This document shows positions 1-64,000 of a stretch of 64,000 nt of DNA, piece by piece (position 1 is the stretch's first letter; the number at the start of each line of letters is the position of its first letter). The position numbers and the translations under genes were made by a program. The notes below the pieces were generated by a model. That model was not told where the DNA came from. It searched no databases and saw nothing but the letters and a program-made list of their open reading frames with translations. The DNA comes from Antedon mediterranea (taxonomy: Eukaryota > Echinodermata > Crinoidea > Comatulida > Antedonidae): the NCBI RefSeq assembly GCF_964355755.1, contig NC_092677.1, forward strand, positions 18,818,101 through 18,882,100, given 5' to 3'.

Positions 1-845
1 CACGTTGTCTAAACGTAACATAGCGCATGCGCATCATCTTAGTTGTTTTGAGTCTTTGAAATTCTGAAATATGAATATTAAAACGGTGTACGAGTGAGTA
101 GCCAATCGCATGCAGCTGAAACTAGTCAACCGGATAATCGTATGCACCAAGAATTCTTGGTGTCAAACCACGTGACTTGTGCGTGTTTCCCCAGACGGAG
201 TATCCAAAATCAAGTAGTATACGTATGAAACGCCATATGTGCCAAAATATTTATCTTTTTACTAATATTAAGACAAAACTCCGTCTGGAACCCAGACTAA
301 TTCATAAGCTGTTGTCTAACTTAGTTATAGATAAGTCAGCTGGCCCTGATGGCTTTCACCCACGGGTTTTGATTGAATTAAAGGATCAAATTGCTTACCC
401 TCTCAGTCTAATATTCACTAGATTATTCAATGATCAGAAGGTCCCTCTATCGTGGAAGGAGGCAATTGTAATACCTATATTTAAGAAAGGCAAAAAGGAG
501 GACCCGGCTAACTACAGACCGGTTAGTTTAACGTCGGTCATAGGGAAAATGATAGTCTGGGCTCCAGACGGAGTTTTGTCTTAATATTAGTAAAAATATA
601 AATATTTTTGCACATATGGCGTTTCATACGTGTATTACTTTAGTTTGGATACTCCGTCTGGGGAAACACGCATAAGTCACGTGGTTTGACACCAAGAATT
701 CTTGGTGCATAAATTATCCAGTTGACTAGTTTCAGCCGCAAGCCATTGGTTACTCACTCGCAGACAGTTTTAATATTCATATTTCAGAATTTCAAAGACT
801 CAACATCTAAGGTGATACGCATGCGCTATGCTACGTTTAGACAAT
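1..845. mobile_element. Foldback element with ~295 bp inverted arms
   Basis: Bases 1-300 and 553-845 are imperfect reverse complements of each other, close to 90% identical by eye. The arms begin and end with the same CACRTTGTCTAAACGTARCAT sequence in opposite orientation, each carries the palindrome ACCAAGAATTCTTGGT, and both run inward to the motif CAGACGGAGTTTTGTC. The loop between them (about 300-553) is a piece of a LINE reverse transcriptase. The left arm starts at the very edge of the window, so the element may extend further. This is a foldback or long-TIR MITE structure; I cannot assign a superfamily. Confidence 0.8.
300..553 (+). pseudogene. LINE reverse transcriptase fragment (upstream part)
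   Basis: The translation contains DKSAGPDGFHPRVL, PLSWKEAIVIPIFKKG and NYRPVSLTSVIGKM, the standard opening motifs of non-LTR (CR1/Jockey-type) reverse transcriptases. It stops being LINE sequence just after GKM, where it meets the right arm of the foldback. The same motif series resumes at about 1526 with GKMMERIIRDKL, so this piece and the next LINE segment appear to be two parts of one interrupted copy. It is a short fragment with no endonuclease domain and no start codon of its own. Confidence 0.85.
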
Positions 846-1525
846 GTGTACTTGGGTACATTGATGAAAGTTTCTGAAGGCTATAAATGATTTTATATGC
901 CTATAGTAGTCTGGTAAACATTTGATGGGATTTTTCCCCAAGAACATGAAAACTCGTCTTGATATGATAGGCATAGCTTCTCCGCCAAATCAAACATTGA
1001 ATGGATCATATTATGCGGAGATAATTTGATTTTATAATTCCCACCCAAACCCTGTCCTGTTCTGTGTTTGTGGTGGTGTAGCCCTGTTGTGTGCCGGTCG
1101 GTGGTGGTATGTACCTTATTTATTGGCGTTTTATTTGGCAGGTCATACGTACGAGTTGAGTAGCCCTACGAAGGAGGCCTAGGCCAGGACTGAACAATTA
1201 ATAAACAAAACAACTTGGCAACACGATTTTATATTTCATAAACAGTTGTTCAGTCTCGATCGTACATTCAGCACTGTACGTACTCGATCTTATTCATTTT
1301 GAAACAAAATGATCATTGGTTGATTCGAAATCCATATTTACATACCGCCCGCCCCATATAGCCAAATACGGTATGATAACCTACGTCATTCTTATCGGAT
1401 GTTTGCGGTCTGCAAATCGATTTCTATACGTGTTTCACAAGTCTGTATTTTCAGACAAAAATCGCGGTCAAAATAAAAACAAATAAATAAAAAAAAAAAG
1501 ACAATAAATACAGATTTGGGGCAAG
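846..1525. other. No gene recognised; sequence between two LINE parts
   Basis: About 680 bases with no credible coding sequence. There is a short poly-A-rich run near 1475-1500 just before the LINE resumes. Together with the right foldback arm this forms roughly 0.98 kb that separates adjacent codons of the LINE. Confidence 0.5.
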
Positions 1526-2829
1526 TCTAGGAAAATGATGGAAAGGATTATTAGGGATAAACTTGTAATGTATCTTGAGAGTAATGGTCTTTTGTGCAAT
1601 GAGCAATTTGGATTCAGACAAGGTAGATCATGTGCATTACAACTACTTGATGTCCTGGAGAGTTGGACTACTAACCTGGATAACCATGATAGCTTTGATT
1701 GTGTCTATTTAGACTATAAAAAGGCCTTTGATAGTGTGCCACACCAAAGGCTTCTAGTCAAATTGAAAGGTTTTGGTATTACGGGAAATCTACTAGGATG
1801 GTTCTCTAATTATTTGTCAAATAGAACACAACGAGTTAGTGTCAATGGTCAATTGTCATCACAGGCTCCAGTATTAAGTGGAATTCCACAGGGTAGCGTT
1901 GTGGGCCCAATCTTATTTTCAATCTTCATTAACGATTTACCTGATGTTGTCGAATCTAGTATACGTTTATTTGCAGACGACACCAAGTTGTATAGAGTGG
2001 TCAATAACATTGATGATGCAGATTTATTTCAAAGAGACATTGACAGTGCTTCCCATTGGTCTAATGTTTGGCAATTGCCTTTTAATGACACTACTGTAAG
2101 TGTAAGGTATTTCATTATGGTCGTGATAATCCCAATTTCTTGTATTCAATGGCTGGTAATTTACTACATGAGGTAAAGCAGGAGAAAGATCTAGGTGTTA
2201 CCTTTGATCATAGTTTAATCTTTAATTTGCATGTAGCGGATATTTGTAAAAGAGCTAATAAGAAACTAGGAATGATTTATAGATCTTTTAAATTCTTGAA
2301 TAAAGATGGATTTTTGAAGCTGTATAAGTCTATTGTCAGGCCAACGCTTGAATATTGTAACACTGTTTATAATCCTATTAGAAAACGAGATCAGGATGAA
2401 ATAGAGAAGGTCCAGCAAAGAGCAACAAGATTGATTCCTAGGTACCGTAATATTCCTTATGAACAACGTTTGAGAATTCTTTGTCTTCCTACCATGAGAT
2501 ATCGAAGGCAGAGAGCAGATATTATCCAAGTTTTTAGGATTGTTAAAGGTTTCGATCGTATTTCGATCAACACATTTTTTGAATTTGATCTAGAATCTCA
2601 GACCCGTGGACACCCATATAAACTCAAGTTTAAAAGCTCTCGTCTTAATATTAGGAGGGACACGTTCTCCAGGAGAGTTATTCTCTTATGGAATACTCTG
2701 CCTATGGATGTAGTTTCATGTGCTACGGTGAACTTGTTCAAAGCAAAACTTAACGTCGCATGGTCTAACCACCCGCTGAAGTTTTCACCCTATATAGAAT
2801 ATGATTTTATTGCTAAGAGGGGCTTTTAA
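1526..2829 (+). pseudogene. Non-LTR retrotransposon reverse transcriptase (CR1/Jockey type), frameshifted
   Basis: The translation shows the reverse transcriptase core in order: NEQFGFRQGRSC, LDYKKAFDSVPHQRLL, SGIPQGSVVGPILFSIFINDLP and the catalytic FADDTKLY. The thumb and C-terminal part follow: KDLGVTFDHSL, IYRSFKFLNKD, RPTLEYCNTVYNP, KVQQRATRLIP and LWNTLP. A frameshift near 2090-2140 splits the reading frame, so the first frame runs 1535-2176 and the remainder 2140-2829. It ends at a stop followed by a short AACAAGTAA-type repeat tail (about 2870-2896), typical of a LINE 3' end. It is a dead copy of a retrotransposition enzyme, truncated upstream. Confidence 0.93.
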
Positions 2830-3002
2830 GCACTGAGTGCTTCGCCTCAATCCCGTAGACGAAAGTGTACGGGAAACAAGTAAACAAGTAAACAAAAGGA
2901 GCCTTTCTGCATTATAATTTTAATATTAATTTTCTGATCTTGTGGTAGGCAATTTATTATTTTATATTGGCACAGCGCATCTAGTTCCCTGCTCATCATT
3001 TC

Positions 3003-3062
3003 AACCAGCGGTTTGAAAAGACTAATCCATAATTATGGATTAGTCTTTTTAAACCGCTGGTT
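3003..3062. repeat. 60 bp near-perfect palindrome
   Basis: Two 30-base arms (AACCAGCGGTTT... and ...AAACCGCTGGTT) meet at CATAATTATG and differ at only one paired position. It would form a stable hairpin or cruciform. It lies between the LINE tail and the Penelope element, followed by an ATTA-rich simple repeat. Confidence 0.9.
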
Positions 3063-3417
3063 AATTAATTAATTAATCTCATTTTTACTCACTGCTGTTT
3101 TTATTGAGTACAAGGGTTAGGCCGACTCGCCAACATCTCAACATTACCTGTTTTTTTAGTAGCTAGCCTAGTACTGTAGGTAGATGATCAGTGGCCGAAA
3201 GATACTATGACCGTTTCCTGTCTGGTGAAAAGCATTGTCAACCTTGCCGATAGAAAACAAGGAATCATTAAATGCAGGGTTGACTGTGCTGGCACTATAA
3301 AATGTATATGCTTAACCATGCTAATTGTCTCATCAGTTCAACATTTGTGGGAAATCATATATTTTCAGCTGAGTCAGCCTTTTAATTAATATTAATTAAG
3401 TACAATAATTATTAATA

Positions 3418-3520
3418 CATAATATAAAAATAACGCTTAAAAGAGAACGACGTTTCGACTCCATCATGGGGTCATTATCAAGTCCAATGAATAAAATATA
3501 AAACAACAACTAATTAAGTA
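3418..3520 (-). repeat. Penelope terminal repeat, inverted copy
   Basis: Reverse complement of the segment at about 9537-9640, including the block TGATGGAGTCGAAACGTC. It lies immediately upstream of the Penelope coding region. Confidence 0.8.
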
Positions 3521-3568
3521 GTTATTTTTATATTATGTATTTACAATAAACGTACTCTCATTCGTAAT

Positions 3569-5770
3569 TTGAAACGCGATGACCAGCTTCACTTGTTCAG
3601 GAGACTTGAACAGTGTAGCAAGAAATTAGTAAGCTGTGAAACGTCAATTGAATTTCTTCAATTATGTCAAAACCTTGGACTCACTCCGACATTTGCCAAA
3701 GTGGATCAGGAAAAGTCAAAGAGATGGAGCAATTCTGCTAAATTCTTTGAGAAAAATGTAATATCGGAAGAGCTGAAAGCGAAGCTGAAACTTCTTAGTA
3801 ATCTCAGAAAAGAAATAAATACTATTTACACAGAAATCAGAAGTCAATGTTCGTCATTTCGTTATCTCGCTATACTTCAGACTATGACCAAGCTACGCTG
3901 TAATCAGTATGGAGCAGAAATGAATGGACATTCTAAGAAAATCGCAAACCTAATGTACAGAGGTAAGAATGTGGATGAACACATCATTAATATATCATCA
4001 TATAGACTATCGTTCTTTCAAAAGCTAGCGCTCAGCCGTGGCTTACAATTTGCTTACCCTCACCGAGTTTCATCCAGGGAAATTAAAGCAAATTTTGAGA
4101 AAGCGTACTGGAAGCTGGAGCCTAAAATTGTTGGTGAGGAAACTAAAGAATTAACAGCAGCTACTCTAAAGTCTATCGCACTTAATTATATAGAAAGGAA
4201 AGGACCATCCCCACCAAAAGCCTTAACAAGAGCACTTGGCCAATTAAAGAAGAGAGATGATATAATCATCACAAAGCCAGACAAAGGATCAGGAGTAGTA
4301 GTCATGGATAGAAGTGAATATGAACATTTATTATGTGAAGCATCAGTCAACAATGTTTCCAAATTTATACCAATCTCTACTGAACAACCAAGAACAAGAG
4401 GAAGACCAATGACACATTACCATCCACTCCTGAAAAAGGAGAAAGATATGATTTCAACGGTTCATAAAATTCTTCCAAAAGAAATTGCTAAATCAATTTG
4501 TCAAACCGGATCAAGGTTAGCTCATTTGTATGGATTGCCTAAAACACACAAAGAAAAGTTATCTATGAGACCAATCTTGTCAGCAACAGGTACCTACAAT
4601 TATAAATTAGCTCAGTGGCTGGATGAGAAGTTGAAACCGCTATCCCAGAACGCATATACAATAGATGATGTATTTAGCTTTGCAGCTGATATACGCTCCA
4701 CCGTTATTAATGCTAGTGATATTTTGGTATCATATGATGTCTCGTCCTTATTCACAAATGTTCCTTTAACCGAGACAATTCAAATTATTGCTGATAAAGC
4801 ATTTACTAACAACTGGTTCAATGATAATTATGGACTAAACTTAGATAAGGACGATTTAATTGTACTCCTCAATATAGCAACGAAAGATCAGCTATTCCAA
4901 TTTAATGGTAACTTGTATGAACAGGTTGATGGAGTTGCAATGGGATCACCTCTAGGGCCCCTTATGGCAAATGTATTTATGTGCCACATCGAGGAACGCC
5001 TTGAATCTACGAACCACATGCCCAAATACTACAAACGGTATGTTGATGACACACTAGTATTCATGCCAAATCTAGAAGCAGCCAATGAATTTTTAGCTTT
5101 ACTCAACACAACCCATCCTGCGATAGCGTTCACAATGGAAACTGCCGTGAACAATTCAATCCCTTTCCTAGGAATGCTGATAACCAAAGATTTGGAAAAA
5201 TTGCACACACGGGTTTACAGAAAGCCAACAGACACAGGCTTATTGCTACACTACAATAGTCACGTTGACAACAAGTATAAAAGGTCACTTATTATAACTA
5301 TGTTAAATCGGGCTTACAAACTATCGTCGACTCACCAGCTTTTTAATGATGAATGTGAAATTCTAAGGAAGATTTTTAAGCGTCTGAAATATCCAGATGA
5401 ACTAATAACAACAACCATACAGAACTTTAAACCAGCAGAGAGCAATAACAACACTGCAGAAGATGAAACAGATCTATCCGAAATACCAGTGCGAATCATC
5501 CTGCCATTCAAAGACCAGAAATCTGCGAACTCCGTCAAGCGACAACTATGCCAACTAAGTCACAAGATAAACAAAAACATTGTCCCTGTATTCATAAGTA
5601 AAAAAGTTAAAGATAACATTAGGAAAGTCGAAAAGAAACCAACTATTATAAGTCAACAATGTGTTGTGTATAAATTTAAATGTGACTTGTGCGATGCAAG
5701 TTATGTTGGATATACATGCCGACACCTCTACCAACGCATTGTCGAACATAGTAGATGCTTAATAGGACTA
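3569..5770 (+). pseudogene. Penelope-like reverse transcriptase with GIY-YIG domain (interrupted)
   Basis: A single long frame encodes a Penelope-type protein. The N-terminal part has ITKPDKGSGVVVMDR (about residues 231-245). The reverse transcriptase core follows: GLPKTHK, RPILSATGTYNYKLAQWL, SYDVSSLFTNVPL, DGVAMGSPLGPLMANVFM and the catalytic YVDDTLVF, then FLGMLI and RKPTDTGLLLHYNSH. The C-terminal GIY-YIG-type endonuclease begins at VVYKFKCDLCDASYVGYTCRHLYQR. The frame is intact to the insertion point at 5770, after which it reads into transposon sequence and stops at 5815. The rest of the endonuclease is at 9294-9475. The element would copy RNA into DNA at nicked or telomeric ends; this copy is dead. 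Confidence 0.95.
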
Positions 5771-6037
5771 GGCCTTACGGTGAAGATAAAAACATTTTTT
5801 CTTGTTCCTCATTAAGCATAATAAGTGAACTCTCTAGATTCATATACATAAAAATAAATTAATCACGTATTAAAAAGTTCCACGAAAATTTTCCTGACAT
5901 TTTAAAGAAATCTTGATTTTAAAAGTATAAAAGAATATATTTTCGCTGTTGCCATTTTGTATCACATGACATCAGTTAAACCAATCATACGCGACGTTTA
6001 GGCAGCAGACGTCAAAATCATACGATGTAAACACGAA

Positions 6038-8015
6038 ATGGCGTCCGACGAGGAAGGATCTTCTCGCTCAGACAAAGTAAAGTTGAAATGTTTTTTCCAA
6101 ATTTACAAGCATTCAAATGAAATTATCAGTCCAATTACTGAGATTCGATGGTATAAAGTGTTGCTCTGTTCAAAGAGTTGGATAAAATTAGATGGATACG
6201 GCAAGGAAATCGCCATACATTTGACGGAGCTTCTTGGTATGTCTGATGAAGGTAAATCGTTTGACGATGTCGTACGCGAGCATCCAGGCTTAGGTTTTCA
6301 TGCTACCTGTTACAGGCGATATACTGATACATCTCGACTAAAAAAGGTAATATTTGGTTTCGATTATTATCAGAATACTCTAAGAGTTAATAATATAGTT
6401 AAATGATACAGTATATAGGGTGCTACTGATCTATATATCTATAATATAGATAGGCCTAGATCTATATTGTGCCCTTAGAGTTTCTGTGCTTGGTTGTTGA
6501 TTGGGCTTTCTACTACTGTAGTACCAGTACTACTACGTAGGCCTAGGCCCTAGGCCATATTATATTATACAGTATATATTATTCAGTAGGCTACACAATT
6601 AATTTTAGTTAAATACCAATATAGGCTCTATATTCTGGAAAGTGAGTAAAACGTAACTTTCTAAAACTCTTGTTGGTTTTTTGAATTTACATTTTTAATT
6701 TTTTTTTTTTATTTGCTTCAGTCTAAAAAAAAATGTTGAATTTTTAAACACCAAAATCTATAAAATATTAAAATATATTTTAATAATATTTATTATTTTT
6801 TACAGGGAATTGGAAAGTGTTTTTTTAACATATAAGCAAAGCTATAAGGTATTTTGCAGAGATGTAATTGATAAACGGTTACAGTATGGACAGGAGATAC
6901 CAAGACTCGCAAAACTCCAAAAGCTTTTCATGAAATCAATTGAAAAAAACAGAAAATGTTTACTTGTCAACTATAAGGTAGGCTGTCGATCCCTTCTTAA
7001 AAACGATGAAATAATTGTAATATTTCTGAGATCCAGTTGCTGTAATAATTTCTTCATTGTATCTGTGTTACAATTAATTATAATCAATTAATCTGTTATT
7101 TATAAATCAGACGTGTTGAAGAAGAAGCTCAGGATGGATTATCCTAACCTAATTTTTCATTCACCCACAAGAAGGTTAGTTGCTTAGTGTGTTTATATTA
7201 AATGATTATTTCACCAGGGATAATTTAAAAAAAAATGTTTTTGTGGATTGGTCAAACTAAATATTTTGTTTATTTTTCTTAATTAGAAATGAATCAGTTC
7301 TGGTGTACTTTAGCAATGTATCCCCTGGATTTGTGGCTGATCCATTTTTGTCATCAGGAAAAAGTACAACGGAGACAGATGAATCATCAGAGTATGACAT
7401 AGATATTCCAACTACTTCTACAACACACGAAATCTCCACTGATGGTGACAATAGAGACAAACTAAGGACTCTATACTTTGCAGGTACGGTTAAAATACAA
7501 TAACTTGTATATATTGGTTTATTTTTAAATAACAACAATAAATGTTATTGCATAATTAAGGAAATGCTGTGGATCAAAGAGGTGAAAGCTGTATGCACTC
7601 AAAAAACAAAACTGTTATGATAGTAAGTGGTGTCGATCATAAATGCTGTACACAATACAGTATATGCTTTATATAAATTTATTATTACTATGTTTCATTC
7701 ATCGAATGCTATAAAATATACTTGCAGGTACGATAGTAAATAATGCCATCAAATCAAACAAAGGTATGCAGAGTGAATGGCCTCCAAGAGCAGCAGACAT
7801 TAATGATGTTGACATATCTGAAATTGTGCCATATGAGTTGTTTAATCTAATCGCAAAGTGTGTTGGTGCTGCAGAAGATACTATACAAACTTCATTTTCA
7901 GATGTTACTGAAGAAACTCGAACGAAAATTTTATCGATATGCCAGGAAATCCTGTACCTTGGAAAGGAAGAAGGCAGACTCCAAAGTCACCTGCTCTAGG
8001 ATTAACTGTTCGAGT
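6038..8015 (+). pseudogene. Decayed multi-exon gene of an unnamed transposon-borne protein family
   Basis: Four coding segments on the plus strand read as exons. 6038-6346 encodes MASDEEGSSRSDKVKLKCF and ends in the zinc-knuckle-like HATCYRRYTD at an AAG|GTAAT donor. About 6806-6975 encodes ESVFLTYKQSYKVFCRDV after a TTTTTTACAG acceptor. About 7287-7485 encodes SVLVYFSNVSPGFVADPF and ends at a GCAG|GTACG site. About 7728-8015 encodes EWPPRAADINDVDISEIVPY and KILSICQEILYL. Near 7965 the frame shifts by one base, after which TPKSPALGLTV continues. The first and second segments also do not join in phase. I recognise the EWPP...LFN...QEI...TPK pattern from large uncharacterised proteins repeated in marine invertebrate genomes, but I know no function. 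Likely cargo or coding part of the surrounding transposon, now dead. Confidence 0.6.
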
Positions 8016-8339
8016 GTGAATGAGATGAGTGTGAAAACAGGACAAGAGAAGAAGAAGAAGAACAAAAAGAAGACACACCAGACTATGGCATTGAAGATGA
8101 TGAATTAGACTATGATGAATTGGACTATGAGGAATTAGACTATATGAGGAAGATGAATATGAAATATACTGTAGTTTATACGGTTTTGAATGCAACAAAA
8201 TCATCATAAAAAGTAACTGTAATGTAATAGGCCTACACTATAACCAATGTGAAACACTACCATGGTTATGCAAACAGAAACTGTGAGCATGTGAATAAAA
8301 AAAAAGATTTAAAAAAAATGAAAACAAAATGGAAACCAT

Positions 8340-8640
8340 GACAATATAAATAAATAATATAACCATGAGAATATAATAATAAAAACTGTAACCATGAGAA
8401 TATAAATAAATAATGTAACCATGAGAATATAATAATAAAAACTGTAACCATGAGAATATAAATAAATAATGTAACCATGAGAATATAATAATAAAAACTG
8501 TAACCATGAGAATATAAATAAATAATGTAACCATGAGAATATAAAGAAAAATAGTAACTATGAGAATATAAAGAAATTGTGTAACCATTAAAAGAAATTG
8601 TGTAACCATGAGAATATGAAGAAAAATATTAACCATGAGA
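8340..8640. repeat. Tandem repeat, ~56 bp, GTAACCATGAGAATATAA units
   Basis: Alternating units of GTAACCATGAGAATATAATA plus AAAACT and GTAACCATGAGAATATAA plus ATAAAT repeat about five times and then decay. The minus strand reads as a hydrophobic string only because the repeat is A/T-rich; it is not a gene. Confidence 0.85.
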
Positions 8641-9293
8641 ATAAATACAATTACATTGAAACAAAACAAATATTTGATGTTTGTATTTTATTTATTAATT
8701 TAAATTTACTATTGCATTGGTGTTTATTACTAGGAATATGTGTTCTATATGTTTCACAGTTAAATCATATCAGTCACTATGTACATCCTACGGTATAAAC
8801 TTAGCATTATTGCTGCTGTATTTCTACTGCTATTAATAGCCTACCTGTCGGGAGAAACCATTATACGAACAGTTGAAGCCATTTGTAATTATAAATGTTT
8901 TAATGTCGGGGGATAATTATTAACTCTAAATTTCAATTTTAGAGTTAATATAAATTTGTATTCACCAAATTTATTTAAAAAAATAAAGAATAAATCTATT
9001 TTGATAATAAATAACTTGCCTATATATTTCTTATAAACCGTGATAATAATAGTACAGTCTAGTTATAGTGCGCCACCAGTTGTTTCAGCCTCGCTATTTC
9101 GTAAGAAATCGTTGGCATATTTACCAACTTTAACGGTAATTTTCTACCAAACGCCAGGTATTTTTTTGTGGAACTTTTACTTTTTGTACTATTAGTATTT
9201 ATTTAGAACAGTATATGTGGTAAAAAAGTATTATGCTTGATGAGGAACGGGATTGCTTTTCCAGGCATCATTTCAGCTTCGCCGTAAGGCCTA

Positions 9294-9475
9294 GACAGCA
9301 TTTGAAGGATCATAAAGTGACTGTTAATCCCAGTAAAATTAATTCATGTTTTAGTATACTTAGGAAATGCAAAAACAAATTTGACTGTCTTATCTATGAA
9401 ATGTTGTATATCAGACAATTAAAACCTAGTCTGAATAAACAAAGTGACTCTGTAAAAGCTAAGCTTTTCATTTGA
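9294..9475 (+). pseudogene. C-terminal end of the Penelope-like protein
   Basis: The translation RQHLKDHKVTVNPSKINSCF and CLIYEMLYIRQLKPSLNKQ is the usual end of Penelope GIY-YIG proteins, including the conserved E...L.I....P.LN.Q pattern. It is the continuation of the frame broken at 5770. The two halves differ in phase across the TA junction, so this copy carried or acquired a frameshift in addition to the insertion. The stop is at 9473-9475. Confidence 0.85.
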
Positions 9476-9536
9476 CAGGATGTTAGACAATAGGTCTTTT
9501 GTTATTTAAACTTTGACCCTTGGCTTGTGCTACTTA

Positions 9537-9640
9537 ATTAGTTGTTTTATATTTTATTCATTGGACTTGATAATGACCCCATGATGGAGTCGAAACGTCG
9601 TTCTCTTTTAAGCGTTATTTTTATATTATGTATTTATAAT
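9537..9640 (+). repeat. Penelope terminal repeat, 3' copy
   Basis: Plus-strand counterpart of 3418-3520, with TTATTCATTGGACTTGATAA, TGATGGAGTCGAAACGTC and TTTTAAGCGTTATTTTTATA. Penelope terminal repeats often hold a hammerhead ribozyme; a possible minimal core is discussed under findings. Confidence 0.75.
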
Positions 9641-9705
9641 TATTAATATTATAATTAATATAATAAACAACATCTCAATTCAGGGTAGTCTTCTTCTTCT
9701 TCTTT

Positions 9706-12135
9706 GGGGTCCTACTAAACACCACTCGCAACCACTTCCTACCACTCGCAACCACTCGCTACAACGCGCAACCGAAATTCATATTAATTAAAGTACATTT
9801 GGCTTATTTATTGTCTTATTATCAATAAAAACCCTATTTTTATACACATAAACGTCAAATTAGTTAAAAAACGACAGAAAAACAATCGTCATTCAACGCG
9901 TCCACAACGATGTACATGTGTACACAGTACTCACGCAAGAAATAACAACTCAGAATATAGAAGGCTTGTGTCAAGTGCCAGCCATTAATTATTCCAATGT
10001 TTATGTCATTTAACCATTATTTTACTTCTTTAGATGTAATACAGTTACTGACAGAACGAAAATACTAGGATATCAATAAAATTCATTCAAAATTGGACAT
10101 TGGTCTATTTTATAGATAGTTGACGCATTAACAATTCAAGCACACTGACGCAGTTTCTATCTATGTTCTACGCTCGCGCTAACCGCTCGCCAATTCGCCA
10201 ATGGCGACTGGAGTCTCCATTTGGCGAAAATAATTATTGCCTCGTTCGCCAAATTGGCGAAAATACATTTCCAAGCCTAGGCCTAGCCTGGTCGGCGTGA
10301 CTTCTTATGGGAGCGAGAATTCGCCACACTTCGGTACTTTCTGACTCGGGCCGGTACACTTTTTACCAAAACAGCATTTTATGTGACGACGTCACGATCG
10401 CCGTGTTAATTTTTTTAGTTCTGTTTAAACATGCGCAGAGCGTGCCTCGATGACGTTTTAATGACACACAGTTAATGTGATTGGTTCGTGGCCGACCGTC
10501 GACGACGTGATGATGAGCGAATAGAAGGGGAAGTCCCTATTCTTCGACGTAGAAAATGAACTTCGAGAAGAAAATGTAAACAGAAACATGTGGACGAATA
10601 CTTCTGTAAACGAGGCTGTTCTGTTATTTAAAAAGGGGAATTTTAAATGTAACAAAGTAATTACCTCAATAGTATAATGTTAACATGTTTAATTTTATTT
10701 CCCTTTCGATTATTCTAACCGAAAGTTGCGCTTTAGATTGAATAGCTAAGAAACAACGTATACTGCAACGGCAACCCTGGCCAAAGCGCGTTTCGGCCGC
10801 CTACATAGAATGGGTTACGGCCGCTGCATAGCAAATTCAAAGCTTCTTAAATTTCTGCGGTACATTTCTTGTTTTATATAATAGATTGATAAATATTATT
10901 ATTAAATCATTTAATAAATCGGTAAAATTGACGTTTCGAAGCAAATATTCCATGATGAGAGGTGACATTTTTCGACATGCCTCGTGTGCGGCGAAGACTA
11001 GTTCAGAAAATGGAACAGTCCACTGCGGGGGTAATCCAATCATTAATTAACGCGCTAATACATGCATACCATGCACATTGCCTGGGCGACGGTAATTTAG
11101 TAATAAGCGGAGAACTGAATCCCCCGTAAGGAAAATGGTAAACACTGATATTTATGGTAGGGATTATTTTTTTCAGGGGTTGGTCTTGTTGGCCGCTTCG
11201 CACGAGGTCCACGCAAAGTCAAATAAAACGATGTGTTTTATCAAACAGAAATATAAATTAGCTTCAATTCAATACTAAATTAGCCAGATTTTGATAATGA
11301 GAAAGACTCAAAAATTCAATTTTTATCGTTAAAATTGACATTTGAGGCGGATGTACATAATAATAATAACCGATTTACATATCAAAATAAAGAGTATTAA
11401 AAGCCTGATAACATGCAACAAAAATTACTCCACCACCTATTATGGACCTCGTGCGATCGGGTGCGAAAATGGGTAGGTGTTTTCCAAAGTTATTTTTAGC
11501 GCGCGGATTTCGGCTCGCCGGCTTTTGTACCTCATTTTTAACTCGCGTTTTCTATTAAAATATTTAATAAACATAGGTTATAAATATATAAAAATAATCC
11601 CTTAAACAAGATCTTTCCAGGCATATAATTTTTATTCTCATGGGTACATAAGAAAATAATAGTATATTTTTAACTTCAAAGACACGTCACTTTTTGAAAT
11701 TTCACGAACGTGTTAAAATCGCGGTAACGAAAATCAGCTTCATTGGGATAAATAATAATAATATAAATGTAAAAGAAGTAAAATAACAAACAAATACATG
11801 CATTATTTATTTAATAAACATTTTTGCGAATTTTTATGGTTTTTTAAATTTGGCTAAAGGATTTTCAATTTGGCTAATGTTTTTCAAAACATTTCGCCAT
11901 TTTGGCGAACGAAATTTTGACCTTAGCGCGAGCGTAGTCTATGTTATATAGTAATACGACGGTTTAACAAGGTGTTTTGTGTATAAAAGCACCATTTTGT
12001 GTATAAAAATAGGTTTTTATTGATAATAAGACAATAAATAAGCCAAATGTACTTTAATTAATATGAATTTCGGTTGCGAGTAGTAGCGAGTGGTAGGACG
12101 TGGTTGCGAGTGGTGTTTAGTACTAGTAGGACCCC
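9706..12135. mobile_element. Long-TIR DNA transposon, interrupted by a hAT-like element
   Basis: About 140-150 bp at the left (9706-9853) is repeated in reverse complement at 11998-12135. Shared blocks are GGGGTCCTAC, AACACCACTCGCAACCAC, CGCAACCGAAATTCATATTA, AAGTACATTTGGCTTATTTA and CAATAAAAACC. Short copies of TTCTTTGG flank both ends, suggesting a 6-9 bp target duplication. After removing the nested insertion (10168-11945) the element is only about 650 bp and non-coding. Long TIRs with 8-10 bp duplications are typical of Mutator-like MITEs, but this assignment is tentative. Confidence 0.8.
10168..11937. mobile_element. hAT-like non-autonomous element (GGCGAA/GGCTAAA family)
   Basis: The ends are inverted repeats (CTACGCTCGCGCTAAC and ...TTAGCGCGAGCGTAG). 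They are flanked by the exact 8 bp direct repeat TCTATGTT at 10160-10167 and 11938-11945. An 8 bp target duplication is the mark of hAT transposons. Subterminal regions are full of GGCGAA, CGCCAAAT and GGCTAA motifs, which probably bind transposase. No transposase is encoded. A related copy lies at 26800-28277. Confidence 0.8.
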
Positions 12136-12350
12136 TTCTTTGGAATACTTACTGCTTATTAACGATCCTTAAGGATCAAAACAAGCAGGGTTTGTGCGCA
12201 TGCGGGGTCTTTGATATTTTTAGTCTAGTATAGAAATAGGCCTAGCCTAGCTAGATTAAATTTAATAACTAAATTTTATACTAGGCTAGGCCTATTATTA
12301 TTATTAGGGCCTGGCCCTAGCTAGGAGGCCTAGGCCTAGTATTAGGAAAG

Positions 12351-12590
12351 TCAGTTATAAAATACCGTTTGGCAAATTGTCTCATCTTCTAGGGCTGTGC
12401 TTATTTTATCACCTTGTCCTTGATGAAAGTAAAACCAGGCACCAATGACATACATCAATGCGGTGGAACCTGCTTCTCTCCCGCGAGTGCAAATCTCCAT
12501 CAGGACGTCAGAATTTAATGCCAACTTGGCACAAACTGAACCCAATGCTGCACATAGACCAGCGAAAACGGGCAGCAAAGCTCCTATCAT
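12351..12590 (-). CDS. TMEM42-like membrane protein, first exon (partial)
   Basis: The minus-strand frame starts MIGALLPVFAGLCAALGSVC, followed by AKLALNSDVLMEIC. This resembles the first transmembrane helix of TMEM42-type small EamA-like membrane proteins, which have a similar G.LA..SAKLAF.SE pattern. A possible splice donor (GAAGCAG|GTTCC) lies inside the frame at about 12467, so residues after MEICTRGREA may be intron; read through, the frame gives 79 residues. I found no later exons below 12350, where transposons begin. A GC-rich stretch upstream (about 12720-12800) could be its promoter. Assignment rests on one short motif. Confidence 0.4.
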   Translation of the reverse strand: MIGALLPVFAGLCAALGSVCAKLALNSDVLMEICTRGREAGSTALMYVIGAWFYFHQGQGDKISTALEDETICQTVFYN

Positions 12591-12639
12591 AATATTAGGT
12601 ACTTGTACTTGTTACAATTGCAAATATTAAGCTATTATA

Positions 12640-13848
12640 TTAAGTATTAGGCCTACAGTATTATAAAACTAGGTAGGCCGAGCTAGGCCCTACAACTACT
12701 AGACCATGTCATCATCGTTGTGTCGTGGGTGTGGTATCATCGTGCAGCAACAGTCGTGGGTTCTTTTGCTGATGATGCGCGCCGCCGGTCGGCGCGGGCA
12801 TAGGCCTACTGTATTTTGAATAGTATCAGAAGTACAGACGGTAGACAGAAACCTGAAACAAAAATAATCTACATTGCTGCATGGCGACTGGATCCATAGG
12901 CTACAAAACCTTTTATTATTATTGCTATTATTTAATATTATTCAGCTGTTGCACACAGTACAGTCTTTATAGGTCACAACAAGACACCCAGACACGACTC
13001 TACTCTGTGTATTATTGAGAACAACAATTTTCGTCTGGCCTAATAATTATAACAAATTCGTTTTTCTTGAGTAAATCACAGGCTATAGGCTAGGCCTAAA
13101 GGCTAGCTTTATTAGTACAATACACATACTGTACTACATACAAGCCTAAAAAACCACTTGATAATGATTGAGGTAAGGATCAGTTTGTTGTGTTTACATA
13201 AAAAAAATTAAATATTTAGGCTAATATTATTATTAAATATTAGTATTACTAATTAGGAATTAAAGGAAATATGAACCACACCAAACTGCAATGAACCACA
13301 CCATCCTGCAATGAACCACACCATCATTAAACGTCAGTGTGCTCTCTGCATGTTGAAACGAAGCTGAATGTTTTCCGGACCCTCCAGTCGAATCAAATCT
13401 AACCCGGAGATACGACGTACAAACAAACGGTTTTTGTGGTACAAACTATTAAAACACCACCAGCAGATGCCTGTCATGACAAATATGGTCCGGGGCCAAA
13501 ATCGGTCCGGCCGGACAGTTTTGGCTCCCAAATAGTTGGCCAAAAGTAGTCCGCCATTGCCAAAATCTGTCCATGGTTTTCTTTTGTCGATTTTATTAAA
13601 AATTCTAGGCCTACGACTTGTTTTAAGTGCTTTTTGTGTAGAAAAAATATCCAATAGTGAGTATTACTTAGATATCTCATTCAATAAATGCTCAAAATTA
13701 ACGGATTTTGTCCAAATTTCAGACTGTCCCACGTTCACGTGAATGTGTATGGGACGCCTATTGCCTTTTACACTGCTATTCTTACACAGTGATATGAGTG
13801 CAATGAACAAGTACGTTTATACGTTTGTTTAACAAGATATATTTAGTG
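12640..13848. other. No gene recognised; short tandem repeat inside
   Basis: Contains several AGGCCTAGG-type palindromes and a GC-rich patch at 12720-12800. At about 13268-13327 there are three copies of an approximately 20 bp unit ATGAACCACACCATC plus CTGCA. At 13480-13570 GGTCCGG-type repeats resemble those at 14817-14930. I see no coding region I can support. Confidence 0.5.
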
Positions 13849-14200
13849 TCCATTATGCACTTGTCAATTGTATGACTCACTATACGACCCCCGGGAGAGG
13901 TGCGTCATCGGTGCGTCATTTACAAATAATTACTGACGCAGGGGTGCGTCAAAAAACCTAGATGGTACGTCACATCAATGAACAAGATGTGTCAATGTCC
14001 GTCACTTTACCACCCACCATATCATAAACAACATGGTCACAGTGCGTCAAAATGGGTGCGTCATGGTCACCTAAAGGTAAGTCACCTTTTTGACGCACGG
14101 GTGCGTCATGGTATTCAAAAGTATGACGCACATCGGACAAATGACGCACCTCTCCCGGGGGTCGTATAGTGGGTCATACAATTGACAAGTGCATTATGGA
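13849..14200. mobile_element. 352 bp MITE with GTGCGTCA repeats
   Basis: Terminal inverted repeats of about 65 bp: TCCATTATGCACTTGTCAAT, then TATACGACCCCCGGGAGAGG, then TGCGTCAT; the mirror image is at 14136-14200. The interior has about ten GTGCGTCA or TGACGCAC octamers in both orientations. It is non-coding. The arms extend symmetrically into TCCAT/ATGGA, so the target duplication cannot be read. Confidence 0.88.
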
Positions 14201-14589
14201 AATAAAAAACGAAAATAGTTTTTCTTGAATTTAAAACTATAGTAAATATACATACAGTAGATGGAAAAAAAATAAAAAAGAGGGTTAAAATATAAGGTTG
14301 CACAATTAATGAATCATAGATAAATTAGCATTATAAAATATAAAATGAATTTCTTAATCTAGTATTAGTAGGCTTATACTGTACTTTTTTAGGGCGTAAG
14401 CAGTCGGATCTATTCGGGAATGAAGTAATAAGTGTTAAAATCTTTAATACGGTGGCTCATTATAAGAACAAGAAGTGAATTATACTTTTAAGGTTGTTTA
14501 ATAAGCACGTGGTTAAAAGCATTTATAAGCTGTGCTATAAGAGCTGTGCATGTCTAAAACTATTGAGCATATTAAATGTAGAAATGGTA

Positions 14590-14625
14590 CAGTGGCGGAT
14601 CCAGGATTTTGTGAGGGGGGGGGGT
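14590..14625. mobile_element. hAT-type terminus (CAGTGGCGGATCCAGGATTT)
   Basis: CAGTGGCGGATCCAGGATTT followed by a G run is the common end of hAT-derived MITEs in animals. I did not find the matching inverted end nearby, so this is a solo or decayed end. Confidence 0.45.
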
Positions 14626-14924
14626 ACAGTTGTACACTTCCGGTTTTATACCACAAATAACATACTAAACATGCCCAGGACACTTGAGTTTATTAAAACC
14701 GTGTATGGATGTGCATACAGAACACGTACAGTGTTAATTGTTATCAATATAAACATTACCAGGAAAAATTGCGGTCATATTGTGACTACTGTATAATAAA
14801 CACTTTCTTATTTGCGACCAATTTGGCGTACCATATTTAAGCAAGGCCGGGTCATATTTACCGGCCAAAAGCAGTCCTGCCACCCAGACCGGTTTTTAGC
14901 CCGGACCAAATTTGGCGTGACATA

Positions 14925-15612
14925 CCTACCACCAGCAGAGAGAAGAGCCACCTGGAATTGATTATTAAAGACACCTTCCCTACGTTTTTTAGATCTATTT
15001 TAAGATCACAAACTATATTTAATGTAAAAATAATACTAAATGGTCCTATTGCGATAACTTTTTTCATCATTTAAATGGTTAAAAATGTTAAAAATAAGTC
15101 GATTCTAATAATTATAGCGGCCCGCTATAAATCCCAAAATGCATTGCGCGCGGATTGATATTTCTGTTTTTCTTCTGTAATTCACCCACTAGCGTACGAT
15201 GTTCACTTTACCGATGTTTACCAGCTAGGCCTACAAAACTAAGCCTAGCTAGGCTAGGCCTAAAGACCGTCCACGAGAGGTCAGTCGCCGCGAGCTACTT
15301 GGGTAGTGCATTGTTTCTCACTTTTTATCATAATTTACCATAAAACGTACATTTAAGACAAGGAATGACCTGGTTTAATGTTTTTAAAGTAATATATATG
15401 TATTATTTTTACAAAACGTCACAAATTGTAGGGAAGGTGACTTTAATTGTATAATAATACAAATTTCAAAGCCTAATGAGTTCAGAAACTGAAATAATTG
15501 AAGTTAAAAGTTGAATTTCTTGCCGTCGCAATTCCATTACTAATCAATTCCAAACAGGTGGCTGCTCTCTGCTGGTAGGATTTGTTGCTGCGGTAGGTAT
15601 CTGGTGGTATTT
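14925..15612. mobile_element. MITE-like segment with imperfect inverted arms
   Basis: ATACCTACCACCAGCAGAGA, CCACCTGGAATTGATTA and CACCTTCCCTACG at 14925-14990 recur in reverse complement within 15425-15612 (AGGGAAGGTGAC, TAATCAATTCC, CTCTGCTGGTAGG, GGTAGGTATCTGGTGGTAT). The arms are broken by indels. The centre contains an AGGCCTAG cluster (15215-15265). No coding region. Confidence 0.55.
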
Positions 15613-17270
15613 ATAATAGGACCCCAACACCGAGCTGTTAAAGGTGATCATTGACATGAAAATTAACATTTTGCGACATAAATTTTGTTTAAAATACCAT
15701 TTTTTGCTTAAAATAATAATTGTACGATATTTAGTACTGTTCGTTATTTTTGTTGCTGCTGAAAAAGATTGTTCTGAATTCTATCTTCCTAGAAAGCCTA
15801 TAATGTATTCTACCCTGGCCGATTCCAGTGTACTGTAATAGTATTCATGTTTTGTTTTTTTCCTCTTTTGTGGTTAACCACCACCTTTATTTATTCAATC
15901 TTTCATACGTATTATATTCACATTTCATTTTCGTATGTTAAATTTCCTTTTTTCGTTACTTTCTGATTTGTACACTTTTAACCTTTATACATAGGCCTAC
16001 TAGTGTTGATTATGCATACAGATAACCATAACAACTTATCCAGACTTCATTTTGTACATGATATAGTACATTTTAAAAATACAGTATATTTTGGAAATGT
16101 ATGTCATGTCAGTACATAATACACTTTAAGTATGGATGCCACTTAAGTTACAACATGCCTAATGTGTTCATATCTTTTAAAATAAGTTTAAACTGAATCC
16201 AGTGATTCTGGCATACAGGTTTTTTAAGCTCAGTTAGAATTTTGATTGTGTATATGACGTACACGGCAATTGAGTACAATTGATTTTTTATTTGACAGTT
16301 ACTGTACATCCTAACAGTAGTTCCTTGAACGAGCTACTGCTGTTATTTAACTTTTTAAATATATTGTCAATTTTATTCCATGTGATTACGCCTACAATAA
16401 TAAAAAATACTGTATGTTTTTCATCTTCAATGACTCCACAATTGCTACTATTTGTCAGTTTCAATTTACAGTTTCAGATTTATAGGTACGATTCTATTTA
16501 GTAATTTATAATATTCATGTTAGTAGTAATTAATGGTAGCGGGATGATTCGCCCGGGACTATTCGGCTCTGAGACAATTCGGCACACTTGTACTTATCGG
16601 CTTTGATATGCATTTTATAAACATTTTTCCCCCAAACTTTATTTTCATAGAGACTATGGGGATAAAGATGCAATAAAGCATTTTAAAAAAACCTTGTCGA
16701 AAATGATCATTTTTTAGCCTAGCGAACCATGTACAGTAAACATGTTACGCGCTTTGTTGGCCACTGGCGAATGCACGAAAAAAACAAAGTTTTAAACCTT
16801 TAAAAACTTGTCCCGGGCCGAATTTCTCGTATTCCACACATATTATTAAACAATAGAGTGGTGCGTTTATACAAATTGTTATTTGTTTTTGTCTATTGGT
16901 GTACTAACAATGTAAACCTGCTAAATCCATGTATTCTTCATAATACACTGTACTGTAGGTAATGACCTGTGTACTACTATAAGCTTTTTACATTTATTTG
17001 CTATGTCACTGTGGTGCATAGGCATAACATTATTTCCTGATAGTGTTTACTTTATAGATAATTCTATTGTCTGCTTTGTGAACTTAATCAAGCCTTGTCT
17101 GGGTTAAGAGGTTACTAGATAGAACCAGGGAAGCCTTGTCTGATAGAACTAATCAATACCATTGTTACAAATATTCATGTATCTTACTGTAATTCAAGGT
17201 TACAGTTTGATTGGAAAATATTCTGCATTATATAAATAGTACCAGGCATACAAAATTGTTTTTTCACACA
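15613..17270. other. No gene recognised upstream of the Kelch-like gene
   Basis: A/T-rich sequence without a supported coding region. At 16540-16835 a GATTCGCCCGGGACTATTCG / CCCGGGCCGAATTTC pair hints at a decayed short inverted-repeat element. Promoter or 5' untranslated exons of the Kelch-like gene may lie here but I cannot place them. Confidence 0.4.
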
Positions 17271-17286
17271 GCCACGGGGCTAAGAA

Positions 17287-17397
17287 ATGGGCTACAGTAA
17301 TAGTATCCTTGAGTGCCTAGAAAATGCTATGACCATGGACCTAGATTCCTGCTCCATGGAGAACACAAAATACTCACCTGTTGTATCATCAGTGTAG
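17287..17397 (+). other. Possible upstream ORF / 5' exon of the Kelch-like gene
   Basis: A good acceptor-like TTTTTTCACACAG (ending about 17275) precedes a 36-codon frame MGYSNSILECLENAMTMDLD... that stops at 17397. That is 117 bases before the Kelch-like start and before a second acceptor (TTATATTTCAG, about 17471). It could be a 5' untranslated exon with a short upstream ORF, or chance. Confidence 0.25.
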
Positions 17398-17513
17398 CCT
17401 TTTCCCACCTAACTAATTTCTTATAAAAATTGTTAAACTATTGTTTTAAATGGATTGTTTTTATATTTCAGCAGCCAAAAATTGACTGACAAGAGACCTA
17501 CTTGTAATGTACA

Positions 17514-19229
17514 ATGGCCGAAAGTTCTTCATTAAAACCTGCAGATGACAAACAACTGAAAGCAGAAACATGTAGTCAACCACACGACATCCTTTGTTCG
17601 CTGGATAACATGCGAAAACGTGGAGACCTTACAGATACCATCATCCACATACACAAGAGAACCTTCCATGCACATCGTGCAATATTGGCTTGCAGTAGCG
17701 AGTATTTCCGTGCAATGTTTACTAGTAATCTTTCTGAAAGCATCAATGGCATTGTACACTTTAACAACCAAATTGATCCTCACATTTTCTCACTTTTGCT
17801 TGACTATTCATACACAACAGAGTTAACAGTGACTGATTCAAATGCACAAGCTTTGTTAGAAACAGCATGTCATTTGCAATATAATAAGGTGATCGATGCA
17901 TGTTGTAACTTCTTAATACAAAATCTGGATCCACCAAATTGTTTAGGAATACAGAAATTCTCTGAGAGGCTTTCACTGTGGAATTTGTATAAGAAGGCAC
18001 AACAATATGCACTGGATTATTTCCTGGAGGTTGTTAAACATGATGAATATCATCAGCTAACACTGCAGGAGTTACGGCAGTATTTGTCAAATGATGAAAT
18101 AAACATCGATAGAGAAGAGTCCATTTACAAAGCAATATTTGCCTGGATTAGATCCAATGATAACCAGGAACTGCTACCATCTCTTCTGTCTTGCGTCCGT
18201 CTGCCTTTCACAAGACCAGACTTTCTACTTGAACAGCTTGACAATCCACTCATTAAACAAAACCCAGAATGTGCTCACATGCTGAGAAGTGCCAGAAATA
18301 ACCAGCTACGTTTACGAGAAAAGTACCTTTGTGATTCCACTCTCATTCCTCGTTATTCCACCAAATCTGAAGTAGTTGTGGTCATGGGTGGCAGCTGCTC
18401 TCATGATCGTGATGTGTTTTATTACAATCCATCAACCGATCGTTGGGGTATTCTTACAAGACTACCTAATTTGGATATATTTGATTTTGCAGTTGGGACT
18501 TTAGACAATTGTATTTACATTTCTGGTGGAATAAAGTCTAAAATCGTCAGTAATGAAGTGTATTGTTATGATGTCGATAAAGCAAAGTGGCATTCATGTA
18601 AGAATTTTCACATGCCACGTACCCAGCATTCGTCCATTGGTATCAATGGGTTTCTCTATATAATTGGAGATAACAGGATGGTTGATATGGTTGAAAGATT
18701 TTCTCCTGCTGAAAATCTATGGGAAGTTGTTAGTCCATTACCAGTTGCAGTTTCTTCTCCTGTCATCGTTTCAAACAAACACAAAATATATGTGACAGGT
18801 GGTAGTGCTTGTAGTCAGTTGAATCAGTTTCAAAACATCCAGTGTTACGATACAATCAATGACACATGGACAGTGATAAGAACAGTAAGCATTCCAAGAA
18901 AGCGGTTTCCAGTAATAGTTATCGATGACATCATGTATATACTGAGTGGGTATGGCGAAATGCAAGTTTATGACATCAAATCCGATAGTCTGTTGCCACC
19001 AATGTTGTTGCCAAATAAGGAGCAAAATTTGTTTGGGGCTGTAGCCGTGAGAGACAAGATATATGCTGCCATCATAAACAAACATAAACAACGACAATGT
19101 GATCTTCAATTGTTCGATCCACGAATAAAAGAGTGGCAGAAAAAAACAACAATGCCAAGTGCTGTTGGAGTGGACGGACATTGCCTAAGCATCTATAAGT
19201 ACTTAGGCCCGCCATTTTCAAGCAAGTAA
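17514..19229 (+). CDS. Kelch-like protein (BTB-BACK-Kelch)
   Basis: A 571-residue intact frame without introns. An N-terminal BTB domain lies at about residues 35-140 (GDLTDTIIHIHKRTFHAHRA, ILACSSEYFRAMFTSNLSES). A BACK domain follows at about 145-250 (NCLGIQKFSE, YFLEVVKHDEYHQLTLQELR, SIYKAIFAWIRSN). Six Kelch blades run from about 283 to the end, recognisable as VVVMGGSC, CIYISGGIKS, FLYIIGDNRM, KIYVTGGSAC, IMYILSGYGE and KIYAAIINKH, with W residues before each next blade. Proteins of this build usually act as CUL3 ubiquitin-ligase adaptors: BTB binds CUL3 and the Kelch propeller binds substrate. That role here is inferred from family. An acceptor-like TTATATTTCAG ends at about 17471, so a 5' untranslated exon is likely. 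The ATG sits in a good context (ACAATGGCC). I cannot assign a specific KLHL orthologue. Confidence 0.95.
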   Translation: MAESSSLKPADDKQLKAETCSQPHDILCSLDNMRKRGDLTDTIIHIHKRTFHAHRAILACSSEYFRAMFTSNLSESINGIVHFNNQIDPHIFSLLLDYSYTTELTVTDSNAQALLETACHLQYNKVIDACCNFLIQNLDPPNCLGIQKFSERLSLWNLYKKAQQYALDYFLEVVKHDEYHQLTLQELRQYLSNDEINIDREESIYKAIFAWIRSNDNQELLPSLLSCVRLPFTRPDFLLEQLDNPLIKQNPECAHMLRSARNNQLRLREKYLCDSTLIPRYSTKSEVVVVMGGSCSHDRDVFYYNPSTDRWGILTRLPNLDIFDFAVGTLDNCIYISGGIKSKIVSNEVYCYDVDKAKWHSCKNFHMPRTQHSSIGINGFLYIIGDNRMVDMVERFSPAENLWEVVSPLPVAVSSPVIVSNKHKIYVTGGSACSQLNQFQNIQCYDTINDTWTVIRTVSIPRKRFPVIVIDDIMYILSGYGEMQVYDIKSDSLLPPMLLPNKEQNLFGAVAVRDKIYAAIINKHKQRQCDLQLFDPRIKEWQKKTTMPSAVGVDGHCLSIYKYLGPPFSSK

Positions 19230-20374
19230 ACCAGCTGTCAACCAATGGTAGGCAGGATGCGATATTTTTTTCGTTTTTTTTAGGACCCCTCATGAAATGT
19301 CACAAAATAAACATGAATATTCATTAGTCATATCAATAAGGTGTGACGTAAGAATTGAGCTAGCTACAATTCGCTTATGTAAATGCTTTCTCTCGAGCCG
19401 TCTTTGTAGTCACGTGGATCAGACGATGTATGAGGTTCAAATTCCATGAACTTCTTTTTACTTTATAGTAAGAGAGAGATTACTTAGGGTTAGCTTTAGT
19501 AATATTTAGGAAGTAATTTGGCTGTCTTTCACATAAGGGGTCACTAACTTATGTACGAAAAAAAAATCACAGGCAGAATACAGCAACCCCACCCCTCCAC
19601 TTATACAATTCTTAATGTTCTTATTACTGTACATTTGTTTTCATAAACTATTATGCACATGCATTCTGTGCTTCAATATAATTTGTATTTGTGTACCAAA
19701 TTACAGTCATTTAATTATAAATTTATGTCTCCGCTATTCAAACTGCTTATTTTTTCAAATTTAATTGATTATAAATTTAGAAAAATTGCAGGGGCGCTGT
19801 TGCGGTTTGCATGTGGGGTATAGTGCATTCAAAGAAGGAATAAATAAAACCTCCAGTATGGAGTCATCGAAGTATTAATATAGGAAGTTTTAAGGGTTTA
19901 ATATCAAAAATGGAGGGAAGATGTAAGGGGAACATTTTCAAGTACATGTGCCAGTGATTGTATTTAATAAAATGCATTCCAAAATCAGGCTTTCAAGAAA
20001 CCAGACTGGACTGGATACAGTTATTTTAATAAAATATAGAACTATATAGATAATCCAAACCACCTATTGTATGTGTACAGTAGTTGTCTTAAACTGAACA
20101 GACTTGTAATACTGTTTCAGATTTTTTTATAGGTAATTGAATGTATTATAATTTCAAAGGATCGATTCTTATTAAAAGATTGTACAGTATTATATAGTGT
20201 TTAATATAGACCTGTCAATTTCACAAGCAACTCGACTATGGAACTATTTATCAAGTAAAAAATAATTCTATTCATGCTCATATGTTGCTGAGTGTGCGCA
20301 GAATTAATTTTTTATTAGAAAGGCACATAGTTGATTGGTGCATCATGAATTGAATTGAAATATATATTTATACT
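19230..20374. other. 3' flank of the Kelch-like gene; no gene recognised
   Basis: Probably includes the 3' untranslated region; AATAAA-like hexamers occur soon after the stop (about 19305). No other coding region is supported. Confidence 0.4.
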
Positions 20375-20662
20375 GGGTAACCTCTTCAGTCAAAGACTGG
20401 TCTCCCAGAGGGCCCAGTTGGTGATCAGTGGCTGTGATGTACTAATACACCGGGGTAACCCCCTACTCGTCTCGAAAGATGTACTAGGTTCTTTAAAGTG
20501 CACACGAGCTAGATGTGTACACTGGACCTACGGTTTATAGTCCTTATCCGAGAAGACTCATTCTACCACCAGAACCATGGAGTGAGTGAGCCTCGAACCC
20601 CTGCCGATGTTATGGCTACGTAATTACGGTTCCACTGTCTTAACCGCTCGGCCACTCACTTA
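20375..20662 (-). mobile_element. tRNA-derived SINE
   Basis: Read on the minus strand, 20662 to about 20586 looks like a class II tRNA (Ser/Leu type): a box A TGGCCGAGCGGTTAAGA, a variable region and a box B GGGGTTCGAGGCTC. The body (about 20375-20580) contains CTTTAAAGTGCACACGAG and GTACACTGGACCTACGGTTT on the plus strand. I recall this kind of block from SINE-like repeats in marine invertebrates. RNA polymerase III would start at the tRNA-like head; the copy needs a LINE partner to move. Confidence 0.7.
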
Positions 20663-23470
20663 TGTGACGACAAAAGGTTGCATTTCTCTATACTAGAACC
20701 TATACAAAAAAGTCAAGATATGAAATGCACATATTTTACAAATAGTATAATTATTGCTGTTACATAGCCACAGTATAAGCAGTATCATAGCTTTTTGATT
20801 TCTAGAATATTGCTACATGATTTGAATGGAGCTGGTTTCCTTTGAAAATGTTATACAGTATATTATGTAGTTTTATTGACTGCTATATTAAAGATGTATT
20901 GTCCCCCAAAAACATGAAAAATGAAGATTAATAAAATCAGACTTTGAATAAGTTGATGGTTTTTAATAAAGTTAAGAACTTCCATAGAAAAAAAAAAGGA
21001 AAAAAATAATGTTTTCACTTCTAAAATGACAAAATAAATGGTTAAATTCAACCAAAAATCCATTGGCTGGCAGCCAATTTGACCATTTTTTTGCTTAAAT
21101 TACATTTTTTTCAGGTAAATACATTTTTTCCCGATCAAATTTGTGGTCAAAGTAGATAACTATTATGTTACATTAAAATGGAATATTCAACAAAAATTTT
21201 TTGTAAGAATTATTTTTTCAGGGGGACAATACATCTTTAAATAGCGTATGTTTATTTTTTGTATCATACTGCTTATTGAGTTCTGTAACAAATATGTTTA
21301 TTTTAGTGGAGCTGGTTTCCTTGTTTAATATATGTAGTGTATTGGCCAAGACAGTGTTAATCCAGGAATCATATTTCTGTTTAATACTTTAAAGGTCAAA
21401 CATTGTTTGGAGATACTTTATTTTAATAACAAAAATGCTATTAAGTATTATGCTATTAAAATAGCATATTTACAGTAATATATTGTAGTAGATTTTGCTA
21501 ATTTAAAAAATACTGAAATAGCCAAATACAATAATACACTATTTTTATCTTTGTGTTCAAGTATATTTACAAACTTATGATAAATAGTAATACAGTAACT
21601 GATAACTATTTCTGAGAAATTAACCAAAACCAATACAGTAACAGAAAGGGGACAAGAGTTTTTGAGTCATATCAGAGGCTAAATTTAGGTACATGCTCCC
21701 TTCTGATAATGATATCATAGCGACTAATATCAACATTGATTTGTTGATAAGAATTTAAAAATAATGGCCTGATATTCAGATAAAATTTTGTTATAATGAC
21801 AATTATAGTGTACAACTAATATTTAAAATAATTCAATTCCTTAGTTGCAATTTAGGGAATCATATTTTTGTAAACTGGATGTCAAAATGCGTGTTCAATA
21901 CCTACTTATAAACAATACAAATTGCATGGTACTATGGTAGTAAATATGGAGAAAGCCAGTAGTATTATAAAATTGTTATTTATACAAAGAATTAAAATTC
22001 TACAAATTCATATCGGTCTGGTAGAATGAACCATCATTTTTTTAGATTTGAAACCTAAAGTACGTTGGTTAATTGTAAAAAAGCATAAACAAATTAGTTA
22101 TAATTTATTGGTTCTGTGATAAAGGTATACTTGATAAACCAGTCATTTAAAGTGTATGTTACTTAATGAATGTTTATGAGTTGGATATTAACTCGTGAAA
22201 TATTCTCACCATCCAACTTTTATTTAATTATTGATTAATTGAATCATCGTCGAAGGCTGTGAAGCTAGGCTATTAAAAAAAGCGGTGCTCCAATTTTGGA
22301 TGCGTAGTACTGCTATTAATTAAGCCCTATGGTTGACATATATTTTTATTTTTATAATGTCGTAATTGTTAAAAATTGAAATGTTGATTTATATTATTTA
22401 TTTGTAAGCTATAATTGTGTTTAGTTTAATGCTTTTAGTTTATGTGGTGCTAACAAGAACACTCCAAGCTTATGTTTTTGCCATACAATTTTATAGTTTA
22501 AATATTTTTTGGCCATAAAATGATATTTTGTTATATAAATTAAGATATTAAAAAATGAAAACAGTCATGTTACAGCATAATGATTTTGTATTGCCTTGTG
22601 TTTGTTGCTTTGAATTTGAAACATAAATTACTTTACGTATCAATTGGTAATGGAAAGCATCATTATTCCAGCTGACTTTTATTTATCTATTATCAATGTA
22701 GTTTAAAATGCAGTAAACTCTCCCATTTCTAAAGCAATACTAATAATATTCTAGAAAGTCCTAGACAACAGCAAAGAGATGCGAACAGGACTAGGACTGC
22801 GCAAATGACTATGTGTTCAAAAATATTATTTAGTATATTTATAAAAATAATAAACTAAAATATTATGAACAAATAAAATGAATTTCTTGGTAAAAGCCTT
22901 TAATATTTTTGCATATAAGGATCGTATATTAAGAACGTGTTTTCGCTTTAATACAATTTAGCATGCTGCCATACAGTATGCTGCCATGCAACAAAATGTA
23001 TCTTGCATTTTAACAAAACCAATTTTATTGACAAAATAGTTGAAAGTTGAAAATAATGATTTTGAAATCATTTTTGCTTTACCAAAAGTGAATAACTCTT
23101 TAAAATACAAAATGGTGTAATATTCAAAATTTAGTTTGATCAAATTAAGACTAAAATGGTCAAAAGAATGATGTAGTAATGTATAGACAACAGACACAAC
23201 ATTAAAGCTGATTGCTACTCTTTGAATTCCTCTGCTAGAAAATATATGCATAACTCTTAAGTTTCCGATTTATTTTTATAGACATTGTAGGGTTTGAAGT
23301 AAAAAACTAAAGGGAATGTGAATGAGGTAGACACATTCTCCAGGACACGTACCAATGATTGTATTAATTTAATAAATTTTAAAAACCGGGCTTTCATTAA
23401 CGAAAGCGGTTGATGATTCATCATTTTTTTAGGATATTAATCAATTAGTTTGCTTAGTACACTCACTTTT
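20663..23470. other. No gene recognised (A/T-rich intergenic)
   Basis: About 2.8 kb of A/T-rich sequence with many stop codons in all frames and no recognisable motif. Confidence 0.5.
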
Positions 23471-23607
23471 CAGGGGCGGATCCAGGGTGTGCACTCCCCT
23501 TTTGACAATTAAAATCAACCCATGAGCTACTTTGGACAGACTATTAATATTGTATGTTATTGTTAGTGTATATAGACCCTGTTTATTCAATTCTGGATCT
23601 GCCCAGG
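23471..23607. mobile_element. Short hAT-type MITE
   Basis: Left end CAGGGGCGGATCCAGGG and right end TTCTGGATCTGCCCAGG are inverted repeats about 137 bp apart, matching the hAT CAGRGGCGGATC terminus. A clean 8 bp duplication is not visible. Confidence 0.6.
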
Positions 23608-25442
23608 TTTTTCCGAATCAAACCATCTATGGTTGAGGCTCTGTCTGTGTGTGACTCCTTCCTCTCTGTGACGTGAGCGCATATTCAACAACACAATCAA
23701 TAATTTATACAGGAAAACATGCACAGGACTATTTTAAATCTTTATTAAAGCATTGCTTATATACATTTTTAGTGTTTGACACTAAAAAAAACAATAAAAC
23801 AAGCACTTTATACAGACTGCAGTTCAGATAATTTTCAAAATACAAATCTCACAAAATATTTACTTTTAAGTAATAAACTATTCATAAAACTTGATAATGA
23901 ACAGATTTGCATGGTGTTGACCTACAGTACATCAAATAGCTCTCCATGTTTAAAGTTACATAGTTTATTTTCAATATCTAGCTTAACTTTAAACAATGGA
24001 TAGCACTAGTTTAGCACTAGTTATAATTAACCAAAACAATTATACATATATACATAATTTTATTTCAGATTTCGATTCAGAATCAGATAGTGGTCTTTTT
24101 AAATAGGCTAACTAAATTTGATTGAAGATGGGAGAGGCAGATTAACTGAATAAAAGTTTTCTTTAAAACAGTGGGTGATTTATAAAACAAATAATGTATT
24201 TGTTAAATGGGAATAGTACTTTATTTGACTCGGATGGTCGTTGTCAAAAAGAACAGTCAATCTTTCAATCTATGGAAAATATTCTTCCAATTCAACTGAA
24301 ACATTCTCAATATTTGTGTACCATTGTAGTGTTTGCCTAAAGCAGGTTTTGTCTGTAAGATTTAGCATTTAAATTGGCTCCAACTTGTATTCAAAATGGT
24401 GTAAAAAAAATAAATGACAATGTTTTGAATGGCTAGGCCTGTAAGTTTTATTCATCACTTGTCTAGTAGTGGTACAAGAGGCAATGCCTAGTCTAACTTA
24501 CTGGCAATCACCTAGGATTCGGTACCTCTCTTAATTGTCCGGAATTGATTTCTATATTGGGAATACACTGCATTTCTTCGTAGTCTTGAGACTGCTTAAC
24601 ACAAGCAAAGGGTATCTTTAAGGGGGTGAAGCTCATTAGCATCACCTAGTTTAGTAATGTTTTTATTTCTTTTATACAGTACATGATTCAAGTAAGGTAT
24701 TGTATGGACTATTATCTACACTTTACATCTTTCTATTTACATACCACTTTTGTTTGCATAGTGTTTATTCATAACCTTTTAACAATACATGTTCACTGTA
24801 ATTTAGAAAATCAGTTAATATGAAAAAAAATTAAATGTAGCTAAGAACCTTTAGTTGACCTTCGACCTTCATCCAATGATATAGTTGGAAGTTTTATAGA
24901 GGCACCTTTCAATAATGATGAGATGGCTAAAAAGTAATGGAAGAAAGAAAACATTACTTAGTAACGAGTACAAAACATTTAACCTTTGTTCTTCTTAATG
25001 TAAAATGCAAAGCTTTGAAATCTAAACAAACAAAAATGAAAGCACATTTAAAAGAAAGTATTTATATAAGTAATTGTTCTTGATACAATAATGAGATAAT
25101 AATATTCGTTTAATTGTTTTGGTTCAATGGTTTCATTTTCAAATTTGGATAATGAGGAAGTCTTTTAAATGTACATATATGTGATATACCCCTCTTGTAA
25201 TTCTGTATAAACTAGGAGTAAGACCAATAATACTATTTGTATATTATTTATTATTAAATAACACCTAAATAGATTCCTGTTATTTGATTGTGGGTCATAT
25301 GATTAATTAAGTGCCCTATTTTTACGCTAAAGGTCCTGCTCACTGAAGACACTCTAGCAAACAAACCATTTACTTTTATCCCACTATCTCCCCAACCCGC
25401 CCCCCCCCCACCTCCCCCACAAAACGTTCCACTGGCCCAGCG
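23608..25442. other. 3' flank of TUBGCP2; no gene recognised
   Basis: May contain the last small exon and the 3' untranslated region of TUBGCP2 (minus strand). Nothing in it can be assigned. A C-rich run lies at about 25395-25420. Confidence 0.4.
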
Positions 25443-25718
25443 TTATTTTGGCAAATTCCACATACCTTCATCTCCACGTTTGGGATCTTCACATGTGCTC
25501 CTCTCCAAAGCTAGGTCTTCCAACTGATGTGTGTAGAAACCATTAAAGTCCAGACGGTGGATGATGTTCATCATATTGTGCTCGCAATTGGTGGTACTGT
25601 AGATGCTTAGCTTATCTAGTAGCTCAATCAGTAAAGTTGAGAAATTGGTGTCAAAGTTAGAAATCGTACGTTTGAACTCTTCACTGGCGATCAACTGATC
25701 TACATGCTCATTTACAAC
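25443..25718 (-). other. TUBGCP2: Ambiguous 3'-terminal exon of TUBGCP2
   Basis: This exon encodes the conserved C-terminal helix (TNCEHNMMNIIHRLDFNGFY). It can either read through to a stop at 25443-25445 (…GDEGMWNLPK) or splice at a strong donor GATGAAG|GTATGT (exon end 25466) to a further exon I could not find. The donor matches the consensus so well that a downstream exon with a short tail is likely. Confidence 0.6.
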
Positions 25719-28700
25719 CTGTGTGAAAGGCACAAAAAAGTATATTATACCAAAAGAGATTATCGTATATATCTAATATGGCTGTACCAATTGGTCAATC
25801 ACATACACCAGTTTGAAGTCACATCTCATACTTAGTCATGCACTACTGTCATGGTTGGTTGAATGGTAGGTAGGAATGTTTCAGTGAAGGAAGAAAGGAT
25901 AGTGGAAAGTGGAAGAAGGCTTGCTAGAATTGTAAGAGAAGCTGTGAACAAAGCATGTATATGGCTAGCCAGTTTAATTGCTGTACAGCATCTTGTGAAC
26001 TGTTCATTTTGTCTGGACTTTGTTTGGTTTTTATATTTTAGGTTATTATTTTTATATACTGAAAATAATATTTATATTATAAATTCTTTATACACCATTA
26101 CACAAATTCTTGGTAGACAATACATACAAACTGACCTTAGTTGTAGTTTGTTTCTTTGCTTTGGATTCATCTGTGTCTTTAGATCCTTTTCTATCTTTTC
26201 TTCGTGTAGACTCTGTAGTTGACAACTGAGCTACCTGAGCTTCAACATTCATACTTTGAGTGAATCGCTGTAAAAAATGTACTTTATATTAAAAATATGG
26301 AAGATGTGAAAAATGAGAATAGAATCTTAATGCAGACACTCCTCTGAACACAGACACTCCCTTGAACACAGACATCCTAATATGGACACTAACCCTATAA
26401 TATGGACACTAACCCTATAATATGGACACTAACCCTATAATATGGACACTAACCCTAATACAGGCACTCACCTCAATATAAACACTCAACTTAATATAGA
26501 CACTCGCCTTAATATGGACATGCACCCTATTATGGGCACTCACCTCAATATAGACACTTACCTCAATATTGACAGTCACCTCAATATAGACACTCACCTC
26601 AATATAAGCACTCAACTTAATATAGACACTCGCCTTAATATGGACATGCACCCTATTATGGACACTCACCCTAATACAGGCATTCACCTCAATATAGACA
26701 CTCACCTCAATATAGACACTTACCTCAATATTGACAGTCACCCTAATATGGACACTCGCCTCAATATAGACAATCACCTCAATATAAACACTCACCTTAC
26801 TGGGGTAGCACTAACATTTCATTTTGTTTAGCCATTTGGCGAAAGTCAAAAAATTTTTTTTAGACAAATCAGTTTATCTATAGCCAAAATGGCTAAAGTC
26901 AAATTTTTTTATTTAGCCAAATGAATCGGTTTTTAGCCAAAATTTAAAATTGTTGAAATATAATGGTAAAAACATTTTAGTCAATTTATCTATGTCAACA
27001 GGTCTATACACTGTTCCCTGAACATTTTTGTAAGGCATTGAGATAAAAGAACCATACCTAAATCACTGTATGATTAAAAAAAATAATATTCTTTTTGTAT
27101 TTTTTTTACATGATCAAAACAATTGTTCAAATTGTTTTTAATCATACAGCATTCATACAGTTATCAATTTAATAAGAAACATTTTACATTTTTCTGAAAT
27201 CCCCTGAACGCTATGTTACTTTTGTTTTTTACGCTTGGCTGGTCATGTTTGTGTGTGACGGCTTCCATCGCGTACCAGGCGAAAATCGTGTCCTAGACTT
27301 CACAGTCACTCAGCATCACCGCCGCGCAGCGGGTTAATGTTTTTAAATTGGGTATGCTCAAGAGGTGCGAAAGTGCAAAACCGCCGGCCTAGGCCTACAA
27401 AATCATGTACAACAACGGTATATCGTAGGCTATGCTAAAAATATTGTGGAAAATTCCTAGCAAACGAACACTCGTATCGTTGTTGAACGTAAGATAATAT
27501 AGGCCAAAGCACAGAGTACACGTCTTTCCATCCCTCAAGGCTGCGCCGAAGCGTTTCTGGCAGGGCGAGAAATTTATCCCGATTATTATTTATTTACACA
27601 ACAACACAGAAGCCGGCGGCCGGCCCCGCTCAGATGCACGTGTGTGTTTAGCTAAATCCCTGTTAGACTCTACCATTTCCCGCATGTTGTTTTGTTTACA
27701 CTGACGCACGAGGGAAGTTTATTACGGGTAAAATATGAAACTACATTAAATTGAAAGACTCTAAAATGCATAACGCATACATTTTTGATTTTGATAAGAT
27801 TAAATTCATCGAAGATACTATAACGTTTCTTTTTAATCTGAAAAGTACACCCCTATCGAAAAATAGACAATCCCGGTAATTAGCCGACCGTCGGCTACGT
27901 AGTCGTTTGTGCAGCGCACAACACATGATAGTTTGGGTAGACTTCATCATCCATGTGTCGTGTAACGTCTGTCTCTCTGTGCAGTCTACCTCTGCTATCT
28001 CCATCTTTTTGAAATAACAAAGAGACGCCTGGTACAACGAAACAAGTTGACGAAAAATGGAGCTTGAAGTAAACAACGTGATAACGAACAAAATAAATGC
28101 TTGGAGATCGACAAATGGACCTTTTAGTTGGACTTTATGCTTTTGCCAAAATGATTATTTAATTATCTATTTTATCATATGTCATCGCCAAAATGGCTAA
28201 AGTAGCCGTTTTATTTTTCGCCAATCTGGAACCGTTTTCGCCCATGGTGACTTGGCGATCGGCCAGTGCGAGCCCAGCCTTAATATAGACACTCACCTTA
28301 ATATGGACATGCACCCTATTATCATTATGGACACTCACCTTAATACAGGCACTCACCATAATATGGACACTCACCTCAATATGGACACTCACCTCAATAT
28401 GGACACTCACCTCAATATGGGCACTCACCTCAATATGGACACTCACCTCAATATGGACACTCACCTTAATATAGACACTCCAATTAATATGTACATGCAC
28501 CGTATTACAGACACTCACCCTGATACAGGCACTCACCTCAATATAGACACTCACCTCAATATAGACACTCACCTGAATGCAGTTGCTGAAGGTAACACAA
28601 ACAAGCATGAGTTTACTGACTATCTTGAGTAAATCAGGATTTGTTAGCATACAGTCTTTCAAACACTTGTCCAAGAAGTCTGTGTGATGTTCTAAGACAT

Positions 28701-31700
28701 CATCAATATTAGACACCTAAGCAAGAAGATATTGCACAAATTATTATCAGCCAAGGTGGCTAGATGATTCAATTGGGAGTGGAATACACAATAAAAAAAT
28801 AATTCTGGAATATTCTAATGACAGAAATAATGTTGAATTGATGAATCCTATCATGATGTCATATGTTACACTTTTTTAGATTTTTAATAGAGGGTTAACG
28901 CAGGGCATGCTCAAAAACATAGGTTGTGATATCGTCCAAACCATGAGGTAAGTCAATAAAATGTTGTTAGAGGATCTTGATCACAAATACACATTTATGT
29001 AAGAATCTTCATTCATGATTACTTATACTTATTTATACTTGATTGTATTTTGAATGAATAAATTATCCAAACATTTTTTTCTAAACACAATATAGAAATA
29101 TAGTATATTTTAACTTACACTTCTAAAATTCTCCAACATCAATAACCAATTGGGTTCAATGACCTCAAACATCATGTAGTACTGGAGATTCTGAACAAGA
29201 TGCAACATTCGCTGACGGAGAGCAAACCCTGCTGCGTACCACTTCGAAGAATGCAGAGAGAACTTCTTGGCACTCTTGTTGCTAAGCCAAACACTGCATA
29301 TGGTACGTTCAACATGCTTGCAATAGAACAGATGACGAAATAACATCTGGTATTTTGTCAATGCCTGTAAAAGCAATAACAAAAATGATCATCAATAGCG
29401 GATCTACTCCACAATATTTTGTAATAATAGTTTACAGCCACAGGTATGTTGTAAAACAAATAATGAATGTTTATGAGTGGAATGGAGAGAAAATGTTAAG
29501 TCTAAAGTTTTTTAACTGGTCTACTCAAAAGGCATACCGTAAATCTTCTAATAGTAACCCCCTTCTAATGGTAACCCACCTTATAAGTCAATCTATAATA
29601 ATAACCCACTAGTCTAATAGTAACCCCCTTCTAATAGTAACCCACACTCTAATAGTAACCCCCTTCTAATAGTAACCCACACTCTAATAGTAACCCCCTT
29701 CTAATAGTAACCCACACTCTAATAGTAACCCACACTCTAATAGTAACCCACACTCTAATAGTAACCCACACTCTAATTATAACCCACACTCTAATTGTAA
29801 CCCACTACTCTAATTGTAACCCACACTCTAATAGTAACCCCCTTCTAATTATAACCCCCTTCTAATTATAACCCCCTTCTAATTATAACCCCCTTCTAAT
29901 TATAACCCCCTTCTAATAGTAACCCACACTCTAATAGTAACCCCCTTCTAATAGTAACCCACACTCTAATAGTAACCCCCTTCTAATAGTAACCCACACT
30001 CTAATAGTAACCCACACTCTAATAGTAACCCACACTCTAATAGTAACCCACACTCTAATTATAACCCACACTCTAATTGTAACCCACACTCTAATTGTAA
30101 CCCACTACTCTAATTGTAACCCCCTTCTAATTATAACCCCCTTCTAATTATAACCCCCTTCTAATTATAACCCCCTTCTAATTATAACCCCCTTCTAATT
30201 ATAACCCCCTTCTAATTATAACCCCCTTCTAATTATAACCCCCTTCTAATAGTAACCCACACTCTAATAGTAACCCACACTCTAATAGTAACCCACACTC
30301 TAATAGTAACCCACACTCTAATAGTAACCCACACTCTAATTATAACCCACACTCTAATTGTAACCCACTACTCTAATTGTAACCCACTACTCTAATTGTA
30401 ACCCACTACTCTAATTGTAACCCACACTCTAATAGTAACCCCCTTCTAATTATAACCCCCTTCTAATTATAACCCCTTCTAATTATAACCCCCTTCTAAT
30501 TATAACCCCCTTCTAATAGTAACCCACACTCTAATAGTAACCCACACTCTAATAGTAACCCACACTCTAATAGTAACCCCCTTCTAATAGTAACCCACAC
30601 TCTAATGGTAACCCCCTTCTAATAGTAACCCACACTCTAATAGTAACCCCCTTCTAATAGTAACCCACACTCTAATGGTAACCCCCTTCTAATAGTAACC
30701 CACACTCTAATAGTAACCTCCTTCTAATAGTAACCCACACTCTAATAGTAACCCCCTTCTAATAGTAACCCACACTCTAATAGTAACCCCCTTCTAATAG
30801 TAACTCCCTTCTAATAGTAACCCACACTCTAATAGTAACCCACCTTCTAATAGTAACCCACACTCTAATAGTAACCCACACTCTAATAGTAACCCACACT
30901 CTAATAGTAACCCACACTCTAATAGTAACCCACACTCTAATAGTAACCCACCTTCTAATAGTAACCCACACTCTAATAGTAGCCCCTTCTAATAGTAACC
31001 CCTTCTAATAGTAACCCCCACTCTAATAGTAACCCCCCTTCTAATAGTAACCCACACTCTAATAGTAACCCACCTTCTAATAGTAACCCACCCTCTAATA
31101 GTAACCCACACTCTAATAGTAACCCCCTTCTAATAGTAACCCCTTTCTAATAATAGTAACCCACACTCTAATAGTAACCCACACTCTAATAGTAACCCCC
31201 TTCTAATAGTAACCCACCTTCTAATAGTAACCCACACTCTAATAGTAACCCACCTTCTAATAGTAACCTACACTCTAATAGTAACCCCTTCTATTATAGT
31301 AACCCAGACTCTAATAGTAAACCCCTTCGAATAGTAAACCCCCCTTCTAATAGTAAACCCCCCTTCTAATAGTAACCCACACTCTAATAGTAACCCACAC
31401 TCTAATAGTAACCCACACTCTTATAGTAACCCCCTTCTAATAGTAACCCACACTCTAATAGTAACCCACCTTATAAGTCAATCTATATATACTCTAATAG
31501 TAATGGGTTACTATTAGAGTCACACAAACTTATGATGCAGCCATATTTTGAAAATACGGAGATAATACATGTTGATCTCGGGAGTGGGGAAGGATTGAGT
31601 GTTTTTGAGTTTATAAAATAAAGTTTAAATTTGTTTATTCGTACTGCTTTAATATTTTGTTAAGAGTTGCTAGTGCCTAATTTAAGATTAGTAATAGTAA

Positions 31701-34700
31701 CCAACTACTCTAATAGTAACCCCCCTTCTAATAGTAACCCACACTCTAATAGTAACCCACACTCTAATAGTAACCCCTTCTAATAGTAACCCACACTCTA
31801 ATAGTAACCCACACTCTAATAGTAACCCACACTCTAATAGTAACCCACACTCTAATAGTAACCCACACTCTAATAGTAACCCACACTCTAATAGTAACCC
31901 CCACTCTAATAGTAACCCCCACTCTAATAGTAACCCCCACTCTAATAGTAACCCACACTCTAATAGTAACCCACACTCTAATAGTAACCCACACTCTAAT
32001 AGTAACCCCTTCTAATAGTAACCCACACTCTAATAGTAACCCACACTCTAATAGTAACCCACACTCTAATAGTAACCCCTTCTAATAGTAACTAACCCAC
32101 ACTCTAATAGTAACCAACACTCTAATAGTAACCCCCTTCTAATAGTAACCCACACTCTAATAGTAACCCACACTCGAATAGTAACCCACACTCTAATAGT
32201 AACCCCCTTCTAATAGTAACCCACACTCGAATAGTAACCCACCTTCTAATAGTAACCCCTTCTAATAGTAACCCACACTCTAATGGTAACCCCCTTCTAA
32301 TAGTAACCCACACTCTAATAGTAACCTCCTTCTAATAGTAACCCACACTCTAATAGTAACCCCCTTCTAATAGTAACCCACACTCTAATAGTAACCCCCT
32401 TCTAATAGTAACTCCCTTCTAATAGTAACCCACACTCTAATAGTAACCCACCTTCTAATAGTAACCCACACTCTAATAGTAACCCACACTCTAATAGTAA
32501 CCCACACTCTAATAGTAACCCACACTCTAATAGTAACCCACCTTCTAATAGTAACCCACACTCTAATAGTAGCCCCTTCTAATAGTAACCCTTCTAATAG
32601 TAACCCCCACTCTAATAGTAACCCCCACTCTAATAGTAACCCCCCTTCTAATAGTAACCCACACTCTAATAGTAACCCACCCTCTAATAGTAACCCACAC
32701 TCTAATAGTAACCCCCTTCTAATAGTAACCCCCTTCTAATAGTAACCCCTTTCTAATAATAGTAACCCACACTCTAATAGTAACCCCCTTCTAATAGTAA
32801 CCCACCTTCTAATAGTAACCCACACTCTAATAGTAACCCACCTTCTAATAGTAACCTACACTCTAATAGTAACCCCTTCTATTATAGTAACCCAGACTCT
32901 AATAGTAAACCCCTTCTAATAGTAAACCCCCCTTCTAATAGTAAACCCCCCTTCTAATAGTAACCCACACTCTAATAGTAACCCACACTCTTATAGTAAC
33001 CCCCTTCTAATAGTAACCCACACTCTAATAGTAACCCACCTTATAAGTCAATCTATATATACTCTAATAGTAATGGGTTACTAAAGCCCCTTTCTCACAG
33101 AGTTGTGTGCCAGGAATATTGCGGGAATATACCATTACCATGCCGGTATGGTTTTCTGTGAGAACGGGTCGTCTTGGCATCATGCCGGCACCGACATGAC
33201 CTGCTTTAGACCTAGTAATATTCTAGGGATATTCCCCGCAATGCCAGACGGGCATTCTGTGAGAACGTATTGCCGTTATATTCCGGGGTTCCCCGTCGAG
33301 GCTTTGACACCTTGCGCAGTCAAGTGTATCACTTTGGCGCCTATTCAATTCAATTAACAATAATAATGTCGAACTGGAGGGATAATGAGATAAGAGAGCT
33401 GCTTAAAATAAGGGGACAAGAAGAAATTTGTAGCATAATCTATATAGGCCACTAGGCTAGGCCATTAGCTCTTTGTTTGTTGGTGCCTGACCTTTCGTCG
33501 CCTTGTAACTTGTAGGCCTACAGCCTTCTAAGGTGTTTTACAGATTGCCGATGACGGCAAATTAATTGCTACACCTGTATAATATATGCACAATATACTG
33601 TACATAGCATGTATTGCATAAATATGCTATAAAGGAAGATAATAATCTGTAACTTAACATTCGCCGCCATATCATCGCTAGACAAAAATAATAACAATAA
33701 AGGACGCCCTCAATAATTATTTTGTCAGAGACTTTTTATTGGCCGAATATGCCCGACTCCTTTCTCACAGAAAGCCGGTATATACCGGTTATATTTCCGG
33801 CACGATAGTCCGATGAGAATGGGTATATGCCGGTAACGATACCGGCACGACGCCAGCACTGTACCGGTATATTGCAGGCACATCTGTGAGAAAGGGGCTT
33901 TAGAGTCACACAAACTTATGATGCAGCCATATTTTGAAAATACGGAGATAATACATGTTGATCTCGGGAGTGGGGAAGGATTGAGTGTTTTTGAGTTTAT
34001 AAAATAAAGTTTAAATTTGTTTATTCGTACTGCTTTAATATTTTGTTAAGAGTTGCTAGTGCCTAATTTAAGATTAGTAATAGTAACCAACTACTCTAAT
34101 AGTAACCCCCCTTCTAATAGTAACCCACACTCTAATAGTAACCCACACTCTAATAGTAACCCACACTCTAATAGTAACCCCTTCTAATAGTAACCCACAC
34201 TCTAATAGTAACCCACACTCTAATAGTAACCCACACTCTAATAGTAACCCACACTCTAATAGTAACCCACACTCTAATAGTAACCCCCACTCTAATAGTA
34301 ACCCCCACTCTAATAGTAACCCACACTCTAATAGTAACCCACACTCTAATAGTAACCCACACTCTAATAGTAACCCCTTCTAATAGTAGCCCACACTCTA
34401 ATAGTAACCCACACTCTAATAGTAACCCCTTCTAATAGTAACTAACCCACACTCTAATAGTAACCAACACTCTAATAGTAACCCCCTTCTAATAGTAACC
34501 CACACTCTAATAGTAACCCACACTCGAATAGTAACCCACACTCTAATAGTAACCCCCTTCTAATAGTAACCCACACTCGAATAGTAACCCACCTTCTAAT
34601 AGTAACCCACACTCTAATAGTAACCCACACTCTAATAGTAACCCACACTCGAATAGTAACCCACACTCGAATAGTAACCCACACTCTAATAGTAACTCCC

Positions 34701-37700
34701 CTTCTAATAGTAACCCACACTCTAATAGTAACCCCTCTTCAAATAGTAACCCACACTCTAATAGTAACTCCCCTTCTAATAGTAACCAACACTCTAATAG
34801 TAACCCCCTTCTAATAGTAACCCACACTCTAATAGTAACTCCCCTTCTAATAGTAACCCACACTCTAATGGTAACCCCCTTCTAATAGTAACCCACACTC
34901 TAATAGTAACCCCTCTTCAAATAGTAACCCACACTCTAATAGTAACTCCCCTTCTAATAGTAACCAACACTCTAATAGTAACCCCCTTCTAATAGTAACC
35001 CACACTCTAATAGTAACCCCTCTTCAAATAGTAACCCACACTCTAATAGTAACTCCCCTTCTAATAGTAACCAACACTCTAATAGTAACCCCCTTCTAAT
35101 AGTAACCCACACTCTAATAGTAACTCCCCTTCTAATAGTAACCCACACTCTAATGGTAACCCCCTTCTAATAGTAACCCACACTCTAATAGTAACCCCTC
35201 TTCAAATAGTAACCCACACTCTAATAGTAACTCCCCTTCTAATAGTAACCAACACTCTAATAGTAACCCCCTTCTAATAGTAACCCACACTCTAATAGTA
35301 ACTCCCCTTCTAATAGTAACCCACACTCTAATAGTAACCCCCTTCTAATAGTAACCCACACTCTAATAGTAACCCACACTCTAATAGTAACCCACACTCT
35401 AATAGTAACCCCTCTTCTAATAGTAACCCCTCTTCTAATAGTAACCCACCCTAAAATACAATCAAAGAATAATAACCAAGGGTTACAATTAGAAGATTTA
35501 CGGTATGCTGTAGTCAAGTAATAATAAAATAATGAATATTTATATTTGCCCGCCTTGTTAAATAAGTCAATCTTCCAACTTAAAATTTTCTCTCCATTTC
35601 ACACATTATTGTTTTACAACATATATTCTCAGCATCCACTCAACATTTATTATTTGTATAATATTTCACAATTCTCAAAACTATATGCATCACGATGCAC
35701 TGAACAAAATGATCAACTAACGCTCTACTCCATTATCCAACTTTATGTGACAAAAATATGGTAGTGATTTGTATGATTTATTTCTTTTTTATTTTTAAAT
35801 GCGCCTTGAGCACTCTGGAGTGGTATGTGCGCTATAAAAATCTTATTATTATATTATTATTATAGTGATATGTCTTCATCATGTCCATGTATGTATTTGC
35901 ATTGATACCATTATTAACATTGACATTTGAAGTATGACAATCCTCATTGTGACCTTTATTAAACTAATTAGTCATGGTAACAGAGTACAGCTATATAATG
36001 TAAGTCAAAAAATCATTATGACGATGATTGAGGTACTACACTCTGAGACAGAGTACAAGATTAGGTAGCATGAATTCCATCTTACCTTTCTACTCAAAAT
36101 AAGTGATTCAGGCCACCTTACAATGTAATCAAATGAGAATGCCTCAAGACCAGATATATGGATTTCAGTAGGGTCCATCTCTTGAAAGACAACTAACAGT
36201 AAAAACAAACAAGCCAATATTATATATTATTAAAACATTTTTCAATACATAATTATTTACAATGTTTTAAAGCAGCCGAAAATTATTTCCTATGAACAGT
36301 GTATCTGATCACATTCTGCCAATCTCATACACTATGACACAGGCTATCCTGGATAAAGAATATTTCTGAGAAAAAACTATCTATGCCTCAAACAAGATTT
36401 ATTTTTATAAATATAAAACGTACCAAAAATCTTGTATCAAGACATGGTTTGTTTCTCTTGAACTAGACTTTATCTAGGAAGACCATTTCAAAGCTTGAAC
36501 CAACATGGCACTATGCTTGCTGAAAGATATACAAACCTCTAACCTTTTTCTTGTTTTGACTCAATAGATAGAATTCGCAATAGTTGGGTGATCAGATCGT
36601 AAGGTAGAAGAATTGGTCTGTAAAATAAAGGTTTGTAATAATAGCATGTTTTAAATCCTAATTTAGGATATAATTATCATGATTTTTCATTTGATCAAAG
36701 CAGCACAAGTTCATGCTTCAACAGGAGTAAGACATGTTTTGTGTGGAGCTTCTGGATTACTTACACTGCTGTATATGCTAATTTTCAGTGAATAAGTGAT
36801 GCCGAAACAAAAGACGGCGAAGGCTGTTAAGCCTGTCGACCAAGCCAGCAATGTGAACTTGGACGATGAATGCACAGGCTTTGAAACGTATGTTCGTTCT
36901 ACACTTAAATCGATGTTGGGTGAAAAAAGACAAATTAGACTTGATTTAAAGCTCAGGTACAGGCATGAATTTTAAATATAATATCTGGTTAATTATACAT
37001 AAATCAAATATTTGTAACAGAAATCAAGACGAAAAAACATGAATTTCCCTTAATATGGCCAAATACAAAATTTTGCAAAATTCTTCCATACAAACCAGGA
37101 AGACCTTTTTTCAGTAGTTAGGTAGTTAACCTAATGTAATAACATGTCTTGTGACTCCCTAGAAGGTGAAAAAAGATGGTGGATATACGGTGGATAATTT
37201 TTGCTATAGCATGAAAATAAAAATTTGAAGTTGAATAAAAATTCCAGAAATGTAATATTCAAGTTATATTACCTATACTTAGTCAACTGATAAAATTTTT
37301 TATCACACTGTTTATTTTTCGTAGCTTTTTAAAATGCCTCTCTATTTACAAAATTTGTGTACAAAAGAATAGAGATTTTACTGTGTAATTTTAACTATCC
37401 CCCACTGATAAGAAAGTGCTTATTTTCAACAAGCTTGTGTAACACAAATAAAATCCCAAAAATTATGAAACATAGGGGAAACTATAGATCGATAATTATT
37501 GGAATGTATGATCAATAGAAATTTTTTGCCCGTACCTGGCCTTTAAAAGATAGTATTGATAGTCTCAGAGAATTTCAACAATTGAAAGTAACAACAAAGA
37601 AACCAAAAGCCAGGTTGAAGCTCTTTAAAGCAAGATCAGCAAAATAAAAGATGGCCTCAACCAATCTGAGCGTTTTTCATGAAGAAACAACATTTGACTT

Positions 37701-40700
37701 ACCGGTTTTGAACAGGCTTCAAGGGAAAATTGTTTACTCTTGGCTGATGACCTGCTAGCTAAACACTTCACATTTGACTCTAAACCTAAACTCGAACGAA
37801 CACATCGCGACGGAAGATCTCAAAACGGTAAGCCACCTCACATTCTGATCAAGTTTTATCTTACACGGGCACCACTGCTCAAGCCTCATAAAGTCATCTT
37901 CGTCAAAACTTAATTTTAAGGCACATATGAGGGACGCAACGACAAACAACATTGGGTAAAAAGGTTGTGAAGCAATAATGGGCTTTTCAATCTGGAAATA
38001 GATAATGATAACCAGAATGCAAGGGATGCAGAGATTAAGCATCAGATAATTCAAGGCGGCCGAAATAAAAAGGTTCGAAGACAAGCTCTACATAAGGACT
38101 GGGATGGGTTTGCAAAGGTGCAAGATTTGCCAATTAATAAGAGCGAAGAATCAGATTGATCGACTTGATTTTGCAGTGAAATGTATAAGAAATGCCGAAC
38201 AGTTCAAATGCGTTATCTTTACTGGCGAGTGTACAATTGAACTTGAATTGAACAACCAAAATTGAAACCTAGGGCCAAACATCCAACAAAAGTACATGTA
38301 TGGGCAGCAATTTCTACAGAGGGAGCGACGTCAATCATCATATTTGACGTTATAATGAGGAAAGAATTTTATGTGGACACAATATTAGATAAAGTATTAC
38401 CTCCGTTTCATGACGGAAAAATATACTTCGCGTTACTCTGCCGATTATTTCAAAAGAGAAAACATATATTGGTGGGAAACCCTGGCGGAGTCACCAGACC
38501 TTAATCCAATCAAATTAATTAATCATTTCATGTTTTTGCAAGTATACATTTTTTTTAATAGTACAATACAAAAAAAAATGTATGTATGGAATGAATGATA
38601 AAATGAAAGAAACTATTGTAACACTAGTCTGTACTGCCGTGTAAATGCATGAAAAGGGGATATGCAGTGATTAGCCACATATGAAACTATGTATGCTAAT
38701 TAGGTACAAGCTTTGATTGAATAAAAGCACAACAGTTACTGCATTTCAATCTATTACAACCCAACCTCCACACAGCCTAAGAATGAATTAAAGAATACCT
38801 ACTTGAGGTCATCTTTGAAAGGATCTGCATTTGCTTCACTGGTTCTGATGGCCAATTCCACCAGAGACTCCAACCTTGATGGCATTATTTCTTCCATGCC
38901 TTTCTTCATTTCATCTTCTGTGATGTCCATAAAGTGAACAAAGAAATCACCTTGCTCCATCAGGAAATATCGCTTGATGGATCTAAATACAAGAGATAAT
39001 CCAGAATTACATACTTGAGATGCAGAAATGAGGAATGCTAGAGTAAATGGCATAAAAAATTATCAGAATTTACCTGGGTAAATGATGAATTCGGCATTAA
39101 GCCAATCAGAAAAATATACCAGTTAAAACAATCCACGTTCATTTTCCTCTTGCACTGTAAAAGGCTTCGATTTCCCACCTTTTTATACTGTTTTATTATG
39201 GCTTGGGATTGATTTTAAAATTTAATTTATTTATTTGACCAATAAACCATAATATAAAATATACAGAGATGGAAAAATGAAAATAAAAAATTATATTTTG
39301 TTCATAATTCACCCAACAAGGGCCAGTGTTTGATTCACAGAGCACGAGAACAGGATCAAACAACCCCCTAAATCGGTGACATCATAATTGATTTAAATCA
39401 CCACCCACACTTAAAAGTTATTTGGGTATGGTGTTTGTTGAGTAGAGTCTAGGCCTTTGACAAATTAAAATTGTTTTTCGCTTTTTATAAAAAGGTGTTG
39501 TGTAATCCCTCTGGTTAATAATGGAATAATCCTTTTAGTGGTCCGAGTTAATAGAATAAAACTCAGGTCTTGAAATTGAGTTTTCTCGATCTAGAAAGGG
39601 TGGATTCTGGGTTTTCCAGAAACTTCTTTCTAGAAACTTAAATAAAAATGGCATACCTGAGCCTTGCCATTAACTCTCGTTCTTGCATGAGTAGATCAAT
39701 CAGTTCTTGACTGGCATGACTAAAAGTCTTCTCAATCTGATCAACATACTCACGCTCATTTAATGTGTACAAAATTTCTTCAGCAATAGGACATGCTGGA
39801 CTGCGCCCTGAAATAATGTTTAAACAATTATCTGTCAATCGTTAAAATCACTAATATTTAAACGACGTTTATAAAAGGCTGACCGAAAAAGGGTGGGCTT
39901 TCTTTTTATTTGGCAAGCAATAAAAAAATATATCTTTCATTTCTTTTTGGAATAATTATCAATCAATCAATCAATCAATCGTTCGATTTATATAGCGCCA
40001 TTCCAACATTCATTGCTCATGGCGCTGTAAAAAATCAGAAAAGGTGAGTTTTGAGTAGTGACTTAAAGTGACTCAATAATGATGTGTGTTTAATGTTCAA
40101 TGGTAGGTGGTTCCAGAGCCTAGGTCCAGCAACACTGAAAGTTCGATCTCCCCAACTATGTTTGCTCCTTGGAATGTCCAGTAGCACCTGATGACTAGAT
40201 CTTAGTTCTCGCTTTCCCTTCTTGACTGTCAACAATTCTGAGAGATATTTTGGAGCGCAACTATTTAGGCATCGGAACACCAGCAGCAGGATCTTAAATT
40301 TAACACGTGACTCCATGGGTAGCCAATTTAACTCTTTGAACAATGGTGTGACGTGATCATACTTCTTGGCACACATCACCAAGCGAGCTGCCCAATTTTG
40401 CACCTTCTGGAGAGTCCGCAACTGCTTCTTTGGCAGACCATACAGCAGGGAATTTCCCATATCAAGCCGACTGGTAACAAAAGCATGTACAATCTGCTCT
40501 GTTGCACAATGGTTCAAGTAACGTCTGATCTTGGCGATGTTACATAAATGGAAAATAGCAGATCGGCAGATTTTGTTGATATGTGATTCCATGGTCATTT
40601 TACAATCAAGTTGTACACCAAGGTTACGAACTTCTGATGATGGATTGACTAGTACGCCACCAATATGTAGGCCATCAAACCGGATCTTTTTTCTCTGCTG

Positions 40701-43700
40701 AACAGAACCAAATAGGATCACCTCGGTCTTTTTATCATTTAGCTTGAGGAAGTTGGAGCCCATCCATTTTCTAATCTCAGCAGTGCATGCTTCTAACCGT
40801 TTTACGGCGGACAGAAACTTGGTCTGGCAAGGCTTGACAGAAACGTAGATTTGTATATCATCTGCATAGAAATGATGACATAATCCGTGTCTTCGTATTG
40901 TTTCAGCAACTGGGGCAACATAGATGGAAAACAGCTGTGGTCCAAGCACCGAACCTTGTGGGACGCCACATAATAGAGGAAGGTCATCTGATGAAACATC
41001 ACCAATGCAGACGGCCTGGGTTCTGTTCCTTAGATATGATGTGAACCAAGACAATGCTTGATCTCTTACCCCAATATCATGTGACAATCTATGAAGAAGC
41101 AGTGAGTGATCTACTGTGTCAAAAGCAGCCGATAAGTCTAGTAAAACTAGAATAACAAGTTCTTGATTATCTATTGATGTCAAAACGTCATTCTGAACAC
41201 GTAGAAGCGCTGTCTCCACACTGTGGTTAGCTTTGTATGCTGATTGGTAAGTTTCATGGAGGTTGTGATTTGACAATGCTTAGAGAGTCTAACTGCAACA
41301 ACACGCTCAATAAGCTTCGAAACAAAGGATAAATTTGAAACCGGTCTATAATTTTTAAGAACTTCTGGGTTGAGGCCAGTCTTCTTCAGCAAAGGCCGTA
41401 CATGTGCTTTCTTTAAATTCTGCGGTACTGTGGATGCGATAAGTGAAAGATTAACTAATTTCATTAGCACTGGAACTATTACAGGAGCGCAATCCCTTAA
41501 AAGCCAAGTTGGAATAGGATCTAGCTCACAAGACTTTATCGGGGATGCCTTGATCAATTTCTCGATCTCCTCATCTGTGGTTGGTTCAAGAATAGACAGT
41601 TGACAGCTTAAAGGAGCCCTTGTACTAAATGTATGCGCATCTTGGAGAACAGATTGAGGAAATCCTGATCGAATTTTAGTGATCTTTTCATTAAAAAACT
41701 CTGAAAAACGTTCAGCAAGAATACTGGTTGATTTACAGGTAGGTAAGGGTGTCTTATTTCCTCTATGCAGTAACGTGTTTACAATTTTGAATAATTGCTT
41801 CTGGTCGCCTACAGCATTATTTACTAGAGCTGAGTGATATTCCAACTTTGCAGTATGAATATGCGATGATACACATTGGCGTTGATGTGTGTAAGCATAC
41901 CAATCAGTTTCGAGACCTGTCTTACGCCATTTCCTCTCCAGCTGCCTTCTTACTTTTTTCTGTTTTCGTATCTCATCAGTATACCATGGAGTTTGCGGTC
42001 GAATAGTCACCAGACGTGACTTAGTTGGAGCAAGTTTATCTATGATTGAACGCAATGTAGAGTTGTACATACATATAGCATCATCAATGTCACATGGAAG
42101 AGATACAGTCAGTGTTAGTGGTAGTAACTCGCTGACAACAGAGTCGGCACAGAGATTCTTGTAGTTACGACTAGAAACTATTTTCTGAGTTGGCGGCGGT
42201 TTATTTAACTGTAACTTACAATGTACGGCTGAGTGGTCAGATATTCAATAATCAACTATTCGAAAATCATCTAGGCTTTGACCTATTGGATTTCTCTGTT
42301 GAGTTGAAATTGCATGAGTGATTTTTATATATCATTATTTTAAGATTTTCATCCAGTAGCACGTAATTTCACATTAACACAAATAATTAAAACCAAAAAT
42401 ATCTGATCAAGCCTCTTTTTCAATTGATGATTTGCTTGTTTTTTTTAGGCCTTACAGTGTAGAAAAAAAAAACATAAATGTGTGGAATACCCTGCGTATT
42501 GCAGCCTACTGTGCTGAATAGCGCACAGGTGTGGATGACACAAACAACAAATAATAATGGATAAAATAATGGTATTCATTTACCACACTGTCTGATGACA
42601 TTGAGGTATTTTCCTGTGCTAAGTATCTTGTTTGCAACCGTCTCAAGGAAGACAGGAATTCTATCCCTACAAATGGTATAGCGTTGTTCCCAATACGCAT
42701 CATTATACTCCCATTGCAATTTCTCTTTATGAACTGAATCGTTTTCTTCCACCATAAACTAAAAAAAAATATTTAAAAATATATAAGAATTCCTGTTTTT
42801 GATGTAGATATATCACAATAATTAATATTAGCTAAACAAATTAAACTACTGTACTATTTTCTCATTTCTCCCCCGGGTATAATCTGCATTTTTGGATCAT
42901 TGGGTATAAGCCCACCCCCCAAACTTGACATAATTTCATGTTCAAGCGGGGTTGGCTTATAATCGCGTCAGTACGGTAGTAGTAATTTTTCATGTCTGGC
43001 TATGCTCACGATTTTTACTTTCCAAGTTGGGCCCTCTGTAAAATTGAATTTGGATTTTCATTAACAAGCTTAGAAATATAGTTTATCGTGTCCTCAACCA
43101 CAGTAGCCCAGTACAGACTGAAACGATGACGCTGCAGAATTAATACAGCACTATACCAATGAAAAATAAACTTATTTTCTTCTTTCTCATATAATAAACT
43201 TTTTCTTCATCAATTTCAACAATTGTACAACAGTACAAATTGTACAGCATATTATAGTTTTCATCTCTTCTAATAAAAAGTTACTCATGCTGTAAACAAG
43301 TTTATGCTAATATGTATAAAAATTGACAATTTACCAACCTCACAATAGGGATCCCGTATAATTCCCTTGTAAATCCATTTTTCAAGTATCTCAAAGTATG
43401 GAACACATGCTGATTGGGTGAGGTAAAGGCACAGATCCTGAGCTTTGGCATCACTGTAAAATAATCACATGGAATTTGATACAAAAATAACATTTCAGGA
43501 ATCATTAATGTTATTACATCTATACAAATGCAGCATAAATAGTTCCCAATGCATTATGGATTAAATGCCACTTTTCACATCTAGTAGTTTGATCTTTCGC
43601 AGGAATTGCAATGTTCAGGGTTAAAAAATAACCTCTAAATCACAGTGGCCGCATTTATACAAATTGAATATATCTTTAAAAAACACCTCTTTTTCAAAAC

Positions 43701-46700
43701 TCAATATTGAGATTTGAACAAAAACAATCTACTGTTCAGACCATTTTTCTGTCAGAGAAAATAAAATTTCCTGAGAATTAGTGATCTGGTCTGTGCAAGT
43801 GTTTATTGCAATACTCCATTATGACCATTTTCTTGTAACGTTACATTTGTGGATACACACCAAGTGTTTTCAAAAGGAATTTTTTGGAGATAATTATTAA
43901 ATCAATAACTTTTTAAAGTGAATTTATATTTTTAATTACCCAATCATTGCTGTTGTTTTCTCATGCAGTAAGCTTAGAACGGATCCACCTGAGCAAGCAC
44001 CTCTCTCAATACAGCTTGCTATTGATGCTAGAACATCAAGTGTCTGCATACAAGGCTGCAGATAGAACCATAGCCTTTGAAGGGGCAGATTCTCTAACAA
44101 GTATTGGTATTCTAATTGAGCAATAAGGATGAAATATTCCTGGAAAAAAACAAAAGAATCTATATATTAATGCTACTAAATTGGTCACATAATTTTACGT
44201 ATCTCCTCCGAAACCGCTGAATTGTACATGCTCACATTTGGTACACTAATGTTTCTTAATATGTCTTACATAATAGGTTTTATCACTTTCCTGAATTTTA
44301 TGGATAAACACTTAAAAAAGGCAAAAAATAACAGTAATTAATTACACGTATCCCTGCAACATAATGTATTTCGAATTCACAATTAGCTCAGTGAGTAAAA
44401 CCTGTGGCCATTGATATCAATGCTTAGTACAGTAGAGTTTGAATCCGCAAATGCTTGTTACATGTAACATTTTTACATACATTATTTAATAGAATATAGA
44501 GGCTGATATGAACTAAGTAAACAGGTGAAACCCAACCATGCCTGACAAAACATTGATCAGTACAGTTTAACAACTATTTCAAGAGTGGCAATTTTCTTGG
44601 TTTTGGTACACATAATTCTGGCCGTAGGCATAGTGGTGCATGACCGAGTAAGGCATGCAATGAAATTGAATTACTACAGCTACCATCTGATAGTAATGTT
44701 GCAATAAGTAATCATGTTTTAATCTTTTCTATATGAGTTTTTGACCTTTAAAATAAAATTAAATTTTGCTTAGAATTTCAAATTTATCAAAAATCAATAA
44801 TACCTTACCTTAATCAGCGTCCTAATTGCTTTAGAGAGGGCATGGTTTACCACACCATACTCAAACGCCACTTTATCCTCAACGAATCTCATGATAGTGG
44901 AGTAGTTGGAACACATTGGTAAGATTCTATAAACTAGCTCTTGAAGCGAAACATCAAGTGTAGGGTCAACATTAAACTCGCGTGGTGTTGCACTACCTGG
45001 CGATGGTTTCACAAAAATGTAACGCCCCTCACTCCCCTAAATAATTTGATATCAATAATAAAATCAATACAAAATGATGCCATGACACCATCATAATTAA
45101 CTCAAAAACAAGTCTTTTCCTTTACGTGTTAAAAATTTCAAATTCTGTTTAATCTCAAGTATGGATATAACATGCCATATGTGTGTAAAAATGTTTTCAT
45201 ATTATATTATTATATAATTATTATTAATAGAACTTGGACAAGATTAACTATTAGTATTGTTACTGTATGTTAGATGCTTGGTTCTAGGTCGATTTAGTTT
45301 TATGGGCAAATAAATGTGACAATCCATTAATTCTTCGAAAATATATGGCGTTTGATTTAAGTACAGGTTCACTAGTCAATGGACAGTATAACACAGGACA
45401 ACCTAGGGCAGGCAGGCAAACATTTTGGGCTTCACTAGTCAATGGACAGTATAAGACATGACAACCTAGGGCAGGCAGGCAAACATTTTGGGCTTCACTA
45501 GTCAATGGACAGTATAAGACATGACAACCTAGGGCAGGCAGGCAAACAGTTTGGGCTTCACTAGTCAATGGACAGTATAAGACATGACAACCTAGGGCAG
45601 GCAGGCAAACATTTTGGGCTTCACTAGTCAATGGACAGTATAACACATGACAACCTAGGGCAGGCAGGCAAACAGTTTGGGCTTCACTAGTCAATGGACA
45701 GTATAACACATGACAACCTAGGGCAGGCAGGCAAACATTTTGGGCTTCACTAGTCAATGGACAGTATAAGACATGACAACCTAGGGCAGGCTGGCAAACA
45801 TTTTGGGCTTTAAAGTATTTGATAATTACACAAACATTTTTTTTCTATAAAAGTTACCTTCAAAACCATGAGGAGATCTTGAACAATTGCTAACTCTTGT
45901 ACAGCAAGTGGTTGATTACCAAGTGGAACACTAGTTTGCGTTGTACCCTTCGCAGATACCACAAACTCATCTGTCAAATGAGGGCGCTCATAGGCCCACG
46001 CAGGAATTACCGGTAGATTAATAGATGCTGAAATTGGAATCGAAATAACTTTTGCCATGACATATAGTAGTAACACCACAATATATGTTGGAACAAATTG
46101 TGGCAATTACCGTACTACTGAAGTACCTAAAAAAAATATTTCAATAGTGCCAGGCTACACATTTTGACCAATACAAACTATCGAACGGCTATTGAGCTGC
46201 TGTAAAATATCTTTTTGTTGACATAAGCATTGCTGATCTAGTGAGATGAGATTGTACAAGATCTGTTTTTGTAAAATGAAACAACAAAGTTTGAATAGAT
46301 TGTACAGTATAATATATACATATTAAAACACATACAACTTTTCTTGGTTTGGCGTTCTCTCATCATCCTACGAAGGGACTCTGAAGTCTGTACTGGACTA
46401 CTGGTGCTGGCAAATGATAGCAGCTGGTTTCTTAACTCTGACACTTCCCTGTCTGACATTTTGGATCCTGAATGGGGTAGTTGCATTTTATCCATTGGTG
46501 TTTCCATCTTCTTAGCATTTTTCTCCAGCGTTTTAACAACAGCTCTATCATCAGATATCTTTGAAAGAAGAGAGACAAGGACATCCAAGTCACGAACACT
46601 GCAAAACAAAGTTTATATTTTATTGTAAATATCTACAAAATAAAACAAGTATTTCAAATCTGTGCTGAAATCTTGCAAAATCTCTACAAATTCTGTATTT

Positions 46701-48299
46701 TATAATTCAATTCACATTTATTTACTCATCGTTTATAAATATAATTTCATAGCATAAATGATAGCAAGGATCCTGCATAGAAAAGTTTTTACTTCTGTTT
46801 TCGCAGGACCCTTTTACATAAAGTAATAATAATTTACATTAGAGTTGTTCATCATCTTAAAGCGATAGTGTTTTTCTAACATGATTATTTATACCTTTAT
46901 TTTGCTTAAAAGAAGTTTATTACTTCCAGTACATGTGAATTCTTTCTTTATATGTTTAGTAAGTAAGTAATAAGATCGTGCAATAAGGTCTTAAAGTAAT
47001 TTCTACAATTTATTGTAACAGAAATAAGCAGAGATGACATTTCCTTTGCCCCCATGCCCTTTTTTATTTTGAATAATTGCAATGCAAAAGATAGGACATT
47101 AAAGTTTAGCACTTCATTTTAGAATTGTTATCCTCTTTGCTTTTCTTATATCAAAATCTTGGATCCACCACTGTAACTTATTATTTAAGCCCCAATCTCC
47201 AGTAACTAATTAGGGAGCTATCGCTTTGGGATTGTCAGAAAGAGAAAAAAGGACAAAAAACTCTGCACATGCATAAAGCTCAGATTACACTCTGTTCCAT
47301 TCTTTGTCCACTGTCCCAAAATAAAAACTCACTTGAATGAAATGCGACAGCCACAGCCACTGCAAACTTATTACAAGTTCACACAGAATTCTAGTCTCAC
47401 AAAGATAACAGATTACTAAACATACTGTACAGGCCTATAAATGTACACTCACTTTTTAGATTTAAGTTCATCATATTTTTTTAGGAAATCATGAGGGGTT
47501 CTAGTGAATTCGGCAATTTTCCTTTTTGCTCCATGAACAGACACTTGAGTTGAGATGTATGGTGTTCTATTCTTTAACAATAAGTCTGTGAACACTTCAG
47601 GACCTTCATCTCCTTTGGTTCTATTAGGTAAAAGGCAATGCAGTAACAATGATTACAAATTGTAATGACTGAAAACAAAAATCAATAATGCTTAATCTAT
47701 TATTATGTCATGTAAAAAAAGTGAAATTAAACTTACAGGGTGGATAAGCTATTTTTTATAATTTATCATGCTTATAAAGTGCTCATTTGAGGCTTCAGGA
47801 GTGGAGTTGAAAGAGTCATGAGTTACAACCCTGGCACTACAGTAGGTCAGGAATGAACCGTGGACCTTGGGATTGGAAGGCAAGCATATTAACCACTAAG
47901 CTACAGCTCCACTAAATTGTGTGTATACGGTAGAAATTTACAAACATTTGAATAAGGTAAGTCAACAAAACATACTTACGATAAACAACTTTTTACTTAT
48001 AACAACAATTCTTAAAATATTACTGGCAGTAATGTATATTCTCTAAAAAGGTTTTATTGGTATTCGCAGCATTAATTTATATAAAATTAACCAACACTAT
48101 AATATTTTTTATAAATTTGACTTGAACTAGATTGGTTTTAAAATAAAGAATTATGATGCGCTGCGTTTGCTGTGGTGCAAAAACTTACAAATAGCAGTAC
48201 AATGACACAAGAAAGAATAATGTAACCCATACTTTTATATTCTTACCCCAAAAGTTTAATAAGTTCACTAACATGGTGATGCACACGAAACTCACTCAT
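25466..48299 (-). CDS. TUBGCP2: Gamma-tubulin complex component 2 (GCP2)
   Basis: Sixteen minus-strand coding exons with AG/GT borders: 48299-48247, 47620-47453, 46598-46339, 46027-45858, 45036-44809, 44139-43940, 43453-43339, 42758-42594, 39807-39657, 38982-38803, 36617-36544, 36180-36086, 29364-29119, 28716-28573, 26267-26136, 25718-25466; together about 878 codons (family about 900). The start MSEFRVHHHVSELIKLL matches the family N-terminus. Hallmarks in order: TPYISTQVSVHGAKRKIAEF, PAWAYERP (about residue 167, opening GRIP1), VDPTLDVSLQELVYRILP, LDVLASIASCIERGACSGGS, LEKWIYKGIIRDPY, DAYWEQRYTI, KILSTGKYLNVIRQCG, SIKRYFLMEQGDFFVHFMD, LPYDLITQLLRIL, GLEAFSFDYIVRWP, YQMLFRHLFYCKHVER (GRIP2, binds gamma-tubulin), LRQRMLHLVQNLQYYMMFEV, SNIDDVLEHHTDFLDKCLKD and RLDFNGFYTHQLE. 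GCP2 pairs with GCP3 in the gamma-tubulin small complex that nucleates microtubules at centrosomes. All coding exons look intact. Introns are heavily loaded with repeats. A 5' untranslated exon probably exists because an acceptor (TTTTTAG or ACTTAG) precedes the ATG. Confidence 0.96.
26330..26799. repeat. 18 bp minisatellite in a TUBGCP2 intron (left part)
   Basis: Units of the type CTCACCTCAATATAGACA repeat with variants such as ATGGACATGCACCCTATTAT; the first units (26380-26460) are the variant ATATGGACACTAACCCTATA. The unit is a multiple of three, so both strands are open for over 120 codons; these frames are artefacts. Same array as 28278-28572, divided by an insertion. Confidence 0.9.
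26800..28277. mobile_element. hAT-like element inserted in the minisatellite
   Basis: The ends CTGGGGTAGCACTAAC and (reverse complement) CTGGGCTCGCACTGGC form an imperfect inverted repeat. The direct repeat CCTTA flanks both sides (26795-26799 and 28278-28282). Subterminal GGCGAA and GCCAAAATGGCTAAA motifs, and the right end read inward, match the element at 10168-11937, so it is the same family. Non-coding, 1478 bp. Confidence 0.75.
28278..28572. repeat. 18 bp minisatellite abutting the exon 14 splice donor
   Basis: Units CTCACCTCAATATGGACA (minus strand GGTGAGTGTCCATATTGA) run directly up to the 5' splice site of the TUBGCP2 exon ending at 28573. I counted 13 copies of ACTCACC (GGTGAGT on the gene strand), the last being the real donor. 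Each unit therefore contains a near-consensus splice donor. Confidence 0.93.
31491..31520. repeat. Orientation-flip hairpin in the array
   Basis: ACTCTAATAGTAA-TGGG-TTACTATTAGAGT: two perfect 13 bp arms made of one repeat unit in opposite orientations. In the duplicated copy the Harbinger-like element interrupts this hairpin (33072-33082). Confidence 0.85.
33083..33901. mobile_element. Harbinger-like non-autonomous element
   Basis: Ends AAAGCCCCTTTCTCACAG and CTGTGAGAAAGGGGCTTT are perfect 18 bp inverted repeats. Inside, TGCCGGTA / TACCGGCA motifs repeat near both ends. It sits in the second copy of the segmental duplication and is absent from the first. The flank is TA or TWA; the exact duplication is unclear because the target is itself a palindrome. 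Harbinger assignment rests on the TWA-like target and the Myb-like fragment inside. Confidence 0.75.
33366..33455 (+). pseudogene. Myb/SANT-like N-terminal fragment
   Basis: MSNWRDNEIRELLKIRGQEE followed by a stop nine codons later. W.D.E...LL.IRG.E.I is the start of the Myb/SANT-like domain in the second protein of Harbinger transposons and related host genes. Only about 29 codons remain. Confidence 0.5.
35795..35866 (+). mobile_element. CR1/L2-type LINE 3' end
   Basis: GCGCCTTGAGCACTCTGGAG then TGCGCTATAAAAATCTTATT and a TTA repeat is the typical 3' terminus of CR1/L2 LINEs; only the tail is present. Confidence 0.7.
36799..36957 (+). pseudogene. Possible ORF1 N-terminal fragment of a retroelement
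   Basis: Frame MPKQKTAKAVKPVDQASNVN with later TYVRSTLKSMLGEKRQIRLD resembles the charged N-terminus that precedes the coiled coil in L1-type ORF1 proteins. It lies upstream of, and in the same orientation as, the clearer ORF1 remnant at 37629. Within a TUBGCP2 intron, opposite to the gene. Confidence 0.35.
37629..37920 (+). pseudogene. L1-type ORF1 (Transposase_22-like) remnant
   Basis: The translation SKIKDGLNQSERFS, stop, RNNI, stop, LTGFEQASRENCLLLADDLL continues to LERTHRDGRSQNGKPPHILI and KFYLTRAP. This follows the order of L1 ORF1-like RNA-binding proteins: end of coiled coil, SRRNN.R..G, ERAHR.G, GKPRPI..KF. Both stops are TGA where the family has arginine (CGA). A dead fragment on the strand opposite TUBGCP2. 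Confidence 0.65.
38100..38520 (+). pseudogene. Tc1/mariner-type transposase remnant
   Basis: NQIDRLDFA, CVIFTGECTIELE, KPRAKHPTKVHVWAAISTEG, ATSIIIFDVIMRKEFYVDTI and AESPDLNPI match the DDE region of Tc1-like transposases in order. FTGE replaces the usual FTDE, so the first catalytic aspartate is lost. The region with the second aspartate (QQDN.PKH) is deleted, with frameshifts at about 38260 and 38410. Dead copy in a TUBGCP2 intron, antisense to the gene. Confidence 0.85.
39958..42245 (-). pseudogene. CR1/L2-type LINE (end of endonuclease plus reverse transcriptase), frameshifted
   Basis: Read on the minus strand from 42245: SDHSAVHCKLQLNKPP (end of the apurinic endonuclease), TPWYTDEIRKQKKVRRQLER, FSEFFNEKITKIRS, LKNYRPVSNLSFVSKLIERV. 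After a frameshift near 41230-41276 it continues with QSAYKANHSVETALL, LLDLSAAFDTVDHSLLL, CGVPQGSVLGPQLFSIYVAP, the catalytic FYADDIQIYV, NLGVQLDCKMTMESHI, RLVMCAKKYDHVTPL, LNWLPMESRVKFKILLLVF and GPRLWNHLPLNIK. The 3' end is GGCGCTATATAAATCGAACG followed by (ATTG)n at 39958-39978, as in L2/CR1. It is truncated 5', lies in a TUBGCP2 intron in the same orientation as the gene, and is fairly young by its long open frame (413 codons). Confidence 0.94.
44377..44452 (+). mobile_element. tRNA-like SINE head
   Basis: ATTAGCTCAGTGAGTAAAA resembles a tRNA box A and GAGTTTGAATCCGC a box B, 50 bases apart. Probably the head of a short tRNA-derived SINE in a TUBGCP2 intron; it does not fold into a convincing functional tRNA by eye. 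Confidence 0.5.
45368..45808. repeat. 63 bp tandem repeat, seven copies, in a TUBGCP2 intron
   Basis: Units start with TTCACTAGTCAATGGACAGT and end with CAAACATTTTGGGC at exact 63 bp spacing (45368, 45431, 45494, 45557, 45620, 45683, 45746). Differences are single bases (AACATTTT or AACAGTTT; ATAAGACAT or ATAACACAT). The array ends about 50 bases from the exon at 45858. The minus strand is open across it because 63 is a multiple of three; not coding. Confidence 0.95.
47157..47173. mobile_element. hAT-type terminus
   Basis: TCTTGGATCCACCACTG is the reverse of the CAGTGGTGGATCCAAGA end typical of hAT MITEs. The partner end was not found. Confidence 0.35.
47780..47912 (-). mobile_element. tRNA-derived SINE (Gly-like head)
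   Basis: On the minus strand from about 47912: GGAGCTGTAGCTTAGTGGTT (box A region), TGCTTGCCTTCCAATC (an anticodon-like TCC) and GGTTCATTCCTGACC (box B). This is a decayed tRNA-Gly-like head followed by a short body. In a TUBGCP2 intron, same orientation as the gene. Confidence 0.6.
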
Positions 48300-48429
48300 T
48301 CTAAGTATTATGAGGACCTAAAAATAACAAATTAAGGTACAATTGTTAAACACAATTATCTTTTTAAGATGAATTATATCCTGTAAAATAAAAAAATTTA
48401 ATATAAAAATATTCACATGGCAAAAGCAT

Positions 48430-49960
48430 ACCTTTGCGCCATCAAATCATCGGTAAGTAAGTAAGCCAAAAAATTAGCTTAGGAGGTAATAGTTTGCATG
48501 GGTACAGTACGGTACGGGTTGGTTTGGGCATGGGTTAGCCAACAAAGTGGGTACGAGAGTTGCTGAGTTGACCAATTATTTGGGTACGAGTTAGTAAGTT
48601 AGCCAAGTTGGGTACGAGTTCAAATTGGTTTGGGTACGGGTTGACCAACACCCCTCTACTAGCCTAGCTATCTAGGCTAGCCGCTAGGAGTTAGTGCATA
48701 CTTAGTACTAGAGAGGGGCCTAAAAAGCCCTATAATAGCTAGGCCTAGTAGGCCTAGGCTAGTAGGCTAGCCTAGGCCTAGTAGAGTAGGGCCTAGCTAG
48801 CCTAGTAGTTCAATTATAATAGGCCTAGTACTGCACTTTCGCACCCAATTTAAAACAGTATTCACCCGCTGCTAGTAGGAGTTAACTATTGCAAACCGCC
48901 GCAAACCTTGCTGGAAAAAAATGATATAGAAAGCCTGGGTGCCTTTGGAACAGAAAAAATCAAAACATTTTTTTTTTATTTTTCCCGCACACGACGTACA
49001 ATTCTGTGCTGACCTCGCTTCATAACTCCAACATGACCTACTGACACAAAATGTTTTGATATTTTAAGCTTAGGACTGATATTTATTCATTTTATACCAA
49101 TAATAATAAGAAAAATAATAAAATATGTTATGTCATTTTTTTTTTCGTATATAAAATGTATTCCAATTAATTATTTATATTCATAACTTGATTTATGTAT
49201 TAATAATGCCTGCCACTTAATGTGAAATCGCCATGTTTTTTATTGGATGCAGAGTTCTTTCTGTTTTGTGTCTGCTGCGAGGCATAACATAAACCTAATT
49301 TCTTTTATAATGTTATAGTAATATCTAAATAATTTAACTATAAGCAAGCGAAAGGGTAATTCAAGAATTATATCTTAAACTTCGGTTTGCAGAACAGGTA
49401 GGTAGCTAAATTACAAAGCGTTTTGATGTTTTGAAGAAGCTACGACCTTAACTTCTAGACTCGATCCTAGGCCTAGCATATTTTGTGAGGACGTACCTTT
49501 TGAAATAACTAACAAACACTTCTTGATCACCAGTTTTTATAGAAAATAGTTCAGTTACTGCATTCATATTATTATGCAATCTTACTAAAATGCATCTGTT
49601 TCAGCCGATGGTTATCATTGATATAGTTAAAGTTGTGGATTGCAAATGCGAGTCGATCCCCAATGTTTGACCATGAAAATTCGAATAAGGCGCTAGCTAG
49701 CTAGTGTGCGACGTAATTCGGTTTAGCGGTAATTTTCGTTTTTGATGGGCAAAAATAGATTTATACGACAATTTAAACTGCTACTGTACTTTCGCGGCTC
49801 ACAATCTCTTTAATTTGACCCAATTTAAAAACATTTTTGTACAGCAATGATGGTCAGTGACTGTAAAGTCGATAAATATGCCCAGCGATTTCAATTTTTG
49901 TGCGAAAGTAGTGCTGGAAATTTGGTTAAATGGAGTAGTAAATAAAAATTCAATAAAAAC
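48430..49960. other. Upstream region of TUBGCP2; AGGCCTAG-rich and GGGTACGAG repeats
   Basis: At 48500-48640 GGGTACGAGTT / GGGTACGGGTT recur about seven times. At 48655-48830 CTAGGCCTAG-type palindromes are packed together. A donor-like AAAAG|GTACGTCC on the minus strand at about 49497 could end a 5' untranslated TUBGCP2 exon. No other gene seen. Confidence 0.4.
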
Positions 49961-49966
49961 TAGGCA

Positions 49967-52900
49967 TAGGGATAACGATGCAAAATTAAAAGTTGTTATT
50001 TTTCAACCAATTTAAACATTATATGTTAGTATTTTGTTTCAATATTCCAATAAAGAAAGAATTACGAAAATCTGACTTGTAGTTTTCGAAATATAAGGTC
50101 TAAAACATCTCCGAAAATGATCGTTTTTGGCCACGAACGTTGTAAACAAATTGCGCCCTCAGTCGACAATTGTATGAACCACACCGTGTTTCGCTAAAAT
50201 AATTACATTTAACATATAATTACGTTTTATAGTAATTTATTTTATATATCAACATTGGAAATGTCAATAAAATATGTTATTAAATGTTTACAAAATATAT
50301 AAAGTTTATTTAACGGAATTCGTACAAATTCATTGCTCTAAATTTGTGTAGTAACGATCAGTACAGACAGACCATGTGACTTCGCGGTACACGCGAGAGA
50401 AAACATTCTGCTGTGGGTGATTCGCGTTCACCAATCAAATAGCCAGGATCCAAAATCATTCAACCGTTAGCCCTGCCGATCGCGGGAAATCTCAACTTTG
50501 ATTGGCTTACGATGACATCATATCACAAAATGGTGGTTTTGTAGTTGAGCCTCACGTAATTTTCACAATTTTATTTAAAAAATGAAATAAATAGACCTTC
50601 TTTATGGTATGTGTGGTTTTTCTCTAAAAGATTTAAATAATAACGGCTTCATATCGAGAAAAAAACGTTTTTTTGGCACTTATAATAAATATTTCTCAGA
50701 GAAAAAAGCACATGGCATGTAGAACTATATTATCTTGGCGTAGGAAGACAAACAAATCCCAGGTCATGAGAGGCTCAACTACAAAAACAAGGTTGAATAG
50801 GGTAAGGTCACTGGACTGTTCGAAGGTTTTTGAGTAAACAATTTACCGCGTATGGTCGTACGCGCTAGACAGTACGATATTTTAACCACATTATTACATG
50901 TTTGGTTGAATGTAATGAAGATAAAAAATAGTTGATCTTATGGAATGATATGTAAATAAATAAATACTTAAAGGAATTATGTTTACAGTTCAATTATTTT
51001 CAGAATAATATTACATAAAAGTGTGTTTACCAATGGACAAATAATCGCGTCAATGACATAGCGCGCATGGTAACGTACGCGGAGTTGAATCGTGGCAATA
51101 ACAATGGAGTCAACTCTCGGTAATCCTACTAGGCAACAAAATTATAATTTGGCAAATTTATGGAAATCCCTGACACAGATAGGGATAACGATGTAAAATT
51201 AAAAGTTAATATTTTGCAAACAAATTATACATTGCCTGTTAGTATTTTGTATCAATATTATAATAAAGAAAGAATTATAAAAATATGACTTGTAGTTTTC
51301 GAAATATAGGGTTTAAAACATCGCCGAAAATGATCGTTTTTAGCCACGAACGATGTAAACAAATTGCGCCCTCAGTCGACAATTGTATGAACTAGTCATT
51401 TTTCGTTAAAATAATTATATAAAATCACGGTTTTAAGTAATATATTTTGTATATCAACATTGTAAAATTCAATCAAATATGATAGTACTTATTTATTATA
51501 TAAAAGAGTGTTTATTTCACCTTATTTCAACCAATCAAAGGGCGAGAATCCAAAATCGTTCAACCGTGAGACATGCGGAGCGGTCGAATGCGAAGGTTTG
51601 ATTGGCTTGCGATGACATCATACCATAAAATGGCGTTTTTGTAGTCGAGTCTCTCAGAATTTTCTAAAAATTATTTTTAATATGGACAAAACAGATATTT
51701 TTCATGGTATATGGGTTGTTACTATGAAATATTCGAATCATAAAGGCCTCATGTCGGGAAAAAACTGTTTTTTTAGCACTTAAAATTTATATTTTTCTTA
51801 GTAACAAGCACATGGTTTATGTGGAACTATATTATCTTGGTGTAGGTATAAAATACATTTTGAGGTCATAAGAGGCTCAACTACAAAAATAAGGTTGAAA
51901 ATGGTAGGTCATTGAGCCTTCCGAGGGTTTCGTAGTAAACAAAAGCTATACGCGCTAGGCGATAACGATCTTTTAACCACTATATTAACATTTTTGGTTG
52001 AATGAAATGGAAATAAAAAATACTTCATCTTATAGAATAATAGGTAAATGAATATTTACTCAAAAGGATATTTTCATAATTTATTTTCAGAATAATTACC
52101 TAATAAAAAGTGTTTACCAAAGTAAAAAAATACCATGTCAATGACACTGCGCGCATAGTAACTTGCGCTGTTTAATCGTGGTAATGAAAATGGAGTCGGC
52201 TCTCGGTATCCCTAACACAGATCAGCAACGCGCCATGAAAATTTTGCCACGTCAAGAGTGTACCTTTCAGTGTGGACTTTCTTTTTTTGTGTCTTGATTT
52301 GAGCGCCTAGACCTACATACTGTTGATCTGTAATGTATAAAAAGTACTGAAAATAATGTTTACAGTATTAGGGATAACGATGCAAAATTAAAAGTTAATA
52401 TTTTTCAAGCAAATTAAACATTGTCTGTAAGTTAGTATTTTGTATTAATATTATAGAATCAATTATGAAAATCTAACTTTTAGTTTTCGTAATATAGGAT
52501 CTAAAACATCGCCAAAAAATGTTTTTAGCCATGTATGTATACTACACTATTTTTGCGATAAATTAATTACATATTATTGCGTTTTATAGTAATCTATTTT
52601 GTACAGTATATCAGCATTGGAAATATCAATACAATATGATATTAAATGTTTATAAAATAGATACGTTGTTTATTTTTGGACAAATTCATTGCTCTCTATT
52701 CGTGTATGTATTCGCGCACCAATCAAACAGCCAGAATCCAAAATCATTCAACTGTTAGTTCTTTTGGTTGCTCTAGAAACCAGGCAGCGCCACCTACCGT
52801 TGTGACGTCAGCACCGCTGAACTTTATGCCAATCAAGGGAAAGCTCAGATTTGATTGGCTTATGATGATTTCATAACACAAAATGGTGGTTTTGTAGTTG

Positions 52901-53250
52901 AGCCTCACAGAATATTCACGGTTTTTTGTGCATTTTTCTCTGAAAGATTTAAACAATAAACGCCTCATATCAAGAAAAAAATAATTTGTTAGCACTTCTA
53001 CACTAATAAGCACAAGGCATTGGGAACTATATTGTCTTAGCGTAGTTTTTGAGTAAACACGATATTACAATATTTTATCCACATTATCGCATTTGTGGTT
53101 GAATATAATGGAAATAAAAAATATTTTATCTGATTGCTCAAACGCATTATTACATAATATTATCGCGTCAATAACACAGCGTGCATGGTAACATACGCGT
53201 AGTTGAATCGTGGCAATAACAATGTCAGAGTCAACTCTCGATAACCCTAG
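49967..53250. repeat. Three tandem-ordered copies of a ~0.9-1.2 kb element
   Basis: Copies begin at 49967, 51180 and 52369 with AGGGATAACGATGYAAAATT and end at about 51129, 52213 and 53250 with GAGTCRRCTCTCGRTAWYCC. The ends are short inverted repeats (AGGGATAACGA / AGGGATACCGAGAG). Shared inner blocks include TTTTCGAAATATARGGT, TCGACAATTGTATGAAC, CCAATCAAA.AGCCAGAATCC, TTTTGTAGTTGAGCCTC and GTGGCAATAACAATGGAGTC. All copies are the same way round and non-coding. The spacers are about 45 and 155 bases and carry CCTRACACAGAT. Confidence 0.88.
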
Positions 53251-54812
53251 TATTATTAAGTTAGAAATGGTGATGGGATAAATGACTTGCCTGATTCTGT
53301 CGGGCTTTACAATGTAGCATAAAGGTAGTCACTCTTTTGATGTAGGGGTGCCTCATGGTATAAATATTTAATAAATGACTTTCAAATCCCAGGAAAAATG
53401 TTTTCTAACTGACTAAAGAGGAGGTAAATACCTTTTAAAAAAAGCCAAATTCCACAGGGTGATTGTAGTCATTTGTTCGCAGTTTAAAGCAGTATATGTC
53501 TCAGTGACTATAGTTTTTTTTTAGCACTGTTCAATTGTTTTGGCAGCAACCAACCCCCAAAACTCCTGTTGCCCAACTACCGTTGCCCAACTACCACATT
53601 AAATAGCAAATATCTGTTTCGGTTAGCTGTCCTCGTATGCACAACCAACCCAGCAGCTCGTAAAGTACAATATACAACTATCCCTTATCTTCTCATTATT
53701 TTTTCCATACATTTTCTAATGTTGATGAACTTGATTATGAATCCAGATGAAACAAAATACTTGAAAACAAAATAGTTGGTAGCATCTCTATGACAGTAAA
53801 AAAAATGTTGAGTCTGGCCAAATACTGAGAGGATTTACTGTTTAAAAAAAAAAACAGGATCATCTTTGACTTATTTATATTTATTTGAAGGATGTACAGT
53901 ATACATATAGTATGATGTACCTTGTCTATATTATACATCACTATTTTATTACTTTGAATTTATTTTATAAATTAATACTAGAAATTATGTGATTTTTAAA
54001 GCAATAAATAAAGAGCTTTGTCTCGAATACGTTTGCAAGTTGCCATATTTTTTTTATATTTTTTTTAATGAAATAACATTTACAGTTTGTTAGTCCTAAG
54101 CAACAATTCAAAACCATCCTCAACTCGAGTCCCAATTACCCATAATTCATGTTCAAGCATCTCATTTTCTGTGTTGATGAGGGGTTTAAACTTAGTGGAT
54201 TTGATATCATCATGGCTTCGACAGTAGATGGATTGTTCAGAATTCAATTTTGATAAAAAAAAAAAGTCTTTCTGGAAAAAAAAATCTTTGTTTAAAATAC
54301 AGCAATTTTATAATTATATGGACTATATCTGCTGGCAAATAAATACTGTATATAATATGGTATTTTTTAAATACCGTATATTTTTGCCAGCAGAAATGGT
54401 GCTCACAAAAATATTCTGTATTTTGGCTTACCAAATTTGTGGTAAAATACAGTATTTATAAATTTATACCGTATTTTGTGGACCTTTTTCTGCTTACAGT
54501 ACCAACAAAAAATACTGTATTTTTTATTTTCTGTAAGCTTTTTATAAAGATAAATATAGTCTGGTCAGCAAAAATAAGGGACAACATCACGTTTGCAATT
54601 AATATGTGGGGGAAACAAAAGATTTTCTGTAAAATTAAAAGGGAACAAACGGGACAGCCAGATTTACAAAGATAATTTGAGTACGGGGGTCAATACAAAA
54701 ATGAGGAGCCTCTGAAAGCAGTACTGTAGGATACAACATCGCCAAGATAACAAATTCTAAGAGAAAGAATAAAAACAACTTGTCTTCATTTTGTGGGTAT
54801 CGAAAGGCAGTA
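53251..54812. other. No gene recognised; one inverted repeat
   Basis: A/T-rich. At 54328-54394 TCTGCTGGCAAAT and TTTTTGCCAGCAGA pair around ATACTGTAT / ATACCGTAT, followed by several ATACTGTATTTT copies up to 54520. No coding region I can support. Confidence 0.5.
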
Positions 54813-55329
54813 CAGTAGAACCTCCATTTTACGTACGGTACGGGACCGAAAGGCGTACGTAAAACAAAGGATTCGTAAAATCAAGGTTGACCTTAAATTT
54901 ACCCCAAATACGTAGAGATCGTAGCTATAAAGGCTACCCTGTTTGTCTACTTTATTGAACAGCATGTAGGTTGTCACTAGCTAGGCCTTGCCTAGACTTT
55001 CAGGCCAGGCTAGCAGGCCTAGCAAGATGCGAGGCCTAACTAGAAAAATACAGTACTGTACAGTATATACAGGCTGTGAGATGTTTAAATAAAGTGTAAA
55101 ATATCAATGTTCTTGTATTTTCTATCAATAAAAACAGTCGCTGCACGTGCGTAGCTTGACTCAAACACACAGCAGAATTCCACACACAGCCATGATTGTG
55201 GCTTTGTGTGCTTTGTTGTTGTTAAATTGCGCCCTCAATGTAAGAAAATGATGACGTCATCGGTTATTTTAAGCGTACGTAAAATCAAGGGAACGTAAAA
55301 TCAGGGTACGTAAAACACAGGTTCTACTG
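54813..55329. mobile_element. pogo/Tigger-type MITE, longer copy
   Basis: CAGTAGAACCTCCATTTTAC GTACG and CGTACGTAAAACACAGGTTC TACTG are inverted ends flanked by TA on both sides (54811-54812, 55330-55331). Subterminal CGTACGTAAAA motifs repeat. The CAGTAGAACC end with a TA duplication is typical of pogo-class Tc1/mariner elements. Non-coding. Confidence 0.85.
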
Positions 55330-55331
55330 TA

Positions 55332-56979
55332 CCAAGATAATACTTCTAGCACAAACGGGGTACTCAAAATACGGTATGAAATATACTATATTTTATACCG
55401 TATTCTGAGGATATCCAGCAGAAAAAGGCCCTCTTTATTATTTCAAGTTTTTACTGAAACAATTTCTGATCTTTTGCAATTCAGTTTGTCCAATACAAAG
55501 CTTGCTATGTATTAGATTAATGCCTGTTGGTATACAGTAACAGTCAATACAATCTATTACAAGTGGTGTCTACTCTTGGCTTGATACTGTATAGCAATGA
55601 AGTACCAATTTCCTTCGTCTTGTACGAACCAAATATCATGTTAACAGAGGATCGCTTTGTGTAACTGTAAATGATTTCTTATTCATTCTTAACAGCTTAT
55701 GATTAACCAACTGGTTAATTCTTGTTTTTTTATTTAACCTAGTCTAAATTCAGACTATCATTTGTATGCATACTGATTCTTTTGTACGTTTTCCAGTCAA
55801 TTATCATGTCAGGAAATGCTCTGTAACAATAAGATTAATGTGATTTTGTAAACTGTCTATTGTAGACAAAAATTTAATAGGAATTTTTATTGTACTTTTC
55901 GTCTTTTGCGATACCATATTTTCCGGAGTACTAGTACTATGTAATTAAGTCTAAGCTTGCCAAAATTAGGTGGGGGTGTCGCATTGTACTTAATGGTACA
56001 TAAAATCATGCTTGAAAAAATGGTTTGGCTAAAATATTTGTGACTAGGCCTAAAATCAACTTGTGCCTAGTTGCTTAGACCATGCACAAAATGTCGGGTA
56101 CTGTAGTTTGAGTTATATATGCAAAAAAACACAAAAACCTAGATCATTCTTTAATAATATTTTGTAGACTAGAAACAATTAAAACACTGATTTCTTGCGA
56201 TTCGCTCACAAATGTAATGCTTAAGACGTACCGTGTTATTGGAAAAACAAAAATGGATCATTGTGCTTTAGCGCTTGACTCAAGGCGTACTGTGAAATAT
56301 GAATTGATCGTGTGTGTTTCAACTTGCCTGAGCAACATGCTTGTAGCAGGTACAGTAAACTGACGAGATGTTGATTTGATTGAGCCTAGGCAATAATCAA
56401 GTTTGAATGAAAATATCTTGCCTATACTGTATAATATACTTTTCGGTAAATGTATTATATAAATATGATTTTGATAATAATGCACAAGTACAGTAGTGTA
56501 CGCATGTTGTCATTTAGAACAGTGCCACCAATAATATAATTATCTTTTTATTAAAACAATATTTTAAAACATGTTATAATCCATTTCCTACTTTTTACTT
56601 GATTTTATTTTTTTTAATCGTACAATACAAATATTATTACTGTATTATAGGATTTTTTTATTTTATTTATTATTTTTTTTAGAAACATATTTTCACATGA
56701 ATCTAAAGGGACCAGATTATTATTTGAATAGATATACATCTGAAGGTATTAAAAAACACTTTTTTTTATGATTCCAGGAAACTGGTTAAAAAAAGGAATA
56801 ACGTTCATTATTGATTTTATTAATGATTATTTTTAATAGTGGTATTTAATTAATCTTAATTAATAAATTCGGTGCTTTAAAAGAGCTCTCAAAAAGTATA
56901 CTTTATATTGTAATTACAACAAAACATATGACAATGTAAACAAGACATTTCAAACATTTGGTTGTTTTTAAAACCAGTA
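55332..56979. other. No gene recognised
   Basis: A/T-rich sequence with many homopolymer tracts; nothing assignable. Confidence 0.45.
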
Positions 56980-57184
56980 CAGTAGAACCTACATTTTACG
57001 TACATTCACTGCTGTATGGGAAATGCACGTGTGTGGCTTGTATCACAGCCATGGATTGTTAAATTGCACCCGCAATGTAAGAAAAAAGAACACTATATAT
57101 TAAATTCCTAAAATGATGATGTCATCGGTCATTTTATGCATACGTAAAATCCAGGGTACAGTACGTAAAACAAAGGTTCTACTG
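56980..57184. mobile_element. pogo/Tigger-type MITE, short copy
   Basis: Same ends (CAGTAGAACCTACATTTTAC ... AAAGGTTCTACTG) and TA flanks as 54813-55329, and the same inner blocks (CACAGCCATG, GTTAAATTGC, GATGATGTCATCGGT). It is an internally deleted relative, 205 bp long. Confidence 0.85.
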
Positions 57185-57186
57185 TA

Positions 57187-59180
57187 ATGCAAATAATTGC
57201 TCAAAACAAGGTAATGAGCAGAGTAAAGACTACAAGATATCAATACATTGATGGTTGTGGTGGAAGTACAGTATAGTGGAGAGCATGTAGCAGTATCGAT
57301 ACTAATAGTGACTTTACCATCTTTACTTTTCTACTACTGCTCTATGCCATCAGATCTATCTTCATCCCTCTGTATCTATTTACGCATGGGCAAAATTTGA
57401 TAATTATGTGTTCCTTTTAGATTTGTTACTTTCGGATAAACCCTGTTTACCAATTAAGTTGAGTTAGATAATTAGGTATTGACAATTAAACAAATTTACA
57501 GTAAGTTCAATAATTTTCCCTGTATACACTCTAACTAAAGGATGTCTGAAAAATACCTGCACCCACAATAGTACGAGAATGCTTCGCATTTTTACCTATC
57601 CTTCTTCTACAATAATTGTTTTTTAATTACTGAAATCCGGTTTAACCAGCTCAAATAAAACATCATACTGTTGAACAGAAGTGGTTGATTGATGATGAAT
57701 GGAACATTCCAATCTCTCTTCAAAGCTTATTCCCTTTCAGTGCATAAATACAATATTTGGGTTTTCTATTGTTGTTGCGACATAACAACTTCAGTCTCCA
57801 TACCTAATAGTTGGTAGATACATTAATTGAAGAAATTATGGGCACTTGGGGATATATGTTGATATGAAAAGGAATTCTAGAAAGCATTTTCAGTCGCTGC
57901 CGTTTAAAGCGCAGATTGTTTACTGTGAGTGTGGGTATACTGTCAGATACATAAACACATTTATACAAATAAACTATACTATTATATTGAAAATTGATTC
58001 TAAACATCGACACATGCTACTGAATTATTTCAACTAAGTATTAAAGGGCAAATGTTTTACTGTGTTTAAACATAAAAGCAAATACATTTCTAAATAATAT
58101 ATTTAAAAAAATGTTTCCTCCATCAACGGCAACACAGCCATCATCCACCGCTATTACATCAATCATCACTGTCTATTTATTGCTCTATGTGAACTAAGGT
58201 ATTTAGTCCTGCATAGTCCTTCGGTAAACATATAGCCTAGCGAACATTTGAACATCTAGTTAAATCAATTTATATAAAACACAAACATTCAAAGAGAACA
58301 ACCAACTTTAACTTGTATGACACTTCCATTTACACTATACGGAAAAACTGAGATGAATTCTGGTTCGACACTTTACATTACAAGAAAATCTTTAAAATAT
58401 TGCAAACACATGACAATCTTCACGCACTCTAAAACACTGTAAAATACATACATGTACATTAAAAACACCAAATTATTTCGCATAAGAAATTGTAATAGAT
58501 GTTAATAACAAGAAATATTTCTTACAAAAAACGCCGCGTAACTTTTTGACTGGACAGTTGTAAGAACAGTCTTCATTAATCTAATATAATAGGTCGGCCA
58601 ATCAAAACGCAAGTGAACAATTGGGACTTTACTAATTGTGATTTATGTCATTGGCCTGTCAGCACAGTCGTTTCTTTCTAGAATTAAACGCACAAACTTG
58701 TATTGGGAATAATGTATGTGGTTATTACTATCGCATTTAGGTATTGATAATAATAATAATATGGCTTTTGAATATATAATTACTGTCTGTAGAATAACAT
58801 TTATACATTTTCGGTTCGCGATGAAAAGTTATATGAATGGATTTGTAATAGGTATTTATAATAATAGTATGGGTTGTATTATTGCTAAGCTATCACCAAA
58901 TCGCGTTATAACATTATTTCTCAGGGTTTTTTGCACCATTGATCAATACCAAACGCGTATCGGTATTATAGTTTTTAATGAATCATTACATTAATAAAAA
59001 TACCCAATTAAATCAATCGCGTCAGTCCAATTCCGACTTATGTTTCGATCACATAGTTCTCTGTCTACACTGTCCCAACTAGTTTAACAAAAAAAGTGTG
59101 ATGTGCCCAAATATGGTAGTGATATGCCCGAATATCGTAGTGATATGACATCGTCATGTCTATATAATATGGGCACATCA
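57187..59180. other. No gene recognised
   Basis: A/T-rich; short open frames occur but show no recognised motif or splice structure. Confidence 0.4.
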
Positions 59181-59229
59181 TATTTAGTTTGATAGTATAG
59201 ACAGAGCTTAAGGATTATATTTAAAAAAT

Positions 59230-59520
59230 GTTTTCTTACATTTTGAACGGAAGTATTTATTTGTTTATAAGCCCAATTTTCCAGTCTTAATTTTACATTT
59301 TGAAAAAAAGTATTTATTTGTTTATAAGCCCAATTTTCCAGTCTTAATTTTACATTTTGAAAAAAAAGTATTTTATTTGTTGATAAGCCCAATTGTGCAG
59401 TCTTATTTTACATTTTGAACGAAAGTATTTATTTGTTGATAAGCCCAATTTTGCATTCTTATTTTACATTTTAAATGAAAGTATTTATTTGTTGATAAGC
59501 CGAATTTTCCAGTTTAATAA
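59230..59520. repeat. ~57 bp tandem repeat, five copies
   Basis: Units of TTTTACATTTTGAACGAAAG followed by TATTTATTTGTTGATAAGCC and CAATTTTGCAGTCTTA repeat at 56-59 bp spacing. Two more copies lie at about 62797-62885 and one at 63070-63120, all plus-oriented, on the other side of the palindrome. Confidence 0.9.
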
Positions 59521-59757
59521 TAATGACCCCTTCCACAGTGCTTATACCATATACATTTTACATGATATTGACCGTGGGTTCTTTACGCCTCTGATGCATT
59601 TGTTTTTATTGTACCTTTTTAATAAATTATTATATGTTTAGGCCTAATCACACCCAATTTAATGAAACAGTCAGATTCCGATTTCAATTGAACAAAGTAG
59701 TACTGTATTTATTATTCATTGATAAGCCAAGGGTCCCATGGCGTTAGCTGATATCTT
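59485..59757. repeat. Direct repeat flanking the palindrome, left copy
   Basis: Contains AATAATGACCCCTTCCACAG, TTTTACATGATATTGACCG and TTTACGCCTCT, then ACCCAATTTAATGAAACAGTC and GATAAGCCAAG. The same order returns at about 62860-63120 in the same orientation. Confidence 0.8.
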
Positions 59758-60589
59758 GTAGTCCAGTAAAATATCACCTTCACCATTGCATAACGTTAGT
59801 AGTCAACGAGATTCTCACCGTACGTTCTAAACAGTATGTAAAGATCATTTATTGATGTTGCGTCGCGTAAAAGTTGGGATTTGTGGAGAAAATGAAGTTT
59901 TTATACGCAGTTTTTGCTTCCTTTCGTCGTGGTTTGTTTTCATCGAAAAATGACGTCATGGGGCATAAGTGAATGACACGCCATTGTCGACATTTGCGTT
60001 CGTATTAAAAAGTGAATTTTAAATGTACGAATATGGTATTAATTATCTGTATTACATTGTATTATTATGTATCGCATATATAACAAGTCATTTTGATAAA
60101 AAATAAGTCAAATAAATATGAAAAACAAAATAAAATTGTGATGTTTGCATGTCATCTGAAGTGACCTTCCATACAATGTGATAGCGCCCTCTATAAGTAT
60201 TGATACACTCGCACTTCAAACTGCAAGCTTTTTGTTGTTATAAATTCATTCATTCAGAAATACAATTTAAGGAAGGAATCGAATCAAGGGCATTATTACT
60301 TGGTTTACTATATATTTATGATGTTTTCCCCAAAAATAATTACTAGTATGTTCATTTTGCGAATTGTAGATGTTTGTACCGGCGGTATGAAATTAAAAAA
60401 AGCTGTTTACGCGGTCTGTAGCCTAACGATATAATAATAATTATATGTATAAAATAATTGTTACTTTTTTCTGATAAATCAGTATGAATAATAATGTTTA
60501 CTTAGCGCTGCTTTAAGCACCATATTTAAAAAAAAGAAACAAATTGATTTAAGCTTACTTTTTGTCACGTTTTCGGTAATTAATCGTCT

Positions 60590-60888
60590 TCTTCGCTCTC
60601 ACTATCTGATTCGTCACTGTTCTCATCATCCGATTCTGTTGGAAGAGGCCCCAGCAAATCGTTATCGCCAACGCACCATCCGTTATTGTCTTGAGATTTC
60701 GGCAACTCTTAAATCGGCGTTAGTGCGAGCTTCCAGATCATGACTTGATAGTTCGACCATGCGTCATATATGTTGATGCAAGCACTACGCGACGGTGGAA
60801 AGTTAGTTAAATCAATGTTTTTTAACACTGATTATCCGTCTTTTTCCTTGCATTTCCTGCGAAGAAAGTAAAATCTAAGTTCATCGGT
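60590..60888 (-). pseudogene. C-terminal fragment of the palindrome protein (left arm copy)
   Basis: Minus-strand translation: DELRFYFLRRKCKEK, then PPSRSACINIYDAWSNYQVM IWKLALTP, a stop, ELPKSQDNNGWCVGDNDLLG and the acidic tail ESDDENSDESDSESEEDD. This arm keeps the NYQ..IWK.AL motif in frame, unlike the right arm. Confidence 0.65.
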
Positions 60889-60959
60889 ACTCCTTGATTT
60901 CGATTGGGATCCATATAAGACAGCGATGTTTTTTTTTTATATTGTTACATTTTGTTTCG

Positions 60960-61685
60960 TCCATTATTGCAAAAGTCCTATTCGATACAGGCAGTGGCAG
61001 GAATTGACAAATAACCAATCTCACCAGCAGTTTAGCCACTGAAATCACCCCAAGTCGATGTAATGCCATTCTAGGGCTGCATGCGTTCACAAAGTGCAGC
61101 ACGACCAGCGCTTTCAAGGGAAAAGGAAAATTAAAGGCCATTAAACTTGTCGAAAAATATCCAAAATTTGAAGAGGTTTTCAAGAAAGTAGGAGAAAGTT
61201 GGAAAGGAGAAGAAGAGTTAATGTTGGAACTGGAATAGTTCACGTGCCTGTTATTTTATGGATTCCGTTCGAAAGCAAGGCGTAGGCCTACCGATGAACT
61301 TAGATTTGACTTTTTTCGCAGGAAATGCAAGAAAAAAAAACCGGAATAATCAGTGTTAAAAAAACATTGATTTAAAAATTAGCTAACTTTCCACCGTCGC
61401 GTAGATGCTTGCATCAACATATACAACGCACGATGATCGAACTATCAAGTCAGGATCTGTGGAGGCTCGCACTAACACACCGATTTTACGAGTTGCCGAA
61501 ACCCCAAGACAATAACGGATGGTGCGTTGGCGATAACGATTTGCTGGGGCCTTTATGGTGTGAAAGCGAGATTCTTCCAACAGAATTGAACGAGCGATTG
61601 CTGAGAACGACTCCTTTAACTCGGATGATGAGAACAGTGACGAATCAGATAGTGAGAGCGAAGAAGACAATTAATTACCGAAAAC
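60960..61685 (+). pseudogene. Transposon-borne protein remnant with HAFTKCSTTSAF motif
   Basis: Plus-strand frame: KVLFDTGSGRN, stop, SRCNAILGLHAFTKCSTTSA, FKGKGKLKAIKLVEKYPKFE, EVFKKVGESWKGEEELMLEL, stop, FTCLLFYGFRSKA, DELRFDFFRRKCKKK. After a break it continues with LPPSRRCLHQHIQRT, LPKPQDNNGWCVGDNDLLGP and an acidic end (SDDENSDESDSESEEDN in another frame). GLHAFTGCDTTSAF.GKGK, LE.FTC.LYG and LPPTRDAL..H..RANYQ..IW are the C-terminal landmarks of large uncharacterised proteins spread through cnidarian and other invertebrate genomes. Here it has at least two stops and a frameshift. No function is known to me. Confidence 0.7.
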
Positions 61686-62796
61686 GTGACAAAAAATAGG
61701 CTTAAATTAATTTGTTTCTTTTCTTTTTTAATAGGGTGCTTAAAGCAGCGCTAAGTAAACATATTCATACTGATTTATCAGAAAAAAAGTAACAATTATT
61801 TTATACATATAATTATTATTATATCGTTAGGCTACAGACCGCGTAAACAGCTTTTTTTAATTTCATACCGCCGGTACATCTACAATTCGCAAAATGTACA
61901 TACTAGTAATTATTTTTGGGGAAAACATCATAAATATATAATAAACCAAGTAATAATGCCCTTGATTCGATTCCTTCCTTAAATTGTATTTCTGAATGAA
62001 TGAATAAACAACAAAAAGCTTGCAGTTTGAAGTGCGAGTGTATCAATACTTATAGAGGGCGCTATCACATTGTATGGAAGGTCACTTCAGATGACATGCA
62101 AAAATCACAATTTTCCTTTGTTTTTCATATTTATTTCACTTATTTTTTATCAAAATGACTTGTTATATATGTGATACATAATAATACAATGTAATACAGA
62201 TAATTAATACCATATTCGTACATTTAAAATTCACTTTTTAATACGAACGCAAATGTCGACAATGGCGTGTCATTCACTTATGCCCCATGACGTCATTTTT
62301 CGATGAAAACAAACCACGACGAAAGGAAGCAAAAACTGCGTATAAAAACTTCATTTTCTCTACAAATCCCAACTTTTACGCGACGCAACATCAATAAATG
62401 ATCTTTACCATAATGTTTAGAACCTACGGTGAGAATCTCGTTGACTACTAACGTTATGCAATGGTGAAGGTGATATTTTACTGGACTATTGAGCATTTGA
62501 CTCTTGTGTGAACCTGTAACACAAATCATTCTTCAAAATCTAAAGAAAGAACCTCACACGTCTTTTTTGTGAGTGATACACTATGGATATGCCCACGGAA
62601 ATAATATGTGGACATTGCAAACAATCATAGGCCTACAGTAACAAACATAGAATGGCTTAATAAGCATAACATTCAGACTTGCTTGTTTTCTAGTGGATTT
62701 TTATTTACTTTAGCATGTAGAATAAAACTATTAACAGTGGCTATATTAATAATTATACTGATTATCCTTGATGTTATCGCGTCTAATAATAAAATA

Positions 62797-63120
62797 TTTT
62801 GTTGTTGATAAGCCCAATTTTTCAGCCTTGATTTTACATTTTGAACGAAAGTATTTATTTGTTGATAAGCCCAATTTAGCAGTCTTAATAATGACCCTTC
62901 CACAGTGCATTTTACATGATATTGACCGAGGGTTTTTACGCCTCTATAGCCACTGATCAATACCATAATTAATGTACTTTTTTAAATGAATATTGAAATG
63001 TTTCAACATACCCAATTCAAAAAAACGGTCCGTTTTCGAGTTCAATCTTTTGATTAGAGAGGTTGGAGTTTCATTTTGAACGAAAGTATTTATTTGATTG
63101 ATAAGCCAAATTTCTAGTCC
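62797..63120. repeat. Direct repeat flanking the palindrome, right copy
   Basis: Two ~57 bp units (GTTGATAAGCCCAATTTTTC, GAACGAAAGTATTTATTTGT) are followed by AATAATGACCCTTCCACAGT, ACATGATATTGACCGAGGGT, TTTACGCCTCT and, after a diverged stretch, a last unit at about 63070. It parallels 59440-59740. Confidence 0.8.
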
Positions 63121-63167
63121 TAATGATTTGAGATTCAACGGGTTTTGCTTTCAATTGTATAATAATA

Positions 63168-63205
63168 TAATTATATATATATATATATATATAAATATAA
63201 TATTA
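63168..63205. repeat. (TA)n microsatellite
   Basis: An uninterrupted run of about 14 TA dinucleotides flanked by A/T-rich sequence. Confidence 0.9.
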
Positions 63206-63414
63206 AGTATAATTATGAATTCACCAACACTTTCAGGCCCGGGCCCGAGTTTGTGTAGACCAGACTTCCATGCACAGCCACATGTTAAGGAATATGAATC
63301 TCTTTATGATTTTAATATGGTTCGAAATGATATTACACAACAACAATTAGACAGCAACTGTGCAAGAGTCCAACTAATAAAATCGGAATGATCAATTAAT
63401 TGAACATTTACAGC

Positions 63415-63783
63415 ATAAGGCCCATACACTAGGACAATAACGATTGACGATAAATAGACAAATGTGCATTTTTAATACATAAACCAAAAGAAATATAAAC
63501 AATTCCTTTGATGAAAATTATATTTTCACACGTCCAATCAAATGACGTCATGATTAGTAAGACCAATAATATCGTGACAATACAGCGATTTCATTGTTTT
63601 TATTTATCATGACGTCATTTGATTGGAATTTGAAAAACATTATTTTTATCAAAGACGGCATAAATGATTATCCTATAGGTCTAGAACGAAAACCTTTCTA
63701 ATTTCTTTTGGTTTATGTAAAAGAAATGCATGCTTATATATTATCGTCCGTCGTTATCGTCATAGTGTAATTGGGCCTTTATA
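63415..63783. mobile_element. ~370 bp MITE, GGCCCATACACTAGGACAAT ends
   Basis: Left end TAAGGCCCATACACTAGGAC followed by AATAACGATTGACGATAA; right end TTATCGTCCGTCGTTATCGT then CATAGTGTAATTGGGCCTTTA, an imperfect inverse. The interior also mirrors itself (CCAATCAAATGACGTCATGA against TCATGACGTCATTTGATTGG; ATAAACCAAAAGAAAT against ATTTCTTTTGGTTTAT). Non-coding. TA or TTA flanks suggest a Tc1/mariner- or Harbinger-type target. Confidence 0.85.
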
Positions 63784-64000
63784 CAAAAAAAAAATAAATT
63801 GATTACGAAGTTACATGCCATTTTCACCTATCACCAAAAAACTAACCTTTTCAACACTAATTAAATGTTACGAAGCCAATTTATATTATATATTTCATTA
63901 AAACTGAACTTTACGGTAAATGAAGAGTAAGTATCAGTTAATATGAATAATATAACTAGTAGGTCTATGAACTTGCGTCCAGACACAGAACTGTAACATT

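Follow-up and report, generated by a model that had tools for sequence, protein, structure and literature searches.

A probable mirage-type minisatellite, most likely grown from the splice donor of a GCP2 exon, and similar boundary arrays in other genes of the same genome

An intron of the GCP2 (TUBGCP2) gene begins with a tandem array of 18-bp units, the first of which is the authentic splice donor. We regard it as probable that this feature is a mirage-type minisatellite, in which a duplication that contained the donor expanded silently while the donor at the exon edge continued to be spliced. Most likely it has at least three well-supported companions in the same genome, at the TDP2, HUWE1 and UTP6 genes, together with several likely ones; it looks like a known kind of array in an apparently new lineage.

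The window, by which we mean the whole 64-kb stretch of DNA that was analysed, has a G+C content of 32–36%. The exon that precedes the array (28573..28716, minus strand) was identified from its open reading frame and from alignment to PDB GCP2, and ends in phase 0 with the residues NCIQ and the bases CTGCATTCAG; the next exon (26136..26267, minus strand), placed by the same alignment, starts RFTQSM. The joined peptide of these two exons matches PDB GCP2 with an E-value of 8.4e-58, with the junction at NCIQ/RFTQ, and Pfam PF04130 (GCP_C_terminal) with 1.7e-23. The full intron, inserted element included, is 2,305 bp long, and 822 bp remain when the element and one target-site duplication are subtracted. 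The first 764 bp of this element-free intron are about 42 units of the array; the last 58 bp (26268..26325, minus strand) form a non-array tail that holds the 3′ splice site.

The initial annotation had described an 18-bp array next to this donor, and the array proved to be real: TRF calls it at 28278–28578, with a period of 18 and 16.4 copies, and unit 1 starts at intron base +1, directly after CAG, so that the first copy sits on the exon–intron boundary, as the definition of a mirage asks. Its count of 13 copies of GGTGAGT, the real donor among them, was also borne out, with all of them lying between 28291 and 28573 on the minus strand; the window as a whole contains 22 copies against 4.39 expected, a number reached in 0 of 100 shuffles. 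The end that had been given for the array, 28278, was wrong, as it resumes at 26799, beyond a 1,478-bp element, and runs to about 26326. Thirteen of the 16 units in the exon-side half (units 1–16; 28278..28572, minus strand) carry an exact GTGAGT. Intact donors are fewer in the intron-side half (units 17–42; 26326..26799, minus strand), which holds a 20-bp sub-array at 26378–26457: six are found in units 17–35, giving 19 for units 1–35, and none in units 36–42. The statement that nearly every unit is a consensus donor thus holds for the exon-side half and fails for the rest. Although the aligner ran the array to base 816 of the 822, we ended it at unit 42 because “units” 43–45 differ from the unit at 9–11 of 18 positions. 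Further 18-bp arrays at 29596–33039 and 34078–35449 have a unit that differs from that of GCP2 and no abutting donor.

The two halves of the array are separated by 1,478 bp (26800..28277) with imperfect terminal inverted repeats (CTGGG...), flanked by the 5-bp target-site duplication CCTTA (plus strand; 28278..28282, second copy at 26795–26799). This segment is dispersed, with at least 56 matches in the genome, of which at least 19, itself included, span bases 1–1478 (40 of 209 candidates scored); the other 18 full-length copies are 92–95% identical to it. A 5-bp target duplication also flanks the copies at two further loci exactly (L002 and L004) and that at a third (L003) with one mismatch. 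Judged by these sequence features, the gap between the halves is a transposable element. We considered two independent arrays and ruled them out, as the gap sequence is multi-copy and bounded by 5-bp target duplications, and the phase of the array is continuous across it.

Close copies of the GCP2 unit are confined to this intron. A search of the 354-Mb genome with a 25-base unit-dimer, allowing up to three mismatches, gave 29 matches, all in the GCP2 intron, and none with the backward control. In this genome-wide search the array thus had no close counterpart beyond the intron, and a dispersed satellite or introner-like dispersal was ruled out as its source. Pairs of AGGTGAGT at a period of 18 also fell in the GCP2 intron in seven of seven cases, but the backward control likewise gave seven. 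When the whole array was used as query, the two GCP2 halves were recovered together with three pieces on contig C6, at 77–79% identity (E-values of 6.4e-7 to 1.5e-5). This C6 array (C6:7667427; L009), which resembles part of the GCP2 array and shares CCATATTGAGGT with it, lies antisense beside an exon taken by eye as phosphodiesterase-type, for which Pfam returned only an unrelated weak match.

Arrays with donor-bearing units were sought through the genome with patterns of donor octamer and nonamer triples. We examined 25 loci, 24 fetched ones and GCP2; for two of the patterns they were drawn from among the matches listed (100 of 273 and 100 of 136), and matches at C3:20740765, 21384252 and 21651932, at C9:321120, 349955, 1224138 and 5265049, and at C16:4028 were left out of the survey. 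Exons were judged by eye on open reading frames, which was the sole basis for classing the negatives: at 10 of the 25 donor-bearing loci we took the first donor copy to lie directly against an exon, and the other 15 were judged not to lie at exons. Since two of the positives (L024 and L025) look like copies of each other, the ten amount to about nine independent cases. Donor-like arrays as such are not consistently over-represented, with backward-pattern controls equal to or above the matches in four pattern searches and below them in three.

Protein matches support six of the ten positives: GCP2, TDP2, HUWE1, UTP6, Rabaptin and a gene with a CUB domain. The TDP2 exon (ending ...GDTNLRDSE) is followed by 28.9 copies of a 31-bp unit that includes 23 nt of exon tail, and matches PDB TDP2 to its last residue (1.4e-10; the Pfam match, at 0.0034, is below the cut-off). 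HUWE1 has three copies of a 30-bp unit with a 19-nt exon tail, and UTP6 8.8 copies of a 31-bp unit with a 22-nt exon tail; the PDB matches of both exons (1.2e-13 and 1.2e-7) reach the last residue, and the UTP6 exon had no match in Pfam. In these three genes the PDB match takes in the repeated exon tail. Rabaptin and the CUB gene share this anatomy, with less direct support. At Rabaptin the exon, ending ...AEDAQTQ, precedes 23 copies of a 17-bp unit with 99% identity and an 11-nt exon tail; the array exon joined with one other gives weak matches (Pfam CREPT 0.0018 and Rab5-bind 0.0036; PDB Rabaptin 0.2), and the strong one (Rab5-bind, 9.5e-31) stems mostly from neighbouring exons, joined. The CUB gene has 11 copies of a 23-bp unit with a 22-nt exon tail; the Pfam CUB match (1.7e-7) ends 9 residues short of the exon end, and PDB neuropilin matches reach within 1–5 residues of it. 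Among the remaining positives, L028 and L030 had exons that matched no family, and the exon status of these two and of L024 and L025 was read from open frame and context alone.

In all nine positives other than GCP2, the exon end and copy 2 share 9 to 23 nt with 0–3 mismatches. Downstream of the exon ends, 3 to 27 exact donor motifs occur in TDP2, Rabaptin, HUWE1, UTP6 and other genes. The final copy at both TDP2 and Rabaptin closes with the donor hexamer and unique intron follows, as expected if exon tail plus donor was the duplicated piece. Two controls bear on how much the shared tails can tell. Ahead of the first donor, a shared stretch shorter than one period was also found in 10 of the 15 arrays classed as lying off exons, and an open frame of 31–106 codons before the first donor in 7 of 13 negatives (L005, L008, L010, L011, L015, L017 and L027; L014 and L031 left out), the nine positives tested having 25–142 open codons there. 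As both features also occur in negatives, the boundary reading rests on the protein matches, which are best for TDP2, HUWE1 and UTP6.

These surveys bear on whether the likeness between unit and donor in GCP2 is accidental, an unrelated minisatellite having arisen in, or inserted into, the intron. The motif GTGAGT is short, most of the donor-like loci surveyed (15 of 25) were judged to lie off exons, and a weakly similar array exists on C6, all of which such an accident would accommodate. It would leave to coincidence the exact register at intron +1, the restriction of close copies to this one intron and the exon sequence held within protein matches by arrays of other genes, and we consider it quite improbable. 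The initial annotation proposed the splice donor as the source of the array, and this same register, the single close locus and the protein-supported boundary arrays in the same genome support that origin.

How much exon the GCP2 unit once held is harder to read. Copy 2 and the exon end are alike over only 6 nt, ATT(C/G)AG, of which 5 are identical. The last 10 bases of the exon, a length chosen after looking, match unit 42, the 3′-most unit, at 9 of 10 positions (p = 0.0048 among random tails ending in AG; 0 of 134 internal exon 10-mers). A tail of twelve bases raises the p-value against unit 42 to 0.03; the unit consensus gives 0.04 for 10 bases and 0.10 for 12. No donor remnant follows the last GCP2 unit, in contrast to Rabaptin and TDP2. 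The match to unit 42 would fit an old, drifted boundary duplication, though it falls short of proof, and exon sequence may have been part of the GCP2 seed.

A ladder of donors could also make protein variants, as the initial annotation had suggested. Each downstream unit used would add six residues (VSVYIE-like) in frame to the C-terminal domain of GCP2. The array is indeed open in one gene-strand frame, that of the exon, and besides the authentic donor, 12 exon-side downstream donors are in frame and stop-free. Pairing with the 5′ end of U1 was calculated for the 112 GT sites of the element-free intron: the authentic donor came out best at −14.1 kcal/mol, with −12.7 kcal/mol or weaker for the others, which counts against the extension idea, although the decoys come close to it. 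The units themselves bear no mark of coding constraint. Compared with the consensus, units 1–35 contain 63 nonsynonymous and 6 synonymous codon differences, counted per unit rather than per event, with 40, 36 and 8 differences at codon positions 1, 2 and 3; the 54 possible single-step changes of the unit are 11 synonymous, 40 nonsynonymous and 3 to stop. An open frame arose by chance in 6–58% of runs with simulated arrays, depending on assumptions. Only two of seven genes, GCP2 and the three-copy HUWE1, have downstream donors that are in frame and stop-free; in the other five (Rabaptin, TDP2, UTP6, L028 and the CUB gene, with frames taken from open reading frames) the first donor alone keeps the frame. 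L028, among these five, is without protein support. The periods of 17, 31, 19 and 23 in other genes give frame shifts or stops, and so the architecture of the arrays is not tied to the reading frame. Length variants of GCP2 from decoy donors are thus not supported; the idea of protein extension is a weak one on these sequence comparisons, and we think it unlikely that the ladder yields GCP2 isoforms.

Selection might instead keep the decoy donors, perhaps because they retain U1 snRNP and in this way protect the transcript or regulate splicing. In units 1–16 the divergence is indeed lower in donor columns than in others (0.078 vs 0.169), but across units 1–35 the difference (30/280 vs 54/350) is non-significant (Fisher p = 0.10), and in units 17–35 the values are nearly equal (0.132 vs 0.142). 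We therefore find maintenance by selection very improbable.

Silent expansion from the donor, the reading we prefer, would have begun with a tandem duplication of a short segment with the 5′ splice site at the exon–intron boundary, the copies of which, as they fell inside the intron, would have been free to multiply and diverge. If the intron grew from its donor, the ancestral short form would start GTGAGTGT with the same exon end; perhaps less than 100 bp long at first, it may have lengthened to about 822 bp, presumably by slippage or unequal exchange, and a transposable element would then have inserted into the array, making the intron 2,305 bp. Early units still hold donors, and the spliceosome would stay with the one at the exon edge. 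With a donor in the early units and the exon-edge one in use, changes in length would be silent and the junction preserved. In GCP2, we infer, splicing goes mainly through the first donor; according to the portion of the source available, when two donors compete SRSF1 reportedly promotes the intron-proximal one (PMC5585400), and thus the choice of the exon-edge donor is not assured.

More broadly, the arrays may reflect a general, ongoing process in an animal lineage outside cephalochordates, in which boundary-seeded donor arrays steadily lengthen introns and reveal a robust rule of exon-edge donor choice, a generalization that we offer tentatively, at somewhat below even confidence. If it is true, the spliceosome singles out the donor at the exon edge even when dozens of nearly identical tandem copies follow. 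The genes at hand make a natural test of 5′ splice-site choice among near-equals, since only the first copy keeps the frame in five of seven. Boundary arrays also illustrate how a short intron could turn into a long one.

Several known systems invite comparison. In the Rogers model, introns are gained when AGGT-containing segments duplicate in tandem, as reportedly happened in a potato RdRp gene; in GCP2, too, a splice-signal-bearing segment is tandemly duplicated, but the Rogers model creates a new intron, whereas we treat the GCP2 intron as an existing one that appears to have lengthened. Genes in human segmental duplications, according to the part of the paper accessible, carry variable minisatellites at exon–intron boundaries with altered splicing patterns (PMC2812944). 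The GCP2 minisatellite shares this position; the human repeats, as far as that text goes, are associated with novel introns and alternative transcripts, whereas here an existing intron appears lengthened from its donor.

The closest parallel lies in the mirages of amphioxus, for which two papers were the only relevant ones within the partial literature consulted (PMC3087553 and PMC3902484). In the available portions of these, mirages are tandem repeats that span exon–intron boundaries in Adh3 and the globins BflGb6 and BflGb9; their length is unstable, Adh3 shows somatic instability as well, and splicing stays regular (PMC3087553). Further ones are found in troponin C and PGBD5 (PMC3902484), and both papers report that mirages leave splicing undisturbed (PMC3087553, PMC3902484). 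The present assembly consists of 11 contigs of 22–41 Mb and 7 small ones, none above 567 kb, and its 11 large contigs do not fit the n=19 given for Branchiostoma floridae in the part of the source at hand (PMC7269912). Unlike the amphioxus mirages, the GCP2 array numbers about 42 units with an element inserted among them, and the exon part of its unit is uncertain: the mirage criterion that the unit contain exon sequence is clear at TDP2, HUWE1 and UTP6, while GCP2 offers a 6-nt tail with one mismatch. Like them, it sits on an exon–intron boundary and many of its copies hold intact splice signals, and the arrays described here suggest that mirages, known from amphioxus, are more widespread.

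Two further 18-bp arrays with the unit TAATAGTAACCCACACTC, of ~193 copies (window 29596-33039) and ~77 copies (34078-35449), are very large and lie inside the apparent preceding intron of GCP2; neither sits at a donor. The 18-bp period is common to these arrays and to the GCP2 donor array. At an upstream GCP2 exon, a 63-bp array (45368-45810; 7 copies, 97%) starts ~47 bp past the apparent donor; it is close to the exon boundary, with the donor itself outside the array. Elsewhere in the window are two reverse-transcriptase ORFs with Pfam RVT_1 (3518-5815, plus strand; 40035-41279, minus strand) and a BTB-BACK-Kelch ORF of 573 codons (17508-19229, plus strand).

On contig C6, locus L009 (C6:7665500-7669700) carries an array whose 17-bp unit is repeated 13.8 times. 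It lies next to what looks like an exon, on the opposite strand, and the gene label there was assigned by eye only. A 12-base string is common to this array and the GCP2 unit.

Among the matches listed, one and the same 34-bp donor array occurs at several places on contig C3, between 20.09 and 21.65 Mb. At the two of these loci that were fetched, L024 and L025, near-identical short exon-like stretches, DAPIAAPLA[T/A]SSLGTGI, precede the array. It looks as if a gene family had been duplicated together with its array.
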